NCBI GenBank assembly: GCA_002070275.1
Contig: MWCY01000012.1
Location: 1 to 64,000, forward strand
Origin: Candidatus Hydrogenedentes bacterium ADurb.Bin170
GTDB taxonomy: Bacteria > Hydrogenedentota > Hydrogenedentia > Hydrogenedentales > CAITNO01
Length of the DNA: 64,000 nucleotides
Reading direction: 5' to 3'
Shown here: positions 1 through 64,000 of the stretch, one piece after another
Numbering within the stretch: the first letter of the stretch is position 1
Layout of the letters: each line of letters starts with the position of its first letter
Position numbers and translations under genes: made by a program
Notes under the pieces: model-generated
What the model was told of the DNA's origin: nothing
The model's database searches: none
The model's input: only the letters and a program-made list of their open reading frames with translations

Positions 1-20
1 ATCAGGGCGATGTGCAGATC

Positions 21-82
21 AAGACGTCCATGCCCTGATTAAGATTCCTGCCTTCGCAGGAATGACGGAGGGAGGCAGGAAT
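21..82. repeat. 62-bp interspersed repeat, copy 1
   Basis: This stretch recurs at 223-284 with one mismatch (position 32 versus 234). Its core at 44-63 is a perfect 8-bp inverted repeat (ATTCCTGC / GCAGGAAT) around a CTTC loop. Compact palindromes of this look are known as REP-like intergenic repeats in many bacteria. There is no coding capacity around it, so it is read as a non-coding repeat; a transposase partner is not visible in this window. Confidence 0.8.
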
Positions 83-222
83 CTTAACGCGAAGTATACT
101 GAATCAGGGACATACCGTTGGTAACAACCACGCGGGAATGCCGCCACGACATCTCTCACATGCGAACTGTAGTGATTTGTACGTCCTGAAGTCTTTGGTG
201 TGGAATGCAGTCCTGTGAAGAA

Positions 223-284
223 AAGACGTCCATACCCTGATTAAGATTCCTGCCTTCGCAGGAATGACGGAGGGAGGCAGGAAT
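223..284. repeat. 62-bp interspersed repeat, copy 2
   Basis: Second copy of the repeat at 21-82, at an exact offset of 202 bases and 61 of 62 identical. The palindromic core is at 246-265. The DNA between the copies (83-222) holds no gene that I can support. Confidence 0.8.
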
Positions 285-382
285 GACGAAAGGGGAGGAG
301 CTAACGGAGAAAAGCGTGAATGACGGCGGGCGCGGAGCTAACATACAAAAGCAGCATGGAATTTTCCCCGCCACCCTCACTG

Positions 383-411
383 TTGTTCATGGCATACTGT
401 TACTTTATAAT
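383..411 (+). promoter_or_regulatory. Predicted promoter for the 526 operon
   Basis: TTGTTC at 383-388 and TATAAT at 406-411 are separated by 17 bases, a good housekeeping-sigma match, about 110 bases upstream of the first gene. The rest of 285-525 shows no supported gene. Confidence 0.5.
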
Positions 412-525
412 AAGCGGAATGTACTTTTGCTCCGGCAAACGGCAGACCGATACCGGCCGCGCCGAAGAAAAACAATCTGACCGATAATCTTTACTGCAGC
501 GTGTTCAAACAGAAAGGGTTATATC

Positions 526-1836
526 ATGCGTGTTCGTCCCCGATGGATCAGTATTTTTGCTCCCGTAGTTCTTCTTCTTTACAGCGGGGCTCTTTTTGCA
601 GCATCGACCGTGGAACCGGCAGACCGCCTGGATCAGCCGTGGTGGGCGGAACGCCATGAAGCCGTCCTGAAGCAGATTAAAGAACAGCCCGTAGATCTGA
701 TCCTTATGGGCGATTCCATCAACCATGGCTGGGAAGGCGCGGGCAAAGAAGTTTTCGACAAGTATTATAAAAACCGGAATACCGTAAACATGGGATTTTC
801 CGGCGACCGTACAGAACATGTGCTGTGGCGCCTTGATCACGGTGAAGTGGACGGCATCCAGCCCAAAGTCGTGTCACTCATGATCGGAACCAACAACTGC
901 AGCGCCAATACAGCGGAAGAAATCGGCGAAGGCATCATAGCCGTTGTGAAAAAACTCCGCGAGAAACTGCCCCAAACGAAAGTGCTGCTTCTTGCCATCT
1001 TCCCGAGAGAAGAAAAGCCCGGCGAAACCCGGGACAAACTGGCAAAGGCAAGTGAAATCGCATCTGCCGTTGCCGATGGCGACATGGTTCACTATCTCGA
1101 TATCGGCTCTGTTTTTCTGAGCGAAGACGGAACGCTGACCAAAGAGGTTATGCCCGATGCACTCCATCCCAACGCCCATGGCTATGCGCTTTGGGCAGCC
1201 GCCGTGGAGCAGAAACTGGCGGAGCTGCTGGGCGAGCCGGTACCGCCTGAAGGCTTCCGCGTGCTTTTTAATGGAAAAGATCTTCGCGGATGGAAAGGTC
1301 TTGTGGGCGACCCCCGCTCCCGTGCAAAAATGTCAGAAAAAGTGTTGGCGAAGCGTCAGGAAAAAGCCGATGCTCTGATGCATGAACACTGGAAAGTGGA
1401 AGACGGCGTTATCGTATTTGACGGCAAAGGCGAAAACCTCTGCACAGAGCGGGACTACGGCGACTTTGAATTTATTGTTGACTGGAAAATTCAGGAAAAA
1501 GCGGACAGCGGCATTTATCTGCGCGGATCACCTCAGGTGCAAATCTGGGATGCAGGATTGAATCCGGAAGGCTCCGGCGGACTCTGGAACAACCAGAACA
1601 ATCCCAATAAACCGGATAAATGTGCTGACAAACCGCTGGGTGAATGGAATCGCTTCCACATCATCATGGTCGGCGAAAAAGTTACTGTCTATCTGAATGA
1701 CGAGCTGGTGGTCAACAATGTGACGCTGGAAAATTACTGGGAAAGAGACAAGCCCATCTATCCGACAGGTTCCATTGAACTGCAGAACCACGGCGACAAG
1801 CTCTGGTTCAAAAATATTTTTGTGAAAGAGCTTTAA
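526..1836 (+). CDS. Secreted SGNH/GDSL esterase fused to a DUF1080 domain
   Basis: The 436-residue product begins with a signal peptide (about residues 1-25, ending near FAAS). Residues about 30-235 form an SGNH/GDSL hydrolase of the PAF-acetylhydrolase type: block I GDS in LMGDSINHGW, block II in GFSGD, block III in GTNN, and the Asp-His pair in DALHPNAHG. Residues about 240-436 match DUF1080 (3-keto-disaccharide hydrolase/LamG-like), recognisable from LFNGKDLRGW, SGIYLRG and the terminal WFKNIFVKEL. The likely role is extracytoplasmic removal of ester groups plus binding or cleavage of a sugar. The next gene starts 23 bases downstream, so the two are probably cotranscribed. The domain calls are firm; the substrate is unknown. 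Confidence 0.88.
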   Translation: MRVRPRWISIFAPVVLLLYSGALFAASTVEPADRLDQPWWAERHEAVLKQIKEQPVDLILMGDSINHGWEGAGKEVFDKYYKNRNTVNMGFSGDRTEHVLWRLDHGEVDGIQPKVVSLMIGTNNCSANTAEEIGEGIIAVVKKLREKLPQTKVLLLAIFPREEKPGETRDKLAKASEIASAVADGDMVHYLDIGSVFLSEDGTLTKEVMPDALHPNAHGYALWAAAVEQKLAELLGEPVPPEGFRVLFNGKDLRGWKGLVGDPRSRAKMSEKVLAKRQEKADALMHEHWKVEDGVIVFDGKGENLCTERDYGDFEFIVDWKIQEKADSGIYLRGSPQVQIWDAGLNPEGSGGLWNNQNNPNKPDKCADKPLGEWNRFHIIMVGEKVTVYLNDELVVNNVTLENYWERDKPIYPTGSIELQNHGDKLWFKNIFVKEL

Positions 1837-1859
1837 CACAGGACGCAAGGAAGCACATC

Positions 1860-3326
1860 ATGGCCAAAAACCACTACTCCGCCCTGTCGCGACGGAGATT
1901 TCTGGGCACCTGCGGTACAACGGCGGCAGCCGCCCTTCTGTCCGTGCATGCCGCAAAAGGTGCGGAGCACACAGGGTCTTTCCGGGCAGGCATTGCCGTT
2001 GCCGATATGACCCCGCCGGTTGGAACCTCCATGGCTGGGCATTTTACCGACCGCATGAATACAGGCGCACACGACCCCATTCAGGCACGCTGTCTTGTGC
2101 TGGACAACGGCGCACACCGCCTGGCGCTTGTCACTGTCGATAACTGTCTGGTGCCCCGGGCCCCTTTCGATGCCGCCAAAGCGCGGATACAAAAAGAAAC
2201 CGGCATCCCGCCTGCATATGTCATTACCAGTGCCACCCATACCCACACCGGTCCGACGGCGACGCCTGTTTTCATGAGCGATCCGGTGCCGGGTTACTGC
2301 GATTTTATGGCGGAAAAGATCGCTGAAGGCGTTAACGAAGCCGTGTCAAAACTGGAGCCTGCGCAGATCGCCTTCGGATGCGGATCGGTACCCGGTGAAG
2401 TGTTCAACCGCCGCTGGTTTGTCCAGCCGGACTGCATTCCGGAAAATCCCTTCGGCGAAAAAACAGACCGTGTCCGGATGAATCCGCCTCAGGCCGATGC
2501 ATCGCTGATTGAACCCTCCGGGCCTACCGATCCTGCTGTGCCTTTTATCGCGCTGCGCCGCCCCGACGGTTCACCCCTTGCGGTCTATGCCAATTACGCC
2601 CTCCACTACGTGGGCGGTACCAGCGGACTGGAATTATCAGCCGATTATTTCGCCTGCTTTGCCGAGTCATTGAAAAAAATGCTGGTGCCCGAAGAAAGCG
2701 GGAAACCCTTCCTGGCACTGCTTTCAAACGGTGCCAGCGGCAATATCAACAATATCAATTTCCGGGAACCCGGCAAAAGCTATGAACCTTATGAGAAGAT
2801 GCAGATGGTGGCGGACAATGTGGCGAAAGAAGTATTCGACCGCTATCAGGAACTGCAATTCGTCGATCACGCTCCGCTGGGTGCCGCCGTCCGGGATCTG
2901 ACACTGGGTGTGCGCCGCCCGACCGAAGACGAAGTGATTCGCGCCCGCCGGATTCTGGAAGAAGCAGGCGATCAGCCTTTGAGAGCCGCCAAAGAAATCT
3001 ATGCCCGGGAAACGCTTTTTATGGCGGACTATCCGGACACAGTGTCCATCCCCCTTCAGGCGCTCCGCATCGGTGATGTCGGTATCGCCGCTATTCCCTG
3101 CGAAGTGTTTGTTGAAATCGGGCTGGCAATCAAGGCGGATTCCCCGCTGCCCCTGACTTTTCCCGTTGCGCTCGCCAATGCCTATCACGGGTATCTCCCC
3201 ACAGCGGAACATCATGCCCTGGGCGGATATGAAACCTGGCGCGCCCGTTCGAGTTATCTGGAAGTGGCGGCGGCAGAGCATATCCGGAAGGCTTCTCTTG
3301 AATTGCTTGAAAAAGTAAAAGCGTGA
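1860..3326 (+). CDS. Tat-exported neutral/alkaline ceramidase-like hydrolase
   Basis: The N-terminus carries a twin-arginine motif (SRRRFLG) followed by an Ala-rich hydrophobic segment, so export is by the Tat route. The mature part has the N-terminal signature of neutral/alkaline non-lysosomal ceramidases: ADMTPPVGTSMAGH, later QARCLVLDNG, and the HTHTGP segment that supplies zinc ligands in this family. The 488-residue length covers the catalytic domain but lacks the C-terminal Ig-like domain of the larger enzymes. In PVC-type bacteria such proteins are common and their substrates are mostly untested, so amide hydrolysis of sphingolipids is family knowledge only. It lies between the GDSL-DUF1080 gene and a membrane protein on the same strand. 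Confidence 0.87.
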   Translation: MAKNHYSALSRRRFLGTCGTTAAAALLSVHAAKGAEHTGSFRAGIAVADMTPPVGTSMAGHFTDRMNTGAHDPIQARCLVLDNGAHRLALVTVDNCLVPRAPFDAAKARIQKETGIPPAYVITSATHTHTGPTATPVFMSDPVPGYCDFMAEKIAEGVNEAVSKLEPAQIAFGCGSVPGEVFNRRWFVQPDCIPENPFGEKTDRVRMNPPQADASLIEPSGPTDPAVPFIALRRPDGSPLAVYANYALHYVGGTSGLELSADYFACFAESLKKMLVPEESGKPFLALLSNGASGNINNINFREPGKSYEPYEKMQMVADNVAKEVFDRYQELQFVDHAPLGAAVRDLTLGVRRPTEDEVIRARRILEEAGDQPLRAAKEIYARETLFMADYPDTVSIPLQALRIGDVGIAAIPCEVFVEIGLAIKADSPLPLTFPVALANAYHGYLPTAEHHALGGYETWRARSSYLEVAAAEHIRKASLELLEKVKA

Positions 3327-3385
3327 ACAGGATCGTACAATAGGGAAACGGATCGCTATCAGGCTGCAGCGAAGAAGGAGGCGGT

Positions 3386-4288
3386 ATGGCGCTGACCGAA
3401 AAACAGGAGCTGTATATTTCACGGTACAGGGAAGAAGTCCGTGAAAATCTGAAAGGTCACCTGACTGCACCGCTCCTGGAGCAGGCACTGTCCCATCTGC
3501 GTCTGAGTATTCTGGAAGAAATACTGAAACACGCCGGGCAACAGCCCGCTGAAGATCTGCAGGTCCTGCAGGCATTGAAAGAACTGGGCAGCCCTGCCGA
3601 GCGGGCACAAGTGCTGATCCGGCTGTATAGAGCGCAGATGTCCGCACCGGAAAGCAGCCAGCGATACGCCGCTCCTGCAGCCCGTCAGGTTCCCGCAGAA
3701 CAGAAAGAAGCGGCGGCCGCCAAAAAAGAAGCAGATGCGGAAAAAGTTGTCTGGCTGGGCGTATGCCTTCACATTGCCCGCACCGCTTCACTCCCTGCGT
3801 GGCTCATACGCTGCGCCGCCGTTATATTGGGGCTCTTTGGCGCACCGCTGATGCTCATCGTCTACATGGGCGCCTTTTTCTTTTTCCGATTTCAGGGCGT
3901 ACTGGAAACGAAAGAGCAGGTGCATCTTTTCCGCTGCGCCGGGCATCTTTTCATCACCGCATTCCTGATCATTCTTTTCTACTGTGCCGGAAAATACGGT
4001 CTGGAGGGCATCGCCTGGGCGCATCAGTACTTTTTAAAGCAGCCGTTGCCCGATCTGGCGGAGTGGGGCTGGCTCGCCTCTCAACAACAGGCGCTTCTCT
4101 TCTGGGCACTCTTCCTGCTGCTGCCTCCGGCACTCCTGAGCGCACTGCCCGTTCCTTCCGGATGGGCGCTCAGTCTCAAAAGGGCTGCGCAGGCAGGCGT
4201 CACACTCTATGCCGTACTGATCGCTTTCGGACTGGCGTCCAGCATTGCCGGGATTCTGCTGCAGTTTTACAGTGAGTTTACCGGCTGA
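3386..4288 (+). CDS. Membrane protein with HAAS-like N-terminus and PspC-like segment
   Basis: 300 residues. The first ~75 form a helical domain ending in LKELGSPAERAQ, resembling the HAAS domain found at the N-terminus of small bacterial sensor-like membrane proteins. After an Ala/Lys-rich linker, residues about 120-175 (WLGVCLHIARTASLPAWLIR followed by a hydrophobic stretch) resemble a PspC domain. Three or so further membrane segments follow. The start ATG has GAAGAAGGAGG just upstream. The last 11 bases overlap the end of the convergent glgX gene. A stress-sensing or envelope role is an inference from the two weak domain resemblances; neither is certain without a profile search. Confidence 0.65.
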   Translation: MALTEKQELYISRYREEVRENLKGHLTAPLLEQALSHLRLSILEEILKHAGQQPAEDLQVLQALKELGSPAERAQVLIRLYRAQMSAPESSQRYAAPAARQVPAEQKEAAAAKKEADAEKVVWLGVCLHIARTASLPAWLIRCAAVILGLFGAPLMLIVYMGAFFFFRFQGVLETKEQVHLFRCAGHLFITAFLIILFYCAGKYGLEGIAWAHQYFLKQPLPDLAEWGWLASQQQALLFWALFLLLPPALLSALPVPSGWALSLKRAAQAGVTLYAVLIAFGLASSIAGILLQFYSEFTG

Positions 4289-6341
4289 TTCCCATAACCG
4301 GAGACTCCAGCACAACAACGCTTTTGCCGGACACCTCCACAACAGCCTGATCCACAGCCGGTGCCGTGGCACGCTCGAAATAATCCAGTCCGCCGCAGGC
4401 ACTGCTGTCAATGCGGAGCCGCCACGCCCCTGCCGGCAGAACGAATCTTACCGGGCGGTTCGTGGCATTGAAACAGAGGTAAAGCCCTATACCCTGATTT
4501 TCACAGGGGTAAATACGACAGGCAAGAATACCCTCTTCCTGATGCCAATCGGCACTGCTTCCATCTGCTTCGTACCACGCCAGATCGGGCGTGTCAGCAT
4601 GGGGCACCATGGAAACACCCAGATAATACCGGTTGCGGCGCAGCGCCTTGTTTTCATACCGGAAAGCGATCATGGACTTGTAGAATTGAAAAATCTCGCC
4701 GTTTGCCTCCAGCTGCGACCAGTCAAACCAGGAAATTCCATTGTCCTGACAGTAAGCGTTGTTGTTCCCCTTTTGTGTACGACCCATTTCATCACCTCCG
4801 AGCATCATAGGCACACCCAGCGACAAAAAGAGGGTTGCAACGAGGCTTTTTTTGGCACGGCGCCGCAGATCAAGCACAGCAGGATCATCCGTTTCCCCTT
4901 CAATGCCGCTATTCCAGCTGAAGTTGTCGTCTGCCCCGTCCCGGTTGCCTTCGCCATTCGCTTCATTGTGCTTCCTGTTGTAGCTCACCAGATCATGGAG
5001 GGTAAATCCATCGTGACAGGTAATAAAGTTAATGCTGTGCTCGGGACTTCTGCCGTTATGCTGATACAGATCGGCGCTGCCCAGAAGCCGGGTGGCAAAA
5101 ACGCCTTTCTGCCCCGCATCGCCCCGCCAGAAACGCCGCACATCGTCCCGGTATTTTCCGTTCCATTCCGCCCAGCGCACGCCTCCGAAATGTCCCACCT
5201 GATAGGCACCGCCCGCATCCCACGCCTCCGCAATCAGTTTGGTACCGCGCAGCACGGGATCCTCGGCAATACGTGCGATCAGCGGCGCATCCTCACGAAT
5301 ATTGCCCTGCTGATCTCTGCCAAGAATGGAAGCCAGGTCGAAGCGGAATCCGTCAATATGCATCACTGCGACCCAATAACGCAGGCAGTCCAGAATAAAA
5401 TCCTTCACCAGCGGATGGTTACAGTTCACCGTATTGCCGCACCCTGAATAATTCAGATAAGAACCGTGGTCAAGCAGGTAATAGACTACATTGTCAATGC
5501 CTTTAAACGACAACGTCGGTCCCCGCTCGTCTCCTTCCGACGTGTGGTTGAACACCACATCCAGAATAATTTCCATCCCCGCATCGTGAAGGGCACGAAC
5601 CAGCTCTCTGAACTCATCCAGATGCTCGAAACAGTTCGCCTGAGCCGCATAACGGCAGCTGGGCGCAAAAAAACCGATGTTGCTGTAGCCCCAGTAATTC
5701 ACCAGCTCCTGACCCGTCTGCATGCTGCAGCTGCCCAGCAGCGTTTCTCCGAATTCCTGAACAGGCAGCAGCTCCACCGCATTAACACCCAGTGCCTGGA
5801 GATGAGGAATCTGCTCTATGAATCCGCGGTAGGTGCCCGGTGCAGAAACCCCTGAAGAAGCGTGACGGGTAAAGCCTTTGACATGCGCCTCATATATAAC
5901 CAGGTCTTTCATCGGAATGCCGGGGCGCCGGTCGTCATGCCAATCCATCCGGTCATTGACAACAACACACTTCATGGTACCCTGATGAATATCCCCTACA
6001 AAAGCTTTGGCATAGGGATCCAGCAGATATACATCCGATCTGAAGCGATGTCCCTTTTCGGGCGCCCAGGGTCCATCCATGCGGTACAGAAAATAAGCGC
6101 CTTCTTTCACACCGGAAACAAAAACGGACCACATGTCGCCGACACGATGTCTGCGCGGGTCAAACTCATATTCCCAATAAGGTTCGCGGGCTTCCACCGA
6201 ATCAAAAAGAGCTATCCATACCCGATGCGCATGACGGCTGAAAATGGTAAAACGGACACCCTGATCATAGACCACCGGACCGGAAGGGTAGGGCCTGCCG
6301 GGAATCACCTGATAGTCGGCTGCATTTAGTTCTGGTTTCAT
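4278..6341 (-). CDS. glgX: Glycogen debranching enzyme (isoamylase type)
   Basis: A GH13 isoamylase/GlgX-type enzyme that hydrolyses alpha-1,6 branches of glycogen. An N-terminal CBM48-like domain (VRFTIFSRHAHRVWIALFD) precedes the catalytic barrel, which shows DVVFNHT, the nucleophile region GFRFDLASILGRD, the acid/base region LIAEAWDAGG, and CHDGFTLHDLVSYNRKHN. The length of about 687 residues fits the family. The ATG at 6341 is preferred because conserved sequence begins just after it (MKPELNAADY); an upstream start at 6407 would add 22 unconserved residues, and an AGGAG lies 15 bases before 6341. With the glycogen phosphorylase at 23568 it provides complete glycogen mobilisation in this window. 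Confidence 0.93.
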   Translation of the reverse strand: MKPELNAADYQVIPGRPYPSGPVVYDQGVRFTIFSRHAHRVWIALFDSVEAREPYWEYEFDPRRHRVGDMWSVFVSGVKEGAYFLYRMDGPWAPEKGHRFRSDVYLLDPYAKAFVGDIHQGTMKCVVVNDRMDWHDDRRPGIPMKDLVIYEAHVKGFTRHASSGVSAPGTYRGFIEQIPHLQALGVNAVELLPVQEFGETLLGSCSMQTGQELVNYWGYSNIGFFAPSCRYAAQANCFEHLDEFRELVRALHDAGMEIILDVVFNHTSEGDERGPTLSFKGIDNVVYYLLDHGSYLNYSGCGNTVNCNHPLVKDFILDCLRYWVAVMHIDGFRFDLASILGRDQQGNIREDAPLIARIAEDPVLRGTKLIAEAWDAGGAYQVGHFGGVRWAEWNGKYRDDVRRFWRGDAGQKGVFATRLLGSADLYQHNGRSPEHSINFITCHDGFTLHDLVSYNRKHNEANGEGNRDGADDNFSWNSGIEGETDDPAVLDLRRRAKKSLVATLFLSLGVPMMLGGDEMGRTQKGNNNAYCQDNGISWFDWSQLEANGEIFQFYKSMIAFRYENKALRRNRYYLGVSMVPHADTPDLAWYEADGSSADWHQEEGILACRIYPCENQGIGLYLCFNATNRPVRFVLPAGAWRLRIDSSACGGLDYFERATAPAVDQAVVEVSGKSVVVLESPVMGISR

Positions 6342-6443
6342 ATGAAAAAAAGATTTCTCCTCAATGATTACGGAATCGTTATCTGCTCTAGCAATAACAT
6401 GCAACACTGAAACATACTTCCGGAGCGCAACTTTTTGTGCATG

Positions 6444-7271
6444 TCAATCGGAAGGGGCCCTTTCCGGGCGGTAGTGGATCCGCAGCTTGGAACCTGTATC
6501 GCTGAAAGGCAGAGAAAAAAACGCATCCGGATTTTTAAAGAGATTCTCCAGAGGAAGCAGCGGGGTATCCGGAGAATCGGCTAGAAGGCGCGGTCTCAGT
6601 TCTCTGTACAGCATCGGCGGTGGCAATTCCGTTTTTTCCGCACGCAGCAGCGGCGGCGGAAGCGCCGGTTCTTCAGTCATTGAAAACGGATGCTGCCCTT
6701 CTCCGGACGGAAGAGGATCGCGCAGCTTCTCTGTCAGACCAGGCAGGCGCAGTACATTGTCATTTTCTGTGCCGAAAGCGTCCGGCGCCTTTTCTCTCCC
6801 CGGTGTCTGCAGGCGCGGAATACTGTCGGACTGCAGACGGGGCAGCCCCGGTGTCTCTGTCGGCTGCACCTGTGTGGTCGCCGGAATGGGCAAGGCCTCC
6901 GCAATCTCTTCGAGAATGAGAAAAACTGGCAGCGCAGGATCCGGCGGAAGCAGCAGCTGCTGCTGCTCTTCCTGACTGAAACGCCCGATCAGCATGCGAC
7001 CGTCCGACATTTTCAGGGAAAAGGCATTTACTGTGCTCAGACTCCGGGCCCGATCCAGCGGAAGCATCATCTGCCCTTCCAGAGAAGTACGGAAAACCAG
7101 CGTACCGCTGCGTATACGCAAAAGTGTACCCGTAAGCGTTTCACCGCCCTGAAGTGTCAGCAGGTCACTGTACCCGGTGAAAGAAATACTGAAAAAGCAG
7201 GCAAAGATCAGCATGCCCGGCAGGAAGCCTGCGGGAAATCGCCTGTCTGTTGTACCTTTGTTGTCCGCCAT
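6444..7271 (-). CDS. Secreted or membrane-anchored protein with Sm-like N-domain, Pro/Leu-rich
   Basis: About 275 residues. An N-terminal hydrophobic segment (GFLPGMLIFACFFSISFTGY) is a signal peptide or anchor. It is followed by a short beta domain, LQGGETLTGTLLRIRSGTLV through FRTSLEGQMMLPLDRA, of the kind seen at the start of many secreted PVC-type proteins, where a GDTLTG-like strand opens the domain. The remaining two thirds is Pro/Leu/Glu-rich and looks disordered, with repeated LPPPLL-type segments. The ATG at 7271 is chosen over the TTG at 7280. I do not recognise a function; envelope location is inferred. Confidence 0.6.
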   Translation of the reverse strand: MADNKGTTDRRFPAGFLPGMLIFACFFSISFTGYSDLLTLQGGETLTGTLLRIRSGTLVFRTSLEGQMMLPLDRARSLSTVNAFSLKMSDGRMLIGRFSQEEQQQLLLPPDPALPVFLILEEIAEALPIPATTQVQPTETPGLPRLQSDSIPRLQTPGREKAPDAFGTENDNVLRLPGLTEKLRDPLPSGEGQHPFSMTEEPALPPPLLRAEKTELPPPMLYRELRPRLLADSPDTPLLPLENLFKNPDAFFSLPFSDTGSKLRIHYRPERAPSD

Positions 7272-7394
7272 TCTGTCCAATCAGCGGCAATACTGCCCGG
7301 CACGGGTGCTTTCGAGCCAAAACCGACTGCCTTTCCCCTATTTTACCTGATGCCGGGGAGACACACAAAACCGCGGAACCCCCCCCTTTTTTTC

Positions 7395-7781
7395 TCAATT
7401 TGCAAAAAGAACAGGGAGAAGGCGGGGCAGAAATATAATCAGGCCGATGATGCCGGCAATGACAGCGGCAATCAGCACAGCCGCTGCAGCAGCATCTTTC
7501 GCCTGACCGACCAGAGGATTCCGGGCTGGAACAGCGGCGTCCGCCAGCTTTTCCAACGCTGTGTTGAATGCTTCGGCTGCCCAGACGAAACCGACAGCAA
7601 AAAGCACCAGCCCCCACTCCGCGGCAGCAATGCGGAAATACCCGGAAAGGACAAGCACAAAAACAGTTGCCAGCAGGTGAAGCCGTGCGTGGGTCTGCGT
7701 TTTTAAAAGCACATGAAGACCCTTCAAAGCACAAAACAGGCTGATCAGACGGTTTTTTACAAAAGAAAAGAAAGTCTTCAT
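7395..7781 (-). CDS. dgkA: Diacylglycerol/undecaprenol kinase family protein
   Basis: A 128-residue integral membrane protein with three hydrophobic segments. The family signature is clear: EAFNTALEKLAD followed by AKDAAAAAVLI, the conserved Glu/Asn and Asp residues of prokaryotic DgkA-type lipid kinases. These phosphorylate diacylglycerol or undecaprenol at the inner membrane, feeding phospholipid turnover or the lipid carrier pool. It starts 6 bases after the comF stop codon, so translation is probably coupled. The family is secure; which lipid is used cannot be read from the sequence. Confidence 0.88.
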   Translation of the reverse strand: MKTFFSFVKNRLISLFCALKGLHVLLKTQTHARLHLLATVFVLVLSGYFRIAAAEWGLVLFAVGFVWAAEAFNTALEKLADAAVPARNPLVGQAKDAAAAAVLIAAVIAGIIGLIIFLPRLLPVLFAN

Positions 7782-7787
7782 GGCGTC

Positions 7788-8582
7788 CTATCTGTCGAGG
7801 CGGAGAGAAGCAAAGGCGAGAGCAGGCGCGAAAGCATCCACCTCCTGCACACCGGCACGGCGGAGTGCCCGGGCGCATTCTGTCACTGTACCGCCTGTTG
7901 TGATCACGTCATCGATCAGCAGCACCCGTTTCCCCTTCAGTGCATCGCCTTTCACGGCAAAGGCACCGCGCACATTCTCCGCCCGGTCGACAGACTTCAA
8001 GGTGCTTTGCGCCCGGGTCGGACGGATCCGGCACAGCGACTCATCCAGGGTACACCGGGCGAAAAAGTGAAGAAGGTGTTCTGCCAGAAGCCGGGATTGA
8101 TTGTACCCGCGCTCCCGTTCCCGGGAGGGATACAGCGGAACCGGCACGATACAGTCATACCCTTCGGCATCCATCTCTTTTTCCGCAAAAGCTAGCATCA
8201 GCGCTGCCAGAGGCTCCGCCATCGGTTCTTTCCCGTAAAATTTAAACAGACGAATGCCCCGGGCAACGGCCTCACTGTATTGTGCCGCTCCCCATATACG
8301 CCGGACAAAAGAATTGGGTTTTTTCCGGCAGTCTGCGCAGGGAAAATTCGAGCGCTCCCCCAGCCCCGACAATGCCTGATGCGGCTTGCCGCAAAAGGTG
8401 CAGAAGGGCCTCTCAATACGGGGACTCGATTCCCAGCACTCGCCGCAGAAATAGAGATTTTCGTCTGTCAGCAGCCGCCCATGGCAGATCTTGCAGTACA
8501 TGGGCAGCAGAAGGTTCAGCAACGGGTGGTGCCAGACCTGCCACAGCAGATACAGCGGCCGGACAGCAGCGGGAATTTTCAT
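7788..8582 (-). CDS. comF: ComF-family amidophosphoribosyltransferase-like protein
   Basis: 265 residues. The N-terminal third contains several CxxC pairs (CKIC, CGEC, CTFCGK, CADC), as in the zinc-ribbon of ComF proteins. The C-terminal part is a type I phosphoribosyltransferase fold with the PRPP loop VLLIDDVITTGGT. ComF proteins are linked to DNA uptake and recombination, though biochemical activity is poorly known. The start is decided by the ribosome-binding site: GGGAG lies 8 bases before the ATG at 8582, while the GTG at 8600 directly abuts the stop of the upstream gene with no such site. It lies in a run with the upstream membrane protein and dgkA. Confidence 0.9.
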   Translation of the reverse strand: MKIPAAVRPLYLLWQVWHHPLLNLLLPMYCKICHGRLLTDENLYFCGECWESSPRIERPFCTFCGKPHQALSGLGERSNFPCADCRKKPNSFVRRIWGAAQYSEAVARGIRLFKFYGKEPMAEPLAALMLAFAEKEMDAEGYDCIVPVPLYPSRERERGYNQSRLLAEHLLHFFARCTLDESLCRIRPTRAQSTLKSVDRAENVRGAFAVKGDALKGKRVLLIDDVITTGGTVTECARALRRAGVQEVDAFAPALAFASLRLDR

Positions 8583-8600
8583 GCCCTTGTCTCCCTGCAC

Positions 8601-10403
8601 TTATCGGATGTTGGCATCACGCACGATCTGAAATGCCTGCCAGAAGCGACGGAGTCTGTCTTCCATGCGTGCGTCCATCTCCAGAGTCGAATACTGCGCA
8701 ATGACATAAAGGCGGATCACATCGGAAGCCTCTTCTTTCAAGCTGTCCAGGCGCTTCGGGAAATGTTCCAGAAACTCATAGGGCGTCATGCTGTCCTGCA
8801 CAGGCGAACCGATATCTGTCGATAAAGCACGAAGTGCCTCATAGGCATACACGGTGTGATCACGAACAGAAATGTCCGTATTGCCGCCCAGCCGATACGG
8901 ATTGCCATAGGCGGTACTGAATGCAATATGCCGCTGAATGCGCAGTCCCCTTTGCATCAGTTTTGCCACGGAAACCCCCATCAGCCACGCAAGGAAACGC
9001 ATGAGCAGTCGCAGCAGCCCCGTAAACAGCGGTATGGAACGCTCCTGCTGCAGCATATGACGTTCCAGAGCGGATAAGATCCGTTTCCCGGCAACATACA
9101 GCAGCACAAGACTTAAAAAAACGAGCAGCGCTCCGTCCAGATATTTTCTGAACGTTTGCTGATCCCAGGATTGAAACGCCGGCACTTCAACAGGAAGCAG
9201 CGTTACAAGCGGGGCGCCCTGACGATACGGGTCCTGCTCATGAAAAGCCACATAGGCCGGAGGCGGCAGTGACGGCATGGGAAAAAGAGCCGCTGCCCGC
9301 AGAATCACCACAATAATACAGAACGCCGTCACCAGCCAGAACCACATCAGTTCCTCTGACATGGAAACACTGCGTACGCTGAAAAAGGCACGCAGCTGGC
9401 GCAGTGCTGTCAGTGCCAACAGAAAAAAGGCGCAGAAAAGGTAGAAAACCACATAAAAACTGCCTGCTTCCAGTCCCTTCTCTCCGAGGTGCTGAAAATA
9501 CCGGGGGCCCAGAATAAAAAGCAGCAGCACCGGTGCGGAAAAATAAAAGATAGCCATGCCCGGATGGCTTCCGGGACGGAGCTCTTCAGTTTTGTATCGG
9601 CTCTGCGGGGTCAAAGGCACATAGGTCTCTGTCGGATCACGGGGACGCAGATCCTGCCACGCTTCCGAGATACCCGCCGGTGCGGCAATTTTTGCTGAAA
9701 CGGTCTTCTCTTTTTCCGGACGGTTCAGAATAGCTGTCAGGCGATCAGCGGCGGCTGTTAAAATCCCGATGTCCCCCGCAAAGGCATCTTCGTCCAGACA
9801 ACATTCCCGGGTGAGCCGGTTCACAACCCACCACACGAAAATCAGAAGACTGCTGTTCAGGATAAAAGGCCACAGATGAGGCCCGAAAAATTGAACGAAA
9901 CGGCTGCCCTGCCCCTCGCTTGCCGCAACGCTCTGTCCGGTAAAATAAACACCGAAGCCCATACTGGTAGCCAGCACATAGGCCGCTACGGAATATCCCA
10001 GAAGGAGGGCGTAGCCTGACTTTGTCTGAAAGGAAGCATGCGCCAGAAGCCGGTTCAGGGCAACAATGCCCAGCAGCAGGAAAAAGAGGAAGAACCGGAG
10101 ATTGCTGTCATGGGTATCCGTGTAGACATAACGGATCATCAGCAGATAAACCAGAACGGACTGGCAGGCAAAAAATATGAAGACCGGCGTAAAAAAGTCA
10201 ATAAAATAATCTGCCCATTGACTGCGCAGCACCACAACTGGGGGACGCAGAGGCGCATCACGGTTCAAACTTTCAAAGTCATGGGGCGCCGGAATATGCA
10301 CCGGTTGCGGCGGTGCGGATATGAGAGAGCTGTAGTCCAGCGGCTCTTCCACTTCCGAAGAGGCGTTTTCATAGAGCTCCGGCGGCACATAGGGCTTGAT
10401 CAT
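8601..10403 (-). CDS. Multi-pass membrane protein with DUF4129-like C-terminus
   Basis: About 600 residues with roughly eight membrane segments and a cytoplasmic-looking N-terminus rich in Pro. The C-terminal 130 residues contain TPYEFLEHFPKRLDSL and IRLYVIAQYST, which resemble DUF4129, a domain usually found at the end of transglutaminase-like membrane proteins. No transglutaminase Cys-His-Asp core is visible here. The ATG at 10403 is preferred because AGGGA lies 8 bases upstream; the longer reading from 10472 adds an unconserved extension. It is the first gene of the run leading into comF and dgkA. A TATAAT at 10428-10433 (minus) could be its -10. The function is unknown. Confidence 0.7.
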   Translation of the reverse strand: MIKPYVPPELYENASSEVEEPLDYSSLISAPPQPVHIPAPHDFESLNRDAPLRPPVVVLRSQWADYFIDFFTPVFIFFACQSVLVYLLMIRYVYTDTHDSNLRFFLFFLLLGIVALNRLLAHASFQTKSGYALLLGYSVAAYVLATSMGFGVYFTGQSVAASEGQGSRFVQFFGPHLWPFILNSSLLIFVWWVVNRLTRECCLDEDAFAGDIGILTAAADRLTAILNRPEKEKTVSAKIAAPAGISEAWQDLRPRDPTETYVPLTPQSRYKTEELRPGSHPGMAIFYFSAPVLLLFILGPRYFQHLGEKGLEAGSFYVVFYLFCAFFLLALTALRQLRAFFSVRSVSMSEELMWFWLVTAFCIIVVILRAAALFPMPSLPPPAYVAFHEQDPYRQGAPLVTLLPVEVPAFQSWDQQTFRKYLDGALLVFLSLVLLYVAGKRILSALERHMLQQERSIPLFTGLLRLLMRFLAWLMGVSVAKLMQRGLRIQRHIAFSTAYGNPYRLGGNTDISVRDHTVYAYEALRALSTDIGSPVQDSMTPYEFLEHFPKRLDSLKEEASDVIRLYVIAQYSTLEMDARMEDRLRRFWQAFQIVRDANIR

Positions 10404-10548
10404 GGCATGAATCCCTGTCTTCCTTCTCATTATAGCCCATCCCATGACAGGACAGAAAAAGAAGTGCCGCAACTTTCTTTACTTCCCGTCCGGCTTTTAT
10501 AATGATGCCGTGTCCTTTATTTTTCCGCTATAGAAAGAGCCGCCTCTT

Positions 10549-11487
10549 ATGATTCTTACGGTTACGCCCAACCCATGCATCGACAAAACCCTTTTCATCC
10601 GGCAGCTTACTGCAGGCGCAAAAATCCGCGTGCCCCGGTACAGCTGCATCACCGGCGGCAAGGGCTGCAACGTGTCCCGTGCTGTCCGGGCAATGGGCGG
10701 CGAAACCAATGCCCTGTTTTTTGCAGCGGGTCATACGGGAAAGCATGCCGTGGAAATGCTGGAACAGGATGACGGTGTTCCCTGCCTGCCGGTCTGGGTT
10801 TCCGGAATGACCCGCACCATCACGACCGTGCTGGAAGAGCCCTTGCACCGCCAGACCGCTCTTTTTGAACCGGGTCCGCCGGTGAACCGGGAAGAATATC
10901 AGGCTTTTTTGCAGCATTTCCGCGAACACGCATGCCGTGCAGCACTGGTTACGCTGAATGGTGCCGCCTCCAATGCGGGACAGGACACGTTGTACTTTGA
11001 TCTCATCCAGATTGCCCATGCCTGTGATGTACCGGTCATTCTGGATGCCTACGGCGCTATTTTTGCAGAAGCGCTAAAAGCGCGTCCTTATATGGTGAAG
11101 CCCAATCTCGAAGAAATGGAAGCGCTCACAGGAAAACGTCTTCCGACAAGACGGGAACAATGGGAAGCCGTGGATTTTCTGCTGGCGCAGGGCATCACGC
11201 TGGTAGTACTGTCTCTGGGAGATCAGGGCGCTCTGGTTGCTTCAGGGGACTGGCACTGCCATCTGCTTCCGCCTGCCATTCAAGAAGTGAACCCTGTAGG
11301 CTCCGGTGACGCTCTGGTTGCGGGCTTCGCTCTCGGGCTTACACAGGGCAGATCCCTCGAAGACACTGCCCGGCTGGGCATTGCCATGGGTACCGCCAAT
11401 GCCATGACCTGGGATATCGGCGTCTTCCATCCGGAAGAAGTGGCTGCGCTGCAAAGCCGGATAACGATCACGCCCCGTCAACCGTAA
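10549..11487 (+). CDS. PfkB-family sugar-phosphate kinase, 1-phosphofructokinase type
   Basis: 312 residues of the ribokinase/PfkB fold. The start MILTVTPNPCIDKTLFI is the classic opening of 1-phosphofructokinase and tagatose-6-phosphate kinases. GGKGCNVSRA forms the substrate side, and NPVGSGDALVAGFALG carries the anion hole and catalytic Asp. It probably phosphorylates fructose 1-phosphate or a related ketose phosphate in the cytoplasm. No PTS gene is adjacent, so fructose uptake by PTS is not shown. A TATAAT at 10498-10503 without a good -35 precedes it. The end lies only 11 bases from the convergent YheT-like gene. Confidence 0.88.
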   Translation: MILTVTPNPCIDKTLFIRQLTAGAKIRVPRYSCITGGKGCNVSRAVRAMGGETNALFFAAGHTGKHAVEMLEQDDGVPCLPVWVSGMTRTITTVLEEPLHRQTALFEPGPPVNREEYQAFLQHFREHACRAALVTLNGAASNAGQDTLYFDLIQIAHACDVPVILDAYGAIFAEALKARPYMVKPNLEEMEALTGKRLPTRREQWEAVDFLLAQGITLVVLSLGDQGALVASGDWHCHLLPPAIQEVNPVGSGDALVAGFALGLTQGRSLEDTARLGIAMGTANAMTWDIGVFHPEEVAALQSRITITPRQP

Positions 11488-11498
11488 AGTGCGGCTGC

Positions 11499-12566
11499 TT
11501 ATGCCTGCCCGGACGTCTTTCCTCCGACGCCTTCCTTCAGCAGCATCCGGAAAAAGCGGAGGCTTTGCTCTTCATACCACGATCTGGTCAGGAAAGGCAG
11601 CGGTCCGCAGACAAAAGCCCCATGCCCGCCCCGCTCCGTAAAAAGAGGATACAGCCACGGCGACTGCTCAACCGCTTCATAGGGCATGCATTCAGGGAGA
11701 ATAAAAAAATCATCAAGAGCCGTCATGAGCAGCGTAGGTACCCGAACCCCGGGCAGAAATTGACCGCAGCCTGTTTTCTTCCAGTAGTCTTCCGCATCGA
11801 CAAAACCGTTCAGCGGCGCCGTGACAGCACTGTCAAAAGTATAGAAATCATCTGAATTACGGATGGCGTCTTCATCCAGCAGACCGGGGAAACGCCACGC
11901 AAGATCGAGCGCTTTGGGTTTCATGGTCTTTATAAAGTGGCGCGCATAAAAACCGTTGAAGAGCTGATGAAAATAAGGTGCCGCCGTCTGCGGTTCGTAA
12001 GGGGGCGACAGGAGAAAAGCCCCGTCCATCCACAGGCGTGCGTTTTCTCCTTCTTCGCCCAGCAGTTTGCCCAGAACATTTCCGCCCAGTGATATGCCGA
12101 TACCGAAAATGGGACGATCAGGATAGCGCTCCCGGAAATGTTCCAGAACAAATTTCGGATCTTCCGTGGCACCTATGTGATAGAACTTTGCGGTGCGGTT
12201 CATTTCAAAGCCGCAGGAACGGAACAGCATGGCGGCAAAAGTCCAGCCGAGCTTCTTGAAAAGGCGGCCGTAGCCGGATATGTAGTAAGAATGCGCATCT
12301 CCTTCCAGGCCGTGAAAAAGCACTACGACCGGCGCATTCTCCTTCCCGTCCACGAACACAAGATCCAGGAAGTCTCCGTCCGGTGTATCCCAACGCTCTC
12401 TTCGGAACTTGGGCGCCAGAAGAAGACCGGTCTTCTTGCGGACCGTCCCCACCCAGATCGTCTGCGCATGGGTGTTCTTCATCCACCAGGGCGCCCGGTA
12501 AGGATAGCGTTCAAGCACCTCCAGTATGCGCGTTTTCATTGCCCCCGGATCACAGTACGACAGCAT
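11499..12566 (-). CDS. Alpha/beta-hydrolase, YheT/EMB8 family
   Basis: About 355 residues. The N-terminus WWMKNTHAQTIW is the hallmark of the YheT/EMB8 hydrolases. The fold is shown by VLFHGLEGDAHS (oxyanion strand), the nucleophile elbow GISLGGN with its Ser, and the C-terminal His in ERGGHGAFV. These are carboxylester hydrolases of mostly unknown substrate. The ATG at 12566 is chosen because AAGGA lies 9 bases upstream; the TTG at 12572 has no suitable site. The 153 bases before it (12567-12719) hold a GGGGTGC/GCACCCC hairpin at 12597-12615 without a T run. Confidence 0.88.
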   Translation of the reverse strand: MLSYCDPGAMKTRILEVLERYPYRAPWWMKNTHAQTIWVGTVRKKTGLLLAPKFRRERWDTPDGDFLDLVFVDGKENAPVVVLFHGLEGDAHSYYISGYGRLFKKLGWTFAAMLFRSCGFEMNRTAKFYHIGATEDPKFVLEHFRERYPDRPIFGIGISLGGNVLGKLLGEEGENARLWMDGAFLLSPPYEPQTAAPYFHQLFNGFYARHFIKTMKPKALDLAWRFPGLLDEDAIRNSDDFYTFDSAVTAPLNGFVDAEDYWKKTGCGQFLPGVRVPTLLMTALDDFFILPECMPYEAVEQSPWLYPLFTERGGHGAFVCGPLPFLTRSWYEEQSLRFFRMLLKEGVGGKTSGQA

Positions 12567-12719
12567 GAGCAATAATCCTTAAAGACGACATCAGTCGGGG
12601 TGCCATGAGCACCCCTTGATCAACCCACAGGGATTACTCTAACGCATTTAACACCGGATTTTCCAGAGGAAAGCAGCTCAGGGCAGCCTTCTGTTCCGGC
12701 AGTGCCGATACCGGAAAAT

Positions 12720-14471
12720 TTACTTCTTTTTTCCGCCCCCCGGCATAAGGATCTGATGCTGGATTATACGCTCTCGGTCTGTCCGTGCCACAGGAATAGG
12801 CCGCATTTTCGTGTCTATTCCCGCATAGAACATGGCGGTGGCAACGGTGCCGGGCGTAGGAATGAAACATTGGAGCTGCTGGGGGCTCCAGTTCCGTTCT
12901 TTGAGCCAGGCAGCCAGCTTGCGCATATCGCCGGCGGTGCATCCTGGGAAGGCGCTGATCAGATACGGAACCACGTACTGTTCTTTTCCGGCACGCTGCG
13001 ACTCCCGGCGAAAAAGGGCAAGAAATTCCTCAAAACGGCTCAGGGAAGGCTTGCGCATCAGTGCCAGCACACGGTCTTCACTGTGCTCAGGCGCCACTTT
13101 CAGCTGACCACCCACAAAATCGGAGATGAGCGTACGCATAAACAGAGTGTTTTCCCGGCTCATATCATAACGCACACCGCTTGACACGCGCAGATGACGC
13201 ACGCCCTCCAGTGCCGCCACTTCCTGAAGCATGCCGACAAGACCCGCCTCATCACATTTGAAATGCGGACAGCGCCTGGGATAAAGACAGTCCGGACGGC
13301 GGCAGGACGAGGGATCATCGGCACAATAAGCGCCCCACATATTGGCGGTCGGGCCGCCTACGTCGGAAATACTTCCCTTCCAGTCCGGATGCTTCGTAAG
13401 CGATGCGGCTTCCGCCACAATGGAATTCCGACTCCGCGACTGAATCTGTCGCCCCTGATGCAGTGTAATGGAGCAGAAGGTACAACCGGCGGCACAGCCG
13501 CGGTGTGCCGTAATGCTGAACTGGATCATATCGGCGGCAGGAATACGCTCCTTATATACGGGATGCGGGCGGCGGGTGAATGGAAGCGCATAGATCCTGT
13601 CCATTTCTTCTTCGTTCATAGGTGCGGCAGGCGGTGTGAAATACACTTCCTGTGCGCCGGACAGCTGCACCATCCATTTTCTCCCCTGATGAAGCACTTC
13701 CTCCATTGTGAGCGTAGCTGTCATGAGTGCGGCAGGCGATGCAAGAATATCTTCGTGCGACGGAAGCGTACAAATCTTGTCCGGCGACGGAATCAGATCT
13801 GCCGCACTTTCTTTTGTGCGGCCTGTCAGTGAAAAAACAGTGCCGGGAATGCCGCGCAGGACAGCCTGCTGATCCGGGCTGCCTGCCGGAAGGGAGGAAA
13901 GACGGCGGGCAATCTCGAGCACTGCTCTCTCCCCCATGCCGTACACAAGAAGATCCGCCTTGCTGTCAAGAAGAATGGAACGGCGCAGTTTGTCCGACCA
14001 GAAATCGTAATGAGAAGCACGGCGCATGGACGCTTCCACACCCCCCAGCACAACAGGAAGCCCGGAAAAAGCCTGACGCAGCAGACCTGTGTACACCAGA
14101 GAAGCCCGATTCGGGCGGGCGCCATGGCGGTTGCCCGGGGTAAAAGCGTCGCCATGCCGCAGTTTGCGGAAGGCCGTATAATGGGCAAGCATGGAATCCA
14201 GCGCCCCGGAAGTCACTCCGGCAAAAAGGCGCGGCCGTCCCATCGCACAGATATCGTCCGTTGTGTCCCAGCGGGGCTGCGCCACGACTCCCACTCTGTA
14301 TCCTTCTGAAACAAGAACCCTGCCGATCAGTGCCGTACCGAAAGAAGGATGATCAATGTAGGCGTCGCCGGTGACCAGAAGTATGTCAATCTCGCTCCAG
14401 CCGTACGCTTCCATGTCCCGGCGCGACATGGGAAGGGGCTGAAACAGCGGGCGGTCTGAATTATTTTTCAT
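12720..14471 (-). CDS. ygiQ: YgiQ-family radical SAM protein
   Basis: 583 residues. The N-terminal domain opens with LPMSRRDMEAYGW and ILLVTGDAYIDHPSFG, as in UPF0313/YgiQ proteins, followed by LGGVEASMRR. The radical-SAM cluster is C-A-A-G-C-T-F-C (RGCAAGCTFCSI), which binds a 4Fe-4S cluster and S-adenosylmethionine. The C-terminal domain includes KVAPEHSEDRVLALM. The physiological reaction of YgiQ is not established. The length is close to, slightly under, the usual 600-700. It is on the same strand as the YheT-like gene 153 bases downstream. Confidence 0.93.
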   Translation of the reverse strand: MKNNSDRPLFQPLPMSRRDMEAYGWSEIDILLVTGDAYIDHPSFGTALIGRVLVSEGYRVGVVAQPRWDTTDDICAMGRPRLFAGVTSGALDSMLAHYTAFRKLRHGDAFTPGNRHGARPNRASLVYTGLLRQAFSGLPVVLGGVEASMRRASHYDFWSDKLRRSILLDSKADLLVYGMGERAVLEIARRLSSLPAGSPDQQAVLRGIPGTVFSLTGRTKESAADLIPSPDKICTLPSHEDILASPAALMTATLTMEEVLHQGRKWMVQLSGAQEVYFTPPAAPMNEEEMDRIYALPFTRRPHPVYKERIPAADMIQFSITAHRGCAAGCTFCSITLHQGRQIQSRSRNSIVAEAASLTKHPDWKGSISDVGGPTANMWGAYCADDPSSCRRPDCLYPRRCPHFKCDEAGLVGMLQEVAALEGVRHLRVSSGVRYDMSRENTLFMRTLISDFVGGQLKVAPEHSEDRVLALMRKPSLSRFEEFLALFRRESQRAGKEQYVVPYLISAFPGCTAGDMRKLAAWLKERNWSPQQLQCFIPTPGTVATAMFYAGIDTKMRPIPVARTDRERIIQHQILMPGGGKKK

Positions 14472-14492
14472 GAATTTCCAGTAAGAATTTGT

Positions 14493-15446
14493 CTAATTCC
14501 CGGCAGGAGGAAAGAGCGCACGGAGAAACGCCGACTCTGAACCCTCATAACGCGCCTCGGCAAGAAATTCAACACCCCGCTGATTGCCCCAGGAATAATT
14601 GATGACCAGATGCCCCTCAAATTCACAGTAGTCAAAATCCGAGTTATTGAGATTCACTGCCTCCGCAATCTGTTTACGCTGTTCCGCTGTCAGAGCCTGG
14701 TTGGCGATTGTGCGGTCGCTGTCGTCGGCTTTCAGCACAGGATTCACCGGACTCGGATCCCAGTGAATCAGATCGCGGGATCGCACCACATACTGTTCAT
14801 AGGATCCGGATATTTCCTCCAGATAAAAGTTGTAATACCAGCCTTCGTGCCAGCGCAGGCAATGCGGAGCAGTATACCTGCTTTTATCAAAAGTACATTC
14901 CGGCGCGGTAAGCGTCCACACTTTCAGATCAGGTGACGTGGCAAACCTCGCCGTAAAACGAACCCCTGCCACCTCTTCGGGCTTGCCCACTTCAAACATC
15001 AGCGTATAGCCCTCCGGTGTTTTGCAGAGCGAGGTATTGAAAAGTCCGTACCCGGGAAGTGTCAGGGCATTCCAGCTGTCCCAGTGCTCCAGATCGCGCG
15101 AGACAAAGAGGTCCACTTCTTCTCCGTCCACCGCTTTTGTTCCCGTAACAATCACAAGATCCCCATCCACGGTGGCACTGCCGAAATGGTATCCCGCGGC
15201 AAAAGAAGGCGTTGCCTCGCCAGTCTCATGGTCAATGAAGCGGAAAAAAGACTTGCCGCTGCTGTTATCCCAGTAGTTGTGGCGGACGTATTCGAAACGA
15301 TAAAGCCGCTCTTTGAAAACAATGGGTGTCGTCTCCACAAGATCAAGATCAATGGTGCCCAGTTTGACGATTTCCGGTGGGGCGGAAAAAGCATTGTACG
15401 TGAGCAGCAGTACAGGAAGAAGCAGCCCGGCATAGATTTTTTTCAT
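14493..15446 (-). CDS. Secreted GH43/GH117-like five-bladed propeller protein
   Basis: 317 residues with an N-terminal signal peptide (MKKIYAGLLLPVLLL, cleavage near AFSA). The body contains repeated propeller strands typical of family 43/117/130 glycosidases: LFVSRDLEHWDSW, FATSPDLKVWT and VVRSRDLIHWDP. A catalytic triad cannot be assigned by eye, so it may be a glycosidase or a non-catalytic homologue. It lies just upstream of ygiQ on the same strand (21-base gap) and diverges from the aldehyde dehydrogenase at 15677. The fold assignment is reasonably firm, the substrate unknown. Confidence 0.65.
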   Translation of the reverse strand: MKKIYAGLLLPVLLLTYNAFSAPPEIVKLGTIDLDLVETTPIVFKERLYRFEYVRHNYWDNSSGKSFFRFIDHETGEATPSFAAGYHFGSATVDGDLVIVTGTKAVDGEEVDLFVSRDLEHWDSWNALTLPGYGLFNTSLCKTPEGYTLMFEVGKPEEVAGVRFTARFATSPDLKVWTLTAPECTFDKSRYTAPHCLRWHEGWYYNFYLEEISGSYEQYVVRSRDLIHWDPSPVNPVLKADDSDRTIANQALTAEQRKQIAEAVNLNNSDFDYCEFEGHLVINYSWGNQRGVEFLAEARYEGSESAFLRALFPPAGN

Positions 15447-15536
15447 AGTCCTGTTTCCATATTCATCCAGCGGCTATTGTACAGCAATATTTCATGAGGA
15501 CACAACCGGCAGAGTACAGTGAACTTTGTTCAGTTT

Positions 15537-15566
15537 TTGGTGTATCCGCTGGAAGTATGGTACCAT
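15537..15566 (+). promoter_or_regulatory. Predicted promoter for the aldehyde dehydrogenase gene
   Basis: TTGGTG (15537-15542), 18-base spacer, TACCAT (15561-15566) preceded by TGG, giving an extended -10 about 110 bases before the gene at 15677. The 15447-15676 gap otherwise holds no gene I can support. Confidence 0.4.
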
Positions 15567-15676
15567 GCAGCAGGTCAAAGCTGTTCCGGCATCCCTTTGA
15601 GACAGGCCGGATATGCACCTTTGCGTGACTGTTTACTTCTGTCATCACATGTTACCTTTGAAAGGAGCAGGAAGCC

Positions 15677-17290
15677 ATGTCACAGACTGCCGCTGAAACA
15701 AAAGACCGCATCGACGTCCACAACCCGAAAACAGGGGAAGTACTTTACACCGTTTCTGAATACACCGTTGAAGAAATCGCCGATATTTACGAAAAGGCAC
15801 GGGCTGCTCAGGCTGTTCTGGCAAAAATGTCCGTTGCCGAACGTCTGCAGGAAACGCAGAAACTGAAAAAATATCTCTGCGACAACATGGACGAAGTATG
15901 CCGTAAAATCATCAGTGAGACGGGAAAAAGCCGCACTGATGCCCTTCTTGCGGAAATTTATCCTATTCTGGATATGCTTGATTATTATGCGAAAAATGCC
16001 GTTCGCTTTCTCGCCGATCAAAAGGTCAATACGCCCATCGTGATGCTGGGGCCGGGACTGACAGGAACTGTCCGGGATTTCTTCAGCAAAAAAGCAAAAA
16101 TTATTTATGAACCCCTCGGCACAGTACTGATCGTGGCGCCCTGGAACTATCCTTTCCATCTGAGCATCTTCCCCGCAATCAGCGCTTTTCTCGCCGGAAA
16201 CGCCGTCATTATCAAGCCCTCGACACAGACCCCGCTGAAAGGGCTGTATGAGGAAATGATCGAAAAAAGCGGCTTCATGAAAGATGCCATTCAATGCGTA
16301 TACGGCAGCCGCAAAACCGGAGAACGGCTGATCGATGCGAAGCCTGCCAAAATCTTTTTCACCGGCAGTGTTTCAGGCGGTCGCCATGTCATGACACAAG
16401 CTGCCAAATATCTGATCCCTGTGGAACTGGAACTGGGCGGAAAAGATCCCATGATCGTCTTTGACGATGTTCACCTGGAACGGGCGACCAGCGGGGCCCT
16501 GTGGGGCGGTATGCTCAATTGTGGCCAGACCTGCACCTCTGTGGAGCGGATTTTTGTGCAGGAAAGCATTCTAGATGCTTTTGTGGCGCAGCTCAAGGAG
16601 AAAATGGAAAAAATCAGCACTTTAAGCACCAAGCCGGACGATGACGGCGGTCTTTGTGTGGGCTGCATGACCACTTCTTTCCAGATCGAAGAAATCGAGG
16701 CACAGCTGCAGGAAGCACAGGAAAAAGGAGCTGATATCGTCTCGGGCGGCAAATGTGTCCCCGGCACCCATATTTTTCCGCCTACACTGGTGGTAACCCG
16801 TAATCTTTCCCTGAAAATCCTGAACGACGAAACCTTCGGGCCTGTCGTTACCGTTGTTCCCTTTAAAACTGAAGAAGAAGCCATCCGGCTCGCCAACGAT
16901 TCTCCCTTCGGCCTGAATTCAAGTGTATGGTCCCGTGATCTGGTGCGGGCGGAGCGGGTAGCCCGTGCGCTCGTGTCAGGCAATGTCTCCATCAACAACG
17001 TTCTGGCAACACAGGCAAATGCCGCCCTGCCCTTCGGCGGTGCAAAAGAAAGCGGCATGGGCCGTTATCACGGTCCTTTCGGACTGCACAGCTTCAGCAA
17101 CATCAAATCGATGACTATAGATCAGAGCAGTGATAGAAGCGAAATCAACTGGTATCCTTATACAAAAGAGAAATTTGAACTGCTGACAAAATTGTTTAAA
17201 ACCCTTTATTCAGGACATCCTCTTGCGTTGCTCCGTGCCGGACTGCTGGGAAGCAAACTGGCGGCTCTGGTCAAAAAGCAACGTCTCTGA
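15677..17290 (+). CDS. NAD(P)-dependent aldehyde dehydrogenase
   Basis: 537 residues of the ALDH superfamily. Landmarks are the Asn of VAPWNYPF, the Rossmann region around FFTGSVSGG, the general base Glu in ELELGGKDPMIV, and the catalytic Cys in NCGQTCTSVER. PFGGAKESGMGRYHG near the C-terminus is also conserved. It oxidises an aldehyde to the acid in the cytoplasm. The extra C-terminal tail after TIDQSS is hydrophobic and basic (HPLALLRAGLLGSKLAALV) and could associate with the membrane, as in fatty-aldehyde dehydrogenases; this is an inference. A GGAG site sits ahead of the ATG. No adjacent pathway genes define the substrate. Confidence 0.92.
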   Translation: MSQTAAETKDRIDVHNPKTGEVLYTVSEYTVEEIADIYEKARAAQAVLAKMSVAERLQETQKLKKYLCDNMDEVCRKIISETGKSRTDALLAEIYPILDMLDYYAKNAVRFLADQKVNTPIVMLGPGLTGTVRDFFSKKAKIIYEPLGTVLIVAPWNYPFHLSIFPAISAFLAGNAVIIKPSTQTPLKGLYEEMIEKSGFMKDAIQCVYGSRKTGERLIDAKPAKIFFTGSVSGGRHVMTQAAKYLIPVELELGGKDPMIVFDDVHLERATSGALWGGMLNCGQTCTSVERIFVQESILDAFVAQLKEKMEKISTLSTKPDDDGGLCVGCMTTSFQIEEIEAQLQEAQEKGADIVSGGKCVPGTHIFPPTLVVTRNLSLKILNDETFGPVVTVVPFKTEEEAIRLANDSPFGLNSSVWSRDLVRAERVARALVSGNVSINNVLATQANAALPFGGAKESGMGRYHGPFGLHSFSNIKSMTIDQSSDRSEINWYPYTKEKFELLTKLFKTLYSGHPLALLRAGLLGSKLAALVKKQRL

Positions 17291-17437
17291 TCCTTCATCA
17301 GCAGATCGAAGTGCACCCTGATCACCCTGTGCATGTCCGTCAGACGTGTACGGCTGCGGGATTTATGTGCGCACGAAACACCTCCGGATAAGCACCCATA
17401 CCCCGCGTCTCCGGCGGTCTCCTTTCCGGATCCGGAT

Positions 17438-17467
17438 TTGTGAATTTTGCGTCCGGGCCTGTATACT
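17438..17467 (+). promoter_or_regulatory. Predicted promoter for the PKD lipoprotein gene
   Basis: TTGTGA at 17438-17443 and TATACT at 17462-17467 are 18 bases apart, about 24 bases before the start codon, so the leader would be very short. Confidence 0.5.
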
Positions 17468-17490
17468 TAGGTGTTTGAAAGGAACAGTTC

Positions 17491-19542
17491 ATGAGAAAAT
17501 ACCTTCTCTTCATAGCCGTGCTTCCCGGATTGCTGATCCTTCACCCTGGCTGTCACCTGATCCAGCCTGAAGCACGCTTTACCATAAGCCCGGAAACAGG
17601 CGAAGCACCGCTTTTTGTCACGCTGAATAACCAGTCTGCCCCCGGCCTTTTTGGCGCACCCCGTTATGAGTGGGATTTCGGAGATGGAAGCGCCCTCAGC
17701 ACCGAAGAATCTCCACGCCATCTTTACGAAAAAGCAGGGCAGTATTCCGTTACCCTGACACTGAAAACCCTTTTCCAGAAGCATAGGGCAACAAGAAGGC
17801 TGGAAGTCCGCGAGCCCGGCTCCGGCGAAATAGTCACGGTTAACTTTGAAGTCAGACCCCGGGAAGGTGCGGCGCCGCTGGTGGTACAATTCACAGATAC
17901 GTCTTTTGTGGCAGGAGCTGCCGTCACAGGGCGGATCTGGGACTTCGGCGACGGAACACACATCCGGGCATTGAATCCTGTACACCGTTACACCGATGCA
18001 GGCAGTTACGATGTCACACTGACCATTTTTACGGAAAATTCAACGTACAGCCATACAATGGAAAATGCTGTCTCTGTTGCCAAAACAGAGCAGCGTCTCT
18101 CTGCCACCAGACAACTCAGCCCCGGCTCCGGCACGGACGAGAATAACCAAATTGCAGTGACGCTGCATTTTGCCGGATTCATCCGGGAAGTGCCAACACC
18201 TGTTCTGCTGAAAGAAGTACTGCCCGAAGGGTGGCGCTTTGCCGGTTTACTTCAGAATACAACTCCAGAAGCGCTACTCACTGAAGAAGAAGTAGGACAA
18301 GTGCAGTTCTTCTGGGTTGACTGCCCGCCCCTCCCTTTCAGCCTCTCCTACCTGATTGAAGCGCCCGAACCCTGCACCGAAGGTATCCTCAGCGGACAGC
18401 TCCATATGCGGGAGTCCGGCTCGGTTGAAATGCAGCATCCCGGAGAAACAAGGGTTGTGTGTGAAGCACTCCCGTTGGAAGGTGAAAGCGAGGGCGAAAT
18501 CATCGAGGGCGAAGTGCCCGGTGAAGGTGAAAGCGAGGGCGAAATCATCGAGGGCGAAGTGCCCGGTGAAGGCGAGATCGAAGGCGAAATCAGCGAAGGC
18601 GAAGTGCCCGGTGAAGGTGAGATCGAAGGCGAAATCAGCGAAGGCGAAGTGCCCGGTGAAGGTGAGAGCGAAGGCGAAATCAGCGAAGGCGAAGTGCCCG
18701 GTGAGGGTGAGAGCGAAGGCGAAATCAGCGAAGGCGAAATGACGGAAGGAGAAAGTGCGCCTGAAGAAAAACTCGCTCTCTCCTTGAAAAGATGGGCGGA
18801 TGGAGATCAGCGCTATCTTCCCGATACCCTGCTTTCCCTGAATATTTCTTTGACTGCTTTCGGTGAGGGCATCCCCGAATCACTCACCTTGGAAGAACAG
18901 TTGCCCCGCAACTGGACTTTTACAGAATTACATGACCCTTCAGGCCTGATCAGCAGCCACAAGAACAGTGAGGGCACAATCACCTTCGTCTGGTCTGCTT
19001 TGCCCACGTTTCCTGTACAGTTTTCCTACGATGTGCTTCCCGGTGCATCCAATGAAACCGAAACCATTGACGGCAGTGCCTTTTATACGGTCAATGGTAC
19101 CACGCTCCGTTCGAATCAGGAACAGAGCCAGTTCAGGCGTTACGAAACACTGCTCTCTCTGGAACGAAAAGAGGCACCTTCGGGATATATCCCCGGGAAG
19201 CCTCTGGCAGTCACGCTGCAGTGGAAGCGCATCGGTCTTGAAAAGCCGCTGGCTTTTGCCTGTGTGGAATTATTACCTGCAGGATGGCGTTTTGCAGGCA
19301 TTGTTGAAGCTACCGGTAATCCGCCGGACATTCTTCCCGAAATGGACCAGGAAAATATGCTCGCCTTCGGCTGGACAACGACACCGACCGCACCCGGATC
19401 TTTTACCTATAAGGTGCTGCCGCCTGAAGATGCAAGAGGCATTGCCTGTATTACCGGATATAGTCTTTACCGTTTTACCGGCGAGGAGCAGAAAACAGCA
19501 TTGACCGGGCGCTGCTATCCCCGGGGATCTTTTCAACCGTGA
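17491..19542 (+). CDS. Lipoprotein with two PKD domains, EGE-repeat linker and three related C-terminal domains
   Basis: 683 residues. The signal peptide ends in a lipobox-like LHPGC (Cys about residue 27), so a lipoprotein is likely. Two PKD domains follow, shown by YEWDFGDGS and IWDFGDGT. Three copies of a roughly 110-residue domain come next: one before and two after an acidic linker. Each copy has a strand with W-R/T-F ([24 protein letters not shown]) and an F-x-W strand (FFWVDCP, FVWSALP, FGWTTTP). The linker at 18481-18750 is six 15-residue Glu/Gly units. Such proteins are probably outer-membrane or surface adhesins or scaffolds. It precedes tolB on the same strand. Confidence 0.8.
18481..18750 (+). 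repeat. Six tandem 45-bp units encoding Glu-Gly-rich linker
   Basis: Six in-frame 45-bp units, each encoding about [15 protein letters not shown], with small changes (S/I, I/S) between units and a degenerate last unit. The period is a multiple of three, so gain or loss of units would keep the frame. This acidic linker is of the type common in secreted proteins of Hydrogenedentota-like bacteria. Confidence 0.95.
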
Positions 19543-19658
19543 TGATACAGAGGCTGTGTATGGACAGCCGGCAACTGAACAGTGTGGATATTGGGAGGAG
19601 GCAGCTGCACATGCAGTCTGTCGCCTGATTCTAAATTACGATGCAAGGGTTACTCGTA

Positions 19659-20993
19659 ATGAAAAAACTTTTTATCTTTAAAAAAAGAAGTGTCTGGTTT
19701 TTATCTGCAGTTTTGTTTCTGTCCGTCAATCTGATCAGCCAGGCACAAAGCGGGGTGCGGATCGAGTCCGGCAGCACCGTGGACCGGCGCATCCGCATTG
19801 CCGTGCCTCCTTTTGCCACCGTTGACCCGCAACTTCAGGGCATGGCGGCGGAAATGGCGCAGGCCCTTGCCGATGACCTTGAATTTTCCGGCGTTTTTAT
19901 ACTCCTTCCGGCAGCGAGTTACCCGGCAGGATTCACCGGGATGAGCACCGATCCCTCCACCCTGGATCTGCCTGCCTGGCGTGCGACACAGGCGGAAAAT
20001 CTGGTTTACGGGCTTGTATTTTACGAAGGCTCACAACTGGTGGCGCAGTTCCGCCTTTTTGACCTTTACTCCAATACCCAGCTCTACGGACAGGAAGTAA
20101 AAGTCGCCCGGGAGCATCACAGGCTCGCTTCTCATCGCTTTTCCGAAGAAGTAATCAGACAGATTGACGGTACGCCCGGTATCGGCACATCCGAAATCAT
20201 TTTTTCCGGACTGGCAGGCGCCAATCAGAAAGAGATTTATGTGGCGGACTACGACGGCGCCAACGTCAAGCGGGTTACCAATCACCAGAGTTTGTCCATT
20301 ATGCCCGAAATTTCGCCGGACAGCCGCTCCATTGCCTATCTGTCGTACAAAGACCGGTATGCGTTCCATTATATTTTCGACCGTGCCACCGGAGCATCCC
20401 GCGCCCTGTCCAAAGAAGTGGGGCTTAACAGTGCCGCGACCTGGTCCCCCGACGGCAAACGGCTGGCACTGACACTGAGCAAAGACGGGAATGCCGAAAT
20501 TTACCTTAAAAACCCGGACGGCAGCGGCTCCCTTCGCCTTACAAACAATAGGGAAAATGATACTTCGCCCTGTTTCTCGCCCGACGGAAGTCAGATCTGC
20601 TTTGTAAGCGAGCGCGCCGGCCGCCCTCAGATTTATGTAATGAATGCGGACGGATCCAATCCGCACAGGCTATCCTTCCATGGCGGAAGCGCTTATGACC
20701 CGAACTGGTCACCCGATGGCAAGTCTATTGCTTTTGTGTCCAATATTTCCGGAGAAGGGTTTGAAATCTATGTGATGGGCGCCGACGGTTCCAACCCGAC
20801 GCGGCTCACCAATTCCAACGGCATCAACGAGGCGCCCAGTTGGTCGCCCGACTCAAGACATATTGCTTTCTCTTCCACGCGAAACGGGCGCCCTGAACTT
20901 TTCACCTACACCCTGAGCACCCGCACAGAACGGGCGATCGCCCGGCTGGGCATGAGCGCTGAAGGACCCTCCTGGGGACCGCGCCGCCGCTGA
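19659..20993 (+). CDS. tolB: Tol-Pal system periplasmic beta-propeller protein TolB
   Basis: About 445 residues with a signal peptide after a basic start (MKKLFIFKKRS). The N-terminal domain matches TolB_N (RIAVPPFATVD). The C-terminal six-bladed propeller is shown by repeated D-G-S-N and SWSPDSRHIAFSS-type WD40-like/PD40 blades. TolB is a periplasmic partner of Pal in outer-membrane constriction. The ATG at 19659 is favoured over 19641 because AAGGG lies 9 bases upstream. No tolQ, tolR, tolA or pal is in the window, so the Tol-Pal genes must lie elsewhere or be partly absent. Confidence 0.93.
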   Translation: MKKLFIFKKRSVWFLSAVLFLSVNLISQAQSGVRIESGSTVDRRIRIAVPPFATVDPQLQGMAAEMAQALADDLEFSGVFILLPAASYPAGFTGMSTDPSTLDLPAWRATQAENLVYGLVFYEGSQLVAQFRLFDLYSNTQLYGQEVKVAREHHRLASHRFSEEVIRQIDGTPGIGTSEIIFSGLAGANQKEIYVADYDGANVKRVTNHQSLSIMPEISPDSRSIAYLSYKDRYAFHYIFDRATGASRALSKEVGLNSAATWSPDGKRLALTLSKDGNAEIYLKNPDGSGSLRLTNNRENDTSPCFSPDGSQICFVSERAGRPQIYVMNADGSNPHRLSFHGGSAYDPNWSPDGKSIAFVSNISGEGFEIYVMGADGSNPTRLTNSNGINEAPSWSPDSRHIAFSSTRNGRPELFTYTLSTRTERAIARLGMSAEGPSWGPRRR

Positions 20994-21053
20994 TTGCAGC
21001 CAGGGTACCAACATAGGCACTACATATCTCTTCGGCTGAAAGGCCTTATTGCG

Positions 21054-21078
21054 CTGTACTTTCTGTACAGTTTGGTTT
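21054..21078 (+). terminator. Possible weak terminator after tolB
   Basis: CTGTAC and GTACAG form a 6-bp stem around TTTCT, followed by TTTGGTTT. The stem is short and the T tract interrupted, so this is only a candidate. The 20994-21206 gap shows no gene. Confidence 0.35.
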
Positions 21079-21206
21079 AAAAGTGGATATCCTTTCCGGA
21101 TGTTCTGTATACTTTTTTAATATTTCGCACTGCCGGGGGCTTTTTTGTCTCCTTGAAGAGCAGTGCCCGCATTTATACCCATCATCTTTTTCGGAGTGTC
21201 TTCATT

Positions 21207-22160
21207 ATGAAAAGAAAAGGCTTTACCCTGATTGAGCTTCTTGTTGTAATTGCCATTATTGGCATCCTGGCAGCGATTCTCCTGCCCGCACTCGCCCGTG
21301 CCCGCGAGGCTGCGCGGAGGTCCAGCTGCCAGAACAATCTGAAACAATGGGGCATCATTTACAAAATGTATTCCAGCGAGTCACCTGGAAATAAATACCC
21401 GAAGGTCTGCCTGGCAACCGTGCAGACACGATTTTGTGAACAGCCGGGTATGCCCTTCTCCGGTGCGAACAGCGTTGTCGCCGCCGGTATGTATCTGCCG
21501 TCTCTCTACCCTGAATACCTGACCGATGCGAAGATTCTGGTCTGCCCTTCTGACGCTGTCGAAACTGCAGACTCTGTCATCAACCCCGTTACAGGCACGA
21601 CCGATATCGGTGTGGCATGTCAGGAGAAAAAACGGGGTGTCCATCTGGCAGACGCCAGTTATCTTTATCTGGGCTGGGTGCTGGACAAGGCAGGATCCAC
21701 CGATCCCAGCGTCGATCTTGCCTCTGTGCCTATCCCCGGCCTGAATGTAAGCGGCCCCGCACCGAAGCAGGTGGTCGATGGTGTACTGGCGGCATTCATG
21801 CCCTTCCTCCTGAGTCAGGACGACCGGATGGCGGACAAGGATGTGGAAGTGGATCCCGGGCTGGGCAATGGCGCCGGCAATATGATCTACCGTCTGAGAG
21901 AGGGCATTGAGCGCTTTCTCATTACCGACATCAACAATCCGGCCGCAAGCGCCATGGCGCAAAGCACCCTTTGGATCATGGGCGACATGATCGGCATTGA
22001 CCCCAATCTTTATAACCATGTACCCGGCGGCTCCAATGTCCTGTACATGGACGGACATGTCCAGTTCCAGCGTTATGAAGAAAAAGGGTCGGCTCCGGTG
22101 AACAGCGGCGTGGGACGATGTGTTGCGGCTCTGCAAGCGGTACAAAATCTGCTTCTGTAA
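21207..22160 (+). CDS. Prepilin-type protein with H-X9-DG C-terminus (DUF1559-like)
   Basis: 317 residues. The ATG at 21207 is preceded by GGAG 10 bases away. The start [19 protein letters not shown] is a textbook type II/IV prepilin leader: cleavage after Gly, methylated Phe, Glu at +5 and a hydrophobic helix. The helix runs into [14 protein letters not shown]. The C-terminus has [17 protein letters not shown], the H-X9-DG signature of prepilin-like proteins abundant in Planctomycetes and Hydrogenedentota-like genomes. Many paralogues of this class are usually present per genome and the role is unclear, probably a pseudopilin or secreted surface protein. It directly precedes the M(K/R)HI small-gene cluster. 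Confidence 0.92.
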
Positions 22161-22205
22161 CCGTTCTGCCTTCTTTATATCATCTGTAACCCTTTTAAAT
22201 TCCGG

Positions 22206-22214
22206 TGGTAGAAT
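22206..22214 (+). promoter_or_regulatory. Extended -10 promoter before the MKHI cluster
   Basis: TGGTAGAAT is an extended -10 element 65 bases before the first small gene; the same nine bases occur at 37136-37144 before the response regulator gene. A weak TGTAAC lies about 18 bases upstream of the hexamer. Confidence 0.45.
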
Positions 22215-22279
22215 AGATAGAATTAAAACAGACGATTCCGCCGGGATGTGCTGGCCGTCGGAAAATGGAGAGACCGGTT

Positions 22280-22435
22280 ATGAAACATATTATCCGATTG
22301 AGCAATCCTGTCGAGCGGGCAGCCACTACATCTACAGGCGCCTATATTGTTCTGGCAGGTCAGATTCTTGCCATCCTGGCGGGTCTCTTTGACGGCAAGG
22401 AAGTCTTAAAGCCGGATGCACAAGCTGAAGATTAA
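22280..22435 (+). CDS. MKHI-family small protein 1 (51 residues)
   Basis: A 51-residue product starting MKHIIRLSNPVERAA, with GGAG 9 bases upstream. After the basic start it has a hydrophobic segment (YIVLAGQILAILAGLF) and an acidic tail ending KPDAQAED. Its N-terminal part aligns with small protein 3: both read M-K/R-H-I, then L-S, then P and E-x-A-A. I know no family for it. The hydrophobic stretch suggests membrane association or a membrane-active peptide, which is an inference. First of five such genes at 22280-23337. Confidence 0.7.
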   Translation: MKHIIRLSNPVERAATTSTGAYIVLAGQILAILAGLFDGKEVLKPDAQAED

Positions 22436-22596
22436 AAACCGAAATAAAAATAGCCGACGGGAACTTTCCGGCTGATACGGGAATTAGTTTATCAGTGGGT
22501 CATGCATCTTTATAAACCCGTAAATTGTAAATTCCATAGGCGCTGTGCGATGATAACAGCATTGACACAGTGATATGCTGAAATTGGAGAAGTAAA

Positions 22597-22794
22597 ATGA
22601 AGCACATAAGAAGAATGGGGCGCTTGCCCCGGCCAGCACAAACCGATGGTCTTTGCACTGATATCACCAGTGATCTGCAGGCCCGGTTCTGTTTTGTCCT
22701 TTCCTTTTTCTCGCAGGTTTTCGTGCCACTGGTACAGCCCCTGATAGCGATCAAGGCTGCGCCCACCACCACACCTCCTGCCACTGAAGAGTAA
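22597..22794 (+). CDS. MKHI-family small protein 2 (65 residues)
   Basis: A 65-residue product starting MKHIRRMGRLPRPAQ, with GGAG 7 bases upstream. It contains a hydrophobic stretch rich in Phe and Val (VLSFFSQVFVPLVQPLIAI) and ends in a Thr/Pro-rich acidic tail (TTTPPATEE). It shares the MKHI start and the overall layout (basic start, hydrophobic middle, polar Pro-rich tail) with proteins 1 and 3. A TTGACA at 22562-22567 lies upstream but no matching -10 follows at the correct spacing. The function is unknown. Confidence 0.65.
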   Translation: MKHIRRMGRLPRPAQTDGLCTDITSDLQARFCFVLSFFSQVFVPLVQPLIAIKAAPTTTPPATEE

Positions 22795-22828
22795 ACACTA
22801 TCCGCCCGGAGCAAACGAGGAACCAGCC

Positions 22829-23005
22829 ATGAGACACATTTACACGCTCAGCAGCAAACCGGAACAGGCAGCAGGCCTGGCACCGGACGTTGTCATCACG
22901 CTGATCATTGATCTTCTGAAAGTGTTCCTTCCGCTTTTCCAGAATAAAAATCCGCAAAATCCCGGCACGGGCACAGATCCGAAGCCTCCCGAAGATGACA
23001 AGTAA
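22829..23005 (+). CDS. MKHI-family small protein 3 (58 residues)
   Basis: A 58-residue product starting MRHIYTLSSKPEQAAG, only 34 bases after gene 2, with GAGGA 7 bases upstream. The middle is hydrophobic/amphipathic (VVITLIIDLLKVFLPLF), and the tail is Asn/Pro/Asp-rich, ending PKPPEDDK. Its start is the closest to protein 1 within the cluster, which argues for duplication and divergence. The function is unknown. Confidence 0.68.
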   Translation: MRHIYTLSSKPEQAAGLAPDVVITLIIDLLKVFLPLFQNKNPQNPGTGTDPKPPEDDK

Positions 23006-23016
23006 ACGGAATTATT

Positions 23017-23045
23017 TTGTGTTTGCAGGCGCAATATGCTATAAG
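23017..23045 (+). promoter_or_regulatory. Predicted internal promoter for small genes 4 and 5
   Basis: TTGTGT (23017-23022) and TATAAG (23040-23045) are 17 bases apart, 40 bases before gene 4. The hexamer is preceded by TGC, an extended -10. It could let genes 4 and 5 be expressed apart from genes 1 to 3. Confidence 0.45.
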
Positions 23046-23084
23046 TAGCGTGCATGTGCAATGCATCGCAATGGAGTTATTACG

Positions 23085-23192
23085 ATGAAACACATCCGGA
23101 AGATGACTGTCAGACGTGCCGATGCTTTTCTGACCCTGTTTAATACGCTCTGGCGCGCCTGGTACGATTTTCGCCAATCCAAATATGTATAA
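23085..23192 (+). CDS. MKHI-family small protein 4 (35 residues)
   Basis: A 35-residue product starting MKHIRKMTVRRADAF, with GGAG 8 bases upstream. The second half is aromatic and basic (TLWRAWYDFRQSKYV), with no long hydrophobic run, so it would form an amphipathic helix. It is closely related to protein 5: both have A-F, then a hydrophobic turn, then R-A-W/F-Y-D-F-R. It is too short for standard gene callers, but the paired similarity and good ribosome-binding site support it as a real gene. The function is unknown. Confidence 0.66.
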   Translation: MKHIRKMTVRRADAFLTLFNTLWRAWYDFRQSKYV

Positions 23193-23217
23193 GCAACAGC
23201 GTCAGGAGGAACGAATA

Positions 23218-23337
23218 ATGAAACACATTAAGAAACTTTCTGCCAGAAAAGCCATGGCGTTCCAGGACTTTCTGTACACAGTCTACCGCGCTTTTTATGA
23301 TTTCCGCTTCCAGAAGAAAAACGAATATTACGGCTGA
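23218..23337 (+). CDS. MKHI-family small protein 5 (39 residues)
   Basis: A 39-residue product starting MKHIKKLSARKAMAF, with an excellent AGGAGGA site 7 bases upstream and only 25 bases after gene 4. The C-terminal half (VYRAFYDFRFQKKNEYYG) matches the end of protein 4. Protein-level similarity with changed codons indicates selection on the peptide. A strong terminator follows at 23359. The function is unknown. Confidence 0.68.
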   Translation: MKHIKKLSARKAMAFQDFLYTVYRAFYDFRFQKKNEYYG

Positions 23338-23358
23338 TCCAGCCCAATAGAAAATACC

Positions 23359-23393
23359 AAGCCGACCTTTAACGCTAAAAGGTCGGCTTTTTG
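23359..23393 (+). terminator. Rho-independent terminator closing the MKHI cluster
   Basis: AAGCCGACCTTT and AAAGGTCGGCTT form a perfect 12-bp stem around a 7-base loop, followed by a T tract. It lies 21 bases after the last small gene, so it defines the end of this transcription unit. Confidence 0.92.
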
Positions 23394-23402
23394 TGTCTGA
23401 CA

Positions 23403-23411
23403 TGCTATAAT
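23403..23411 (+). promoter_or_regulatory. Extended -10 promoter for glgP
   Basis: TGCTATAAT, a consensus extended -10, lies between the terminator at 23359 and the phosphorylase gene, about 157 bases before its start codon. No good -35 is seen, which an extended -10 does not need. Confidence 0.5.
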
Positions 23412-23567
23412 ACCCGCATGTGAGGCTTTCCGCCCACGCCCCCGCAGCGGCTGGAAATAAAGCACCGGCAACGCCATGTTGCAGAGAAAGCGTCGGCTTT
23501 TTCTTTATCTTCCGGCCCCGGATTTTCTTCCCACCCCCACAGGATATAACCCGACAGGAATTAACCA

Positions 23568-26126
23568 ATGCCTAAAATTATCAAATACATTGTTGCTCCC
23601 CGGCTGCCGGAGACACTGCAGCGCCTTTCCGATATTGCGGACAATCTTTGGTGGGCGTGGAATCTCGATGCGGTAGATCTGTTTTTCCGCATGGACCGCG
23701 ACCTCTGGACACAGGTGGAACACAATCCCAAAAGACTTCTGCGCGAAATCAGTCAGGAACGGTTGGAGCAACTGGCGGAAAGCGCCAGCTTCCTTGCCCA
23801 TCTGGATAGAGTCGCCACCAAGCTGGACGCCTATATGACTGAGGGCGAGTGGCGCTCCCGCCACAGCGATGCGCCTGAAGACCTGCTTGTTGCCTACTTA
23901 TCGGCTGAATTCGGTTTTCATGAATCCATCACCATTTACTCAGGCGGTCTGGGCGTCCTTGCCGGAGATCACCTGAAAGCGGCAAGCGATCTGGGGCTTC
24001 CTCTGGTGGGTCTGGGGCTTTTATACCGGGAGGGCTACTTCCGGCAGTATCTCAACGCCGACGGCTGGCAGCAGGAACTGTATCCCAAAAACGATTTTTA
24101 CGCAATGCCCATTCAGGCCGTGCGCGATGCCGCCGGAAGCCATCAGGTAGTCGAAGTCCCCTATCCGGGAAGAATGGTCAAAGCCTACCTCTGGAAATGC
24201 CAGGTAGGCAGAGTTCCCCTTTATCTCCTTGATACGGATCACGAGGATAACTCGCCCACAGACAGAAGCATCACCGGTCAATTATACGGGGGCGATCACG
24301 ACACCCGCATCAAACAGGAAATTATGCTGGGAATGGGCGGCGTCATCGCCCTGAAAGCACTGGGACTGCATCCCACCACCTACCATATCAACGAGGGCCA
24401 TGCCGCATTTATGATGCTGGAGCGGATCAAAGACCTCATCGAACGGGATCAGATCACCTTCAATGAGGCGGTGGAAGTTGTGAAGGTGGGCAGCGTCTTC
24501 ACAACCCATACCCCTGTACCGGCAGGAAACGACGTTTTCGACCCTGCCATGATCAATGCCTATTTCCGGGATTACTGTGCCGCTGCAGGCATTTCCATGG
24601 ATACACTCCTGGCGCTGGGCCGTGAGAACCCCGCGGACAGCAAGGAACAGTTCTGCATGACCATTCTGGCTCTGAAGCTTTCCGCCGCCTCCAATGGCGT
24701 CAGTGCACTGCACGGGGAAGTTGCACGCAAAATGTGGGCACCTGTATGGAAAGGCGTTCCCGAAGAGGAACTGCCCATTACCTCCATAACAAACGGCGTC
24801 CATATCCCCACCTGGATCTCCCGCGATCTGGCGCTGCTCTTTGACCGCTATCTTGGCCCGGACTGGCTCGCCATGCCGCATGATCAGTCTGTATGGGAAC
24901 GGGTGGATTCCATCCCTGATTCCGAACTTTTTCAAACCCATGTACGCGCATGCCAGCGGCTGGTTGATTTTGCCCGAAGCCGTGCCGAAAAACAGATGCT
25001 CAACAGAGGCGCTTCTGCCGCTGAAGTCCGGACAGCAGGTGAACTGCTGAACGGAGAAACGCTGACCATCGGCTTCGCCCGGCGCTTTGCCACCTATAAG
25101 CGTGCGACGTTGCTGTTTAAAAACCCCGAGCGGCTGAAAAAGATTCTCACCAATCCCGAGAGGCCGGTTCAGCTGATTATCGCCGGAAAAGCACATCCCC
25201 AGGATTCCAGCTCCAAAGAACTCATCAGGCATATCATTCATTTTTCCCGCGATCCTCAGGTGCGCTCTCACATCGTATTTATTGAGGATTACGACATGAA
25301 TGTAGCGCGCTACATGCTGCAGGGCGTTGACTGCTGGCTCAATACGCCCCTGCGCCCCAACGAAGCGAGCGGAACCAGTGGCATGAAAGCGGCAGCAAAC
25401 GGCGCTTTGAACATCAGTATTCCCGACGGATGGTGGTGCGAAGCGGAAGGATTGGGTGAAAACGGCTGGAGTATCGGCAAGGGAGAAATCTACGACAGCC
25501 TCGAAGACCAGGACACTGTTGAAAGTGAGGCGCTTTACGAGATCCTCGAGCAGGATGTCGTGCCCATGTTCTATAACCGCGGACGGGATAACCTTCCCCG
25601 GGAATGGATCGGGCGCATGAAAAACGCCATCCGCACCATTGCACCCATGTTCAATACCTATCGTATGGTTCTTGAATATGGCGATCGCTTCTATATCCCG
25701 AATTGCAGACGCCGCCACCGCCTCTTTCAGAACGAACGGAAAGCCGTGTATGAGCTCGCGGCATGGAAACAAAAAGTACGGACTTTCTGGCCTCAGGTGC
25801 AGATTCTGGATGTGGCAAACGGCAATGCAGAAAATCTGTACTTCGGAGATACACTGGAAGTGACAGCGAAGATACATCTCGGAAATCTTTCGGAAAAGGA
25901 TGTGAAAGTTGAGATTTATCACGGTGCGCTGAAGCCGGAAGGTGCGCTGGAAGCAGCCGCCAAGGAACGGATGGTCTGGGTAAAAGCGCTGGATGGCGAC
26001 GTGCATCTCTTCAAAGGACGTGCGCGCTGCGACCGCACCGGTGCACTGGGTATTTCCGTGAGAGTGCTGCCAAGCCACCCTGATCTCATCCACGAGCACG
26101 AAACCGGGCTGATTACCTGGGCATAA
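23568..26126 (+). CDS. glgP: Alpha-glucan (glycogen/maltodextrin) phosphorylase
   Basis: 852 residues. The N-terminal DUF3417-type segment (LSDIADNLWWAWNLDAVDLF) is typical of the shorter bacterial alpha-glucan phosphorylases. The GT35 core shows AEFGFHESITIYSGGLGVLA, HINEGHAAFMMLE, FTTHTPVPAGNDVF, and the PLP-binding Lys in EASGTSGMKAAANG. It releases glucose 1-phosphate from glycogen or maltodextrins in the cytoplasm and works with the GlgX at 4278-6341. AGGA precedes the ATG. A hairpin terminator follows at 26144, so it is likely a single-gene unit. Confidence 0.95.
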   Translation: MPKIIKYIVAPRLPETLQRLSDIADNLWWAWNLDAVDLFFRMDRDLWTQVEHNPKRLLREISQERLEQLAESASFLAHLDRVATKLDAYMTEGEWRSRHSDAPEDLLVAYLSAEFGFHESITIYSGGLGVLAGDHLKAASDLGLPLVGLGLLYREGYFRQYLNADGWQQELYPKNDFYAMPIQAVRDAAGSHQVVEVPYPGRMVKAYLWKCQVGRVPLYLLDTDHEDNSPTDRSITGQLYGGDHDTRIKQEIMLGMGGVIALKALGLHPTTYHINEGHAAFMMLERIKDLIERDQITFNEAVEVVKVGSVFTTHTPVPAGNDVFDPAMINAYFRDYCAAAGISMDTLLALGRENPADSKEQFCMTILALKLSAASNGVSALHGEVARKMWAPVWKGVPEEELPITSITNGVHIPTWISRDLALLFDRYLGPDWLAMPHDQSVWERVDSIPDSELFQTHVRACQRLVDFARSRAEKQMLNRGASAAEVRTAGELLNGETLTIGFARRFATYKRATLLFKNPERLKKILTNPERPVQLIIAGKAHPQDSSSKELIRHIIHFSRDPQVRSHIVFIEDYDMNVARYMLQGVDCWLNTPLRPNEASGTSGMKAAANGALNISIPDGWWCEAEGLGENGWSIGKGEIYDSLEDQDTVESEALYEILEQDVVPMFYNRGRDNLPREWIGRMKNAIRTIAPMFNTYRMVLEYGDRFYIPNCRRRHRLFQNERKAVYELAAWKQKVRTFWPQVQILDVANGNAENLYFGDTLEVTAKIHLGNLSEKDVKVEIYHGALKPEGALEAAAKERMVWVKALDGDVHLFKGRARCDRTGALGISVRVLPSHPDLIHEHETGLITWA

Positions 26127-26143
26127 GCAGCGGATTTTATAGC

Positions 26144-26184
26144 GAAACTGCCGGCATTCTGAGGTGTCGGCAGTTTCCTTCTTT
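26144..26184 (+). terminator. Rho-independent terminator after glgP
   Basis: GAAACTGCCG and CGGCAGTTTC form a perfect 10-bp stem with a 14-base loop, followed by CTTCTTT. It begins 18 bases after the stop codon. Confidence 0.85.
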
Positions 26185-26216
26185 ATGGAAAACCACCTTA
26201 TGTTGGCGCAAATGGC

Positions 26217-26245
26217 TTGACATACCACAAGATATAGTTTACACT
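26217..26245 (+). promoter_or_regulatory. Strong consensus promoter for the mltD-like gene
   Basis: A perfect TTGACA (26217-26222) lies 17 bases before TACACT (26240-26245), the best -35 on the plus strand of this window. The predicted leader is about 165 bases. The promoter overlaps the inverted repeat described at 26226-26272. Confidence 0.7.
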
Positions 26246-26272
26246 ATGAAATATGTGAACGGATATCTTGTG
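26226..26272. promoter_or_regulatory. Inverted repeat over the promoter, possible operator
   Basis: CACAAGATAT (26226-26235) and ATATCTTGTG (26263-26272) are perfect inverted 10-mers. An inner pair, GTTTACA and TGTGAAC, is also inverted at 6 of 7 positions. The arms flank the -10 hexamer and the expected transcription start, as a repressor-type operator or a 5' hairpin in the transcript would. Confidence 0.5.
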
Positions 26273-26415
26273 TACAGTTTTCTATCATAATCTATTCAAT
26301 CGCCGGAAAAACCGGAGTCTGCTGCTTCCGGGGAAATGATTGATCTTTATCTGAACGTATCAGAAGTATATTTGTGCCTTGCATCTGATACGCAACGAGA
26401 GGAGCAAGATCTTCA

Positions 26416-28722
26416 GTGAATATTTCAGTCAGACGCTTTAAGCAAAGAATGGCGGGCTTAATAAACAGACAAACAGGACTGATGGCAGGGCTTTTTCTTG
26501 CGCTGATACTGCTGGGAGGCTGTGCCCATTCCCCCGGTCGCATCGCTCAGTTTGACCCTGCCCCTCCGGGCGAAGTCGACGTAAGCGAACTGGAAAGCTG
26601 TCTTCCTGCGGCTGTGTCCGACTTGCTGCGCCAGGCGGAAGAAGAACTGAAACTGGGCAATATCGCCCACGAAAAAGGAGATCAGGATACAGCGCGCACT
26701 CACTACCGGAAAATGTTTTCGCTTCTTCATGAGGCGGAGCTTGATCCCTCTCTGAACTACGCATCTCGCGAACTTTTTGAACGCGTCCTTACAGCGCACC
26801 TTAACCAGAGCCATCTGTATCACGAATCGGGCAGCTGCCTCGGAAAGTCCGGTTCCGAAGTTTACAGCGATCTGATCATCCCGACCCCTCTGCCGCCTCA
26901 GGTTATTGCCGAGATTAAAGAACTGCAGAACAGCTACGCTCCGACCTTTCAGCGCGGACTGAACCGCAGCGCCTCTTACATGCCCCATCTGAGAAACATG
27001 TTCAGGGATGCCGGACTGCCCGAAGAGCTTGTCTGGCTTGCCATGGTTGAAAGCATGTTTCAGACAAAAGTCATTTCTCCCGCCGGAGCAGGCGGTATGT
27101 GGCAGTTCATGCGCGGTACTGCCCGCCACTACGCACTGCACATGGATCAGTATGTGGATGAGCGCTTTGACTGGCATCGCTCTACGGAAGCAGCCATTTG
27201 CTACCTGAAAAACCTGCACAACTTTTTTAACGGCGACTGGGCGCTGGCGGTGACGGCGTACAATATGGGTGAAGGAGGTCTGGACCGCACCCTCACTGCG
27301 TGCGGCGGTGAACGGGATTTCTGGGCGCTTCTGAACAACGACTCGCCGAACAATAAAATGAAAGAGGAGTCAAAAAAGTACTTTCCCCGGCTCCTTGCCT
27401 ATATCATTGTCGCCAACAGCCCGGAACAGTATGGTTTTTCTTCACCGACCGACCCGCCGCTGAATATCCGGCGTGTGCCTGTAACAGGATGTTACCGCCT
27501 CGCCGCACTGGAAGAAGCCACCGGCATATCCAAAGGCACTTTAGCCGCACTGAATCCGGAGCTGCTTCGTGAAGTGACACCGGGAACCGGTCAGTATCAC
27601 CTGACCGTACCCGGCGACAGGCATGAAGAGATTCTTGCCGCTTTAAGCACCATCAAGCCCGGTCCCGTGCCTGCACCTGCCGCGCCTGTACTTGCCCATG
27701 CCGGCGGTACAACACACCGTGTCAAACGGGGTGAAAGCGTTTCCCAGATTGCCCGGCACTACGGGGTCAGCGAATCTGCGCTGATGAAGGCGAATAAAAT
27801 GAAGTCCGCTCACTCCCTGAAAGCCAACCAGACCCTGCATATTCCGGGCGCAGCGGCTGCAGCTAGGGCGGACTCCGGCACTTCATCTCCCCAGGCTGCC
27901 CCTGAAAAAACAACGGCCGTCGCCTCTGCCCCGCCTGCTGCCAAAGCGGCACCGGCAGAAAAAACGGTCGATATTCAATACACCGTCAAAAAAGGCGACA
28001 CGCTGAGTAAAATCGCGCAGGCGCATAAAGTACCCATGGCGCAGCTGCAGAAATGGAATAATATTCCCGCCAGTAAAGTGGTTCAGATCGGGCAGGTTCT
28101 GAAAGTCGGGGAAGGCAAACAGGCTGCTGTGCAGCCTGCCGCCCGCGCCAATGAACAATTTCATCTGGTTAAGGCCGGAGAATACCCTGCCATCATCGCA
28201 GAGCTCTACGATATACCGTTAAAAGATCTCCTTGCCTGGAACAATCTCAACGGAAATTCCATCATTCGGGCAGGAGACAAACTGATTGTTTCCGGACAGG
28301 TCTCCTCACCCGCTGCTGCCACTGCAGCCGCTGAAAAACCGAAGGCACCGGCACCCAAAGAGATAACGCATAAAGTCGCCAAAGGAGAAACAGCCGGAAG
28401 CATTGCTAAAAAACACAATGTACCTCTGGAAGACCTGCTTGCCTGGAATAAGCTGACCACCAAATCAGTCCTGCGCGTCGGTCAGAGCCTTTCCATTAAA
28501 ACGACCGCAGACGCTGCTGCCGGACGGGATCGCGGCAAAGACCTCACACTTTCACAGGCAGCGGCTGAGCAGAAACTGGTGCATAAAGTCACCGCAGGGC
28601 AAAACCCTACCAGTATCGCCCGTCATTATGGCGTGACCGTGAATGACCTGTTCAAGTGGAACAATTGGAAGGAAAGCCACGTGCTGCGCGTGGGCGATGA
28701 AGTGTCCATTTACAAGAAGTAA
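26416..28722 (+). CDS. mltD: Lytic murein transglycosylase D-like lipoprotein with five LysM domains
   Basis: 768 residues with a GTG start after GGAG. The lipobox LLGGC puts it in the envelope as a lipoprotein. The transglycosylase SLT domain follows: the catalytic Glu is in MVESMF, then GAGGMWQFM and AYNMGEGG. Five LysM domains occupy the C-terminal half, beginning HRVKRGESVSQIA, YTVKKGDTLSKIA, HLVKAGEYPAIIA, HKVAKGETAGSIA and HKVTAGQNPTSIA, joined by Ala/Pro/Lys linkers. MltD cleaves peptidoglycan glycan strands to anhydro-muropeptides. Two LysM in MltD is usual, so five is high. It has its own strong promoter and inverted repeat. It is convergent with the LacI-type gene. Confidence 0.93.
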   Translation: MNISVRRFKQRMAGLINRQTGLMAGLFLALILLGGCAHSPGRIAQFDPAPPGEVDVSELESCLPAAVSDLLRQAEEELKLGNIAHEKGDQDTARTHYRKMFSLLHEAELDPSLNYASRELFERVLTAHLNQSHLYHESGSCLGKSGSEVYSDLIIPTPLPPQVIAEIKELQNSYAPTFQRGLNRSASYMPHLRNMFRDAGLPEELVWLAMVESMFQTKVISPAGAGGMWQFMRGTARHYALHMDQYVDERFDWHRSTEAAICYLKNLHNFFNGDWALAVTAYNMGEGGLDRTLTACGGERDFWALLNNDSPNNKMKEESKKYFPRLLAYIIVANSPEQYGFSSPTDPPLNIRRVPVTGCYRLAALEEATGISKGTLAALNPELLREVTPGTGQYHLTVPGDRHEEILAALSTIKPGPVPAPAAPVLAHAGGTTHRVKRGESVSQIARHYGVSESALMKANKMKSAHSLKANQTLHIPGAAAAARADSGTSSPQAAPEKTTAVASAPPAAKAAPAEKTVDIQYTVKKGDTLSKIAQAHKVPMAQLQKWNNIPASKVVQIGQVLKVGEGKQAAVQPAARANEQFHLVKAGEYPAIIAELYDIPLKDLLAWNNLNGNSIIRAGDKLIVSGQVSSPAAATAAAEKPKAPAPKEITHKVAKGETAGSIAKKHNVPLEDLLAWNKLTTKSVLRVGQSLSIKTTADAAAGRDRGKDLTLSQAAAEQKLVHKVTAGQNPTSIARHYGVTVNDLFKWNNWKESHVLRVGDEVSIYKK

Positions 28723-28778
28723 AACTAACTGATCCAAGGTGATGACAGCCCGGCCATGCGGTCTGAACAGTGCCGGAA

Positions 28779-29873
28779 TCACGGACGCTTCCGGATATTT
28801 TTCACGTGAAAACCAAGCCGCTCTCCGATGCGTGTGGGCTTGGACATGGCACGGGGGCGCGGCGCATCACTAAGAACCGGGCTGTGCAGCACCTGTATGG
28901 GTCCGCTTCGGGCACCTTCCATCCACAACGCCAGTTCATGAATACCTTCCACAGAGCATTCCAGGACTGGCAGCCATAAATGGGCTGTCGCCTCGGGCAG
29001 CACCGCCTCGTCACGGCTATAGGTCCATACAACACAGGCAAGTGAATCCCCGGCGCCATGCCCGCTTTTTTCTGCCGCTGACCGTATCAGCTCACCATCC
29101 TCGAAAGCTGTCGACTCAATGAGCGCCGTCACACCGGGCTGTGACAGAAGTGCCGTCAGCTCTTCTTCCAAATTACCGGATGCCGGATCACCGTAAGCAA
29201 CCAGCGACGGATTAAAGGGAATATTTTTTTCTGCCAGCGCATCACGGTAGCCCCGGATCCGGTCAACGCCAGCCTGATATCCTTCATAGGTGGTCAGCAG
29301 CGCAATGCGTTTGTGTCCCCGCTCCAGAAGAAAGCGGGTGCTCTGCAATGCGCCCTCATAAAAATTCACAGAGGCGCAGCTGCCTTCGGGAAAAGCATCG
29401 GTCTGGCCGAGTGCCAGGTAAGGGATCCCGGACATATGAATACGCTGAAGCACACTGTCCTGTACCGGAAGAGGACCTACAATCAGGCAGGCATCATATA
29501 CCTGCTCCCACACACCGCGCCCGTAATCACTGCCCAGGATTTCCTGAGACCGTGGCGCCAGATCAAAACTTAAATAAGCACCCCGGGAAGCAAATACCTC
29601 AGATAATTTTGCAAAAAGCCAGAGCAGAAAGTCTTCGCTCAGCGGCACCTGATGCAGAGGCGGTGCGAGCGTTACACCCACACAATTGCGCACCTGCCCG
29701 CGCAGGCTTCGTGCACCATGATGCGGATAGTATCCGGTCTCCCGGACAATTTGCCACACCTTCTGGCGCGTGCTTTCCTTGACGCCGGGCAGGTTATTGA
29801 TTACCTTGCTGACAGTCTTGGTGGAAACGCCGGACTTGTGTGCAATGTCATAAATAGTACATCGTTGCTTCAT
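28779..29873 (-). CDS. LacI-family transcriptional regulator
   Basis: About 364 residues. The N-terminal helix-turn-helix TIYDIAHKSGVSTKTVSKVI and hinge KVWQIVRETGYYPHHGARSL are unmistakable LacI-family features. A periplasmic-binding-protein-like effector domain follows (CVGVTLAPP, HKRIALLTTYEGYQAG). It should repress sugar-use genes until its ligand binds; the target cannot be read from its neighbours, which are a peroxidase and a transglycosylase. AGGAG lies 11 bases before the ATG at 29873 and 8 before a GTG at 29876, so the start is uncertain by one codon. Confidence 0.92.
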   Translation of the reverse strand: MKQRCTIYDIAHKSGVSTKTVSKVINNLPGVKESTRQKVWQIVRETGYYPHHGARSLRGQVRNCVGVTLAPPLHQVPLSEDFLLWLFAKLSEVFASRGAYLSFDLAPRSQEILGSDYGRGVWEQVYDACLIVGPLPVQDSVLQRIHMSGIPYLALGQTDAFPEGSCASVNFYEGALQSTRFLLERGHKRIALLTTYEGYQAGVDRIRGYRDALAEKNIPFNPSLVAYGDPASGNLEEELTALLSQPGVTALIESTAFEDGELIRSAAEKSGHGAGDSLACVVWTYSRDEAVLPEATAHLWLPVLECSVEGIHELALWMEGARSGPIQVLHSPVLSDAPRPRAMSKPTRIGERLGFHVKNIRKRP

Positions 29874-29950
29874 CACAACTCTTTCTCCTGATTATCGGAG
29901 AATCCGTGTATTTCTTTCTTCACAAAGAACAGGACTGTTCCCTGCCTTGT

Positions 29951-29997
29951 CAAAAAAGGCAGGAAGCCCTTCAACAGAAGACTCCCGGGCTTCCTGC
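29951..29997 (-). terminator. Rho-independent terminator for the peroxidase gene
   Basis: On the minus strand GCAGGAAGCCC and GGGCTTCCTGC pair as an 11-bp stem, followed by CTTTTTTG. It lies 30 bases after the stop of the minus-strand gene ending at 30027. Confidence 0.9.
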
Positions 29998-30026
29998 AAC
30001 AACGCATCATCTGAAACGGTCGTGTG

Positions 30027-31403
30027 CTACTGCAGCATTTTTCCCTGATAGGCACCTGTAAGTGAATGCAGAAATGCCGTGATTTCCGCGGTCTGGCTTG
30101 CCTGCGGTTTTTTGCCGACCTGGTATTTCACCATGGTTTCCACCGCTTCTTCAAGCGTATTAGCAGAGCCATCATGGAAGTACGGGAACGAAACAGCGAT
30201 ATTGCGCAGCGTGGGAGTTTTCAGACGGAAACGGTCAAATTCATCACCGGTGTGATTGAAGCGTCCGTAATCCGGTTTGACAACGTTGCCCCGATCCCGA
30301 AAGTAATCACGGCGCAGCCCCATGGGCTCATAGGATTTTCCGCCGAGAATCACTCCATTGTGGCAGGTATAGCAGCCTAAGTCCTGAAAATGCTGAAAGC
30401 CTGCTTTCTGCTCAGCGGACAAGGCTGAAGCATCTCCTTTGAGGAAAGCATCAAAGGGAGCCGGAGTCAGCAGTGTCTTTTCATATTCGGCGATTGCGTC
30501 GGTGAAATTTGCTTTGCTGTAACCGTCTGGGTACACAGCCAGAAATTCTTCTGTGAAAACATCATCCTGCGTCAGCTTACCGATAACCTGATCCCAGTTC
30601 GAAGCCATCTCCACGGGATTATTCACCGGCCCATCCGCCTGATCGGCCAGATCCGTCGCACGGCCATCCCAAAACTGGGCAAACTGAAACACGGAGTTGT
30701 AGACAGTGGGCGAATTGATATCACCCATGGCACCATCGACACCGGGCGAGAATTTCTTCTGATCGGTACCGCCGAGATCAAGAGCATGGCAGGACGCACA
30801 GGAAATGGTATCGTCTTTAGACAGGCGTACGTCGTGGAACAGTTTTTCGCCCAGAGCGACTTTTGCCGGATTGGTGTCCACCGATTCGGGCAGCGGCTGC
30901 AGCCCTTTAACCATGGATGCCGGATCATTACCGGCGAGAAGGTGGTTCTCTTTTCGCACTTTATCGATCCACGCCAGAAGTGCTGCATTGTCCTGTTCGC
31001 TCATGCGGTGATTCCAGTGCATAAGCAGATAAGGCGGCGGGGGCATGGACCCCGCAAGGGTCGTGTACTCAATCTTGGACAGCGTTACTTCATCAACCGG
31101 CTTCGGTGTTTCCGGGAAGAAAACACGCAGAAAATCGCTGTGTTTCATTCCGCTGTACATGTCATGCTCCATGATCTGCCGCGCAACAGGAAGCACACCG
31201 TACCAGGGAAGCTGCACTTCGCTCGTATGGCAATGCACACACTTTTTCTCGAGTACTTGAAGCGCCGCCGCTGTCACCGGGTCGGCTGCCTTCAGCGTGG
31301 CAAGACGGCTGGCGGGCAGCGGAATCACAAGATTCAGCAGAGGCAGCGCCAGCGCCCCGCAGGCACCTAATAAAACGACAGCAATAACCAGTTTCTTTTT
31401 CAT
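30027..31403 (-). CDS. Three-haem cytochrome c peroxidase-like protein with N-terminal haem-binding domain
   Basis: 458 residues with an N-terminal signal anchor (LVIAVVLLGACGALALPLL). Three CxxCH sites are seen: KCVHCHTSE in an N-terminal haem-binding (Haem_bd-type) domain, then CASCHALD and CYTCHNGV in a di-haem peroxidase/MauG-like domain. The distal region has FSPGVDGAMGDINSPTVYNS. Such proteins reduce hydrogen peroxide or oxidise partners in the periplasm. The third haem could pass electrons into the peroxidase. It has a terminator at 29951 and an extended -10 at 31433, so it is a single-gene unit. Confidence 0.93.
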   Translation of the reverse strand: MKKKLVIAVVLLGACGALALPLLNLVIPLPASRLATLKAADPVTAAALQVLEKKCVHCHTSEVQLPWYGVLPVARQIMEHDMYSGMKHSDFLRVFFPETPKPVDEVTLSKIEYTTLAGSMPPPPYLLMHWNHRMSEQDNAALLAWIDKVRKENHLLAGNDPASMVKGLQPLPESVDTNPAKVALGEKLFHDVRLSKDDTISCASCHALDLGGTDQKKFSPGVDGAMGDINSPTVYNSVFQFAQFWDGRATDLADQADGPVNNPVEMASNWDQVIGKLTQDDVFTEEFLAVYPDGYSKANFTDAIAEYEKTLLTPAPFDAFLKGDASALSAEQKAGFQHFQDLGCYTCHNGVILGGKSYEPMGLRRDYFRDRGNVVKPDYGRFNHTGDEFDRFRLKTPTLRNIAVSFPYFHDGSANTLEEAVETMVKYQVGKKPQASQTAEITAFLHSLTGAYQGKMLQ

Positions 31404-31432
31404 TAAGTTTTCCTCACTCTGTAACTCTTTTT

Positions 31433-31441
31433 ATGATACCA
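31433..31441 (-). promoter_or_regulatory. Extended -10 for the peroxidase gene
   Basis: On the minus strand TGGTATCAT lies about 30 bases before the start codon, with GAGGA between. No clear -35. Confidence 0.45.
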
Positions 31442-31611
31442 CTGCCATCCACAACAGAAACCTATTCCCGCAGCAAAGACATCCTCAGCGGAAAAGCTGC
31501 TTTTGCGGGCGACCATGAATTCCTACCCGAAAACTATACTATACCGCCGAAAAAAATACAAGCATTTTTTCCTGCGGAGCATCGGAAACTTCCGGAACCA
31601 TAGCGCCCTCA

Positions 31612-31654
31612 AAAGAAAAAGCCGGGCAGCCTGACTCGTGCCAAACTGCCCGGC
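31612..31654 (-). terminator. Rho-independent terminator for the giant surface-protein gene
   Basis: On the minus strand GCCGGGCAG and CTGCCCGGC pair as a 9-bp GC-rich stem, followed by TTTTTCTTTT. It starts just after the stop at 31665. Confidence 0.9.
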
Positions 31655-31664
31655 GCAAAACAGA

Positions 31665-34205
31665 CTATATACGGTTAGGGCGCAGGAATGCCCTACTGCC
31701 CAACAGCGCAATGAAAAGCACCAGAACCGCCAGCAGGGCATAACTGTACGCAGGCACAGCTGCTGTCACCACCAGCACTTCCACGCTGCCACTGGTTATC
31801 GTCGTATCGCTGTCGCTGATTTCCACCCAGTAACGCCCTTCATCCTCAGCAGATGCATTCAGAATCTGGTACACCGGATCATTCGTCCCAACAGGAACGG
31901 CGGATTTGTCCAGCGCCTCACGTTTCCATTGGTAGTTGAGCGTACCGGCACCGCCGCCTGCCTGAACGGAAAGGGTAAACGTACCGCCCTCCGCCACAGA
32001 GCCGCCCTGCGGTTGGGAAGTAATCGTAAGAGAAACAAAAAGCGTGGCAGGAATGGAGTTGATACTATCCGAAGCATCACGCACTTCGACGTAATAACTG
32101 CCCGAATGCTGCCGTCCTGCCTGCGCTATATCCAGTCTCGCAGCGTTCGTACCGACAGGTGCATAAGGCGCAACGCCATTACTGAAATACCACTGGTAGG
32201 TCAGTGCACCCGATCCGCCGGCTGCCTCCACTTCAAAGAAGAAGGGCTGCCCTGCTGAAACCGTACCGCTTTCCGGCTGTCGGATGAAGGTCAGTGGCAT
32301 TGAATCCACCACGTCGACCAAGGCACCTGCAGAAACAAGCATCTCCGTAACGCTGTCATAAACAACCACATCATAGCTGCCTGCATCGGTATACTGCAGC
32401 GAAGGTATGACCAGCGTACCGCTTTGGGGCTGCAGCGCCACAGGCAATGCGGCGCCGTCTTTTCTCCAGACAAAGGTGTACGGCAGAATGCCGCCGCTGA
32501 CTTGTGCCTGCAGGGTCAGCGTTGTATTGACCAGGAAGGTTCCGCCCTGCGGTTGTTTTGTAAAGGCAAGCCGCGGGTACACACGCAGCTGCCCTGCCGC
32601 AGACGTTTCGGAATCGGGCGGCAATGCACTGTCTGTCACCACGCAGCGATAGGCACCGGCTTTACTGTTCAAGGGGGCATTCAAAACCAGCTGCCCGCTA
32701 TTCGGCTGCTCTGCCGGCGCAAGGGCTGATCCGTTGCGCTGCCACACATAATTGTAGGGAGGAACGCCACCGCTCGCCGTCACTTCAAACACAGCCTGCG
32801 CCGCATCTTCATAAAGCGTCACATCGTCAGGCTCTGTCACTGTAAGCGGATAGGAGATCGACAGATCTGCAGCAGGCACAGGGGTGGTAACCAGCCCTTC
32901 CGGTGCCACGCCGACGCTGTCACTGACCACCACATCATAAGCACCCGCATCAGCGGCGTCCACAGCGTCAAGAGATAGCCACGCACGGCTGGGCGCTCCA
33001 AGCGAAACACCGCCTTTTCTCCAGTCATACAGCAGCGTTCCGTGCCCGCCTGACACTTCAACCGTGAAGACGTGGTTTCCTCCGTCAGGAACAGTGGCAG
33101 ACACAGGCGCCTGCACCACGCTGAGCGGAGCAGCGGCGTGCACTCTGCAGCCCTGCAGGGTTACCGCCGTCTGGTTCAGCGCGTCTTCAACTTCTACGGT
33201 ATAGACGCCGGCATCAGATAGACTCAAGGAAGCTATTTCATAGGTGTCTGCACCCCCGGTCTGCACAACAGTACCGTCTTTTTTCCAGGTCCAGGTGAAA
33301 GGCGCAACTCCGCCTTCCGTAGCAGCACTCAGCTGCACTGCCTGCCCCGTATAAGCAAAGCGATCCGATTCGGCAAAGTTGATTTCCAGACTGGACGAAA
33401 GAACAAGCACCGCTCCCGATGGAACCGTAGTCGTCCATACAGCGCCCGCCGGAAGCGCACCCAGCGCATAAGGATTGCCGGAGACAAAAAGGGTAACATC
33501 CGTTACCTCATCAATGCCGTTATTGACAATAAAAATCTGGTCGAAATCCAAAAAGGGCGATGCACCGCCTCTCAAAGCAACCAGCTCCAGTCGGGGAATT
33601 CCGGTATGTGCCGCCTGATATGCGGATTCATTCCAGAAGCCCGGAAGCACAAAGCCGCCGGTCGCAAGCCCGCCTTCCAACTGCGGAAGAAGCGGAATCT
33701 GCAGCGCCGGCGCATAGGGTGCAGATGAACGGAGCCAGCCGTTATTGGTTGTCTGACCGAGGAAAAAGTCGTCCGTAAATGCGGGAGCAGCAGGAGCTGC
33801 CAGATTGCTGATAATGGTAGCGCGGCCGCGCAGTCCGGCATCGGTTCCGCCGGTGTGATTTTGGCAGAGCACTGTGCCAGCGCCTGCCAGCACTACGGAG
33901 CCGTGCAGTTTGACCACACCTGGAGTACCCAGTCCGCCTGTGCCGCCGCCGCCTGATGCACCGCTTGTACCACCAACACCGCCAACACCGCCCCGTGCTC
34001 CAGCACCGCCAGCACCGCCCGTACCGCCGTTGACATAGTTGACATGGCAGCCGTAAAAACTCAGCCACCAGGTACCCGTGAGACCGCCATTGCCCGGGGC
34101 ACCGCCGGCGCCATTGTTGCCGGGATCAGTGCCTGGAGTACCGGCCGGCGCCATTGTTGCCGGGATCAGTGCCTGGAGTACCGGCCTGCGCTGATTTCCC
34201 TGCAC
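31665..34205 (-). CDS. C-terminal piece: Gly-rich segment, six Ig-like domains, membrane tail
   Basis: The open frame covers up to 846 residues but no own start with a convincing ribosome-binding site is seen, so it is probably not translated alone. It opens with a Gly-rich collagen-like tract (GGTGGAGGAGARGGVGG). Six Ig-like domains follow, marked by Y-x-W-x-K/R strands and DAG-Y motifs such as LSDAGVYTVEV, DAADAGAYDVVV and [13 protein letters not shown]. The C-terminus ends with a hydrophobic helix and RAFLRPNRI, a tripartite layout like protein-sorting tails (PEP/IPTL-CTERM type). The sorting role is an inference from layout; the motif itself differs. Confidence 0.75.
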   Translation of the reverse strand: MQGNQRRPVLQALIPATMAPAGTPGTDPGNNGAGGAPGNGGLTGTWWLSFYGCHVNYVNGGTGGAGGAGARGGVGGVGGTSGASGGGGTGGLGTPGVVKLHGSVVLAGAGTVLCQNHTGGTDAGLRGRATIISNLAAPAAPAFTDDFFLGQTTNNGWLRSSAPYAPALQIPLLPQLEGGLATGGFVLPGFWNESAYQAAHTGIPRLELVALRGGASPFLDFDQIFIVNNGIDEVTDVTLFVSGNPYALGALPAGAVWTTTVPSGAVLVLSSSLEINFAESDRFAYTGQAVQLSAATEGGVAPFTWTWKKDGTVVQTGGADTYEIASLSLSDAGVYTVEVEDALNQTAVTLQGCRVHAAAPLSVVQAPVSATVPDGGNHVFTVEVSGGHGTLLYDWRKGGVSLGAPSRAWLSLDAVDAADAGAYDVVVSDSVGVAPEGLVTTPVPAADLSISYPLTVTEPDDVTLYEDAAQAVFEVTASGGVPPYNYVWQRNGSALAPAEQPNSGQLVLNAPLNSKAGAYRCVVTDSALPPDSETSAAGQLRVYPRLAFTKQPQGGTFLVNTTLTLQAQVSGGILPYTFVWRKDGAALPVALQPQSGTLVIPSLQYTDAGSYDVVVYDSVTEMLVSAGALVDVVDSMPLTFIRQPESGTVSAGQPFFFEVEAAGGSGALTYQWYFSNGVAPYAPVGTNAARLDIAQAGRQHSGSYYVEVRDASDSINSIPATLFVSLTITSQPQGGSVAEGGTFTLSVQAGGGAGTLNYQWKREALDKSAVPVGTNDPVYQILNASAEDEGRYWVEISDSDTTITSGSVEVLVVTAAVPAYSYALLAVLVLFIALLGSRAFLRPNRI
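34105..34184. repeat. Perfect 40-bp tandem duplication causing a frameshift
   Basis: 34105-34144 and 34145-34184 are identical. Forty is not a multiple of three; removing one copy joins the reading frame of the preceding Gly-rich segment (GTPGTDPGNNGAG) to the downstream Ig-like piece without other changes. Confidence 0.95.
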
Positions 34206-34424
34206 TGCCTGAAGCAGGGGCGCCGGAAGAAATATCTACGGCACCGCCGAAAGAAAGCAGACCCCGCGCCGCCTGAGGCACCGCCGCCGCCCTGACCGCC
34301 GCCCTGGCCGCCGGCACCACTTCCGCCGCCGCCACCGCCACCGCCGCCATTGCCTGCAGCCAGAAGCAGCGCGTCTGCAGCGATCGTTAATGCGGCATTA
34401 CCGCCGGCATTACCACCCCCGCCA

Positions 34425-36878
34425 TTACCTCCGTTCTGCCCTGTACCGGCATTGCCGCCGGTACCGGTTGCAGCAACACCCCCCACCTGCATCTGCAGGC
34501 TGTCCTTCATTACCCAAACGCCAGGGACCGCCGCCACCGCCGGGAGCACCGCCGGGACCGGCAGAACCACCATTATTCTGGGATAAAGGAGTGCCTGCCG
34601 ATCCGGGCGTTCCTGCAGAACCGCCGGAACCCTGACTGCCGAAGCCAGTCGTCCCGGCGCTGCCGGCAGCACCGACCTTGCCTGCTGCTCCGACCGCACC
34701 GTTTGCGCCTCCTCCTCCCGGCTTGCCCGCTGTACCGGTCGCTCCAACACCTAGTCCATTACCGTAGTCTGTGCTGGGACTTGGGCTGCCTGCACCACCT
34801 GCAGCAACCGCACCGCCGTTTGCCGAACTGCCGCCAGCGCCGCCGGATACACCTGCACCGCCAGCGCCGCCGGAACCACCTGTCCCGCCACCGGCACGAC
34901 CGGGCACAGTACCGGAAACATAAATGGCTGAATCCCAGTACATATCGCCAGAAGCCGCCAGAACAAGCGGGCGGTTGCCCGTTACTGAAACGGTAACCCC
35001 GGCGGGCACAACGACCCGGGAGAAATTAAATTTGGCAACATCACCATTGGTTGCGGAAAAGACCTGCCCGAAAACGGGAGCGCCGCCATTGATCTGAAAT
35101 CCGGGTGGCGTCGAGCCCGTGTTAATGCTCAGCGCCATGCCGGAAGTAAGCACCAGCTCTCCCAGAGAGCCGTCGCTGACATAGAGATCGCCCGGCGCAA
35201 CAGGTCCTGAAACATAATTAAAGGCATAGGCATTGTCAGCACCATCCGTATATTGCCCTGCCAGATTCGGCCTGTTAGACGCATCCTGGCACACACCGGC
35301 AGGAACGGAGATTCCGACCGTAATCGGCTCAGAGCGGGTTACCATCACACCAAAGGAATACTGATCACCGCTGCCCGCAAAATTGACAACATGTGCTGTC
35401 CCTGCGCCTGACTTAACCTGCAGAGCGATGTCAGAAGCTACGAATCCGGTAACCGCCTTGTTGAATTTCACCGTGAAAGGCACTGTATCCAGAAGAGAGG
35501 GTTCAGGAATATCTGCCGTAATCACCGGTACAGGATCACCCCGGTCAATGAGATAGCTTTCGCCTCCATTGAAATTTCCATTGCCGACACCGTCCCCGCC
35601 CAGCTCATTTAAGTATTTGTCAAAAATGCGTCCTTCGTCAATCAAATCAAGCCGAAGCGTTCCGTTAGGCGCTCCCGAAATATCGACGGTGACAACCCGG
35701 GCATTGGTATCTTCTGCCCCTGCGATTCCTGTAATCACCGCACCAGACGTTGCAGTTCCCGCAAGGACAAAATCCGCCACTGTGACACCGCGCACCGCCT
35801 CATTGAAAAGAACCGTGAAGGACACCTGGTTCAATGCTGTCGGAGACGGCTGGTTGCGTGTAATGGAGGCAACTGCAGGACCTGTTGTATCGGTAAGCCA
35901 CCCGGCGTAGTACTGCATAAGGCAATTGTCAAACAGCAGTTTGTATCCATCGTTGCTGAGATGAATCGCATCCCGCTGATTGCCGTCTGTTTTGTTCATG
36001 TAAAAGGAAGGAGTGCCCCAGCTTACATCGCCACCGGGCATGGGATTGTAATCCGGTGCCATGCCCGGGAAGGGAACCGTATGTGCGCCCCAGATCTGAC
36101 CTGCAGAATTCTTGTAGCCGACGCGCCATTGGATGTTTCCCCAGTTCTGAACATACTCCAGCCGATTAATACCTTGCGCCAGAGATACCAGACGGGGCCC
36201 AAGCCCGGCGAAAAAAAGATTGATCTGATGGTTGTTCGCCCTGTTCTGGTCGAAGTCCCCTACTGAAAATCCCAGCGTATTCGCCAGTATTGCGGAGCCC
36301 CAGCTGAATTCCTGCATGCCGTAGGTGCAGGTTTCCGTAATGTTCAGATAGTCATAACCGCACAAAAGAATTTTTACATGGGGATGATTGGTGCGAATCC
36401 AATTCACCACGGCATGCACATCATTGCGAATGGTATCGTACAGCGCCTGTGTTTGCGCGGGCGTCCAGTCCGCACGCCACGCCCACATGTCATTGCCTGA
36501 AATGGACAAATGGATAATGTCGATAGTAGGCCACTTGTTTAAAGACCAGGTGATACGGTCGAGGGAGGGCATATTGCTGTACCCCGGCGGGGAGGGAAAT
36601 GTGTCTTCCGGAGGCACCGCGTTGGTTGCCCAGCTGTTGGCTGTTGTGCCGCCCAGAGCGGTATACGTTCCTTCCACCTCGTAAACACCGGCACCAAAAT
36701 TGCTATTCAGCACCGTTTGAAAGGAATTCATTTTCCAGGGCCACTGCGCCCAGCTGTCACCCACAAGAAGAATACGCTTGACAGCCAACGCATTCGGGGC
36801 AAAAAGCAGGGATAAAAGAAGCAGAACTGCGGATAAAAAAGCAAGAGAATGTTTGGGGCGCATTGATCTGAACGTCAT
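34425..36878 (-). CDS. N-terminal piece: secreted SGNH hydrolase with cadherin-like and Gly-rich domains
   Basis: About 817 residues to the first frame stop. The ATG at 36878 has AAGGAG 7 bases upstream and starts a signal peptide (HSLAFLSAVLLLLSLLF). The SGNH hydrolase follows: block I in ILLVGDSWAQWPW and the catalytic Asp-His in DAIHLSNDGYKLL. Two beta-sandwich domains come next (PTALNQVSFTVLFNEAVRG; SLLDTVPFTVKFNKAVTG), then a Gly/Ala-rich tract (GGTGGSGGAGGAGVSGG). The last ~20 residues of this frame are out-of-frame sequence after the G6 run. It likely acts on surface or environmental carbohydrate esters. Confidence 0.8.
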   Translation of the reverse strand: MTFRSMRPKHSLAFLSAVLLLLSLLFAPNALAVKRILLVGDSWAQWPWKMNSFQTVLNSNFGAGVYEVEGTYTALGGTTANSWATNAVPPEDTFPSPPGYSNMPSLDRITWSLNKWPTIDIIHLSISGNDMWAWRADWTPAQTQALYDTIRNDVHAVVNWIRTNHPHVKILLCGYDYLNITETCTYGMQEFSWGSAILANTLGFSVGDFDQNRANNHQINLFFAGLGPRLVSLAQGINRLEYVQNWGNIQWRVGYKNSAGQIWGAHTVPFPGMAPDYNPMPGGDVSWGTPSFYMNKTDGNQRDAIHLSNDGYKLLFDNCLMQYYAGWLTDTTGPAVASITRNQPSPTALNQVSFTVLFNEAVRGVTVADFVLAGTATSGAVITGIAGAEDTNARVVTVDISGAPNGTLRLDLIDEGRIFDKYLNELGGDGVGNGNFNGGESYLIDRGDPVPVITADIPEPSLLDTVPFTVKFNKAVTGFVASDIALQVKSGAGTAHVVNFAGSGDQYSFGVMVTRSEPITVGISVPAGVCQDASNRPNLAGQYTDGADNAYAFNYVSGPVAPGDLYVSDGSLGELVLTSGMALSINTGSTPPGFQINGGAPVFGQVFSATNGDVAKFNFSRVVVPAGVTVSVTGNRPLVLAASGDMYWDSAIYVSGTVPGRAGGGTGGSGGAGGAGVSGGAGGSSANGGAVAAGGAGSPSPSTDYGNGLGVGATGTAGKPGGGGANGAVGAAGKVGAAGSAGTTGFGSQGSGGSAGTPGSAGTPLSQNNGGSAGPGGAPGGGGGPWRLGNEGQPADAGGGCCCNRYRRQCRYRAERR

Positions 36879-37000
36879 CTTAAAGCTCCTTAAAAATGAT
36901 ATAAATAGGACATATCCCGAATAGTCATTCCGTATCGTCTCGCCGAAGACCGCACAACGCTCTTCTTTGTCCATCTTCAACAGATTTAACATTTTTTTAT

Positions 37001-37028
37001 AGTATAACATAACTTTTTCCCGTGTCAA
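37001..37028 (-). promoter_or_regulatory. Strong promoter for the giant surface-protein gene
   Basis: On the minus strand TTGACA (37028-37023), a 16-base spacer ending in TGT, and TATACT (37006-37001): a near-consensus promoter with an extended -10. The leader of about 115 bases to the ATG shows nothing else recognisable. The rest of 36879-37228 is AT-rich with an ATT repeat near 37078-37095 and no gene. Confidence 0.75.
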
Positions 37029-37135
37029 GCAGAAACTGATAAAAACCTCTTGTTTTTACAAGGCAAATGTGCTACTATTTATTATTATTATTAATAAATA
37101 AGTTTTCCGGTTACTACATAATTTGGCTGCATTTA

Positions 37136-37144
37136 TGGTAGAAT
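37136..37144 (+). promoter_or_regulatory. Extended -10 for the response regulator gene
   Basis: TGGTAGAAT, identical to the element at 22206-22214, about 85 bases before the GTG start. No good -35. Confidence 0.4.
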
Positions 37145-37228
37145 TGGAATATACACAGAGCACATCAAATTTTTAAAAGGGCTTCGACAGGCGGGTAAAC
37201 CATTTTTTTCTGCAGGGAGTTTCTCACA

Positions 37229-38137
37229 GTGGCTACTGTCCTTTGCATAGATCAGGATGAACAATACGGCAGTTTCGTAGGGCTTCATTTGAAAAAAGGC
37301 GGGCACTCCTATATCTACACCCGCTTCGGTGCCCAGGCACTGCCGCTTGCAGAAAAACATGCGCCTGATCTGCTGATTTCAGAAGTGATGCTGCCCGATG
37401 TCTGCGGCTTTGAAATTGCACGGAGGATACGCGCTCACGAAGACCTTCACATGCTCCCCATCATTCTCACGTCCACCATGTGCGAAGAAGACGAGGTGCG
37501 TCATGCGCTGGCGCAGGGTATAGACGGTTTCCTTCCGAAACCTTTCAATCCAGCAGCGCTTTTAACTCTTGTGAAGCATCATCTCACAGAGGTAAAGAAT
37601 CATCCGCTGAAAGACACACTCACCGGCTTAAGCGGTCAGAAAAAGATCCGTGCAGAACTGCAGCGGGCCATTGCTTTAAAACATAAATTTTCCGCGCTGT
37701 ACATTGAAATTACGGGCCTGGCAGAATTTGCGCGAAAAGAAAGCGACTCGACCCGGGACAAACTGCTTGTTTACTTTACAAAGGTTCTTGATCGCTGCAG
37801 AGAAAAAACAGCTGCCTCGCTCTTTCATGCAGGTCATTTCGGAAATGGTCATTTTTTCTGCATCGTTGACGAGGATAAAGCGACCGCACTGGGAGAGCAT
37901 CTGCAGCACTACTGGAAATCGCGCATTGAGAAAGATCTGGCACCGCTCTCTGCCACTTCTGCCGATCTTCCGGGGGGGGCAGAGAAAAACGGTCTCGATC
38001 TCATGATTTACATCACAGGCAATGCGACTTCTTCCAGGCGTTCGGCGCAGGAATATTTCGAAACGCTGGCGCAGCTGCGCAAAAAAGACCAACCCCAGAA
38101 AGGCGGCATCATTATCGATAACCGCCGTGCCCGCTGA
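37229..38137 (+). CDS. Response regulator with Glu in place of phospho-Asp and a degenerate GGDEF-like domain
   Basis: 302 residues with a GTG start and GGGAG 9 bases upstream. The receiver domain has the acidic pair in CIDQDE, the switch Thr in IILTST and the Lys in FLPKPF, but the phospho-acceptor position in LLISEVMLPD is Glu (residue 52) rather than Asp. The second half begins with DTLTGLSGQKKI, the usual opening of a GGDEF domain, but the signature itself reads GNGHF, so diguanylate cyclase activity is unlikely. Family knowledge: Asp-to-Glu can mimic the phosphorylated state. It may be a constitutive or phosphorylation-independent regulator. No kinase gene is adjacent. Confidence 0.82.
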   Translation: MATVLCIDQDEQYGSFVGLHLKKGGHSYIYTRFGAQALPLAEKHAPDLLISEVMLPDVCGFEIARRIRAHEDLHMLPIILTSTMCEEDEVRHALAQGIDGFLPKPFNPAALLTLVKHHLTEVKNHPLKDTLTGLSGQKKIRAELQRAIALKHKFSALYIEITGLAEFARKESDSTRDKLLVYFTKVLDRCREKTAASLFHAGHFGNGHFFCIVDEDKATALGEHLQHYWKSRIEKDLAPLSATSADLPGGAEKNGLDLMIYITGNATSSRRSAQEYFETLAQLRKKDQPQKGGIIIDNRRAR

Positions 38138-38172
38138 TCTGCGTGCGTGCAGAGAGCAGCCCCTGCCCCCGA

Positions 38173-39141
38173 TCAGACATCCTGATGCAGCCTACGCCGT
38201 GTATCCGCGATCACAGCATCCAGAATTTCATCCAGAGAAACCGCCGGTCTGTATCCGATAGCTGCGTGTATTTTATTCAGGCATGGCTCGCGATGGCGCA
38301 TATCTTCGTACCCCGGACCGTACGCCTGATCATAAGGCACATAGCGAATGGAAGAGGAACTGCCGGTACGTTCGATAATCCGCTGCGCCAGATCCTCCAT
38401 GGAAACGGCTTCGTTATTCCCTATATTAAATACTTCCCCGCAAATTGATTCTGATTCCATCAGTTTAACCATGGCAGGGACAACGTCCTGCACCGCCGCA
38501 AAGCAGCGTGTCTGCTTTCCGTCACCGTACACCGTAAGGTCTTCGCCAAGCAGCGCCTGGCGGGCAAAGGTCGGAATGACCATGCCGTAGCGTCCGGTCT
38601 GGCGGGGGCCGACCGTGTTGAAAAGCCGTACAAGAACAACAGGATGCCGTTTTTCGCGCCAGTAAGCCAGGGCAAGAAATTCATCGATTTCTTTGGAAGC
38701 GGCATAGCACCAGCGGTGAAGATGCGTTGCGCCGATCACCCGGTCATCGTCTTCGTGAAAAACAGCACGGGCGCCTTTGCCGTAGACTTCGCTTGTTGAG
38801 GTAATGAGAAGACGGCGTCGGTAGCGGCAGGTTTCTTCCAGGATGGTTTCCGTGCCGCGGATATTATTGACAATGGTCCGGATGGGCTGATTAACGACCA
38901 ACTGCACACCGACGGTAGCAGCGAGATGGTAGACCACATCCACCTCTTTCACCAGATCCCTGACCACATCCTGATTCAGCGTGGAATCAATGACACAGGT
39001 TATCTCTTTCAGGTGCTCAATGTTTTCGAAACGGCCCGTGCTCAGATCGTCAAGCACAAAGACATCATGTTGCTTCTGAATCAGAGACTCGCACAGATGT
39101 GAGCCGATAAAGCCGGCGCCGCCGGTAACCAGAATGCGCAT
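38173..39141 (-). CDS. NAD-dependent nucleotide-sugar epimerase/dehydratase
   Basis: 322 residues of the extended SDR fold. The start MRILVTGGAGFIGSHLC carries the NAD-binding GxxGxxG; the ATG at 39141 has AGGAG 6 bases upstream, and the reading from 39216 adds an unconserved tail. Active-site features are STSEVYGKG and Y-A-A-S-K. The best relatives are UDP-glucose 4-epimerase and UDP-glucuronate decarboxylase types. It converts a nucleotide sugar for envelope polysaccharides. It is downstream of a GntR regulator, but the 179-base gap leaves cotranscription open. Confidence 0.9.
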   Translation of the reverse strand: MRILVTGGAGFIGSHLCESLIQKQHDVFVLDDLSTGRFENIEHLKEITCVIDSTLNQDVVRDLVKEVDVVYHLAATVGVQLVVNQPIRTIVNNIRGTETILEETCRYRRRLLITSTSEVYGKGARAVFHEDDDRVIGATHLHRWCYAASKEIDEFLALAYWREKRHPVVLVRLFNTVGPRQTGRYGMVIPTFARQALLGEDLTVYGDGKQTRCFAAVQDVVPAMVKLMESESICGEVFNIGNNEAVSMEDLAQRIIERTGSSSSIRYVPYDQAYGPGYEDMRHREPCLNKIHAAIGYRPAVSLDEILDAVIADTRRRLHQDV

Positions 39142-39320
39142 GTATTTCTCCTGAACCGCACGGAGGCGGATATGATAGTTGTGCACATGATACCCGCAAC
39201 CTTCCCGTTGCGGCAACTTGAGGTATCAGGAGAGACAGACACAGACGAGGGCACCGGAAAAACCGGGCGTCGGAGTTTTCAGCGAAAGGCCGGATGACGC
39301 CGCAGTAACTCGGCTGCAGG

Positions 39321-40070
39321 TCAATCTTCTTTTGCCTTTTCATCTCCCAGATAAGGTTTGAGAAGGCGCTCGACAAACTGCAGATAGGACTCAAGCACCT
39401 CTTTTGCTTCCTGTTCGTTGGAGAACTCGAAGGCATGCCTCATTTTTCTGAGGTCATCTTCCGTAAAGGAGAAGGGGGGGAAGGAGGTTTCCAGAATCAT
39501 GGGCAGACGCTGGATCACCTGACTCAACGTAATGTACATCAGGTAATAGACATGGTTGTGTGAGGCAAGAACGATGGCCTGAAAAAGTGCGTAGTTGTCG
39601 GCACTTTCATCCTGGGAGCCTTTTTTCCCGCGATTAAAAAGGATATTATCGATGATCCTGCAAATTTTTCCGAGCTCGCGCGGCTTACGGCGACGCAGCG
39701 CAAGCAGCGTCAGATTCATCAGATAGTGGCGGCGAAACTCCAGTACATCCTTCAGAAACCCGATATTCAAGCTGCCGTCGTTATCCGTAAGCAGCGTGTT
39801 GAAAATTTCAATACCTGCGGTCATATTCAGCTTTTGGGCGTAAATGCCGGATCCGTGCCGGATCTGCACCAGTCCCAAAGCTTCAATACGCTTGATCGCT
39901 TCCCGGATGGCGTGGCGGTTTACTCCAAATTCTTCCGAGAGCTGGCGTTCGGTAGGCAGTTTTTCCCCTTCTTTGTATTCTCCGTCAATAATACGTCTGC
40001 TTAAGACACTCGCCATGTGGCTGGACAGTGTTTTACTGGGGATTCTTGCGAGGGCTTCCATGTCTTCCAT
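39321..40070 (-). CDS. GntR-family regulator (FadR/FCD subfamily)
   Basis: 249 residues. The winged-helix DNA-binding domain is clear: GEKLPTERQLSEEFGVNRHA then REAIKRIEALGLVQIRHGSG. The helical C-terminal part is of the FCD type, which binds small carboxylates or sugar acids. It lies downstream of an SDR and a HAD gene on the same strand and probably controls them; sugar-acid catabolism is a common role for this arrangement, an inference here. Confidence 0.9.
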   Translation of the reverse strand: MEDMEALARIPSKTLSSHMASVLSRRIIDGEYKEGEKLPTERQLSEEFGVNRHAIREAIKRIEALGLVQIRHGSGIYAQKLNMTAGIEIFNTLLTDNDGSLNIGFLKDVLEFRRHYLMNLTLLALRRRKPRELGKICRIIDNILFNRGKKGSQDESADNYALFQAIVLASHNHVYYLMYITLSQVIQRLPMILETSFPPFSFTEDDLRKMRHAFEFSNEQEAKEVLESYLQFVERLLKPYLGDEKAKED

Positions 40071-40186
40071 TTTTCTTCTTCCAGGGATGTACCAAAGGTA
40101 TCAGACTATGTTCTATGCATATTCAGCATACGAAATGCCGACAATTTTTATGACTGCAACACTCCCTCTTCAAAAGAAAAACACCT

Positions 40187-41089
40187 TTAAGCTTTTTTCC
40201 AGGGCGGCATCTCGGGCAGGTAGGCTTCGAATTCAGCAAGCAGAGCCGCTCCGTAGTCACCGGCAAAGGTTCCGCTGAAAAAACGCGGTAAACCTTCCAG
40301 ATGCAGACGCTCCCAGGACTTTTCTTCGTCACCTGGATTAATCGGGAAAAACAGAGCATTATTTGCCCGGGCAGCTTTCAGATCACCGAAAGCATCTCCT
40401 ATCATTAACACTTTTCTGCTGTCATATCTTCCCTCGGATGCATGAAAAATATGCTCAGATTTGGTGCCAACTTCCTGCCCATTAATACAAAAGACGTATT
40501 TGTCCAGTCCCTGCTCTTCCCATTCCCGGATCAGTGCTTCACCGGGTGTCTGGGAGCACACCATAATATCGGCTTTGGAAACAGCATCATCCAGACACGT
40601 GCGCACAAAGGGGAAAGGCGGCAAGCCTCCCTGCACGATATCGGTGACGCTGCGGTTTACCTCGAGGCTCCAGCGCAGGGCAATATGCATATCCGGCGCC
40701 TCTTCCTCGCTGTGTGCGTCGCACCAGGCCTGAAGTGCCGGATTCCCCAGTTTTGTTTCCTCTTCGACCCATTTGCGCAGGTTCGGGATAGCGGGCAGCG
40801 ATATGGCGCGCGCCTGTACAGCATCCCAGTCCGCCAGCAGATCAAAGGTTTTAATCAGGGCAGGGAATCGGTTGGCACCGCGCCACTTGGAATAAAGATT
40901 GACAAACTCCGCAGCCGCACGGGCAAATTTCGACACGGGCTGCAATTTCCAGTGTTTGATGATATTGGGAATAAAGCATTCTTTGTGCTTGATTTCCATG
41001 GTGTCAAAAGCGCAGCCGTCACTGTCGATGGCTATCAGAAACTCATGGGAAGGCTCATGGTTTTTTAAATGAGCAACAGCATCTGTCAT
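40187..41089 (-). CDS. HAD-superfamily hydrolase
   Basis: About 300 residues. Motif I is IAIDSDGCAFDTM, with the two catalytic Asp; motif II is VCSQTP; motif III/IV is VLMIGDAFGDLKAA. A cap domain lies between motifs I and II. The ATG at 41089 with AAGGAG upstream is preferred over a GTG at 41125. It probably removes phosphate from a sugar or sugar acid. It sits between an SDR oxidoreductase (61-base gap) and the GntR regulator, and is probably in one operon with them. Confidence 0.85.
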   Translation of the reverse strand: MTDAVAHLKNHEPSHEFLIAIDSDGCAFDTMEIKHKECFIPNIIKHWKLQPVSKFARAAAEFVNLYSKWRGANRFPALIKTFDLLADWDAVQARAISLPAIPNLRKWVEEETKLGNPALQAWCDAHSEEEAPDMHIALRWSLEVNRSVTDIVQGGLPPFPFVRTCLDDAVSKADIMVCSQTPGEALIREWEEQGLDKYVFCINGQEVGTKSEHIFHASEGRYDSRKVLMIGDAFGDLKAARANNALFFPINPGDEEKSWERLHLEGLPRFFSGTFAGDYGAALLAEFEAYLPEMPPWKKA

Positions 41090-41150
41090 GGATTCATCTA
41101 CTCCTTTATAGAAAAAACGCCGCACCTTTCAATGGGCCGCATAAGCAAAC

Positions 41151-41981
41151 TTACACACCGGAAAAGGCTGAAAACCCGCCGTCCACAGGCAGTACAATGC
41201 CCGTGACAAACCGGGAAGCATCCCCGGCAAGCCACACGGCGGCACCGATAAGGTCTCCCGGGCTGCCGAAACGCCCCAGCGGTGTATGCTCTAGAATTGT
41301 TCTTCCGCGATCGGTAAGCCCGCCGCTGTCCTTATCCGTCAGGAGAAAGCGGTTCTGCTCCGTCAGAAAAAAGCCCGGGGCTATGGCATTGACACGAAGG
41401 GCGGCATTGTACTCCTGCGCCAGGTGTACGGCAAGCCACTGGGTGAAATTGCTGACCGCCGCTTTGGCAGCACTGTAACCGGGAATACGCGTCAGAGGAC
41501 GAAATGCATTCATGGACGAAATATTGATTATGGAACCGCCGCCCGGATTGGCGATCATTGACTTTCCAAAAATCTGCGAGGGAAGAATCGTACCGCCAAC
41601 GAGATTCAGATCAATCACTTTGTTAAGCGCCTCGGCGGAAATATCAAAGAAAGATTGCTCCGGGGCGGTGGTAGCACCTTTCATATTGCCGCCCACGGCA
41701 TTGACAAGAATATCAACGCCGCCAAACTCCGACAGCACTTCATCACTGCAGCGCACTATGGTAGCACTGTTAAAAACATTCAGAGCATAGCCACGGGCTG
41801 TACCGCCGGATTGACGGATACGGGAGGCACAGGCATCTGCCATATCAGGAAGAAGATCGCACACCGCCACCGTTGCACCGGCCGCTGCCAGCCCCTCAGC
41901 AATTGCACCGCCTAAAACACCACCACCGCCGGTTACAACAGCGATTTTTCCCTGTAAGTCAAAAAGCGAGGTCTGGCTCAT
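41151..41981 (-). CDS. SDR oxidoreductase, D-mannonate/fructuronate reductase type
   Basis: 276 residues of the classical SDR fold: cofactor loop VTGGGGVLGGAIAEGL, NAVGGN, and the active-site Ser-Tyr-Lys in ISSMNAF and GYSAAKAAV. The region VNAIAPGFFLTEQNRFLLTD resembles the SDR-type D-mannonate oxidoreductases of hexuronate pathways. It would interconvert a keto-sugar acid and its alcohol with NAD(P)H. It is first gene of a minus-strand cluster with a HAD phosphatase and a GntR regulator. The SDR call is firm, the substrate probable only. Confidence 0.85.
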   Translation of the reverse strand: MSQTSLFDLQGKIAVVTGGGGVLGGAIAEGLAAAGATVAVCDLLPDMADACASRIRQSGGTARGYALNVFNSATIVRCSDEVLSEFGGVDILVNAVGGNMKGATTAPEQSFFDISAEALNKVIDLNLVGGTILPSQIFGKSMIANPGGGSIINISSMNAFRPLTRIPGYSAAKAAVSNFTQWLAVHLAQEYNAALRVNAIAPGFFLTEQNRFLLTDKDSGGLTDRGRTILEHTPLGRFGSPGDLIGAAVWLAGDASRFVTGIVLPVDGGFSAFSGV

Positions 41982-42136
41982 CAGTTATTACTTCTCCAAA
42001 TCATAATCACCCGTATTTTTCTTTTGCGTGCGAAAATCAGATAAAAACACATGCTACACAAAAAGGCGCTGCGAAACATATCCCCCGCCTCTGCGTCTTT
42101 GACTGCTGAAAACGCATTTCGGTTGCACAACTTGGG

Positions 42137-42166
42137 ACTATAACACATTGCTTATTTAAAAAACAA
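42137..42166 (-). promoter_or_regulatory. Predicted promoter for the SDR-HAD-GntR cluster
   Basis: On the minus strand TTGTTT (42166-42161), 18-base spacer ending TGT, TATAGT (42142-42137). The leader of about 150 bases to 41981 shows GC-rich inverted segments near 42067-42100 but no riboswitch that I can name. Confidence 0.45.
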
Positions 42167-42290
42167 ATTGTTAAACCAAATCTCCGGAAGGTACATTTCA
42201 CCGGGTTTTTACGCACAGGCAAAGCGTGGTAATATACCGTACAAAGGTAAACAGACAAATGTTACAGAGAAGAAAGTCTGCGCCCGGAAA

Positions 42291-42299
42291 TGCTATCAT
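42291..42299 (+). promoter_or_regulatory. Extended -10 for the propeller-cytochrome gene
   Basis: TGCTATCAT lies 20 bases before the ATG, followed by AAAGGA as ribosome-binding site; the leader would be about 12 bases. Confidence 0.4.
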
Positions 42300-42318
42300 T
42301 CGTTAAGAAAGGAACCTT

Positions 42319-44166
42319 ATGAAAACCATTCTTAGCTGCACCTTCACAAAAGGAATGACAAGAGCCCTTCAACTGACAGCAGCGCTTCTTTTTCTTATGC
42401 CTGCTGCCCTTTTCGGAAATGCCGCAGTGCCGCCGTCACCGACAGCGGTGGTTGCAGGAAAAAGCGGCACAATACTTTTTGTTGCTGAAAAGACCGCCGG
42501 CACCATTGCACAGGTCGACCTGTCCAGCGGTGCAGTCTTGAACCGCATTCCCCTGCCGCAGCCCCCCTCTGCGCTCGCCCTGTCGCCTGATGAAAAGATC
42601 TTATACGCTGCCGGAGCCGATCCGGAAGGCGCGCTTTTCATCATTCACGAGCCCTTTACCGAAGTGACGGAGACTTTCAGGATCGGACACACTCCGGAAA
42701 GCATATGCATCAGCCCGGACGGTACGCGCGCCTATGTGGCCTGTCGCTTTAACGATGATATCGCTGTGGTGGACACGGCGGAAAAAACTGTCCTCAGCCG
42801 TATCAATGCCGTACGTGAACCGGTTGCTGCCGCACTGACCCCGGACGGCTCGCTGCTTTTTGTGGCAAACCTGATTCCGAAGGGCTCGTCGGACGGCGAT
42901 TATGCGGCAGCCCGTATTTCCATCATTGACACGATGTTGCAGGAGACCGCCGCTGAAGTGTTCCTTCTCAACGGCAGTTCAAGTCTGCGGGGCATCTGCG
43001 TCTCTCCCGACGGCAATTATGTTTATGTCAGTCATATTCTTGCGCGGTATCACTTGCCTACAACCCAGCTGGAGCGGGGCTGGATGAATACCAATGCACT
43101 GAGTATTCTGTCGGTGGCGGAGAAAAAACTGATCAATACCGTTCTGCTGGATGACGTGGACGCCGGAGCCTCCAATCCCTGGGGACTCAGTTGCACGCCC
43201 GACGGGAAATGCCTGGTGGTCACCCATGCAGGCACCCACGAAATAAGCGTCATCGACCGGGATAAGCTCCATGCAAAGCTGGGCAGCCTGAGCGACAAAG
43301 AGGGCAGCGATACACCGAACAATCTTTCTTTTCTGGTTGATCTGCGCACCCGAATCAAATTGCCCGGCAATGGCCCTCGTGCCCTGTGGCTGTCGGATGA
43401 TACTGCCGTCATCGCCAACTATTTCAGCGGCAGCATCGCCTGCGTTCCCCTTCACAAATCAGGAACGCCGGAGATTCGCGAAATTCTTCTGACCGACGGC
43501 GCTCAGACACTGACTGAAGAAAGGAAAGGGGAAATTAATTTTCATGATGCGGCACTTTGCTTCCAGCAGTGGCAGAGCTGCGTCAGCTGTCATCCCGATG
43601 CGCGTGTGGACGGTTTGAACTGGGATCTTCTGAACGACGGCATCGGCAATCCCAAGAACACGAGAAGCATGCTGCTCAGTCATCAGACTCCGCCGGTCAT
43701 GAGTCTGGGCGTTCGGGCAAAAGCGGAAGTGGCTGTCCGGGCAGGCATTAAATTCATCCAGTTTGCCGTCCGGCCCGAAGAAGACGCTGAAGCCATCGAT
43801 GCGTATCTGAAAGCACTGACACCGGTGCCGTCACCCAGGCTGGAAAAAGGCGCACTGAGTCCTTCAGCACAGCGCGGTGAGATACTGTTTAAACAGGCAC
43901 ACTGCGCTGAATGCCACCCCGCTCCTTTATACACTGATTTGAAACTGCATACGCTTGGCACCACACGTGGCATGGACGAAGGCAAATCTGTTGATACGCC
44001 GACACTCATTGAAGTATGGCGTACGGCGCCCTATCTTCATGACGGGCGGGCGGCAACACTCCATGAACTTTTTACCATTCATAACAGCGGAGACCGGCAC
44101 GGCAAAACCTCATCCCTGAATGAGGAAGAACTTGCTGATCTGATCAGCTATGTGGAATCGCTGTAA
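42319..44166 (+). CDS. Secreted YVTN-propeller / di-haem cytochrome fusion protein
   Basis: 615 residues with a signal peptide (ALQLTAALLFLMPAALFG). The first ~380 residues form a YVTN/lactonase-type seven-bladed propeller (VVAGKSGTILFVAEK, ISPDGTRAYVACRF, LTPDGSLLFVAN). The last ~200 hold two CxxCH haem sites, CVSCHPDA and CAECHPAP, as in cytochrome c peroxidase/MauG-like proteins, with DTPTLIEVWRTAPYLHDGRA near the end. The protein would carry electrons in the periplasm while the propeller binds a partner or substrate. The combination is seen in PVC-type bacteria. Confidence 0.9.
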   Translation: MKTILSCTFTKGMTRALQLTAALLFLMPAALFGNAAVPPSPTAVVAGKSGTILFVAEKTAGTIAQVDLSSGAVLNRIPLPQPPSALALSPDEKILYAAGADPEGALFIIHEPFTEVTETFRIGHTPESICISPDGTRAYVACRFNDDIAVVDTAEKTVLSRINAVREPVAAALTPDGSLLFVANLIPKGSSDGDYAAARISIIDTMLQETAAEVFLLNGSSSLRGICVSPDGNYVYVSHILARYHLPTTQLERGWMNTNALSILSVAEKKLINTVLLDDVDAGASNPWGLSCTPDGKCLVVTHAGTHEISVIDRDKLHAKLGSLSDKEGSDTPNNLSFLVDLRTRIKLPGNGPRALWLSDDTAVIANYFSGSIACVPLHKSGTPEIREILLTDGAQTLTEERKGEINFHDAALCFQQWQSCVSCHPDARVDGLNWDLLNDGIGNPKNTRSMLLSHQTPPVMSLGVRAKAEVAVRAGIKFIQFAVRPEEDAEAIDAYLKALTPVPSPRLEKGALSPSAQRGEILFKQAHCAECHPAPLYTDLKLHTLGTTRGMDEGKSVDTPTLIEVWRTAPYLHDGRAATLHELFTIHNSGDRHGKTSSLNEEELADLISYVESL

Positions 44167-44192
44167 ACGCACGGGAAAAGCGTTTTCTTTTC
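44165..44192 (+). terminator. Possible terminator overlapping the stop codon
   Basis: AAACGC (44165-44170) and GCGTTT (44180-44185) pair as a 6-bp stem, followed by TCTTTTCC. The stem overlaps the stop codon and is short, so this is a weak candidate. Confidence 0.4.
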
Positions 44193-44228
44193 CTCAGGCA
44201 GACCGCTTTTCATAGCAGGGAGAGTTTC

Positions 44229-45326
44229 GTGACTTTAACCAGATATATTGAAAACGATTTACAGATTTCAGCCATCAGGCATAAGGAATATCAGGAATAT
44301 TTTATCACGGCGCAAACCGGTGCACCGGATCATTTTCAAAAAAACGTACAGGCACTGGCTCAGACGCTGTATGCGCTGAATGCCGTTCCGCTGTCCGCAG
44401 AAGTTTTCGGCGTGCCTGTTGAGAATCGCACGCGATGGGACGAGGCGCTCCAGTCCCGGTGCTGCCCCGTCATGTGGCTCGAAGGAAGGAAGGATCACAG
44501 CAGCTCACTGCAGGGCTTTCAGGTCTGGGCGGTGTCCGGAATCGCAGCAGAACCTGTTTATCTCAACGGACAGGCGGCGGGAATGCAGTACACGCTCGAC
44601 GGACGGCGATGGTGCAGGCTCACCGGGCTGCTGCCTCAAAACATTGGTGCCGGCAGGACAGAGCAGACGGAAAGCGTGTTCCACGCTATGGAAGAAGCGC
44701 TCGCTCAGGCAGGAATGCAATTCTCCCAGGTAATTCGCACCTGGTTTTACAACAGCGAAATGCTGCAATGGTACGATGATTTCAACCGCGTGAGAACTGC
44801 TTTTTTCGAAAAGCGCGGAATTTTTGATCAGCTCGTTCCGGCAAGCACAGGGATCGGTTGCCGAAACGGCGCCGGAGCAGCGCTTACTGCAGGGCTGCTT
44901 GCCGTTGACACACCGGACGGCTTCTCTCCCCCGGCCATGGTTCCCTCCCCGCTGCAATGCCCTTCCATCGAATACGGAAGCGCTTTCAGTCGCGCCGTAG
45001 AACTCAGTTCCCCTTCTGTGCGGCGCCTCCTCATCTCCGGTACTGCAAGCATTGAACCGGGAGGTAAGAGCATACACTTCGGCGACATGGAGCGGCAGAT
45101 TCATCTCACCCTTTGTGTGGTGCAGGCCATTCTGCGCTCCCGTGATATGAACTGGTCACAGGTATCCCGGGCAATAGCCTATTTCACAGATCCTGCCGAT
45201 GCCCCTCTGTTTCAGAAATGTCTCGCTGCCCGCGGAATCTCTCCCTTCCCCGCCTTGCTGGCACACACCGATATCTGCCGGGACGATCTCCTTTTCGAAT
45301 TAGAACTGGATGCGCTGTCCGTCTGA
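44229..45326 (+). CDS. Chorismatase/RidA-like protein
   Basis: 365 residues with a GTG start and GGGAG ahead. Two related halves have a RidA/YjgF-type fold. The pattern FYNSEMLQWYDDFNRVRTAFF followed by PASTGIGCRNGAGAALTAG, and later RRLLISGTASI, is that of chorismatase-type proteins (FkbO/Hyg5 relatives), which hydrolyse chorismate in secondary metabolism. Whether this protein has chorismatase activity or a different RidA-like activity cannot be told by eye. No polyketide or shikimate genes are adjacent. Confidence 0.7.
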   Translation: MTLTRYIENDLQISAIRHKEYQEYFITAQTGAPDHFQKNVQALAQTLYALNAVPLSAEVFGVPVENRTRWDEALQSRCCPVMWLEGRKDHSSSLQGFQVWAVSGIAAEPVYLNGQAAGMQYTLDGRRWCRLTGLLPQNIGAGRTEQTESVFHAMEEALAQAGMQFSQVIRTWFYNSEMLQWYDDFNRVRTAFFEKRGIFDQLVPASTGIGCRNGAGAALTAGLLAVDTPDGFSPPAMVPSPLQCPSIEYGSAFSRAVELSSPSVRRLLISGTASIEPGGKSIHFGDMERQIHLTLCVVQAILRSRDMNWSQVSRAIAYFTDPADAPLFQKCLAARGISPFPALLAHTDICRDDLLFELELDALSV

Positions 45327-45400
45327 ATGATTCGCGCCGAAATCCTGGTGTCTCCTAAGTTCGCATTGACGTTTTATTGATTTTTGCGCTTTGCGAAGTG

Positions 45401-45429
45401 TTGATTCATTTCTTAGTTTATGATACCAT
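45401..45429 (+). promoter_or_regulatory. Predicted promoter for the papain-like protease gene
   Basis: TTGATT (45401-45406), 17-base spacer ending TGA, TACCAT (45424-45429): -35 plus extended -10, 39 bases before the ATG. Confidence 0.55.
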
Positions 45430-45467
45430 GTAGAAAGTACCCAAGGGGCATAAAATAGGAGTGAATC

Positions 45468-47486
45468 ATGCCCGCTATTTCTAAAAAAACAACGACCTTA
45501 AGCAAATACCACGTACTCTATGTGCTTTTTCTATACATCAGCGTAAGTCACTTCGCGTTCGGTCAACTGACACCCGAAGATATTGCAGACCTGCAGCAGC
45601 AGGGCAAGGAAAAAGGCTGGACTTTCTCTGTCGGGCTGACGGAAGCATCTCAGCGGCCTCTGGAACAACTGGGCAACGTCCGTTTTACTGAAGAAGCCTT
45701 GCGGGAAGAAGAAGAACACCAGATGGATCCGGCGCTGCTGAACAAAGCGGGACTCCCTTCCCGCTTTGACTGGCGCGACCATGTCTCAAGGCCCCTGCCG
45801 CCTGTGAAAGATCAGGGGAGCTGCGGATCCTGCTGGGCATTTGCCACAACAGAAGTGCTGGAATGGGCTATTAAAATTCATGACGACACAGTCGTCGACC
45901 TCTCGGAACAGTGGCTGATCAGCTGCAACTCAGAAATCCTGGCTCATACCTGTTCCACGGGCGGTTTCATGCAGTTGGGCTATTTCAAAGACAAAAAGGA
46001 TGACTGCGGCAGCTCCGGCGCTGTTCTGGAAAAGGATTGTCCCTATACCGGATGGGACAGCCCATGCAAATGTCCCTATCCGCACAAGTATTGGATCAAA
46101 AGTTATAGCCAGCTTGGCACTTTTTTGAATATCGCCCCGGTAGAGGATATCAAAGCGGCGCTGTATCAATACGGCCCCCTCGGTACCTATCTCAAAATCT
46201 CCAAGTCCCTCATTGCCTATACCGGCGGCGTTTATAACGACAAAAAAGACGAGAAGGCGTGGAATGTCCCGGATCATGCCGTCATCATTATCGGCTGGGA
46301 TGATTCCAAGGGCGCCTGGCTCGTCCAAAACTCCTGGGGAACAGGCTGGGGAATGGGCGGCTACGGCTATATGGAATACGGCGTCGACCTGATCGGCTCC
46401 AGCGCCAGCTGGGTGATCTACGGTGATGATCTGAGCGTCTCTCCCCGGGATCTCTCTTTTTCCGCAGAGGCAGGCAGCAGCAGCAGCATCGCATCGGCTC
46501 AGAACACATTGCTCCTGGAAAACAAAGGAACTGCGCCCTTCTCCTGGAGCGCAACAGCGCCCACCTGGTTGAAGCTCTCCGCCAACCAAGGCACCATCGC
46601 CCCCGGCACTTCTGTCACCCTCTCTCTGACACTTGCACTCGACACAGTCAATCTGCAGCCCGGAAACTATAGCGGAACGATTTTCGTGACCAATCAGAGC
46701 AGTGCTTCCGTACAGTCTGTGCCGGCGGCACTCACATTAACGCCGCCGGTCATTTACAACTTTTCACTGGACAGCAACCCCGGCTGGAGCGCTGATACCG
46801 GATGGGCATTCGGTCGCCCTGCGGGACTGGGCTCCTATAACCGCGATCCATCACGGGCTTATACCGGGCAGTATGTATACGGCTACAACCTTAAGGGCGA
46901 TTATGAAAGTGATCTTCCCCGGCGGAGTCTGACAACACCATCCCTGGACTTTTCCCGGGCATCCGGCGTGACCCTCCGTTTTATGCGCTGGCTGGGCGTT
47001 GAAGAGGGACAGTACGACGAAGCAGCCGTTGAAGTCAGTAACAACGGTTACACCTGGATCACTGTCTGGAAGAATCCAGCCCGGGATGAAGTGCTGGATA
47101 CAGAATGGGTTGAATGCGAATATAACCTCTCCGCTGTTGCGGACGGGCAGCCCAATGTCCGGGTAAGATGGGTTATGGGGCCTACCGATTATTCTCAAAC
47201 TTATCCTGGATGGAATATTGACGACATCCAGTTCCGTGGCAGGGTTGAGACAGAGGCGGAAGTCGAAGGAGAGCCGGAGCCACGCCATCCTGCCGACACT
47301 GATAATGACGGACATTTTTCGCAAAACGAAGCGCTGAGCTATATTTCCCAATGGCAGAAGGGCACCCGAGAAATGAAGCATGCGGTGCAGATCCTCTTCA
47401 TCTGGAAAAAGGGCGGGTATTATCGTTATGATGAAACCAAAGAAGAGCCTTACTGCTGGGTGCCTATTGAAAATCCCGGCAACTGA
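45468..47486 (+). CDS. Secreted papain-like cysteine protease with C-terminal binding domains
   Basis: 672 residues. A hydrophobic signal (YHVLYVLFLYISVSHFAFG) is followed by a short pro-region. The C1A peptidase domain spans about residues 100-325: catalytic Cys122 in QGSCGSCWAF, His near 270 in DHAVIIIGWDD, and Asn near 288 in QNSWGTGWG. A BACON/Ig-like domain follows (FSWSATAPTWLKLSANQGT), then a jelly-roll-like region (RFMRWLGVEEGQYDEAAVEV). An acidic linker and a dockerin/EF-hand-like tail close the protein (DTDNDGHFSQNEALSYI). It is likely exported to degrade protein outside the cell. The tail resembles C-terminal domains common in Hydrogenedentota-like secretomes. Confidence 0.93.
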   Translation: MPAISKKTTTLSKYHVLYVLFLYISVSHFAFGQLTPEDIADLQQQGKEKGWTFSVGLTEASQRPLEQLGNVRFTEEALREEEEHQMDPALLNKAGLPSRFDWRDHVSRPLPPVKDQGSCGSCWAFATTEVLEWAIKIHDDTVVDLSEQWLISCNSEILAHTCSTGGFMQLGYFKDKKDDCGSSGAVLEKDCPYTGWDSPCKCPYPHKYWIKSYSQLGTFLNIAPVEDIKAALYQYGPLGTYLKISKSLIAYTGGVYNDKKDEKAWNVPDHAVIIIGWDDSKGAWLVQNSWGTGWGMGGYGYMEYGVDLIGSSASWVIYGDDLSVSPRDLSFSAEAGSSSSIASAQNTLLLENKGTAPFSWSATAPTWLKLSANQGTIAPGTSVTLSLTLALDTVNLQPGNYSGTIFVTNQSSASVQSVPAALTLTPPVIYNFSLDSNPGWSADTGWAFGRPAGLGSYNRDPSRAYTGQYVYGYNLKGDYESDLPRRSLTTPSLDFSRASGVTLRFMRWLGVEEGQYDEAAVEVSNNGYTWITVWKNPARDEVLDTEWVECEYNLSAVADGQPNVRVRWVMGPTDYSQTYPGWNIDDIQFRGRVETEAEVEGEPEPRHPADTDNDGHFSQNEALSYISQWQKGTREMKHAVQILFIWKKGGYYRYDETKEEPYCWVPIENPGN

Positions 47487-47502
47487 ATCATGAAAGCCAT
47501 AC

Positions 47503-48261
47503 ATGCACAGTGGATGGGAACGTAATCAGATTTACAATGAGGACTGTCTTACCGGTCTGAAGCGGCTGCCTGACGAGTCTGTTGATCTGGTGATTACGGA
47601 TCCTCCCTTTGCCATTGATTTCACACCGCTGAGAGACAATTACAAGCGCCACCCTCATCTGGTTCTGGGCGGGTATCAGGAAGTAAAAACAGTCGATTAT
47701 CCCGACTTTACACGGAACTGGATGACACAAATACGCCGCGTCCTCAAAGAGTCAGGCGCGGCTTTTATCTTTTCCGGCTGGAATAATCTGAAAGATATTC
47801 TGGTGACTGCCGATGCACTCAATCTGATTACAGTAAACCATCTTATCTGGAAATATCAGTTCGGTGTGGTCTGCAAATACCGTTTTGTGACCTCCCACTA
47901 CCATTGCCTTTATCTCTGTAAAGACAACAAGCAACGCAAATTTTTTCACAATGCCCGGTTCAGTTCTGATGACCGGACAGCGACAGGCAGAAGCAAGCGT
48001 TATGCGGATCTGGAGGACGTCTGGACTATCCAGCGGGAATACTGGCACGGTGACATGAAGACGCCAACCAAACTCCCGGGCGAGCTGATCCGGAAAATCC
48101 TCGCCTATACATCGGAGCCGGGGGATCTGGTGCTCGATCCGTTTTTGGGTTCCAGACAGGTGGCTGTCATCAGCCGTGAATCCGGACGGGATTACATCGG
48201 TTTCGAAATCGTTCCGGCGTATTTTGAGTTTGCAAAAAACCGCCTGGCTGAAATGCCCTGA
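47503..48261 (+). CDS. Orphan DNA methyltransferase (N4-cytosine or N6-adenine)
   Basis: 252 residues. Motif IV comes first (VITDPPFAIDF, DPPF), and the S-adenosylmethionine motif I comes last (LVLDPFLGSRQVAV then GRDYIGFE), the order of the beta class of amino-methyltransferases. The product is complete, without an obvious target-recognition insert. No restriction endonuclease is adjacent: the neighbours are the papain-like protease (17 bases upstream) and nagZ. It may be a solitary regulator-type or phage-defence-evading methylase. No good ribosome-binding site is seen at its ATG. Confidence 0.88.
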   Translation: MHSGWERNQIYNEDCLTGLKRLPDESVDLVITDPPFAIDFTPLRDNYKRHPHLVLGGYQEVKTVDYPDFTRNWMTQIRRVLKESGAAFIFSGWNNLKDILVTADALNLITVNHLIWKYQFGVVCKYRFVTSHYHCLYLCKDNKQRKFFHNARFSSDDRTATGRSKRYADLEDVWTIQREYWHGDMKTPTKLPGELIRKILAYTSEPGDLVLDPFLGSRQVAVISRESGRDYIGFEIVPAYFEFAKNRLAEMP

Positions 48262-48286
48262 TATTCCTGAGTTTTCTTTTTATGCC

Positions 48287-48302
48287 GCCCCTTCGGGCTT
48301 TT
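48287..48302 (+). terminator. Weak terminator candidate after the methyltransferase gene
   Basis: GCCC and GGGC pair around CTTC and are followed by TTTTCG. The stem is only 4 bp. Confidence 0.35.
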
Positions 48303-48408
48303 CGTCTCCTGGTACTGGAACGGCACCGGGCACAGGGGCTATGATGTCCGGGTATTTTTCGATGGAGTCCGCATTTCCCCCATCTTCCCTGAACCATGGA
48401 GCGCAGCA

Positions 48409-49689
48409 TTGAAAGTTTTTATCCAGACAGCCATTACTCTTTTCCTCCTGCAATCCATTACATGTGGCGCTGCTCAGGCTCAGAAAATCATCCCGGGGCA
48501 CAGCCTCATCATTGCGCTGCCGGGAAAAACGCTTTTAGCGCAGGATCGGGACTTGTTGAAAGAGATTCAGCCAGGCGGCGTGCTTCTCCTCGGGAACAAT
48601 ATCAGCAACCGCCAGCAGACTTTAAATCTCGTTGCTGCCATTAAAAGGACTGTCAGCGGCAAGGCCTTCTCAGGGGCCCTTCCCTTAATTTATGTGGATC
48701 AGGAAGGGGGCAGAGTGAACCGGCTGCGTCTGGACAATGCGCCCTCTGCCTCGTCTCTTGGCGCTGAAGGGAGCGAAGGCAAGATCCGCGACACAGCCAT
48801 TGCCTATGCCCGCGCCGCCCGGGAGCGCGGTATTGAAGTAGTGATTGCGCCGGTCCTGGATCTGAAAGTGCCGGGCAGCCGTGCCATCGGCGACAGGGCG
48901 TTTTCGGACGATCCGGAAATCGCCTGGCTCTTTGGAAAACGCTTCATGGACGGGATCCTTCAGGAAGGGCTGCTGCCTGTGGTGAAACATTTTCCCGGTC
49001 ATGGCGCCGCCATTGAAGATTCACATGTCCAGCTGGCACACCTGAACCTAACGGGACAGGCATTGGAAGATACGCTTCTCCCCTTTAAAAATGCCGTTGA
49101 CGCAACCGTGCCTGCTGTGCTTGTGGGGCATATCGCCTGTCCTGCACTGGATCCGGAATTTCCTGATACTCCTGCGACCCTTTCCCGTGCCATGGTGACC
49201 GGTATCCTGCGGGAACAATGGGGCTACGATGGCTTTATTATGACCGATGACATGAATATGAAAGCAGTAAAAGGCGCTCTGGAAGACCTGGTTGTCCGGT
49301 CGCTCCGTGCCGGCTGTGACGCTGTAATTATCTGCGAGCACAACCCCGCTCTCCTGCGCAAAATCGTCCGCACCATTGCGCTTGAAGCGGAAAACGATCC
49401 TCAGTTCCTTGATATGCTGCGTCAGAGCAGGCAGCGGCTTGACAGGTTTTCCTCCCGTATTTTCCCCGTCGACATCCAGCCCGAAGCAGCCACAGCCGTC
49501 GCAACCCAAACGCCCCGGCAGCCCGGTTCCGGACAGGAAACCATAATTCAGCACAAAGTTGCCGCGGGAGATACTCTTTCCAAACTTGCTGTGCGATACG
49601 GAACTACAACGGAAACAATCCGGCAGTACAACAACAAAAACAGCGACGTGATAGGCATCGGCGAAACGCTTCATATCCCCGGCAACTGA
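48409..49689 (+). CDS. nagZ: Secreted GH3 beta-N-acetylglucosaminidase with C-terminal LysM
   Basis: 426 residues. The TTG start is supported by GGAG 7 bases upstream and by the signal peptide it opens (MKVFIQTAITLFLLQS). The GH3 domain shows NagZ landmarks: LIYVDQEGGRVNRL, PVVKHFPGHGAAIEDSH (the His-Asp region typical of NagZ) and GFIMTDDMNMKAV with the nucleophile Asp. The last ~50 residues are a LysM domain (HKVAAGDTLSKLAVRYG). NagZ normally works in the cytoplasm; here a signal peptide and LysM place it at the wall, trimming GlcNAc from peptidoglycan outside the inner membrane. A minus-strand terminator follows. Confidence 0.9.
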   Translation: MKVFIQTAITLFLLQSITCGAAQAQKIIPGHSLIIALPGKTLLAQDRDLLKEIQPGGVLLLGNNISNRQQTLNLVAAIKRTVSGKAFSGALPLIYVDQEGGRVNRLRLDNAPSASSLGAEGSEGKIRDTAIAYARAARERGIEVVIAPVLDLKVPGSRAIGDRAFSDDPEIAWLFGKRFMDGILQEGLLPVVKHFPGHGAAIEDSHVQLAHLNLTGQALEDTLLPFKNAVDATVPAVLVGHIACPALDPEFPDTPATLSRAMVTGILREQWGYDGFIMTDDMNMKAVKGALEDLVVRSLRAGCDAVIICEHNPALLRKIVRTIALEAENDPQFLDMLRQSRQRLDRFSSRIFPVDIQPEAATAVATQTPRQPGSGQETIIQHKVAAGDTLSKLAVRYGTTTETIRQYNNKNSDVIGIGETLHIPGN

Positions 49690-49697
49690 CCGGTTTC

Positions 49698-49734
49698 CAA
49701 AAAAGAAACAGGGCAGCGCCGAAACGCTGCCCTG
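49698..49734 (-). terminator. Rho-independent terminator after bamA
   Basis: On the minus strand CAGGGCAGCG and CGCTGCCCTG pair as a 10-bp stem around a 6-base loop, followed by TTTCTTTTTT. It lies 45 bases after the bamA stop and ends just inside the convergent nagZ 3' side. Confidence 0.9.
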
Positions 49735-49779
49735 CATACAGTCTGTGGCGTGCACCGACAGGCGGCGCACTCCCGAAAC

Positions 49780-52098
49780 TCAGAAGCGGAACCCCGTGGA
49801 CATATGAAGGCGCCCGCTGCTGCTCTGATTTTTGTTGGGGTTGAGGGGATAGCCGTAGTCTACGCGAATGGGCCCGAACATAGGCACGTTGAAGCCGACA
49901 CCGGCACCGACGCTGTAGTTAAAGTCGCCGAAATCGATGTCACCCGCATCCGCCCATACGGCACCCGCATCGGCAAAGCCGTAAAGCCTGAAAATGTCGG
50001 TAACACGGTATTTGACTTCCGCATTGTAAACAAAGCGTGTATCACCGCCCACGGCGAAATGATCGCCCCACCACCGGTACTCACGAACTTTCGGCCCGAT
50101 GTCCCGGTTTCTGTAGCCGCGCACAGTCGTCGTACCGCCGGCATAAAAACGCTCCTGCAGGGGAATGTAATCGGAACTTCCGTAGGTGGTCATAATACCG
50201 TGACGGGCGCGCAATGACAGGACGATCTTTTCTTTTTCGCCCAGCGCACGGTACCAGGTGGAATCCTGCTCGAAACGCAGGAAATTATGGTCTCCGCCGA
50301 AACCGGCGATTTCTGCCGCCAGCACATGGACGGAACCGCGGGTAGGATCAAAATTGGAATCCAGCGTATTGCGCTCGATCTGCCAGCGGTTGGCAATGGT
50401 CGTGGAACGTCCTTCCTGCTTTCTGATTTCCGGATGCACCCACCGGGAGAACTGGCTCAGATCCGTTTCCTGGAACCGCCAGATAGACTGGGCGAAGACA
50501 TAGGGGGAAAGGGATTTGCCCAGCCGCAGCTGACCGCCCCGGATCTCTTCTTTGTATCGTGCGGCACCGCGCACTTCATAGGATTCGTCAAACAGATCCA
50601 CACCGAAAGACACCGGATACCCCAGAAATTCGGGTTCGGTGAAGCTGATGCTGTATTCATTGCGCCGTTCACCGATTTGGGTGCGCAGCCGAAGTACCTG
50701 ACCGGCACCTGAAAAACGCGGCCAGTTGAAAAGGTCGAAATTGCTGAGCCGCATTTCCGTATAGACGCCCAGCCTGTCTTCCGTACTGTATCCGGCGCCG
50801 AAATTGAAAACGCCGGTTTTGCCTTCTTCAACATTCACACGCAGATCCGTAAACAATTCGTCGTCGGTCTCATCAAAGGTAATGCGTACTTTATCAAAGA
50901 AGCGTGTGTTCTGAATGCGGTTTTCACTTTCGGTGACCGCTGCGCCATCGTAGCGTTCGCCGGGGATGAGCAGCATCTGGCGGCGGATCACCTCGTCTTT
51001 GGTGATGTCATTGCCGGTGATCTTGATTTCACGCAGATATTTCAGATTACCTTCTTCCACATGGTAAACAACATTCGTCGTTTTGTTTTCCCGGTCCAGC
51101 GTAATCTGAGGGGTCACGACCGCATCAATATAGCCGCTGTCCTGATAGCCCTGCTGGATTGCTGCAACGTCTTTGGAAACTTGCACTTTATTGTGCACAT
51201 CGCCCGGATGCACTTTGACGACATCCAGCAGATCCTCGTCGTCATAAACAATATTACGGGCTATATCCAGAGAGTTCATGGAGTACTGAGGGCCTTCCTC
51301 CAGATACATCGTTATATCAATGCGCTTGCCGTTATTGGAATATTCCATATCTGTGGAGGCAACTTTGGCTTCCAGAAAACCAAGTTCACCATAGGCATCG
51401 GTGATATTGGTCAGATCCGCCGCAAATTTGTCTTCGTCATAACGGCTGCTGAAAAACCACCGCGCCTGCTTGGTTTTCATGACCTTACGCAGTCGCTTGG
51501 TTTTCATATGATCATTGCCGACAAAGGTAATGCTTTTAATCCGTGCTTTTTTGCCTTCGCCGATGGTGTACACAAGGCGCACACGGGAGGGTCCGATATT
51601 CTCCGCCGTTACGTCAACAGTCGTATTCGCAAATCCTTTTCCCTTATAGAGATCAAGCACCGCCTGCCGTTCATTTTCGAACATTTCCGGCTCAAAAGAA
51701 CCACCCTCACGCATCGTCAGGGCTGCGCGGATGACGCGGCTTTTAATCTTTCTGTTGCCGACAATAAGGATCTGGTCAATCAGCCTTTTTTCGACGACGG
51801 CATAGGTAAGGATTATCTCACCGCCCGCCTCTTCGACTTTTGCGTCGACGGCATCAAAAAACCCAAGATCCATGAGGCGCTTGATGTCGCGGGCAACTGC
51901 ACCGGCATCATAAGCGGCACCGACCTGCGTTTCCAGCTGTGCACGGGCGGCAGCATCGCTGATGCGCAGCAGCCCGTCAAAGCTGATATCCCGGATGATC
52001 CGTGCTTCCCCTTCCTGTGCGCCGGCAATGCCGACGCAAACCATGCCGGAGATCAACAGAAGGACCGCAAGCGGTGTAAACAAAGACTTCGTATTCAA
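49780..52098 (-). CDS. bamA: Outer membrane protein assembly factor BamA
   Basis: 772 residues with a signal peptide (PLAVLLLISGMVCVGIAGAQ). Five POTRA domains occupy about the first 430 residues (IRDISFDGLLRISDAAARAQ, IKSITFVGNDHMKTKRLRK, LREIKITGNDITKDEVIRRQ). The C-terminal half is the Omp85 beta-barrel, with a VRGYRNRDIG conserved loop and a terminal Phe (STGFRF), the recognition signal of outer-membrane barrels. BamA inserts barrel proteins. Its ATG overlaps the clpC stop by 4 bases, so translation is coupled; ompH and lpxD are on the other strand 5 kb away instead of beside it. Confidence 0.97.
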   Translation of the reverse strand: MNTKSLFTPLAVLLLISGMVCVGIAGAQEGEARIIRDISFDGLLRISDAAARAQLETQVGAAYDAGAVARDIKRLMDLGFFDAVDAKVEEAGGEIILTYAVVEKRLIDQILIVGNRKIKSRVIRAALTMREGGSFEPEMFENERQAVLDLYKGKGFANTTVDVTAENIGPSRVRLVYTIGEGKKARIKSITFVGNDHMKTKRLRKVMKTKQARWFFSSRYDEDKFAADLTNITDAYGELGFLEAKVASTDMEYSNNGKRIDITMYLEEGPQYSMNSLDIARNIVYDDEDLLDVVKVHPGDVHNKVQVSKDVAAIQQGYQDSGYIDAVVTPQITLDRENKTTNVVYHVEEGNLKYLREIKITGNDITKDEVIRRQMLLIPGERYDGAAVTESENRIQNTRFFDKVRITFDETDDELFTDLRVNVEEGKTGVFNFGAGYSTEDRLGVYTEMRLSNFDLFNWPRFSGAGQVLRLRTQIGERRNEYSISFTEPEFLGYPVSFGVDLFDESYEVRGAARYKEEIRGGQLRLGKSLSPYVFAQSIWRFQETDLSQFSRWVHPEIRKQEGRSTTIANRWQIERNTLDSNFDPTRGSVHVLAAEIAGFGGDHNFLRFEQDSTWYRALGEKEKIVLSLRARHGIMTTYGSSDYIPLQERFYAGGTTTVRGYRNRDIGPKVREYRWWGDHFAVGGDTRFVYNAEVKYRVTDIFRLYGFADAGAVWADAGDIDFGDFNYSVGAGVGFNVPMFGPIRVDYGYPLNPNKNQSSSGRLHMSTGFRF

Positions 52099-54554
52099 GA
52101 GAGCATACCTCCCGTGGTTTCAGCCATGGCCTCAGGTACCAATGCGTTCCCTTCATCGGAAGGACGCATGACAATAGCCGTATCCGGACTTAAATTCCCT
52201 TTTAATAACATTTCCGCCAGGGGATCTTCCACATATTGCTGGATCGCACGACGCAGCGGACGGGCGCCGTATTCTTCATTGCTGCCCATACGCAACAGAA
52301 ATTCACGGGCTTCCGGCGTCACTTCGAGGCAGATGGACTGCTCCGCAACCCGGGCAACAATTTCATTCACCTGCAAGTCCACAATTTCAAGCAATTCCTC
52401 ATGCCCAAGACGGTGGAACACCAGCACTTCATCAATACGGTTCAGAAATTCCGGGTTGAAGATTTTCTGCACCTCTTCCATGACCCGCTCTTTCATCCGT
52501 TCATAATTTTCATCGGCTGTGTCCCGGTAAAAGCCCAGAGAGGTGTTTTTGCCGATACGGCGCGCGCCTATATTGGAAGTCATCATGATGACTGTGTTGC
52601 GAAAATCAACTTTTCTTCCGGCACTGTCTGTTAAATGCCCTTCTTCCAGCACCTGAAGCAGCGCATTGAAAATATCGGGGTGCGCTTTTTCAATTTCATC
52701 AAAAAGCACCACAGAATAAGGGCGGCGACGCACCTGCTCCGTCAATTGCCCCCCCTGATCATAACCGACATACCCGGGAGGCGCACCGATCAGGCGTGAC
52801 ACGGAAAACTTTTCCATGAATTCGGACATGTCCACCGTAATCAGTGCTTCCTGATTGCCGAATAAAAACTCGGCAAGCGCTTTACCCAGCAGTGTTTTTC
52901 CTACGCCTGTAGGGCCGAGCATCAGAAAAGACCCTACCGGACGTGTGCGACCACGCAAACCTGCACGGGAGCGCTGAATGGCGCGGGTAATCGCATCGAT
53001 GGCTTCATTCTGGCCGACTACTGTTTTATGCAGTTCATCGCGCATACGCAGCAGGCGCGCTGATTCTTTTTCTTCCAGTTTTGTCAGCGGAACACCTGTC
53101 CACTTGGAAACAACAAAGGCAATGTCTTCTGCGGTAACTTCCATATCAGTGGAATCCCGCTTCTGTTCCCATAGGCGCTTTTCCGATTCCAGCCGCGCAA
53201 TGAGCGTACGCTCACGATCCCGAAGCGCCGCCGCTTTTTCATACTCCTGATTGCTGATGGCGGCTTCCTTTTCCTGGGTCGCCTGCTCTATGTCCACGCT
53301 GATCTGCTTTAATGAAGCAGGGCGCGTGGTGAGCTGAAGACGGGCACGGCTGCCTGCTTCGTCAATCACATCAACAGCTTTGTCTGGCAGAGAACGGTCA
53401 GTAATATACTGATTTGACAGCTGCGCCGCCGCAATAATGGCTTCATCGGTAAAACGAACCCGGTGGTGTGCCTCGTATTTATCCCGGAGCCCTTTGATAA
53501 TTTCTATCGTCTCCGTAACGGTCGGCGCGTTAACCAGAATGGTTTGGAATCGGCGTGCCAGTGCCGAGTCTTTTTCGATATATTTGCGGTGCTCATCCAT
53601 GGTGGTGGCACCCACGCATTGAATTTCCCCCCGGGACAACGCCGGTTTCAGCATATTCGCCGCATCCACCGCCCCTTCAGCCGCACCCGCACCCACAAGC
53701 GTGTGAAGTTCGTCAATGAAAAGGATAATATTGTCCGCTTTGCGAATTTCCCGCATCACGGCTTTCATACGTTCTTCAAATTGTCCGCGGTATTTGGTGC
53801 CCGCTATCATGCCCGCAAGATCAAGCGCCAGAACACGCCGGTTGAGCAGCAGCTCCGGAACATCACCGCTTACTATGGCCTGCGCCAGCCCTTCGACAAT
53901 GGCTGTTTTGCCCACACCTGCCTCGCCGATCAGCACGGGATTATTTTTTGTGCGGCGGCTCAGCACTTGAATCACTCTTTCGATTTCATCTTCACGGCCA
54001 ATGACAGGATCCAGCTTGTTGTCCCGCGCCATCTGGGTGAGATCGCGACTGAAAGCATCGAGTGCGGCCGTTTGTGATTTGGCGGGAGCCTGCGCCTGCT
54101 GCATTTCAGGACGGACCTGGGTACTCATGAGGCGAAAGATCTCTTCCTGCAGGCGCTTGGTATCCACTTTCAGATCTTCAAAAATCTTTGCGGCAAGTCC
54201 CTCGCCTTCCTGAAGCAGACCGAGAAGCAGGTGCTCCGTCCCGACGTAATTGTGACTCACACGATGGGCTTCCGTGGTTGCCAGTTCCAGAACCCTTTTG
54301 GCGCGCGGTGTAAAAGTGATTTCTTCACTAGGCGTGGCGTTGGCACTGGAAAAAGTGAGCCGCACAATTTCCTCTTCCATCATGTCAATATCGATGTCGA
54401 GGTTTTTCAGAGCCCGGGCGGCTATCCCTTCCCGCTCCTTGCACAGACCAAGCAGGATATGCTCGGTTCGCACATACTCACAGCCGAGACGTACCGCTTC
54501 CTCCCGGGCTGTCGCGATAACATGTTTGGCTCTTTCGGTAAATCTACTCCACAT
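52095..54554 (-). CDS. clpC: ATP-dependent Clp protease ATP-binding subunit, ClpC type
   Basis: 819 residues. Two Clp-N repeats open the protein ([24 protein letters not shown]-type second half, [20 protein letters not shown]). AAA+ domain 1 has Walker [16 protein letters not shown]; a UVR-type coil follows ([14 protein letters not shown]); AAA+ domain 2 has Walker [17 protein letters not shown]. The C-terminal small domain is intact. ClpC unfolds proteins for ClpP. The overlap with bamA suggests a linked response in envelope and proteostasis, though this is an inference. An extended -10 lies at 54618. Confidence 0.95.
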
Positions 54555-54617
54555 TTATATATACCTGACCCTGAAGATCTGCTGGCATCTTTAAAATACG
54601 TGTCCTGAACGATGCGG

Positions 54618-54626
54618 ATTATAGCA
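54618..54626 (-). promoter_or_regulatory. Extended -10 for clpC-bamA
   Basis: On the minus strand TGCTATAAT, identical to the element at 23403-23411, lies about 65 bases before the clpC ATG. The rest of 54555-54780 shows no gene. Confidence 0.5.
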
Positions 54627-54780
54627 CGAAACAAACACACAATTACAGGAGCAGCAGCGGTTAATTTCTGGGATAGAGCAGTACGCCCTCCGCAGAAAAA
54701 GAAAGGGGTATCATAAAATCCGGTTCGCTTCATGCCCGGACTGACGCTGTGGATACCCGGGCAGCCCGCTGAAGAAAGGT

Positions 54781-55311
54781 TTACACACCGGCAGCGCTCT
54801 TTACGCTGTCAGCCGATAGTACTGCGCACTGCACTGTCCCGGCGGAAATAGCCGACAGCCTCCCGCTCTTTTGCATCAGCACCGTATCCGTAAGAGGGGA
54901 CACAGTGCGCTCCCCTTCAACCATGCGCTGTCGGACACCGGACGGCAGAGAAGCAAAGCCCCGGACAGCCGGAGAGAAATTCCCTAACACATCATAGGTC
55001 CAGACCGCATAGTAATACGTCTCACCTCCGGTCACCTCGACATCTTCCGCACGGTCAACGGCACCGGAAACAAGCACAAAACCGTCCAGGGGCTCTTTGG
55101 GAGGCTCCCCGGCTTTACGGCAGACCAACACTCCCGCCCAGTCATTTCCGGCCGGGTTTATCCACGTCAGGACAACCCGCCCCTCATTCACATGCACTTT
55201 GAAAGCATGTACCGGATCGGGTGCTTTACGATCCAGAAAGCTGGTCAGCACGGGGATGCAAAGCAGGCATACCCCAAGACTGAAAACAGTAACGAAATTC
55301 TTTTTCCGCAC
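54781..55311 (-). CDS. Membrane-anchored FN3-like protein
   Basis: About 176 residues. The GTG at 55311 is preferred: GGGAG lies 9 bases upstream and it opens directly into a hydrophobic anchor (FVTVFSLGVCLLCIPVLTSFL-like, with Cys residues inside). The following ~95 residues look like a fibronectin type III domain (GRVVLTWINPAGNDW, ETYYYAVWTYDVLGNFS). The C-terminus is Ser/Ala-rich. The reading from 55407 would add an unconserved basic stretch. It lies downstream of the kinase gene on the same strand, 173 bases away. The function is unknown. Confidence 0.65.
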   Translation of the reverse strand: MRKKNFVTVFSLGVCLLCIPVLTSFLDRKAPDPVHAFKVHVNEGRVVLTWINPAGNDWAGVLVCRKAGEPPKEPLDGFVLVSGAVDRAEDVEVTGGETYYYAVWTYDVLGNFSPAVRGFASLPSGVRQRMVEGERTVSPLTDTVLMQKSGRLSAISAGTVQCAVLSADSVKSAAGV

Positions 55312-55484
55312 TTGACCACTCTCCCGAAAATTCAAAAGAGCGTGCAAACGCCCGTCTTCTGATTTGGCACGCACTACCGCCCTTCTTTCACGTCCCCCGT
55401 GTAACACGAAAGCCCCCGGCGTTTATTTCCCTCTCCGAAAGAAAGCGTCATAAAAGGAAGAAAATCAGGGAAAACCGACTACAG

Positions 55485-57146
55485 CTACAGCGGTATCACG
55501 CAGCGAAAACCTAAAGTTGCCAGCCGGACATTATGAAACTCGCCTTTGCGCCAACTCGTAGTCATTTCTGCCGCAGCAGACTCATAACATCCGCCTCTAA
55601 TGGCTTTTCTGGGACGTACTTCTGCAGCTTCGGCGCTGTCCGGACGGGCGCAATAGGGGCGCCAGGGATCGCGGGTCCATTCGTAAACATTGCCCGCCAG
55701 GTCAAAAATCCCCTGCGGTGTTCTGCCTTCTTCATGCATGGATACAATGCTCGGCATGCCCAGATATCTGTTGAAATTGCACCGGGAGGGCTCGGGGCGA
55801 AGGCTGCCCCAGGGGTATTTTCTGTTTTCCGTTCCCCGTGCGGCAAACTCCCATTGCGCCTCCGTGGGAAGTTCTTTTCCCGCCCAGCGTGCGAATGCTC
55901 TCGCTTCTTCCCAGGTAACGCCCACGACAGGCTGATCATCACCGTTAAACTGCGGATTACTCCAGAAAGCCGGCTTTTCCGCGCCTGTTTCTTCTATAAA
56001 ACGGGCATATTCCTTTACGGTAACAGGATAAATATCCATCCAGAAAGGAGCGACCTCCACTTCCCGCTCAGGAGCGCATTCCGGCACCAGATTGCTGCCC
56101 ATAAGAAAACGGCCCCCTTCCAGAAAGACCATGCCTTCACGGGTCGGTACTGCACTGCTCGCCGCCGGAACATGTTCAGAAGTCGTGATAAAAAAGGACT
56201 GATCGAAGGATGCCTGCAGCGCATTGCTGAACTCGGCAGCAGACTGCCACCGGTCATTTTTATCCTTCCGGACAGCTTTGTTGATGACCGACAGGTAGTC
56301 AGGAGGCACATCATCCCTCACCAGCGGCTCTTCCGGCGGCAGTTCTATCGGTGTTTTGAGGGAGAGGAGCTCACGCAGCACAAGCCCCAGCGCATACAAA
56401 TCCGTACGGGCATCCACCGGCGTGTGTAGCAACTGCTCCGGAGCAGCATAGGCGAGGGTGCCCATGATTTTGCTTTTTGACCGGCTGGCTGTCAAAAGTG
56501 TTTCTTCCTCTTCTACCGCTATCGCAAGCCCGAAGTCCAGCACTTTTATGCGCTCATTAGGCAGAAGCTGTATATTTTCCGGTTTGATATCGCGATGAAC
56601 CACGAGGCGATGGGCATAGGATAGGGCACTCAGCACCTGAAGGGCTATGGTATGCACCAGCCGGACAGGCAGATACTTGCGCTGCTGGCGCTGCTCCATC
56701 AGCAGTGTACGGATCGCCTTCCCTTCCGCAAATTCCATTGTGAAAAAAAGAATACCTGCCGCCGTGGCGCTGATGTCATGAACCGCAATAATGTGCTCAT
56801 GACGCAAACGCCTCGCAATTTGCGCTTCCTGAAGAAAAAGGCGCCTCGCCCGGGCGGTCTGAAGCAGATCAGGGCGCAGAAACTTCAGGGCTACAGATTC
56901 TTTCACCAGCGTGTCATCTGCCAGATACACCACGCCCATGCCGCCTTTGCCGATAAATTTCTGGATCCTGTACCGCTCATTCACTACATCGCCCGCAGCA
57001 AACTCAGTATGAGACTGATGTGGCTGCTGGGCAGTACGGGGAACTCGGATGGCTTCGCCGCAGTTCAGGCATCTGCCCTCACGTCCTGCCATGGACTCAG
57101 GAACGAGAATTGTTAATCCACAGTAATGGCATGCGGTGGTGATCAT
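55485..57146 (-). CDS. Ser/Thr protein kinase with N-terminal zinc ribbon and C-terminal SUMF-like domain
   Basis: About 553 residues. The ATG at 57146 starts a zinc ribbon (CHYCGLTILV and CLNCGEAIRV). The Hanks-type kinase follows: Gly loop IGKGGMGVVYLADD, Lys in VALKFLRP, catalytic VVHRDIKPEN, DFG in LDFGLAI and GTLAYAAPEQ. The C-terminal ~200 residues are a formylglycine-generating-enzyme/SUMF1-like domain (FWMDIYPVTVKEYARFIEE, GKELPTEAQWEFAARG, KAIRGGCYES). The two Cys used by true formylglycine-generating enzymes are not both evident, so it is more likely a binding domain. No transmembrane segment is seen between the domains. This architecture is typical of PVC-type bacteria. Confidence 0.92.
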   Translation of the reverse strand: MITTACHYCGLTILVPESMAGREGRCLNCGEAIRVPRTAQQPHQSHTEFAAGDVVNERYRIQKFIGKGGMGVVYLADDTLVKESVALKFLRPDLLQTARARRLFLQEAQIARRLRHEHIIAVHDISATAAGILFFTMEFAEGKAIRTLLMEQRQQRKYLPVRLVHTIALQVLSALSYAHRLVVHRDIKPENIQLLPNERIKVLDFGLAIAVEEEETLLTASRSKSKIMGTLAYAAPEQLLHTPVDARTDLYALGLVLRELLSLKTPIELPPEEPLVRDDVPPDYLSVINKAVRKDKNDRWQSAAEFSNALQASFDQSFFITTSEHVPAASSAVPTREGMVFLEGGRFLMGSNLVPECAPEREVEVAPFWMDIYPVTVKEYARFIEETGAEKPAFWSNPQFNGDDQPVVGVTWEEARAFARWAGKELPTEAQWEFAARGTENRKYPWGSLRPEPSRCNFNRYLGMPSIVSMHEEGRTPQGIFDLAGNVYEWTRDPWRPYCARPDSAEAAEVRPRKAIRGGCYESAAAEMTTSWRKGEFHNVRLATLGFRCVIPL

Positions 57147-57291
57147 GAACGGGCACCTGCTGAATACTTGCTGCATCGGGACGGGAGTACATTCATTATG
57201 ACCTGTTGCCTCCCCTTTTTTCCAACGGCAGTGCTTTGCGCCATCTTTTTCGGATATGATAAAGAGCAGGCTGCAATTAATGGCACAGGCA

Positions 57292-57321
57292 TTGAACACT
57301 TTTGACCGATCATGATATACT
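57292..57321 (+). promoter_or_regulatory. Predicted promoter for the ompH-lpxD-lpxC operon
   Basis: TTGAAC (57292-57297), 18-base spacer ending TGA, TATACT (57316-57321): -35 plus extended -10, about 90 bases before ompH. Confidence 0.6.
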
Positions 57322-57412
57322 GCTATTACATGTGCTTACAAGCGTGTGCCATCCTTTTGACCCGTACAAAACAATCTGAAGGCGAAAGTGCCATTACTGA
57401 AGGGAAAGAATA

Positions 57413-57985
57413 GTGAGTATGACATTTGGTTTCATCCGGCGGACAGGCATCATCTCTATTGCAATGGCAACGCTGCTGGTTGCATCGGGGGCTTTTGTAT
57501 CTGTTGCTTTCGCCCAGACAGGCGGCGAAGGCGGTTATAAAATCGGAGTGGTTGACATGTCCACGCTGGTCAACGAATCCAATAAACGCAAAGCTAAATA
57601 CGATGAGCTGCAGCAGGAAGTGGATCGCCTGCAGACAGAAATAGACGCCATGTCCAAACGGATCGAAAAGGCAAAGGAAGACTTTGAAGCCCAGCGTCAG
57701 ACGATGACGGACGATCAGCGCTTCGAAAAGCGTTCCCAGATCGAATCTGATTTTGCCCAGTACCGCTCCGAACTGGATCGCCGTCAACGCCTTATTGACA
57801 CTCAGGAAGAGCGGGTGCTGAAAGAAGTGGTCGACGATATCGACCGCGTCGTCGCAAAAGTGGCGGAAGACGAAGGCTATCACCTGATTCTGAATGCTTC
57901 GAAAGGTCCCCGGGCAACAGTTCTGTTTCACAGCGCCACTATTGACCTTACTTCCAGGGTGCTGCAAATCATCAATAAAAAATAA
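57413..57985 (+). CDS. skp: OmpH/Skp periplasmic chaperone
   Basis: 190 residues with a signal peptide (ISIAMATLLVASGAFVSVA, cleavage near FAQ). The body is the Skp/OmpH fold: KIGVVDMSTLVNES, a long charged coiled coil (about residues 55-130), and a C-terminal return strand (EDEGYHLILNASKG). It escorts unfolded barrel proteins to BamA. The GTG at 57413 has AAGGG at correct spacing; an ATG two codons later is possible. In most genomes it is next to bamA; here it heads the lpxD-lpxC/fabZ unit. Confidence 0.92.
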   Translation: MSMTFGFIRRTGIISIAMATLLVASGAFVSVAFAQTGGEGGYKIGVVDMSTLVNESNKRKAKYDELQQEVDRLQTEIDAMSKRIEKAKEDFEAQRQTMTDDQRFEKRSQIESDFAQYRSELDRRQRLIDTQEERVLKEVVDDIDRVVAKVAEDEGYHLILNASKGPRATVLFHSATIDLTSRVLQIINKK

Positions 57986-58145
57986 TCCCGGACAAAACTG
58001 AAATTCGGGAACTCAGGCAATACGGATAGTGAAAATCGGCGGCGCTTCGATAGTCGAAGCGCTTTGCTGTTTTATCAGGGCACACGGGTCTCACAGAAAA
58101 AGTCTGTCAATCCTGTTCCCCCTCCACGGGAGTTTATCTTGCGCT

Positions 58146-59198
58146 ATGCAGATGCGTGTAAAAGAGATAGCAGCACTGGTACAGGGCACCGTTCTGGGCG
58201 ATGAGAATATTATTATCGACCAGGTCAATGGCATAGCAGAAGCCACTGCCGGACAAATCACCTTTGCGCGCGACACCAAACATGTGCACCTTCTTGCTGA
58301 ATCAAAAGCAGGTGCAGCCCTGGTGCCCTGCGGAACAGGCAGCCTGCCTCTCACCACCATCGAAGTGGAGCAGCCTGATTTTGCTTTTTTTACAGTCCTC
58401 AAAGCCTTTGCGACCGTCGTCGAAAAACCGGCTCCGGGCATACACCCCCAAAGTGCGGTGTCTGCCGATGCCGAGGTGCACGAAAGCGCGCACATAGGTC
58501 CTTTTTGCGTTGTTTCCGCCGGAAGCCGCATAGAGGAAGGCGTTGTTCTGGTGGCAAATGTCTTTATCGGTGAAAACTGTCGCATAGGCGCAAACACACG
58601 CATGTACCCTCACGTGGTTATCCGTGAAGGTACGGAAATCGGGAAAAACTGCATCATCCACGCCGGTGCCTGCATCGGCAGCGATGGCTTCGGCTTCGTC
58701 CCGGCGGGCGGTGTCTGGCATAAAATCCCGCAGATCGGGACTGTTTTTATCGGAGATGATGTTGAAATAGGAAGTAATACCGCTATTGACCGCGCCACCT
58801 TCGGTGTCACCCGGATCGGCACGGGAACCAAGATTGACAATCTTGTGCAAATAGGGCACAATGTCGTTATGGGTGAGCATTGTGCCGTGGCAGGAATGGC
58901 GGGTTTTGCCGGCAGTGCTGTCATCGGCAATCAGGTGCGTGTTGGTGCCAATGCCGGTATGGCAGGGCATATCACCCTGGGTGACGGCTGCACTGTTGGA
59001 GCCCGTGCCGGTGTCATGCGCAATGTGGAGCCCGGCGCTATCGTTTCCGGGATGCCTGCTACCGACCACCGGCAGCAGCTGCGCATCATGGCAGCCCAGG
59101 GAAGAACCCCGGAAATGCTTCGCCGTATTGCCGCCCTCGAAAAAGAGCTCGAGGCATTGAAAGAACAAAAAAAGAATGAAACAAAAAACAATTGCTAA
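58146..59198 (+). CDS. lpxD: UDP-3-O-acylglucosamine N-acyltransferase LpxD
   Basis: 350 residues from the ATG at 58146, which is where family similarity starts (MRVKEIAALVQGTVLGD). The N-terminal uridine-binding domain is followed by left-handed beta-helix hexapeptide repeats (IGPFCVVSAGSRIEEGVVLV, IGENCRIGANTRMYPH), with the catalytic His in the region VQIGHNVVMGEHCAVAG. It adds the second acyl chain in lipid A synthesis. The longer reading from 58029 has no supporting site. Its end overlaps lpxC by 23 bases, so the two are translationally coupled. Confidence 0.95.
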   Translation: MQMRVKEIAALVQGTVLGDENIIIDQVNGIAEATAGQITFARDTKHVHLLAESKAGAALVPCGTGSLPLTTIEVEQPDFAFFTVLKAFATVVEKPAPGIHPQSAVSADAEVHESAHIGPFCVVSAGSRIEEGVVLVANVFIGENCRIGANTRMYPHVVIREGTEIGKNCIIHAGACIGSDGFGFVPAGGVWHKIPQIGTVFIGDDVEIGSNTAIDRATFGVTRIGTGTKIDNLVQIGHNVVMGEHCAVAGMAGFAGSAVIGNQVRVGANAGMAGHITLGDGCTVGARAGVMRNVEPGAIVSGMPATDHRQQLRIMAAQGRTPEMLRRIAALEKELEALKEQKKNETKNNC

Positions 59199-60495
59199 GG
59201 CAGCCTCTTTCAACGGTATAGGGTTGCACACCGGCAATCTGACCACGGTTACTTTCAAACCCGCCCCCGCCGACAGCGGAATTGTTTTCTGCCGGGTGGA
59301 TCTGGAAGAAAAGCCGGTTGTTCCGGCGCTGCTCAATAATGTTGTGGACGTATCGCGGGGAACCACAATAGGCATCGGCGATGTTAAGATTCATACCATT
59401 GAACATGCCATGGCATGCTTTGCGGGGCTCGGGATCGATAACATCATCGTTGAAGTGGATGCCGATGAAATCCCCAATGGCGATGGCAGTTCCCTGCCAG
59501 TTATGGACACCCTTCTCTCTGCAGGCATTGTGGAGCTCGACAAAAAAAAGCGCTACATTACCGTCGATCACCCGATCTATTACCGCAAAGACGATGTGAC
59601 GCTGAGCATCCTGCCCTCGGAGGAGTTCAGGGTCAGTATGACCATTGATTACGACCACCCCGCCATCGGCACGCAATATGCCTCCTTTACCATCAATGAG
59701 GAGACCTTCAAAAATGAAATTGCGCCTGCACGGACTTTCTGTTTTCTCCGGGAAGTGAAGATGCTGCAGGAGGCGGGGCTGATTCAGGGCGGCAGTCTTG
59801 AAAGTGCGGTGCTTATCGGTGACGACGGAATCCTGAACGAAACCCTTCATTTTCAGGATGAATTTGTCCGCCATAAAATCCTTGATTTGCTCGGTGACAC
59901 CTACCTGCTGGGCTCCCCGCTCAAAGGGCATATCATCGGAGTAAAATGCGGGCACGAGAAAAACGTCCTCTTTTCCAAGCAGATACAGAAAGTGTTCGCC
60001 AGCACACGGCCTGAATGTGAACTCAGTGCATACAGACAGCAGACCCGGCGCCAGCCGGCAATGCTCGAAGTCCAGAAAATCGGCAAAGTACTGCCGCATC
60101 GCTATCCTTTTCTTCTGGTCGACAAGATTCTGAGTTTTGACCCGCTGGTCAGTGCCACAGGCATTAAAAATGTGACGGTTAATGAACCCTTTCTGCAGGG
60201 GCACAGCCCTGAAATCCCGGTCATGCCCGCCGTACTGATCATTGAGGCCATGGCGCAGATGGGGGCTGTGCTGATTTTCGGAGATAACGGCGAACCCAAC
60301 GGGCAAGTCGCTTTTCTCATGGGCGTTGAAAATGTCCGTTTTAAAAACACCGTGCTGCCGGGCGATCAAATGCTGCTTAAGGCGGATATGGTGCATTATC
60401 GGCCCAATGCCTGCAAAATACGAACAACCGCCCTGGTAGATGATGCTGTTGCGGCGGAAGCGGTTATGTCTTTCGGGCTGACCCAGATCGAATAA
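59176..60495 (+). CDS. lpxC-fabZ: Bifunctional LpxC deacetylase / FabZ dehydratase
   Basis: 439 residues. Residues about 1-285 are LpxC: the zinc site His in HTIEHAMACFAG, SLPVMDTLL, and the region HKILDLLGDTYLLGSPLKGH with its Asp and His. Residues about 295-439 are FabZ: the active-site His in LPHRYPFLLVDKI and Glu in PAVLIIEAMAQMG. Such fusion is known in Bacteroidetes and some PVC-type bacteria. LpxC commits to lipid A; FabZ makes enoyl-ACP in fatty acid synthesis. It starts 23 bases inside lpxD. lpxA does not follow here. Confidence 0.96.
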   Translation: MKQKTIAKAASFNGIGLHTGNLTTVTFKPAPADSGIVFCRVDLEEKPVVPALLNNVVDVSRGTTIGIGDVKIHTIEHAMACFAGLGIDNIIVEVDADEIPNGDGSSLPVMDTLLSAGIVELDKKKRYITVDHPIYYRKDDVTLSILPSEEFRVSMTIDYDHPAIGTQYASFTINEETFKNEIAPARTFCFLREVKMLQEAGLIQGGSLESAVLIGDDGILNETLHFQDEFVRHKILDLLGDTYLLGSPLKGHIIGVKCGHEKNVLFSKQIQKVFASTRPECELSAYRQQTRRQPAMLEVQKIGKVLPHRYPFLLVDKILSFDPLVSATGIKNVTVNEPFLQGHSPEIPVMPAVLIIEAMAQMGAVLIFGDNGEPNGQVAFLMGVENVRFKNTVLPGDQMLLKADMVHYRPNACKIRTTALVDDAVAAEAVMSFGLTQIE

Positions 60496-60512
60496 AAAAC
60501 TGGAACGCACTT

Positions 60513-60764
60513 ATGCAGAAAATTATTGTCTACAGTGCTGACTTTTGCAGTGACTGTCAGCATTTACGCGCGTGGATGGATAAGGAAGGCATCGCCTACG
60601 AAGTCCGTGACATACGGAAGGATCCGGAACACGCCCGTACACTGGAAGAAAAAACCGGAAAACAGGGTGTTCCCTTTCTTATTATTGACGGGGAATGGAA
60701 ACGCGGTTACGAGCCGGGTAAAGCCTTCAGCGAAGCCTTTGCCCGCAGCCTTTTCAACCGCTGA
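60513..60764 (+). CDS. Glutaredoxin-like protein
   Basis: 83 residues with a C-S-D-C redox motif (YSADFCSDCQHLRAWM) and the cis-Pro region GVPFLIIDGEWKRGYEPG, matching the NrdH/glutaredoxin fold. It reduces disulfides in the cytoplasm, perhaps with thioredoxin reductase. It lies 17 bases after lpxC-fabZ and is probably cotranscribed. Confidence 0.9.
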   Translation: MQKIIVYSADFCSDCQHLRAWMDKEGIAYEVRDIRKDPEHARTLEEKTGKQGVPFLIIDGEWKRGYEPGKAFSEAFARSLFNR

Positions 60765-60843
60765 ATATACCGACCTGCTTTTCCATCCGGCGCCCTTTCA
60801 CTTCCGCCAGGCGTCGGATCGCCACATGTGAAGGAGCTGCCTC

Positions 60844-62649
60844 ATGTACCGTTCTGTCTGTTTCTCCCCTGCCTGCCGCTGTCTTGCCCTTCTTGCCGCC
60901 TTTCTTCTCCTCCTGCCCTGCAGCTATGCTGACACTGACGCTGTCTCCGAAGTCATGACCCGGGTAACGGAAAGACTCCGGGAAGGCAGAGACGAAGCCG
61001 CTCTGGATGCACTGGATCACGAAACCGTGCTGGCAGCACTGACTGCCGAGGAACGGCATGTACTTGCCACCGAATATTGGACTTTCTCCGTTTCTGCGCC
61101 GGCTGTCATTTCTGTAGTGCGGCATATTGAACAGAAAACCGTACCTTTCTGGCTGACAGAAGAAGGCTTTCAGAAGACTGATCTGATCGTTCGTAATGAA
61201 TTGGACAGTTACGAAGTCTGGCAGAAATCTTTTCCAGCCGGGAAAGTAGGTCTGGGCATTAACGGCTTTGAACGGCACAGACCCCATTATTTTGTCGCTG
61301 TGGGCGCAAAGCAGCCGGGCGATCAGATTACAGTCACGGACATCTGCCCTGAACCGCCCGCCCTGCTCTCTTTCGCCATCGGCTCTTTCACCTATGCCGA
61401 TTGGGACGAACTGGTGCTCACAGAGGTGCCGGATGCGTTGAACGGTCAAATTCTCCTGCCCACTATCCGCGGTCGTGCCCGGGAAGCGGAAATTATCGGC
61501 GCTTTCCGCAAGAGTCCGTCCGTCGCCGGAGAAACGCCCGATCTGCTGACACTTACCTGGAGCGGCGAGCCGAAAACCACTCAGGCAATCCAATGGCGCA
61601 CTGCCCCCGGTGTGGAAAATTCGGGTGTTTATGTGCGCAAGCAGAAGGATACAGAAGCACAAGCGTGGGCGTTTACACCCGCCACTGCTGTAAAACTGGA
61701 AGACCGCAATATTCTGAATAATGTCAAAGTACTCTGGCATACCGCCGAAGTTGTCGGGCTGGAACCGGACACTCTTTATGAATACGCACCTGGAACGGCA
61801 GACCTGCTTCCGGACAAAGCAGCTGCTTCTTTCAGGACAGCACCGGACGCTTCGAATCAGTTTTCTTTTCTTTGGGTGAGCGACAACCACTCAAGGCCTG
61901 ACAGCGTCCCGCTGATCGAGCAGGCGCACCGCCGCCATCCCGATGCCGCCTTTCTCGCTATTTCCGGAGATCTGATCGGTACGGGACAGCATCGCGACGA
62001 TTGGGAACGGCTTTTCACGCTGTATAGCGATTTTATTACCACACTGCCACTGGTACCCGCTATCGGCAACCATGACACGATCGACGGTCTCGGATCCACC
62101 TTGTACCGCACTCTGTTTCGCCTGCCGGACAATGGCCCTGCCGGGCTGCACCGGGGCCAAAGCTACAGCCTCGAATACGGAGGGCTGCTGCAGCTGATTT
62201 CTGTCGATTCCACCGACACGATTTCGGGTCAGTCTGCGTGGCTAGAAGAAACACTCAGTCACTCGAAGGCCCCCTGGAAAGTGGTTCAGTTCCATTTCCC
62301 TCCCTACGCACCCGACGAGGACTACCCTGAAATTCGCAGCCTCTGGGGTGCTCTTTTCGATAAGTACCATGTGGACATTGTGCTCTCAGGGCATGTGCAT
62401 TACTATTTGAGAACTTTTCCCATGGCTGGAGAAAAGCCTGTAGAAAGCCCCGGCAACGGTACGGTTTATCTGGTTTCAGTCGCTGTGAACGGAAGAGAAC
62501 AGGGAGATCCGGCGCCGGACTACGCCGCTGTTTTCAAAAAAGACGGCATCGCCACCTGCCAGGCTTTCACTGTATCAGCGCATACACTGACCATGAATGC
62601 GTATACTGCCGACGGTTCCGTGTATGACTCTTTTGCTCTGCAAAAATAA
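60844..62649 (+). CDS. Secreted metallophosphoesterase with purple-acid-phosphatase-like N-domain
   Basis: 601 residues with a signal peptide (ALLAAFLLLLPCSYAD). A long N-terminal region includes a fibronectin-like domain (QAIQWRTAPGVENSG) before the catalytic domain. The metal sites are WVSDNH, ISGDLIGTG, IGNHD and LSGHVHYYL, the five-motif calcineurin-like metallophosphoesterase pattern, close to purple acid phosphatase architecture. It probably removes phosphate from extracytoplasmic esters. The glutaredoxin-like gene is 79 bases upstream. Confidence 0.93.
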   Translation: MYRSVCFSPACRCLALLAAFLLLLPCSYADTDAVSEVMTRVTERLREGRDEAALDALDHETVLAALTAEERHVLATEYWTFSVSAPAVISVVRHIEQKTVPFWLTEEGFQKTDLIVRNELDSYEVWQKSFPAGKVGLGINGFERHRPHYFVAVGAKQPGDQITVTDICPEPPALLSFAIGSFTYADWDELVLTEVPDALNGQILLPTIRGRAREAEIIGAFRKSPSVAGETPDLLTLTWSGEPKTTQAIQWRTAPGVENSGVYVRKQKDTEAQAWAFTPATAVKLEDRNILNNVKVLWHTAEVVGLEPDTLYEYAPGTADLLPDKAAASFRTAPDASNQFSFLWVSDNHSRPDSVPLIEQAHRRHPDAAFLAISGDLIGTGQHRDDWERLFTLYSDFITTLPLVPAIGNHDTIDGLGSTLYRTLFRLPDNGPAGLHRGQSYSLEYGGLLQLISVDSTDTISGQSAWLEETLSHSKAPWKVVQFHFPPYAPDEDYPEIRSLWGALFDKYHVDIVLSGHVHYYLRTFPMAGEKPVESPGNGTVYLVSVAVNGREQGDPAPDYAAVFKKDGIATCQAFTVSAHTLTMNAYTADGSVYDSFALQK

Positions 62650-62670
62650 AGCCCGCTGAAAGCAGCTCTT

Positions 62671-63906
62671 ATGTATGATTCGATGAAGCGCACAGGTAAG
62701 ATGTGTCTTATAGCGACTGTCCTGCTGCTGGCGGGGGGCCTGCCGGATCCGGCAGCAGCTGAAACTGCCCGGGACGTGGTTCGGCTTGCCGTTAATGAGG
62801 ACGGTATTGTAACCCTTGACGGAAAGCCCTGGCGAGGTGTCGGTGTAAATTTTTTCTCCGCATTCCGGCGCACTCTGGACAACCCCGAAGACACTTCCTA
62901 TACCGCCTCCTTTCAGGAACTCGCCGCTTTTCATATTCCTTTTGTCCGCTTTATGTGTGGCGGTTTTTTCCCTGCCGAATGGAAGCAGTATCTGGAGGAC
63001 AAGGAAGGGTACTTTGCACGGCTTGATGGTGTTGTGGAAGCGGCTGAAAAAGCCGGTATCGGGCTCATTCCCAGCGTGTTCTGGTTTTATGCCGGCGTGC
63101 CGGATACAGTGGGCGAGCCTGTAAATCAGATTGGAAATCCGCACAGCAAAACGGCTGATTTCATGCGCACCTACCTCACCGATCTGGTGACGCGTTATGC
63201 TTCCCGCCCGTCCATTTGGGCTTGGGAAGTCGGCAACGAATACAATCTCGCGGCTGATTTGCCCAATGCGGCGGATCACCTGCCCATGCGGGCACCATCA
63301 AGAGGCACCCCCTCTGAGCGGACTATGGCAGATGCAATCTCAAGCGCTGATATCCTGGCGGCAATGCAGCTTTTCGTAGACACTGTCAGCCCGCTGGATC
63401 CTCACCGCCTCCTGACTTCGGGGCACTCCATCCTCCGACCTTCCCAGTACCACCAGCGCATCGAAAACTCCTGGAAACGCGACACAACGGCGCAGTACTG
63501 CAGAGAGCTGCTGCGCAGTCACCCCGAGCCTTTTAAGCTTATCTCCGTCCATCTTTATCCCGAAGCGCAGACAAGCGGTTATTTCAATCTTCCTTTCTGC
63601 TCCTATGAGCATCATCTTGCCACACTCATCGCCACGGCTGCCCCTGCAGGAAAAGCGGTGTTTGTGGGAGAGTTCGGCGCGGCCAGTCTCGAAGAAACAT
63701 CCGGCGTCGAAGGGGCACAAGAAAATTTCTATCAGCTCTTAAAAGCCATTGAAACCAGCGGGGTGCCTCTTGCCGCCCTCTGGGTTTACGATTTTCCCTA
63801 TCAGGAAAAATCCTGCAATGTCACTTCTTCCAATGCCCGTTCTTATCAGCTTGAAGCATTAAAAGAACTGAATTTACGCCTACAGGCCCCCGGGCAGACC
63901 CCCTGA
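62671..63906 (+). CDS. Secreted GH5-like glycosidase (cellulase/mannanase fold)
   Basis: 411 residues with a signal peptide (CLIATVLLLAGGLPDPAAAE). The (beta/alpha)8 domain shows the GH5 pattern: RGVGVNFFSAFRR, PFVRFMCGGFFP, the acid/base Glu in IWAWEVGNEYNL and the nucleophile Glu in VFVGEFGAAS. Substrate could be a beta-glucan or mannan. The start is set at 62671; an ATG at 62683 (MKRTGK) is an alternative. It follows the metallophosphoesterase by 21 bases, so one transcript is likely. A terminator lies over its stop codon. Confidence 0.88.
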   Translation: MYDSMKRTGKMCLIATVLLLAGGLPDPAAAETARDVVRLAVNEDGIVTLDGKPWRGVGVNFFSAFRRTLDNPEDTSYTASFQELAAFHIPFVRFMCGGFFPAEWKQYLEDKEGYFARLDGVVEAAEKAGIGLIPSVFWFYAGVPDTVGEPVNQIGNPHSKTADFMRTYLTDLVTRYASRPSIWAWEVGNEYNLAADLPNAADHLPMRAPSRGTPSERTMADAISSADILAAMQLFVDTVSPLDPHRLLTSGHSILRPSQYHQRIENSWKRDTTAQYCRELLRSHPEPFKLISVHLYPEAQTSGYFNLPFCSYEHHLATLIATAAPAGKAVFVGEFGAASLEETSGVEGAQENFYQLLKAIETSGVPLAALWVYDFPYQEKSCNVTSSNARSYQLEALKELNLRLQAPGQTP

Positions 63907-63941
63907 TTGCGCTGAATAGTGGGGGTCATTTATTCTTTTTC
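63897..63941 (+). terminator. Terminator after the GH5-like gene
   Basis: GACCCCC (63897-63903) and GGGGGTC (63921-63927) pair as a 7-bp stem, with the stop codon in the loop, followed by ATTTATTCTTTTT. The remaining bases to 64000 show nothing recognisable. Confidence 0.75.
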
Positions 63942-64000
63942 TGCTGTGCCTCCTGTCCGGTTTTTCTAATACAGAGTAAAAAGATCGGCTTACTTGACTT

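Follow-up and report, generated by a model that had tools for sequence, protein, structure and literature searches.

Five small peptide genes of a Hydrogenedentota genome belong to a conserved, probably leader-tagged peptide system with a CteB-like protein lacking the radical SAM motif

Five small genes in tandem in the genome of Candidatus Hydrogenedentes bacterium ADurb.Bin170 are genuine genes under purifying selection, as judged from their orthologs in the sister species G001, and have homologs across the phylum. They most probably encode RiPP-like precursors with a leader of the SCIFF/QhpC type, which would be handled by a converted radical SAM maturase together with the other products of a conserved operon, and exported. 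As far as sequence comparison can tell, this peptide system is outside SCIFF and every other family tested. The DNA analysed (the window) is a stretch of 64 000 nucleotides (contig MWCY01000012.1, positions 1 to 64 000); all coordinates refer to it unless another contig is named.

Five small genes in tandem

The original prediction placed five short frames in a row on one strand, each with a ribosome-binding site and each starting M(K/R)HI. All five were found as described on the forward strand between 22280 and 23337, with lengths of 51, 65, 58, 35 and 39 codons. Each is closely preceded by a GGAG/GAGG/AGGA-type sequence (a ribosome-binding-type site), and M(K/R)HI is the N-terminal start common to the five peptides. 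The residues reported as shared by proteins 1 and 3 (LS, P, ExAA) and by proteins 4 and 5 (RA(W/F)YDFR) were also correct.

The peptides were assigned to types A to D from alignments. Gene 1 (22280-22435) encodes a type B peptide of 51 aa (MKHIIRLSNPVERAATTSTGAYIVLAGQILAILAGLFDGKEVLKPDAQAED; type pattern GQIL...KE). Gene 2 (22597-22794) encodes a type C peptide of 65 aa with two conserved cysteines (pattern GLCTDITSDLQARFCFVLSFF...VPLVQPLI..K). The product of gene 3 (22829-23005) is of type D, with 58 aa (pattern VPLFQNKNPQNP). Gene 4 (23085-23192, 35 aa) and gene 5 (23218-23337, 39 aa, with a C-terminal KKNEYYG) are two copies of type A (pattern RADAF..F.NAVWRAW.DFR..KKNE). The run is closed by an intrinsic terminator at 23359-23389 on the same strand, with the predicted 12-pair stem followed by T's, and a similar hairpin stands at the equivalent place after the peptide genes of G001.

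Occurrences of ATGARRCAYATH were counted in the 3.5-Mb genome of the window: 21 were found, and the reversed control gave 5. Of the 21, five are the peptide genes, packed within 0.95 kb, and on these counts chance was excluded for the cluster. At none of the remaining 16 does a small frame resembling the peptide genes begin. Each gene was then compared with its G001 ortholog. pN and pS were 0.21 and 0.83 for gene 1, 0.14 and 0.72 for gene 2, 0.14 and 0.77 for gene 3, 0.05 and 0.31 for gene 4, and 0.07 and 0.78 for gene 5, i.e. pN 0.05-0.21 and pS 0.31-0.83 over the five genes. A dN/dS near 1 had been named beforehand as an outcome that would count against the genes; the ratio was well below 1 for all five orthologs.

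The cores are strongly conserved within each of the four types. The gene order B-C-D-A is kept in relatives, with losses and additional copies, and the number of peptides per genome varies from about two to five. Evolution by duplication, as first proposed, holds for proteins 4 and 5, which both belong to family A; types B, C and D, whose order is conserved, are ortholog groups of their own and not recent copies. Conserved cysteines are confined to type C (two), with none in types A, B and D. A lysine is found at position 25 or later in 82 of the 84 non-A peptides and near the C-terminal end in all 38 type A peptides. Around the first core lysine, the hydrophobic-to-polar switch is sharper than for random placement (0.22 vs 0.01, sd 0.035).

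Distribution

Related frames, whose absence would likewise have spoken against the genes, exist across the phylum. At a loose threshold, protein 4 matched in 32 of 40 relatives. In a profile search, family A (proteins 4 and 5) was detected in 53 of 68 Hydrogenedentota genomes, and in 34 of the 38 high-quality ones. A wider scan for peptide loci, with one genome per species, covered 84 980 species and gave 14 convincing loci. Eleven of them are in genomes named Hydrogenedentota, Hydrogenedentes or Hydrogenedens; the remaining three (G025, G029 and G034) belong to the same order. A single weak partial match in Roseomonas was taken as chance.

Type A was undetected in the six genomes of family f4 (G019, G027, G032, G037, G040 and G041), four of which also lack the permease F5 described below. 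Either this lineage has lost the peptide system, or the system was gained late.

The small proteins had no match in Pfam and none near the cut-off in NCBIfam. The Rfam search gave nothing credible, PADLOC returned generic ATPase matches only and the search for viral contigs gave none. In the open literature searched on Hydrogenedentota peptides, SCIFF-like leaders and SPASM/GNAT combinations, no description of the system was found.

The common leader segment

The original prediction had proposed an undescribed, leader-core-like family, which agrees with an N-terminal segment of about 14 residues common to otherwise different peptides. In gene 1 this segment (codons 1-14) occupies 22280-22321; in genes 2 to 5 it occupies 22597-22638, 22829-22870, 23085-23126 and 23218-23259, all on the forward strand. 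The leader set comprised 124 peptides, and its consensus is M[K/R]H[I/L/V]xx[I/L/V][S/T]xx[P/R/K]xxA, in which positions 2-4 were imposed by the search pattern. Residue 7 is mostly hydrophobic and residue 8 small (S/T in 94%) in 122 of the 124 peptides, and Ala occupies position 14 in 72% of those collected. Several synonymous codons are in use at the K/R and H positions, so it is the amino acids of the leader that are conserved. A shared leader followed by four distinct core types, as in RiPP precursors, is present.

A position matrix was built from 119 distinct Hydrogenedentota leaders and applied to 1826 ORF starts from eleven loci as controls. The three highest scores among the 1826 were 14.2 for a Novosphingobium QhpC, 11.1 for SCIFF and 9.8 for another QhpC; the next was 2.3. 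The SCIFF leader owes its second rank mainly to its KHI, and on the remaining positions 0.058 of shuffles score equally well. The Novosphingobium QhpC (PF08992) starts MKHLKPINRKA, near MKHLKPISTRRADAF of the G006 type A peptide (MKHLKPIS). Five of the seven QhpC leaders score low (three from Leisingera, one each from Paracoccus and Pseudomonas), of which those of Paracoccus and Pseudomonas also start MKH. A true SCIFF locus, with both models above cut-off, was found in Acetoanaerobium noterae, and its precursor starts MKKHIKTLSKD. A search of PDB sequences with the type B and leader profiles gave chance matches only and did not recover the CteA peptide.

The start of the window peptides resembles leaders known to be bound by an RRE. 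The CteA leader is positioned on the RRE of CteB (PMC8326336). QhpC must carry its leader to bind QhpD, and genes for a leader protease and an ABC exporter belong to the qhp operon as well (PMC7876137). In relatives of the window's genome, genes for a protein of the leader-binding type, for a protease and for an ABC exporter likewise lie next to those of the peptides, in keeping with the proposed leader-core organization.

The linked operon

Six genes in the same direction, F3, F2, F4, F0, F5 and F1, come after the type A gene in most relatives; neither a radical SAM gene nor a conserved neighbouring large subunit was found in this operon. The permease gene F5 is present in 60 of the 68 Hydrogenedentota genomes. 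Type A and F5 are both present in 51 genomes; two have type A without F5 and nine have F5 without type A, all counts being from drafts. The two genes are on one contig and on the same strand, 3.0-4.3 kb apart and with the peptides upstream, in 36 of the 51. This count is for linkage of the peptide to the neighbouring permease; F1 itself comes after the permease in many loci. Among the 15 genomes without contig linkage, at least G031 was counted as a contig break, because F3-F2-F4-F0 follow its peptides. Two consecutive F2-like matches were seen in the operon of G050 and G056, which suggests a split or duplicated GNAT gene.

In the window's genome, the operon is on another contig, C89; F1 runs off the end of C89 and resumes on C66. 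The ends of C89 and C66 share about 40 bases, the draft being broken inside F1. The precursors are at least 22 kb from both ends of their 80-kb contig, and the same split between precursors and operon was found in G001, G003, G008 and G016. For these reasons, the separation in the window's genus looks like a real rearrangement.

F2 and F3 are above the Pfam GNAT cut-offs, and the fold of the F2 model matches SpeG. The acetyl-CoA loop Q/RxxGxG/A is not conserved in the alignments of 17 F2, 15 F3 or the F1 proteins; with this loop unconserved in the GNAT-fold proteins, no catalytic step is secured and any group transfer is hypothetical. F4 is an Rce1-like/CPBP protein (PF02517, 38.5-48.6 bits for a cut-off of 22.4) which keeps the motif residues Glu-Glu, Arg, His and Asn (EEiIyR, H.HfF.N and H..RN). 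F0 is a DrrA-like ABC ATPase, below the cut-off of the DrrA model. F5 is a membrane protein with a mean column identity of 59%, weakly similar to annotated ABC permeases.

F1, a CteB-like protein

F1, the product of the last operon gene, is 610-680 aa long. Over 436 positions, its profile matched CteB, the SCIFF maturase (PDB 5wgg), at E = 4e-42, and the aligned part covers both the SPASM region and the leader-binding domain at the N-terminus. The AlphaFold model of F1 (mean pLDDT 77, pTM 0.65) had 5why/5wgg (CteB) as best fold matches in the PDB, followed by GNATs for the C-terminal part. This part scored 22.7 bits against Pfam GNAT, below the cut-off of 25.4, although its fold matches. A leader-binding (RRE/PqqD-like) domain accompanying the precursors, as in RiPP systems, is represented by the N-terminus of F1 through its homology to the CteB RRE.

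CxxxCxxC was found in none of 18 F1 proteins. No match to Pfam Radical_SAM (PF04055) was obtained with the F1 proteins tested, whereas two positive controls, an authentic SCIFF maturase and one of the QhpD type, matched at 2e-15. In a ten-sequence alignment, Cys 25, 28, 400, 403, 409 and 432 are invariant; F1 has four conserved SPASM-type cysteines. Against the SCIFF maturase model TIGR03974, F1 scored 60.8 bits for a cut-off of 425. In a set of 20 relatives, no protein passed the cut-off for a SCIFF maturase, though weaker radical SAM relatives are present. From these comparisons, F1 is a relative of CteB, probably derived from a radical SAM maturase by loss of its cluster motif and fused to a GNAT domain.

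Proposed function and alternatives

In the proposed scheme, residues 1 to about 14 would form a common leader, and the remainder of types A, B, C and D would be different cores. The machinery would be that of the conserved operon, which lies beside the precursors in relatives and apart from them in the window's genome. The N-terminal RRE domain of F1, of the CteB/QhpD kind, would bind the leader, and F1 would present the bound peptide to the GNAT-fold proteins, which would act on the core or present it in turn. A possible target of these is the lysine closing the hydrophobic segment, found in nearly all peptides. F4, a putative glutamic-type intramembrane protease of the CPBP family, would trim the peptide, which would then be exported by the ABC transporter. 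The system would thus work as a leader-guided peptide maturation and export pathway, with the converted maturase as its unusual part. We lean, with some reserve, towards a more specific reading, in which a radical SAM maturase of the ranthipeptide type has turned non-radical and GNAT-fused with its leader code kept, throughout the phylum. One leader would then direct several unrelated but conserved cores per genome either into new chemistry, which may be acyl transfer, or out of the cell as surface or signalling peptides. The membrane-active and signalling roles first proposed are candidates for the products. Counting against the scheme are the unlinked precursors and operon in the window's own genus, the SCIFF leader fit, which is marginal beyond KHI, the low scores of five of the seven QhpC leaders, the unconserved acetyl-CoA loop of the GNAT-fold proteins, and the two draft genomes with type A but no permease and nine with the reverse.

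Other explanations were weighed. F1 could still serve radical chemistry as the leader-binding partner of an intact radical SAM enzyme whose gene lies elsewhere, in which case the products would be ordinary radical SAM RiPPs. PqqD is a known example of a separate leader-binding partner (PMC12710340), other radical SAM proteins are present in these genomes and type C has two conserved cysteines; this is nevertheless rather doubtful given a conserved operon free of radical SAM genes, the lack of SCIFF maturases above cut-off in 20 relatives and the absence of conserved cysteines from types A, B and D. As structural subunits, the peptides could also form part of a complex in the membrane or periplasm and be matured by way of their leader, like QhpC; the product would then be an enzyme or an envelope complex rather than a free peptide. 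The four distinct cores, their fixed order and strong conservation, and a nearest leader match, QhpC, that is itself an enzyme subunit would all fit, but the operon has no conserved large-subunit neighbour and the peptide number differs among genomes, so that such a role is unlikely.

Multi-peptide bacteriocins made of hydrophobic and amphipathic peptides, for which the ABC transporter would be the exporter, the CPBP protein the immunity factor and the shared start an export signal only, would account for tandem small hydrophobic or Trp-rich peptides beside these two proteins, and CPBP immunity proteins are known for bacteriocins. A near phylum-wide presence, usually at one locus per genome, the same core types across families and purifying selection make the peptides unlike fast-turnover antagonistic peptides; as F1 and the GNAT-fold proteins would also be left unexplained, bacteriocins are considered very improbable. 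Chance open frames or decaying fragments, to which the small size and the lack of a Pfam match and of a near-cut-off NCBIfam match could point, have a negligible probability: they are refuted by the phylum-wide conservation and purifying selection, and the codons at the K and H positions vary synonymously with the amino acids kept.

Comparison with known systems

SCIFF (TIGR03973/TIGR03974; CteA/CteB) is like the leader-guided system proposed here in its leader start, KHIKTLS, in the alignment of F1 to CteB over the leader-binding and SPASM parts and in being conserved throughout a large clade (PMC8326336). The Hydrogenedentota F1 differs by the missing CxxxCxxC and the C-terminal GNAT domain. 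Hydrogenedentota also have several unrelated cores and an operon carrying GNAT, CPBP and ABC genes. The six-Cys core of SCIFF (six Cys in about 45 residues) is missing from the window-type cores, and nothing in the 68 genomes was above the cut-off of the SCIFF peptide model TIGR03973. The qhp system (QhpC, QhpD, QhpE and QhpF) shares the type of leader and has a leader-dependent, CteB-homologous maturase, a separate protease and an ABC exporter (PMC7876137). The qhp proteins differ from those of Hydrogenedentota: the large enzyme subunit QhpC carries Cys-Asp/Glu cross-links, the radical SAM enzyme QhpD is intact, and the protease QhpE is subtilisin-like and not a CPBP protein. F4 resembles the Mrt sorting proteases (MrtJ, MrtC and MrtS) as an Rce1-like/CPBP protein with the motif residues, but is far under the cut-off of every Mrt model, and its putative substrates are small leader-tagged peptides. 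As for RimL/SpeG-type GNATs, F2 and F3 pass Pfam GNAT, and the F2 model and the F1 C-terminus match SpeG/RimL folds; the unconserved acetyl-CoA loop and the fusion of one GNAT to a CteB-like protein set them apart.

A nearly uncultured phylum thereby gains a conserved peptide system of its own, absent from Pfam and NCBIfam. The comparisons suggest that one KHI-type leader code is common to ranthipeptides, quinohemoprotein subunits and a third, non-radical system. If true, this also suggests that reuse of a radical SAM maturase is possible after the loss of its cluster.

Neighbouring genes

Directly upstream of the peptide genes, the window encodes a prepilin-type protein at 21153-22160 (N_methyl + DUF1559 in Pfam). 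A DUF1559-like gene (family F9) is also found upstream of the peptide genes in G001 and G009. Further upstream, 17491-19542 encodes a protein of 683 aa that has PKD-like parts and, in the middle, a tandem repeat of the (E/S)GEGE type. On C89 (1-4044), the operon comes immediately after yidC-jag-mnmE (Pfam matches), a block of genes for membrane insertion and tRNA modification.
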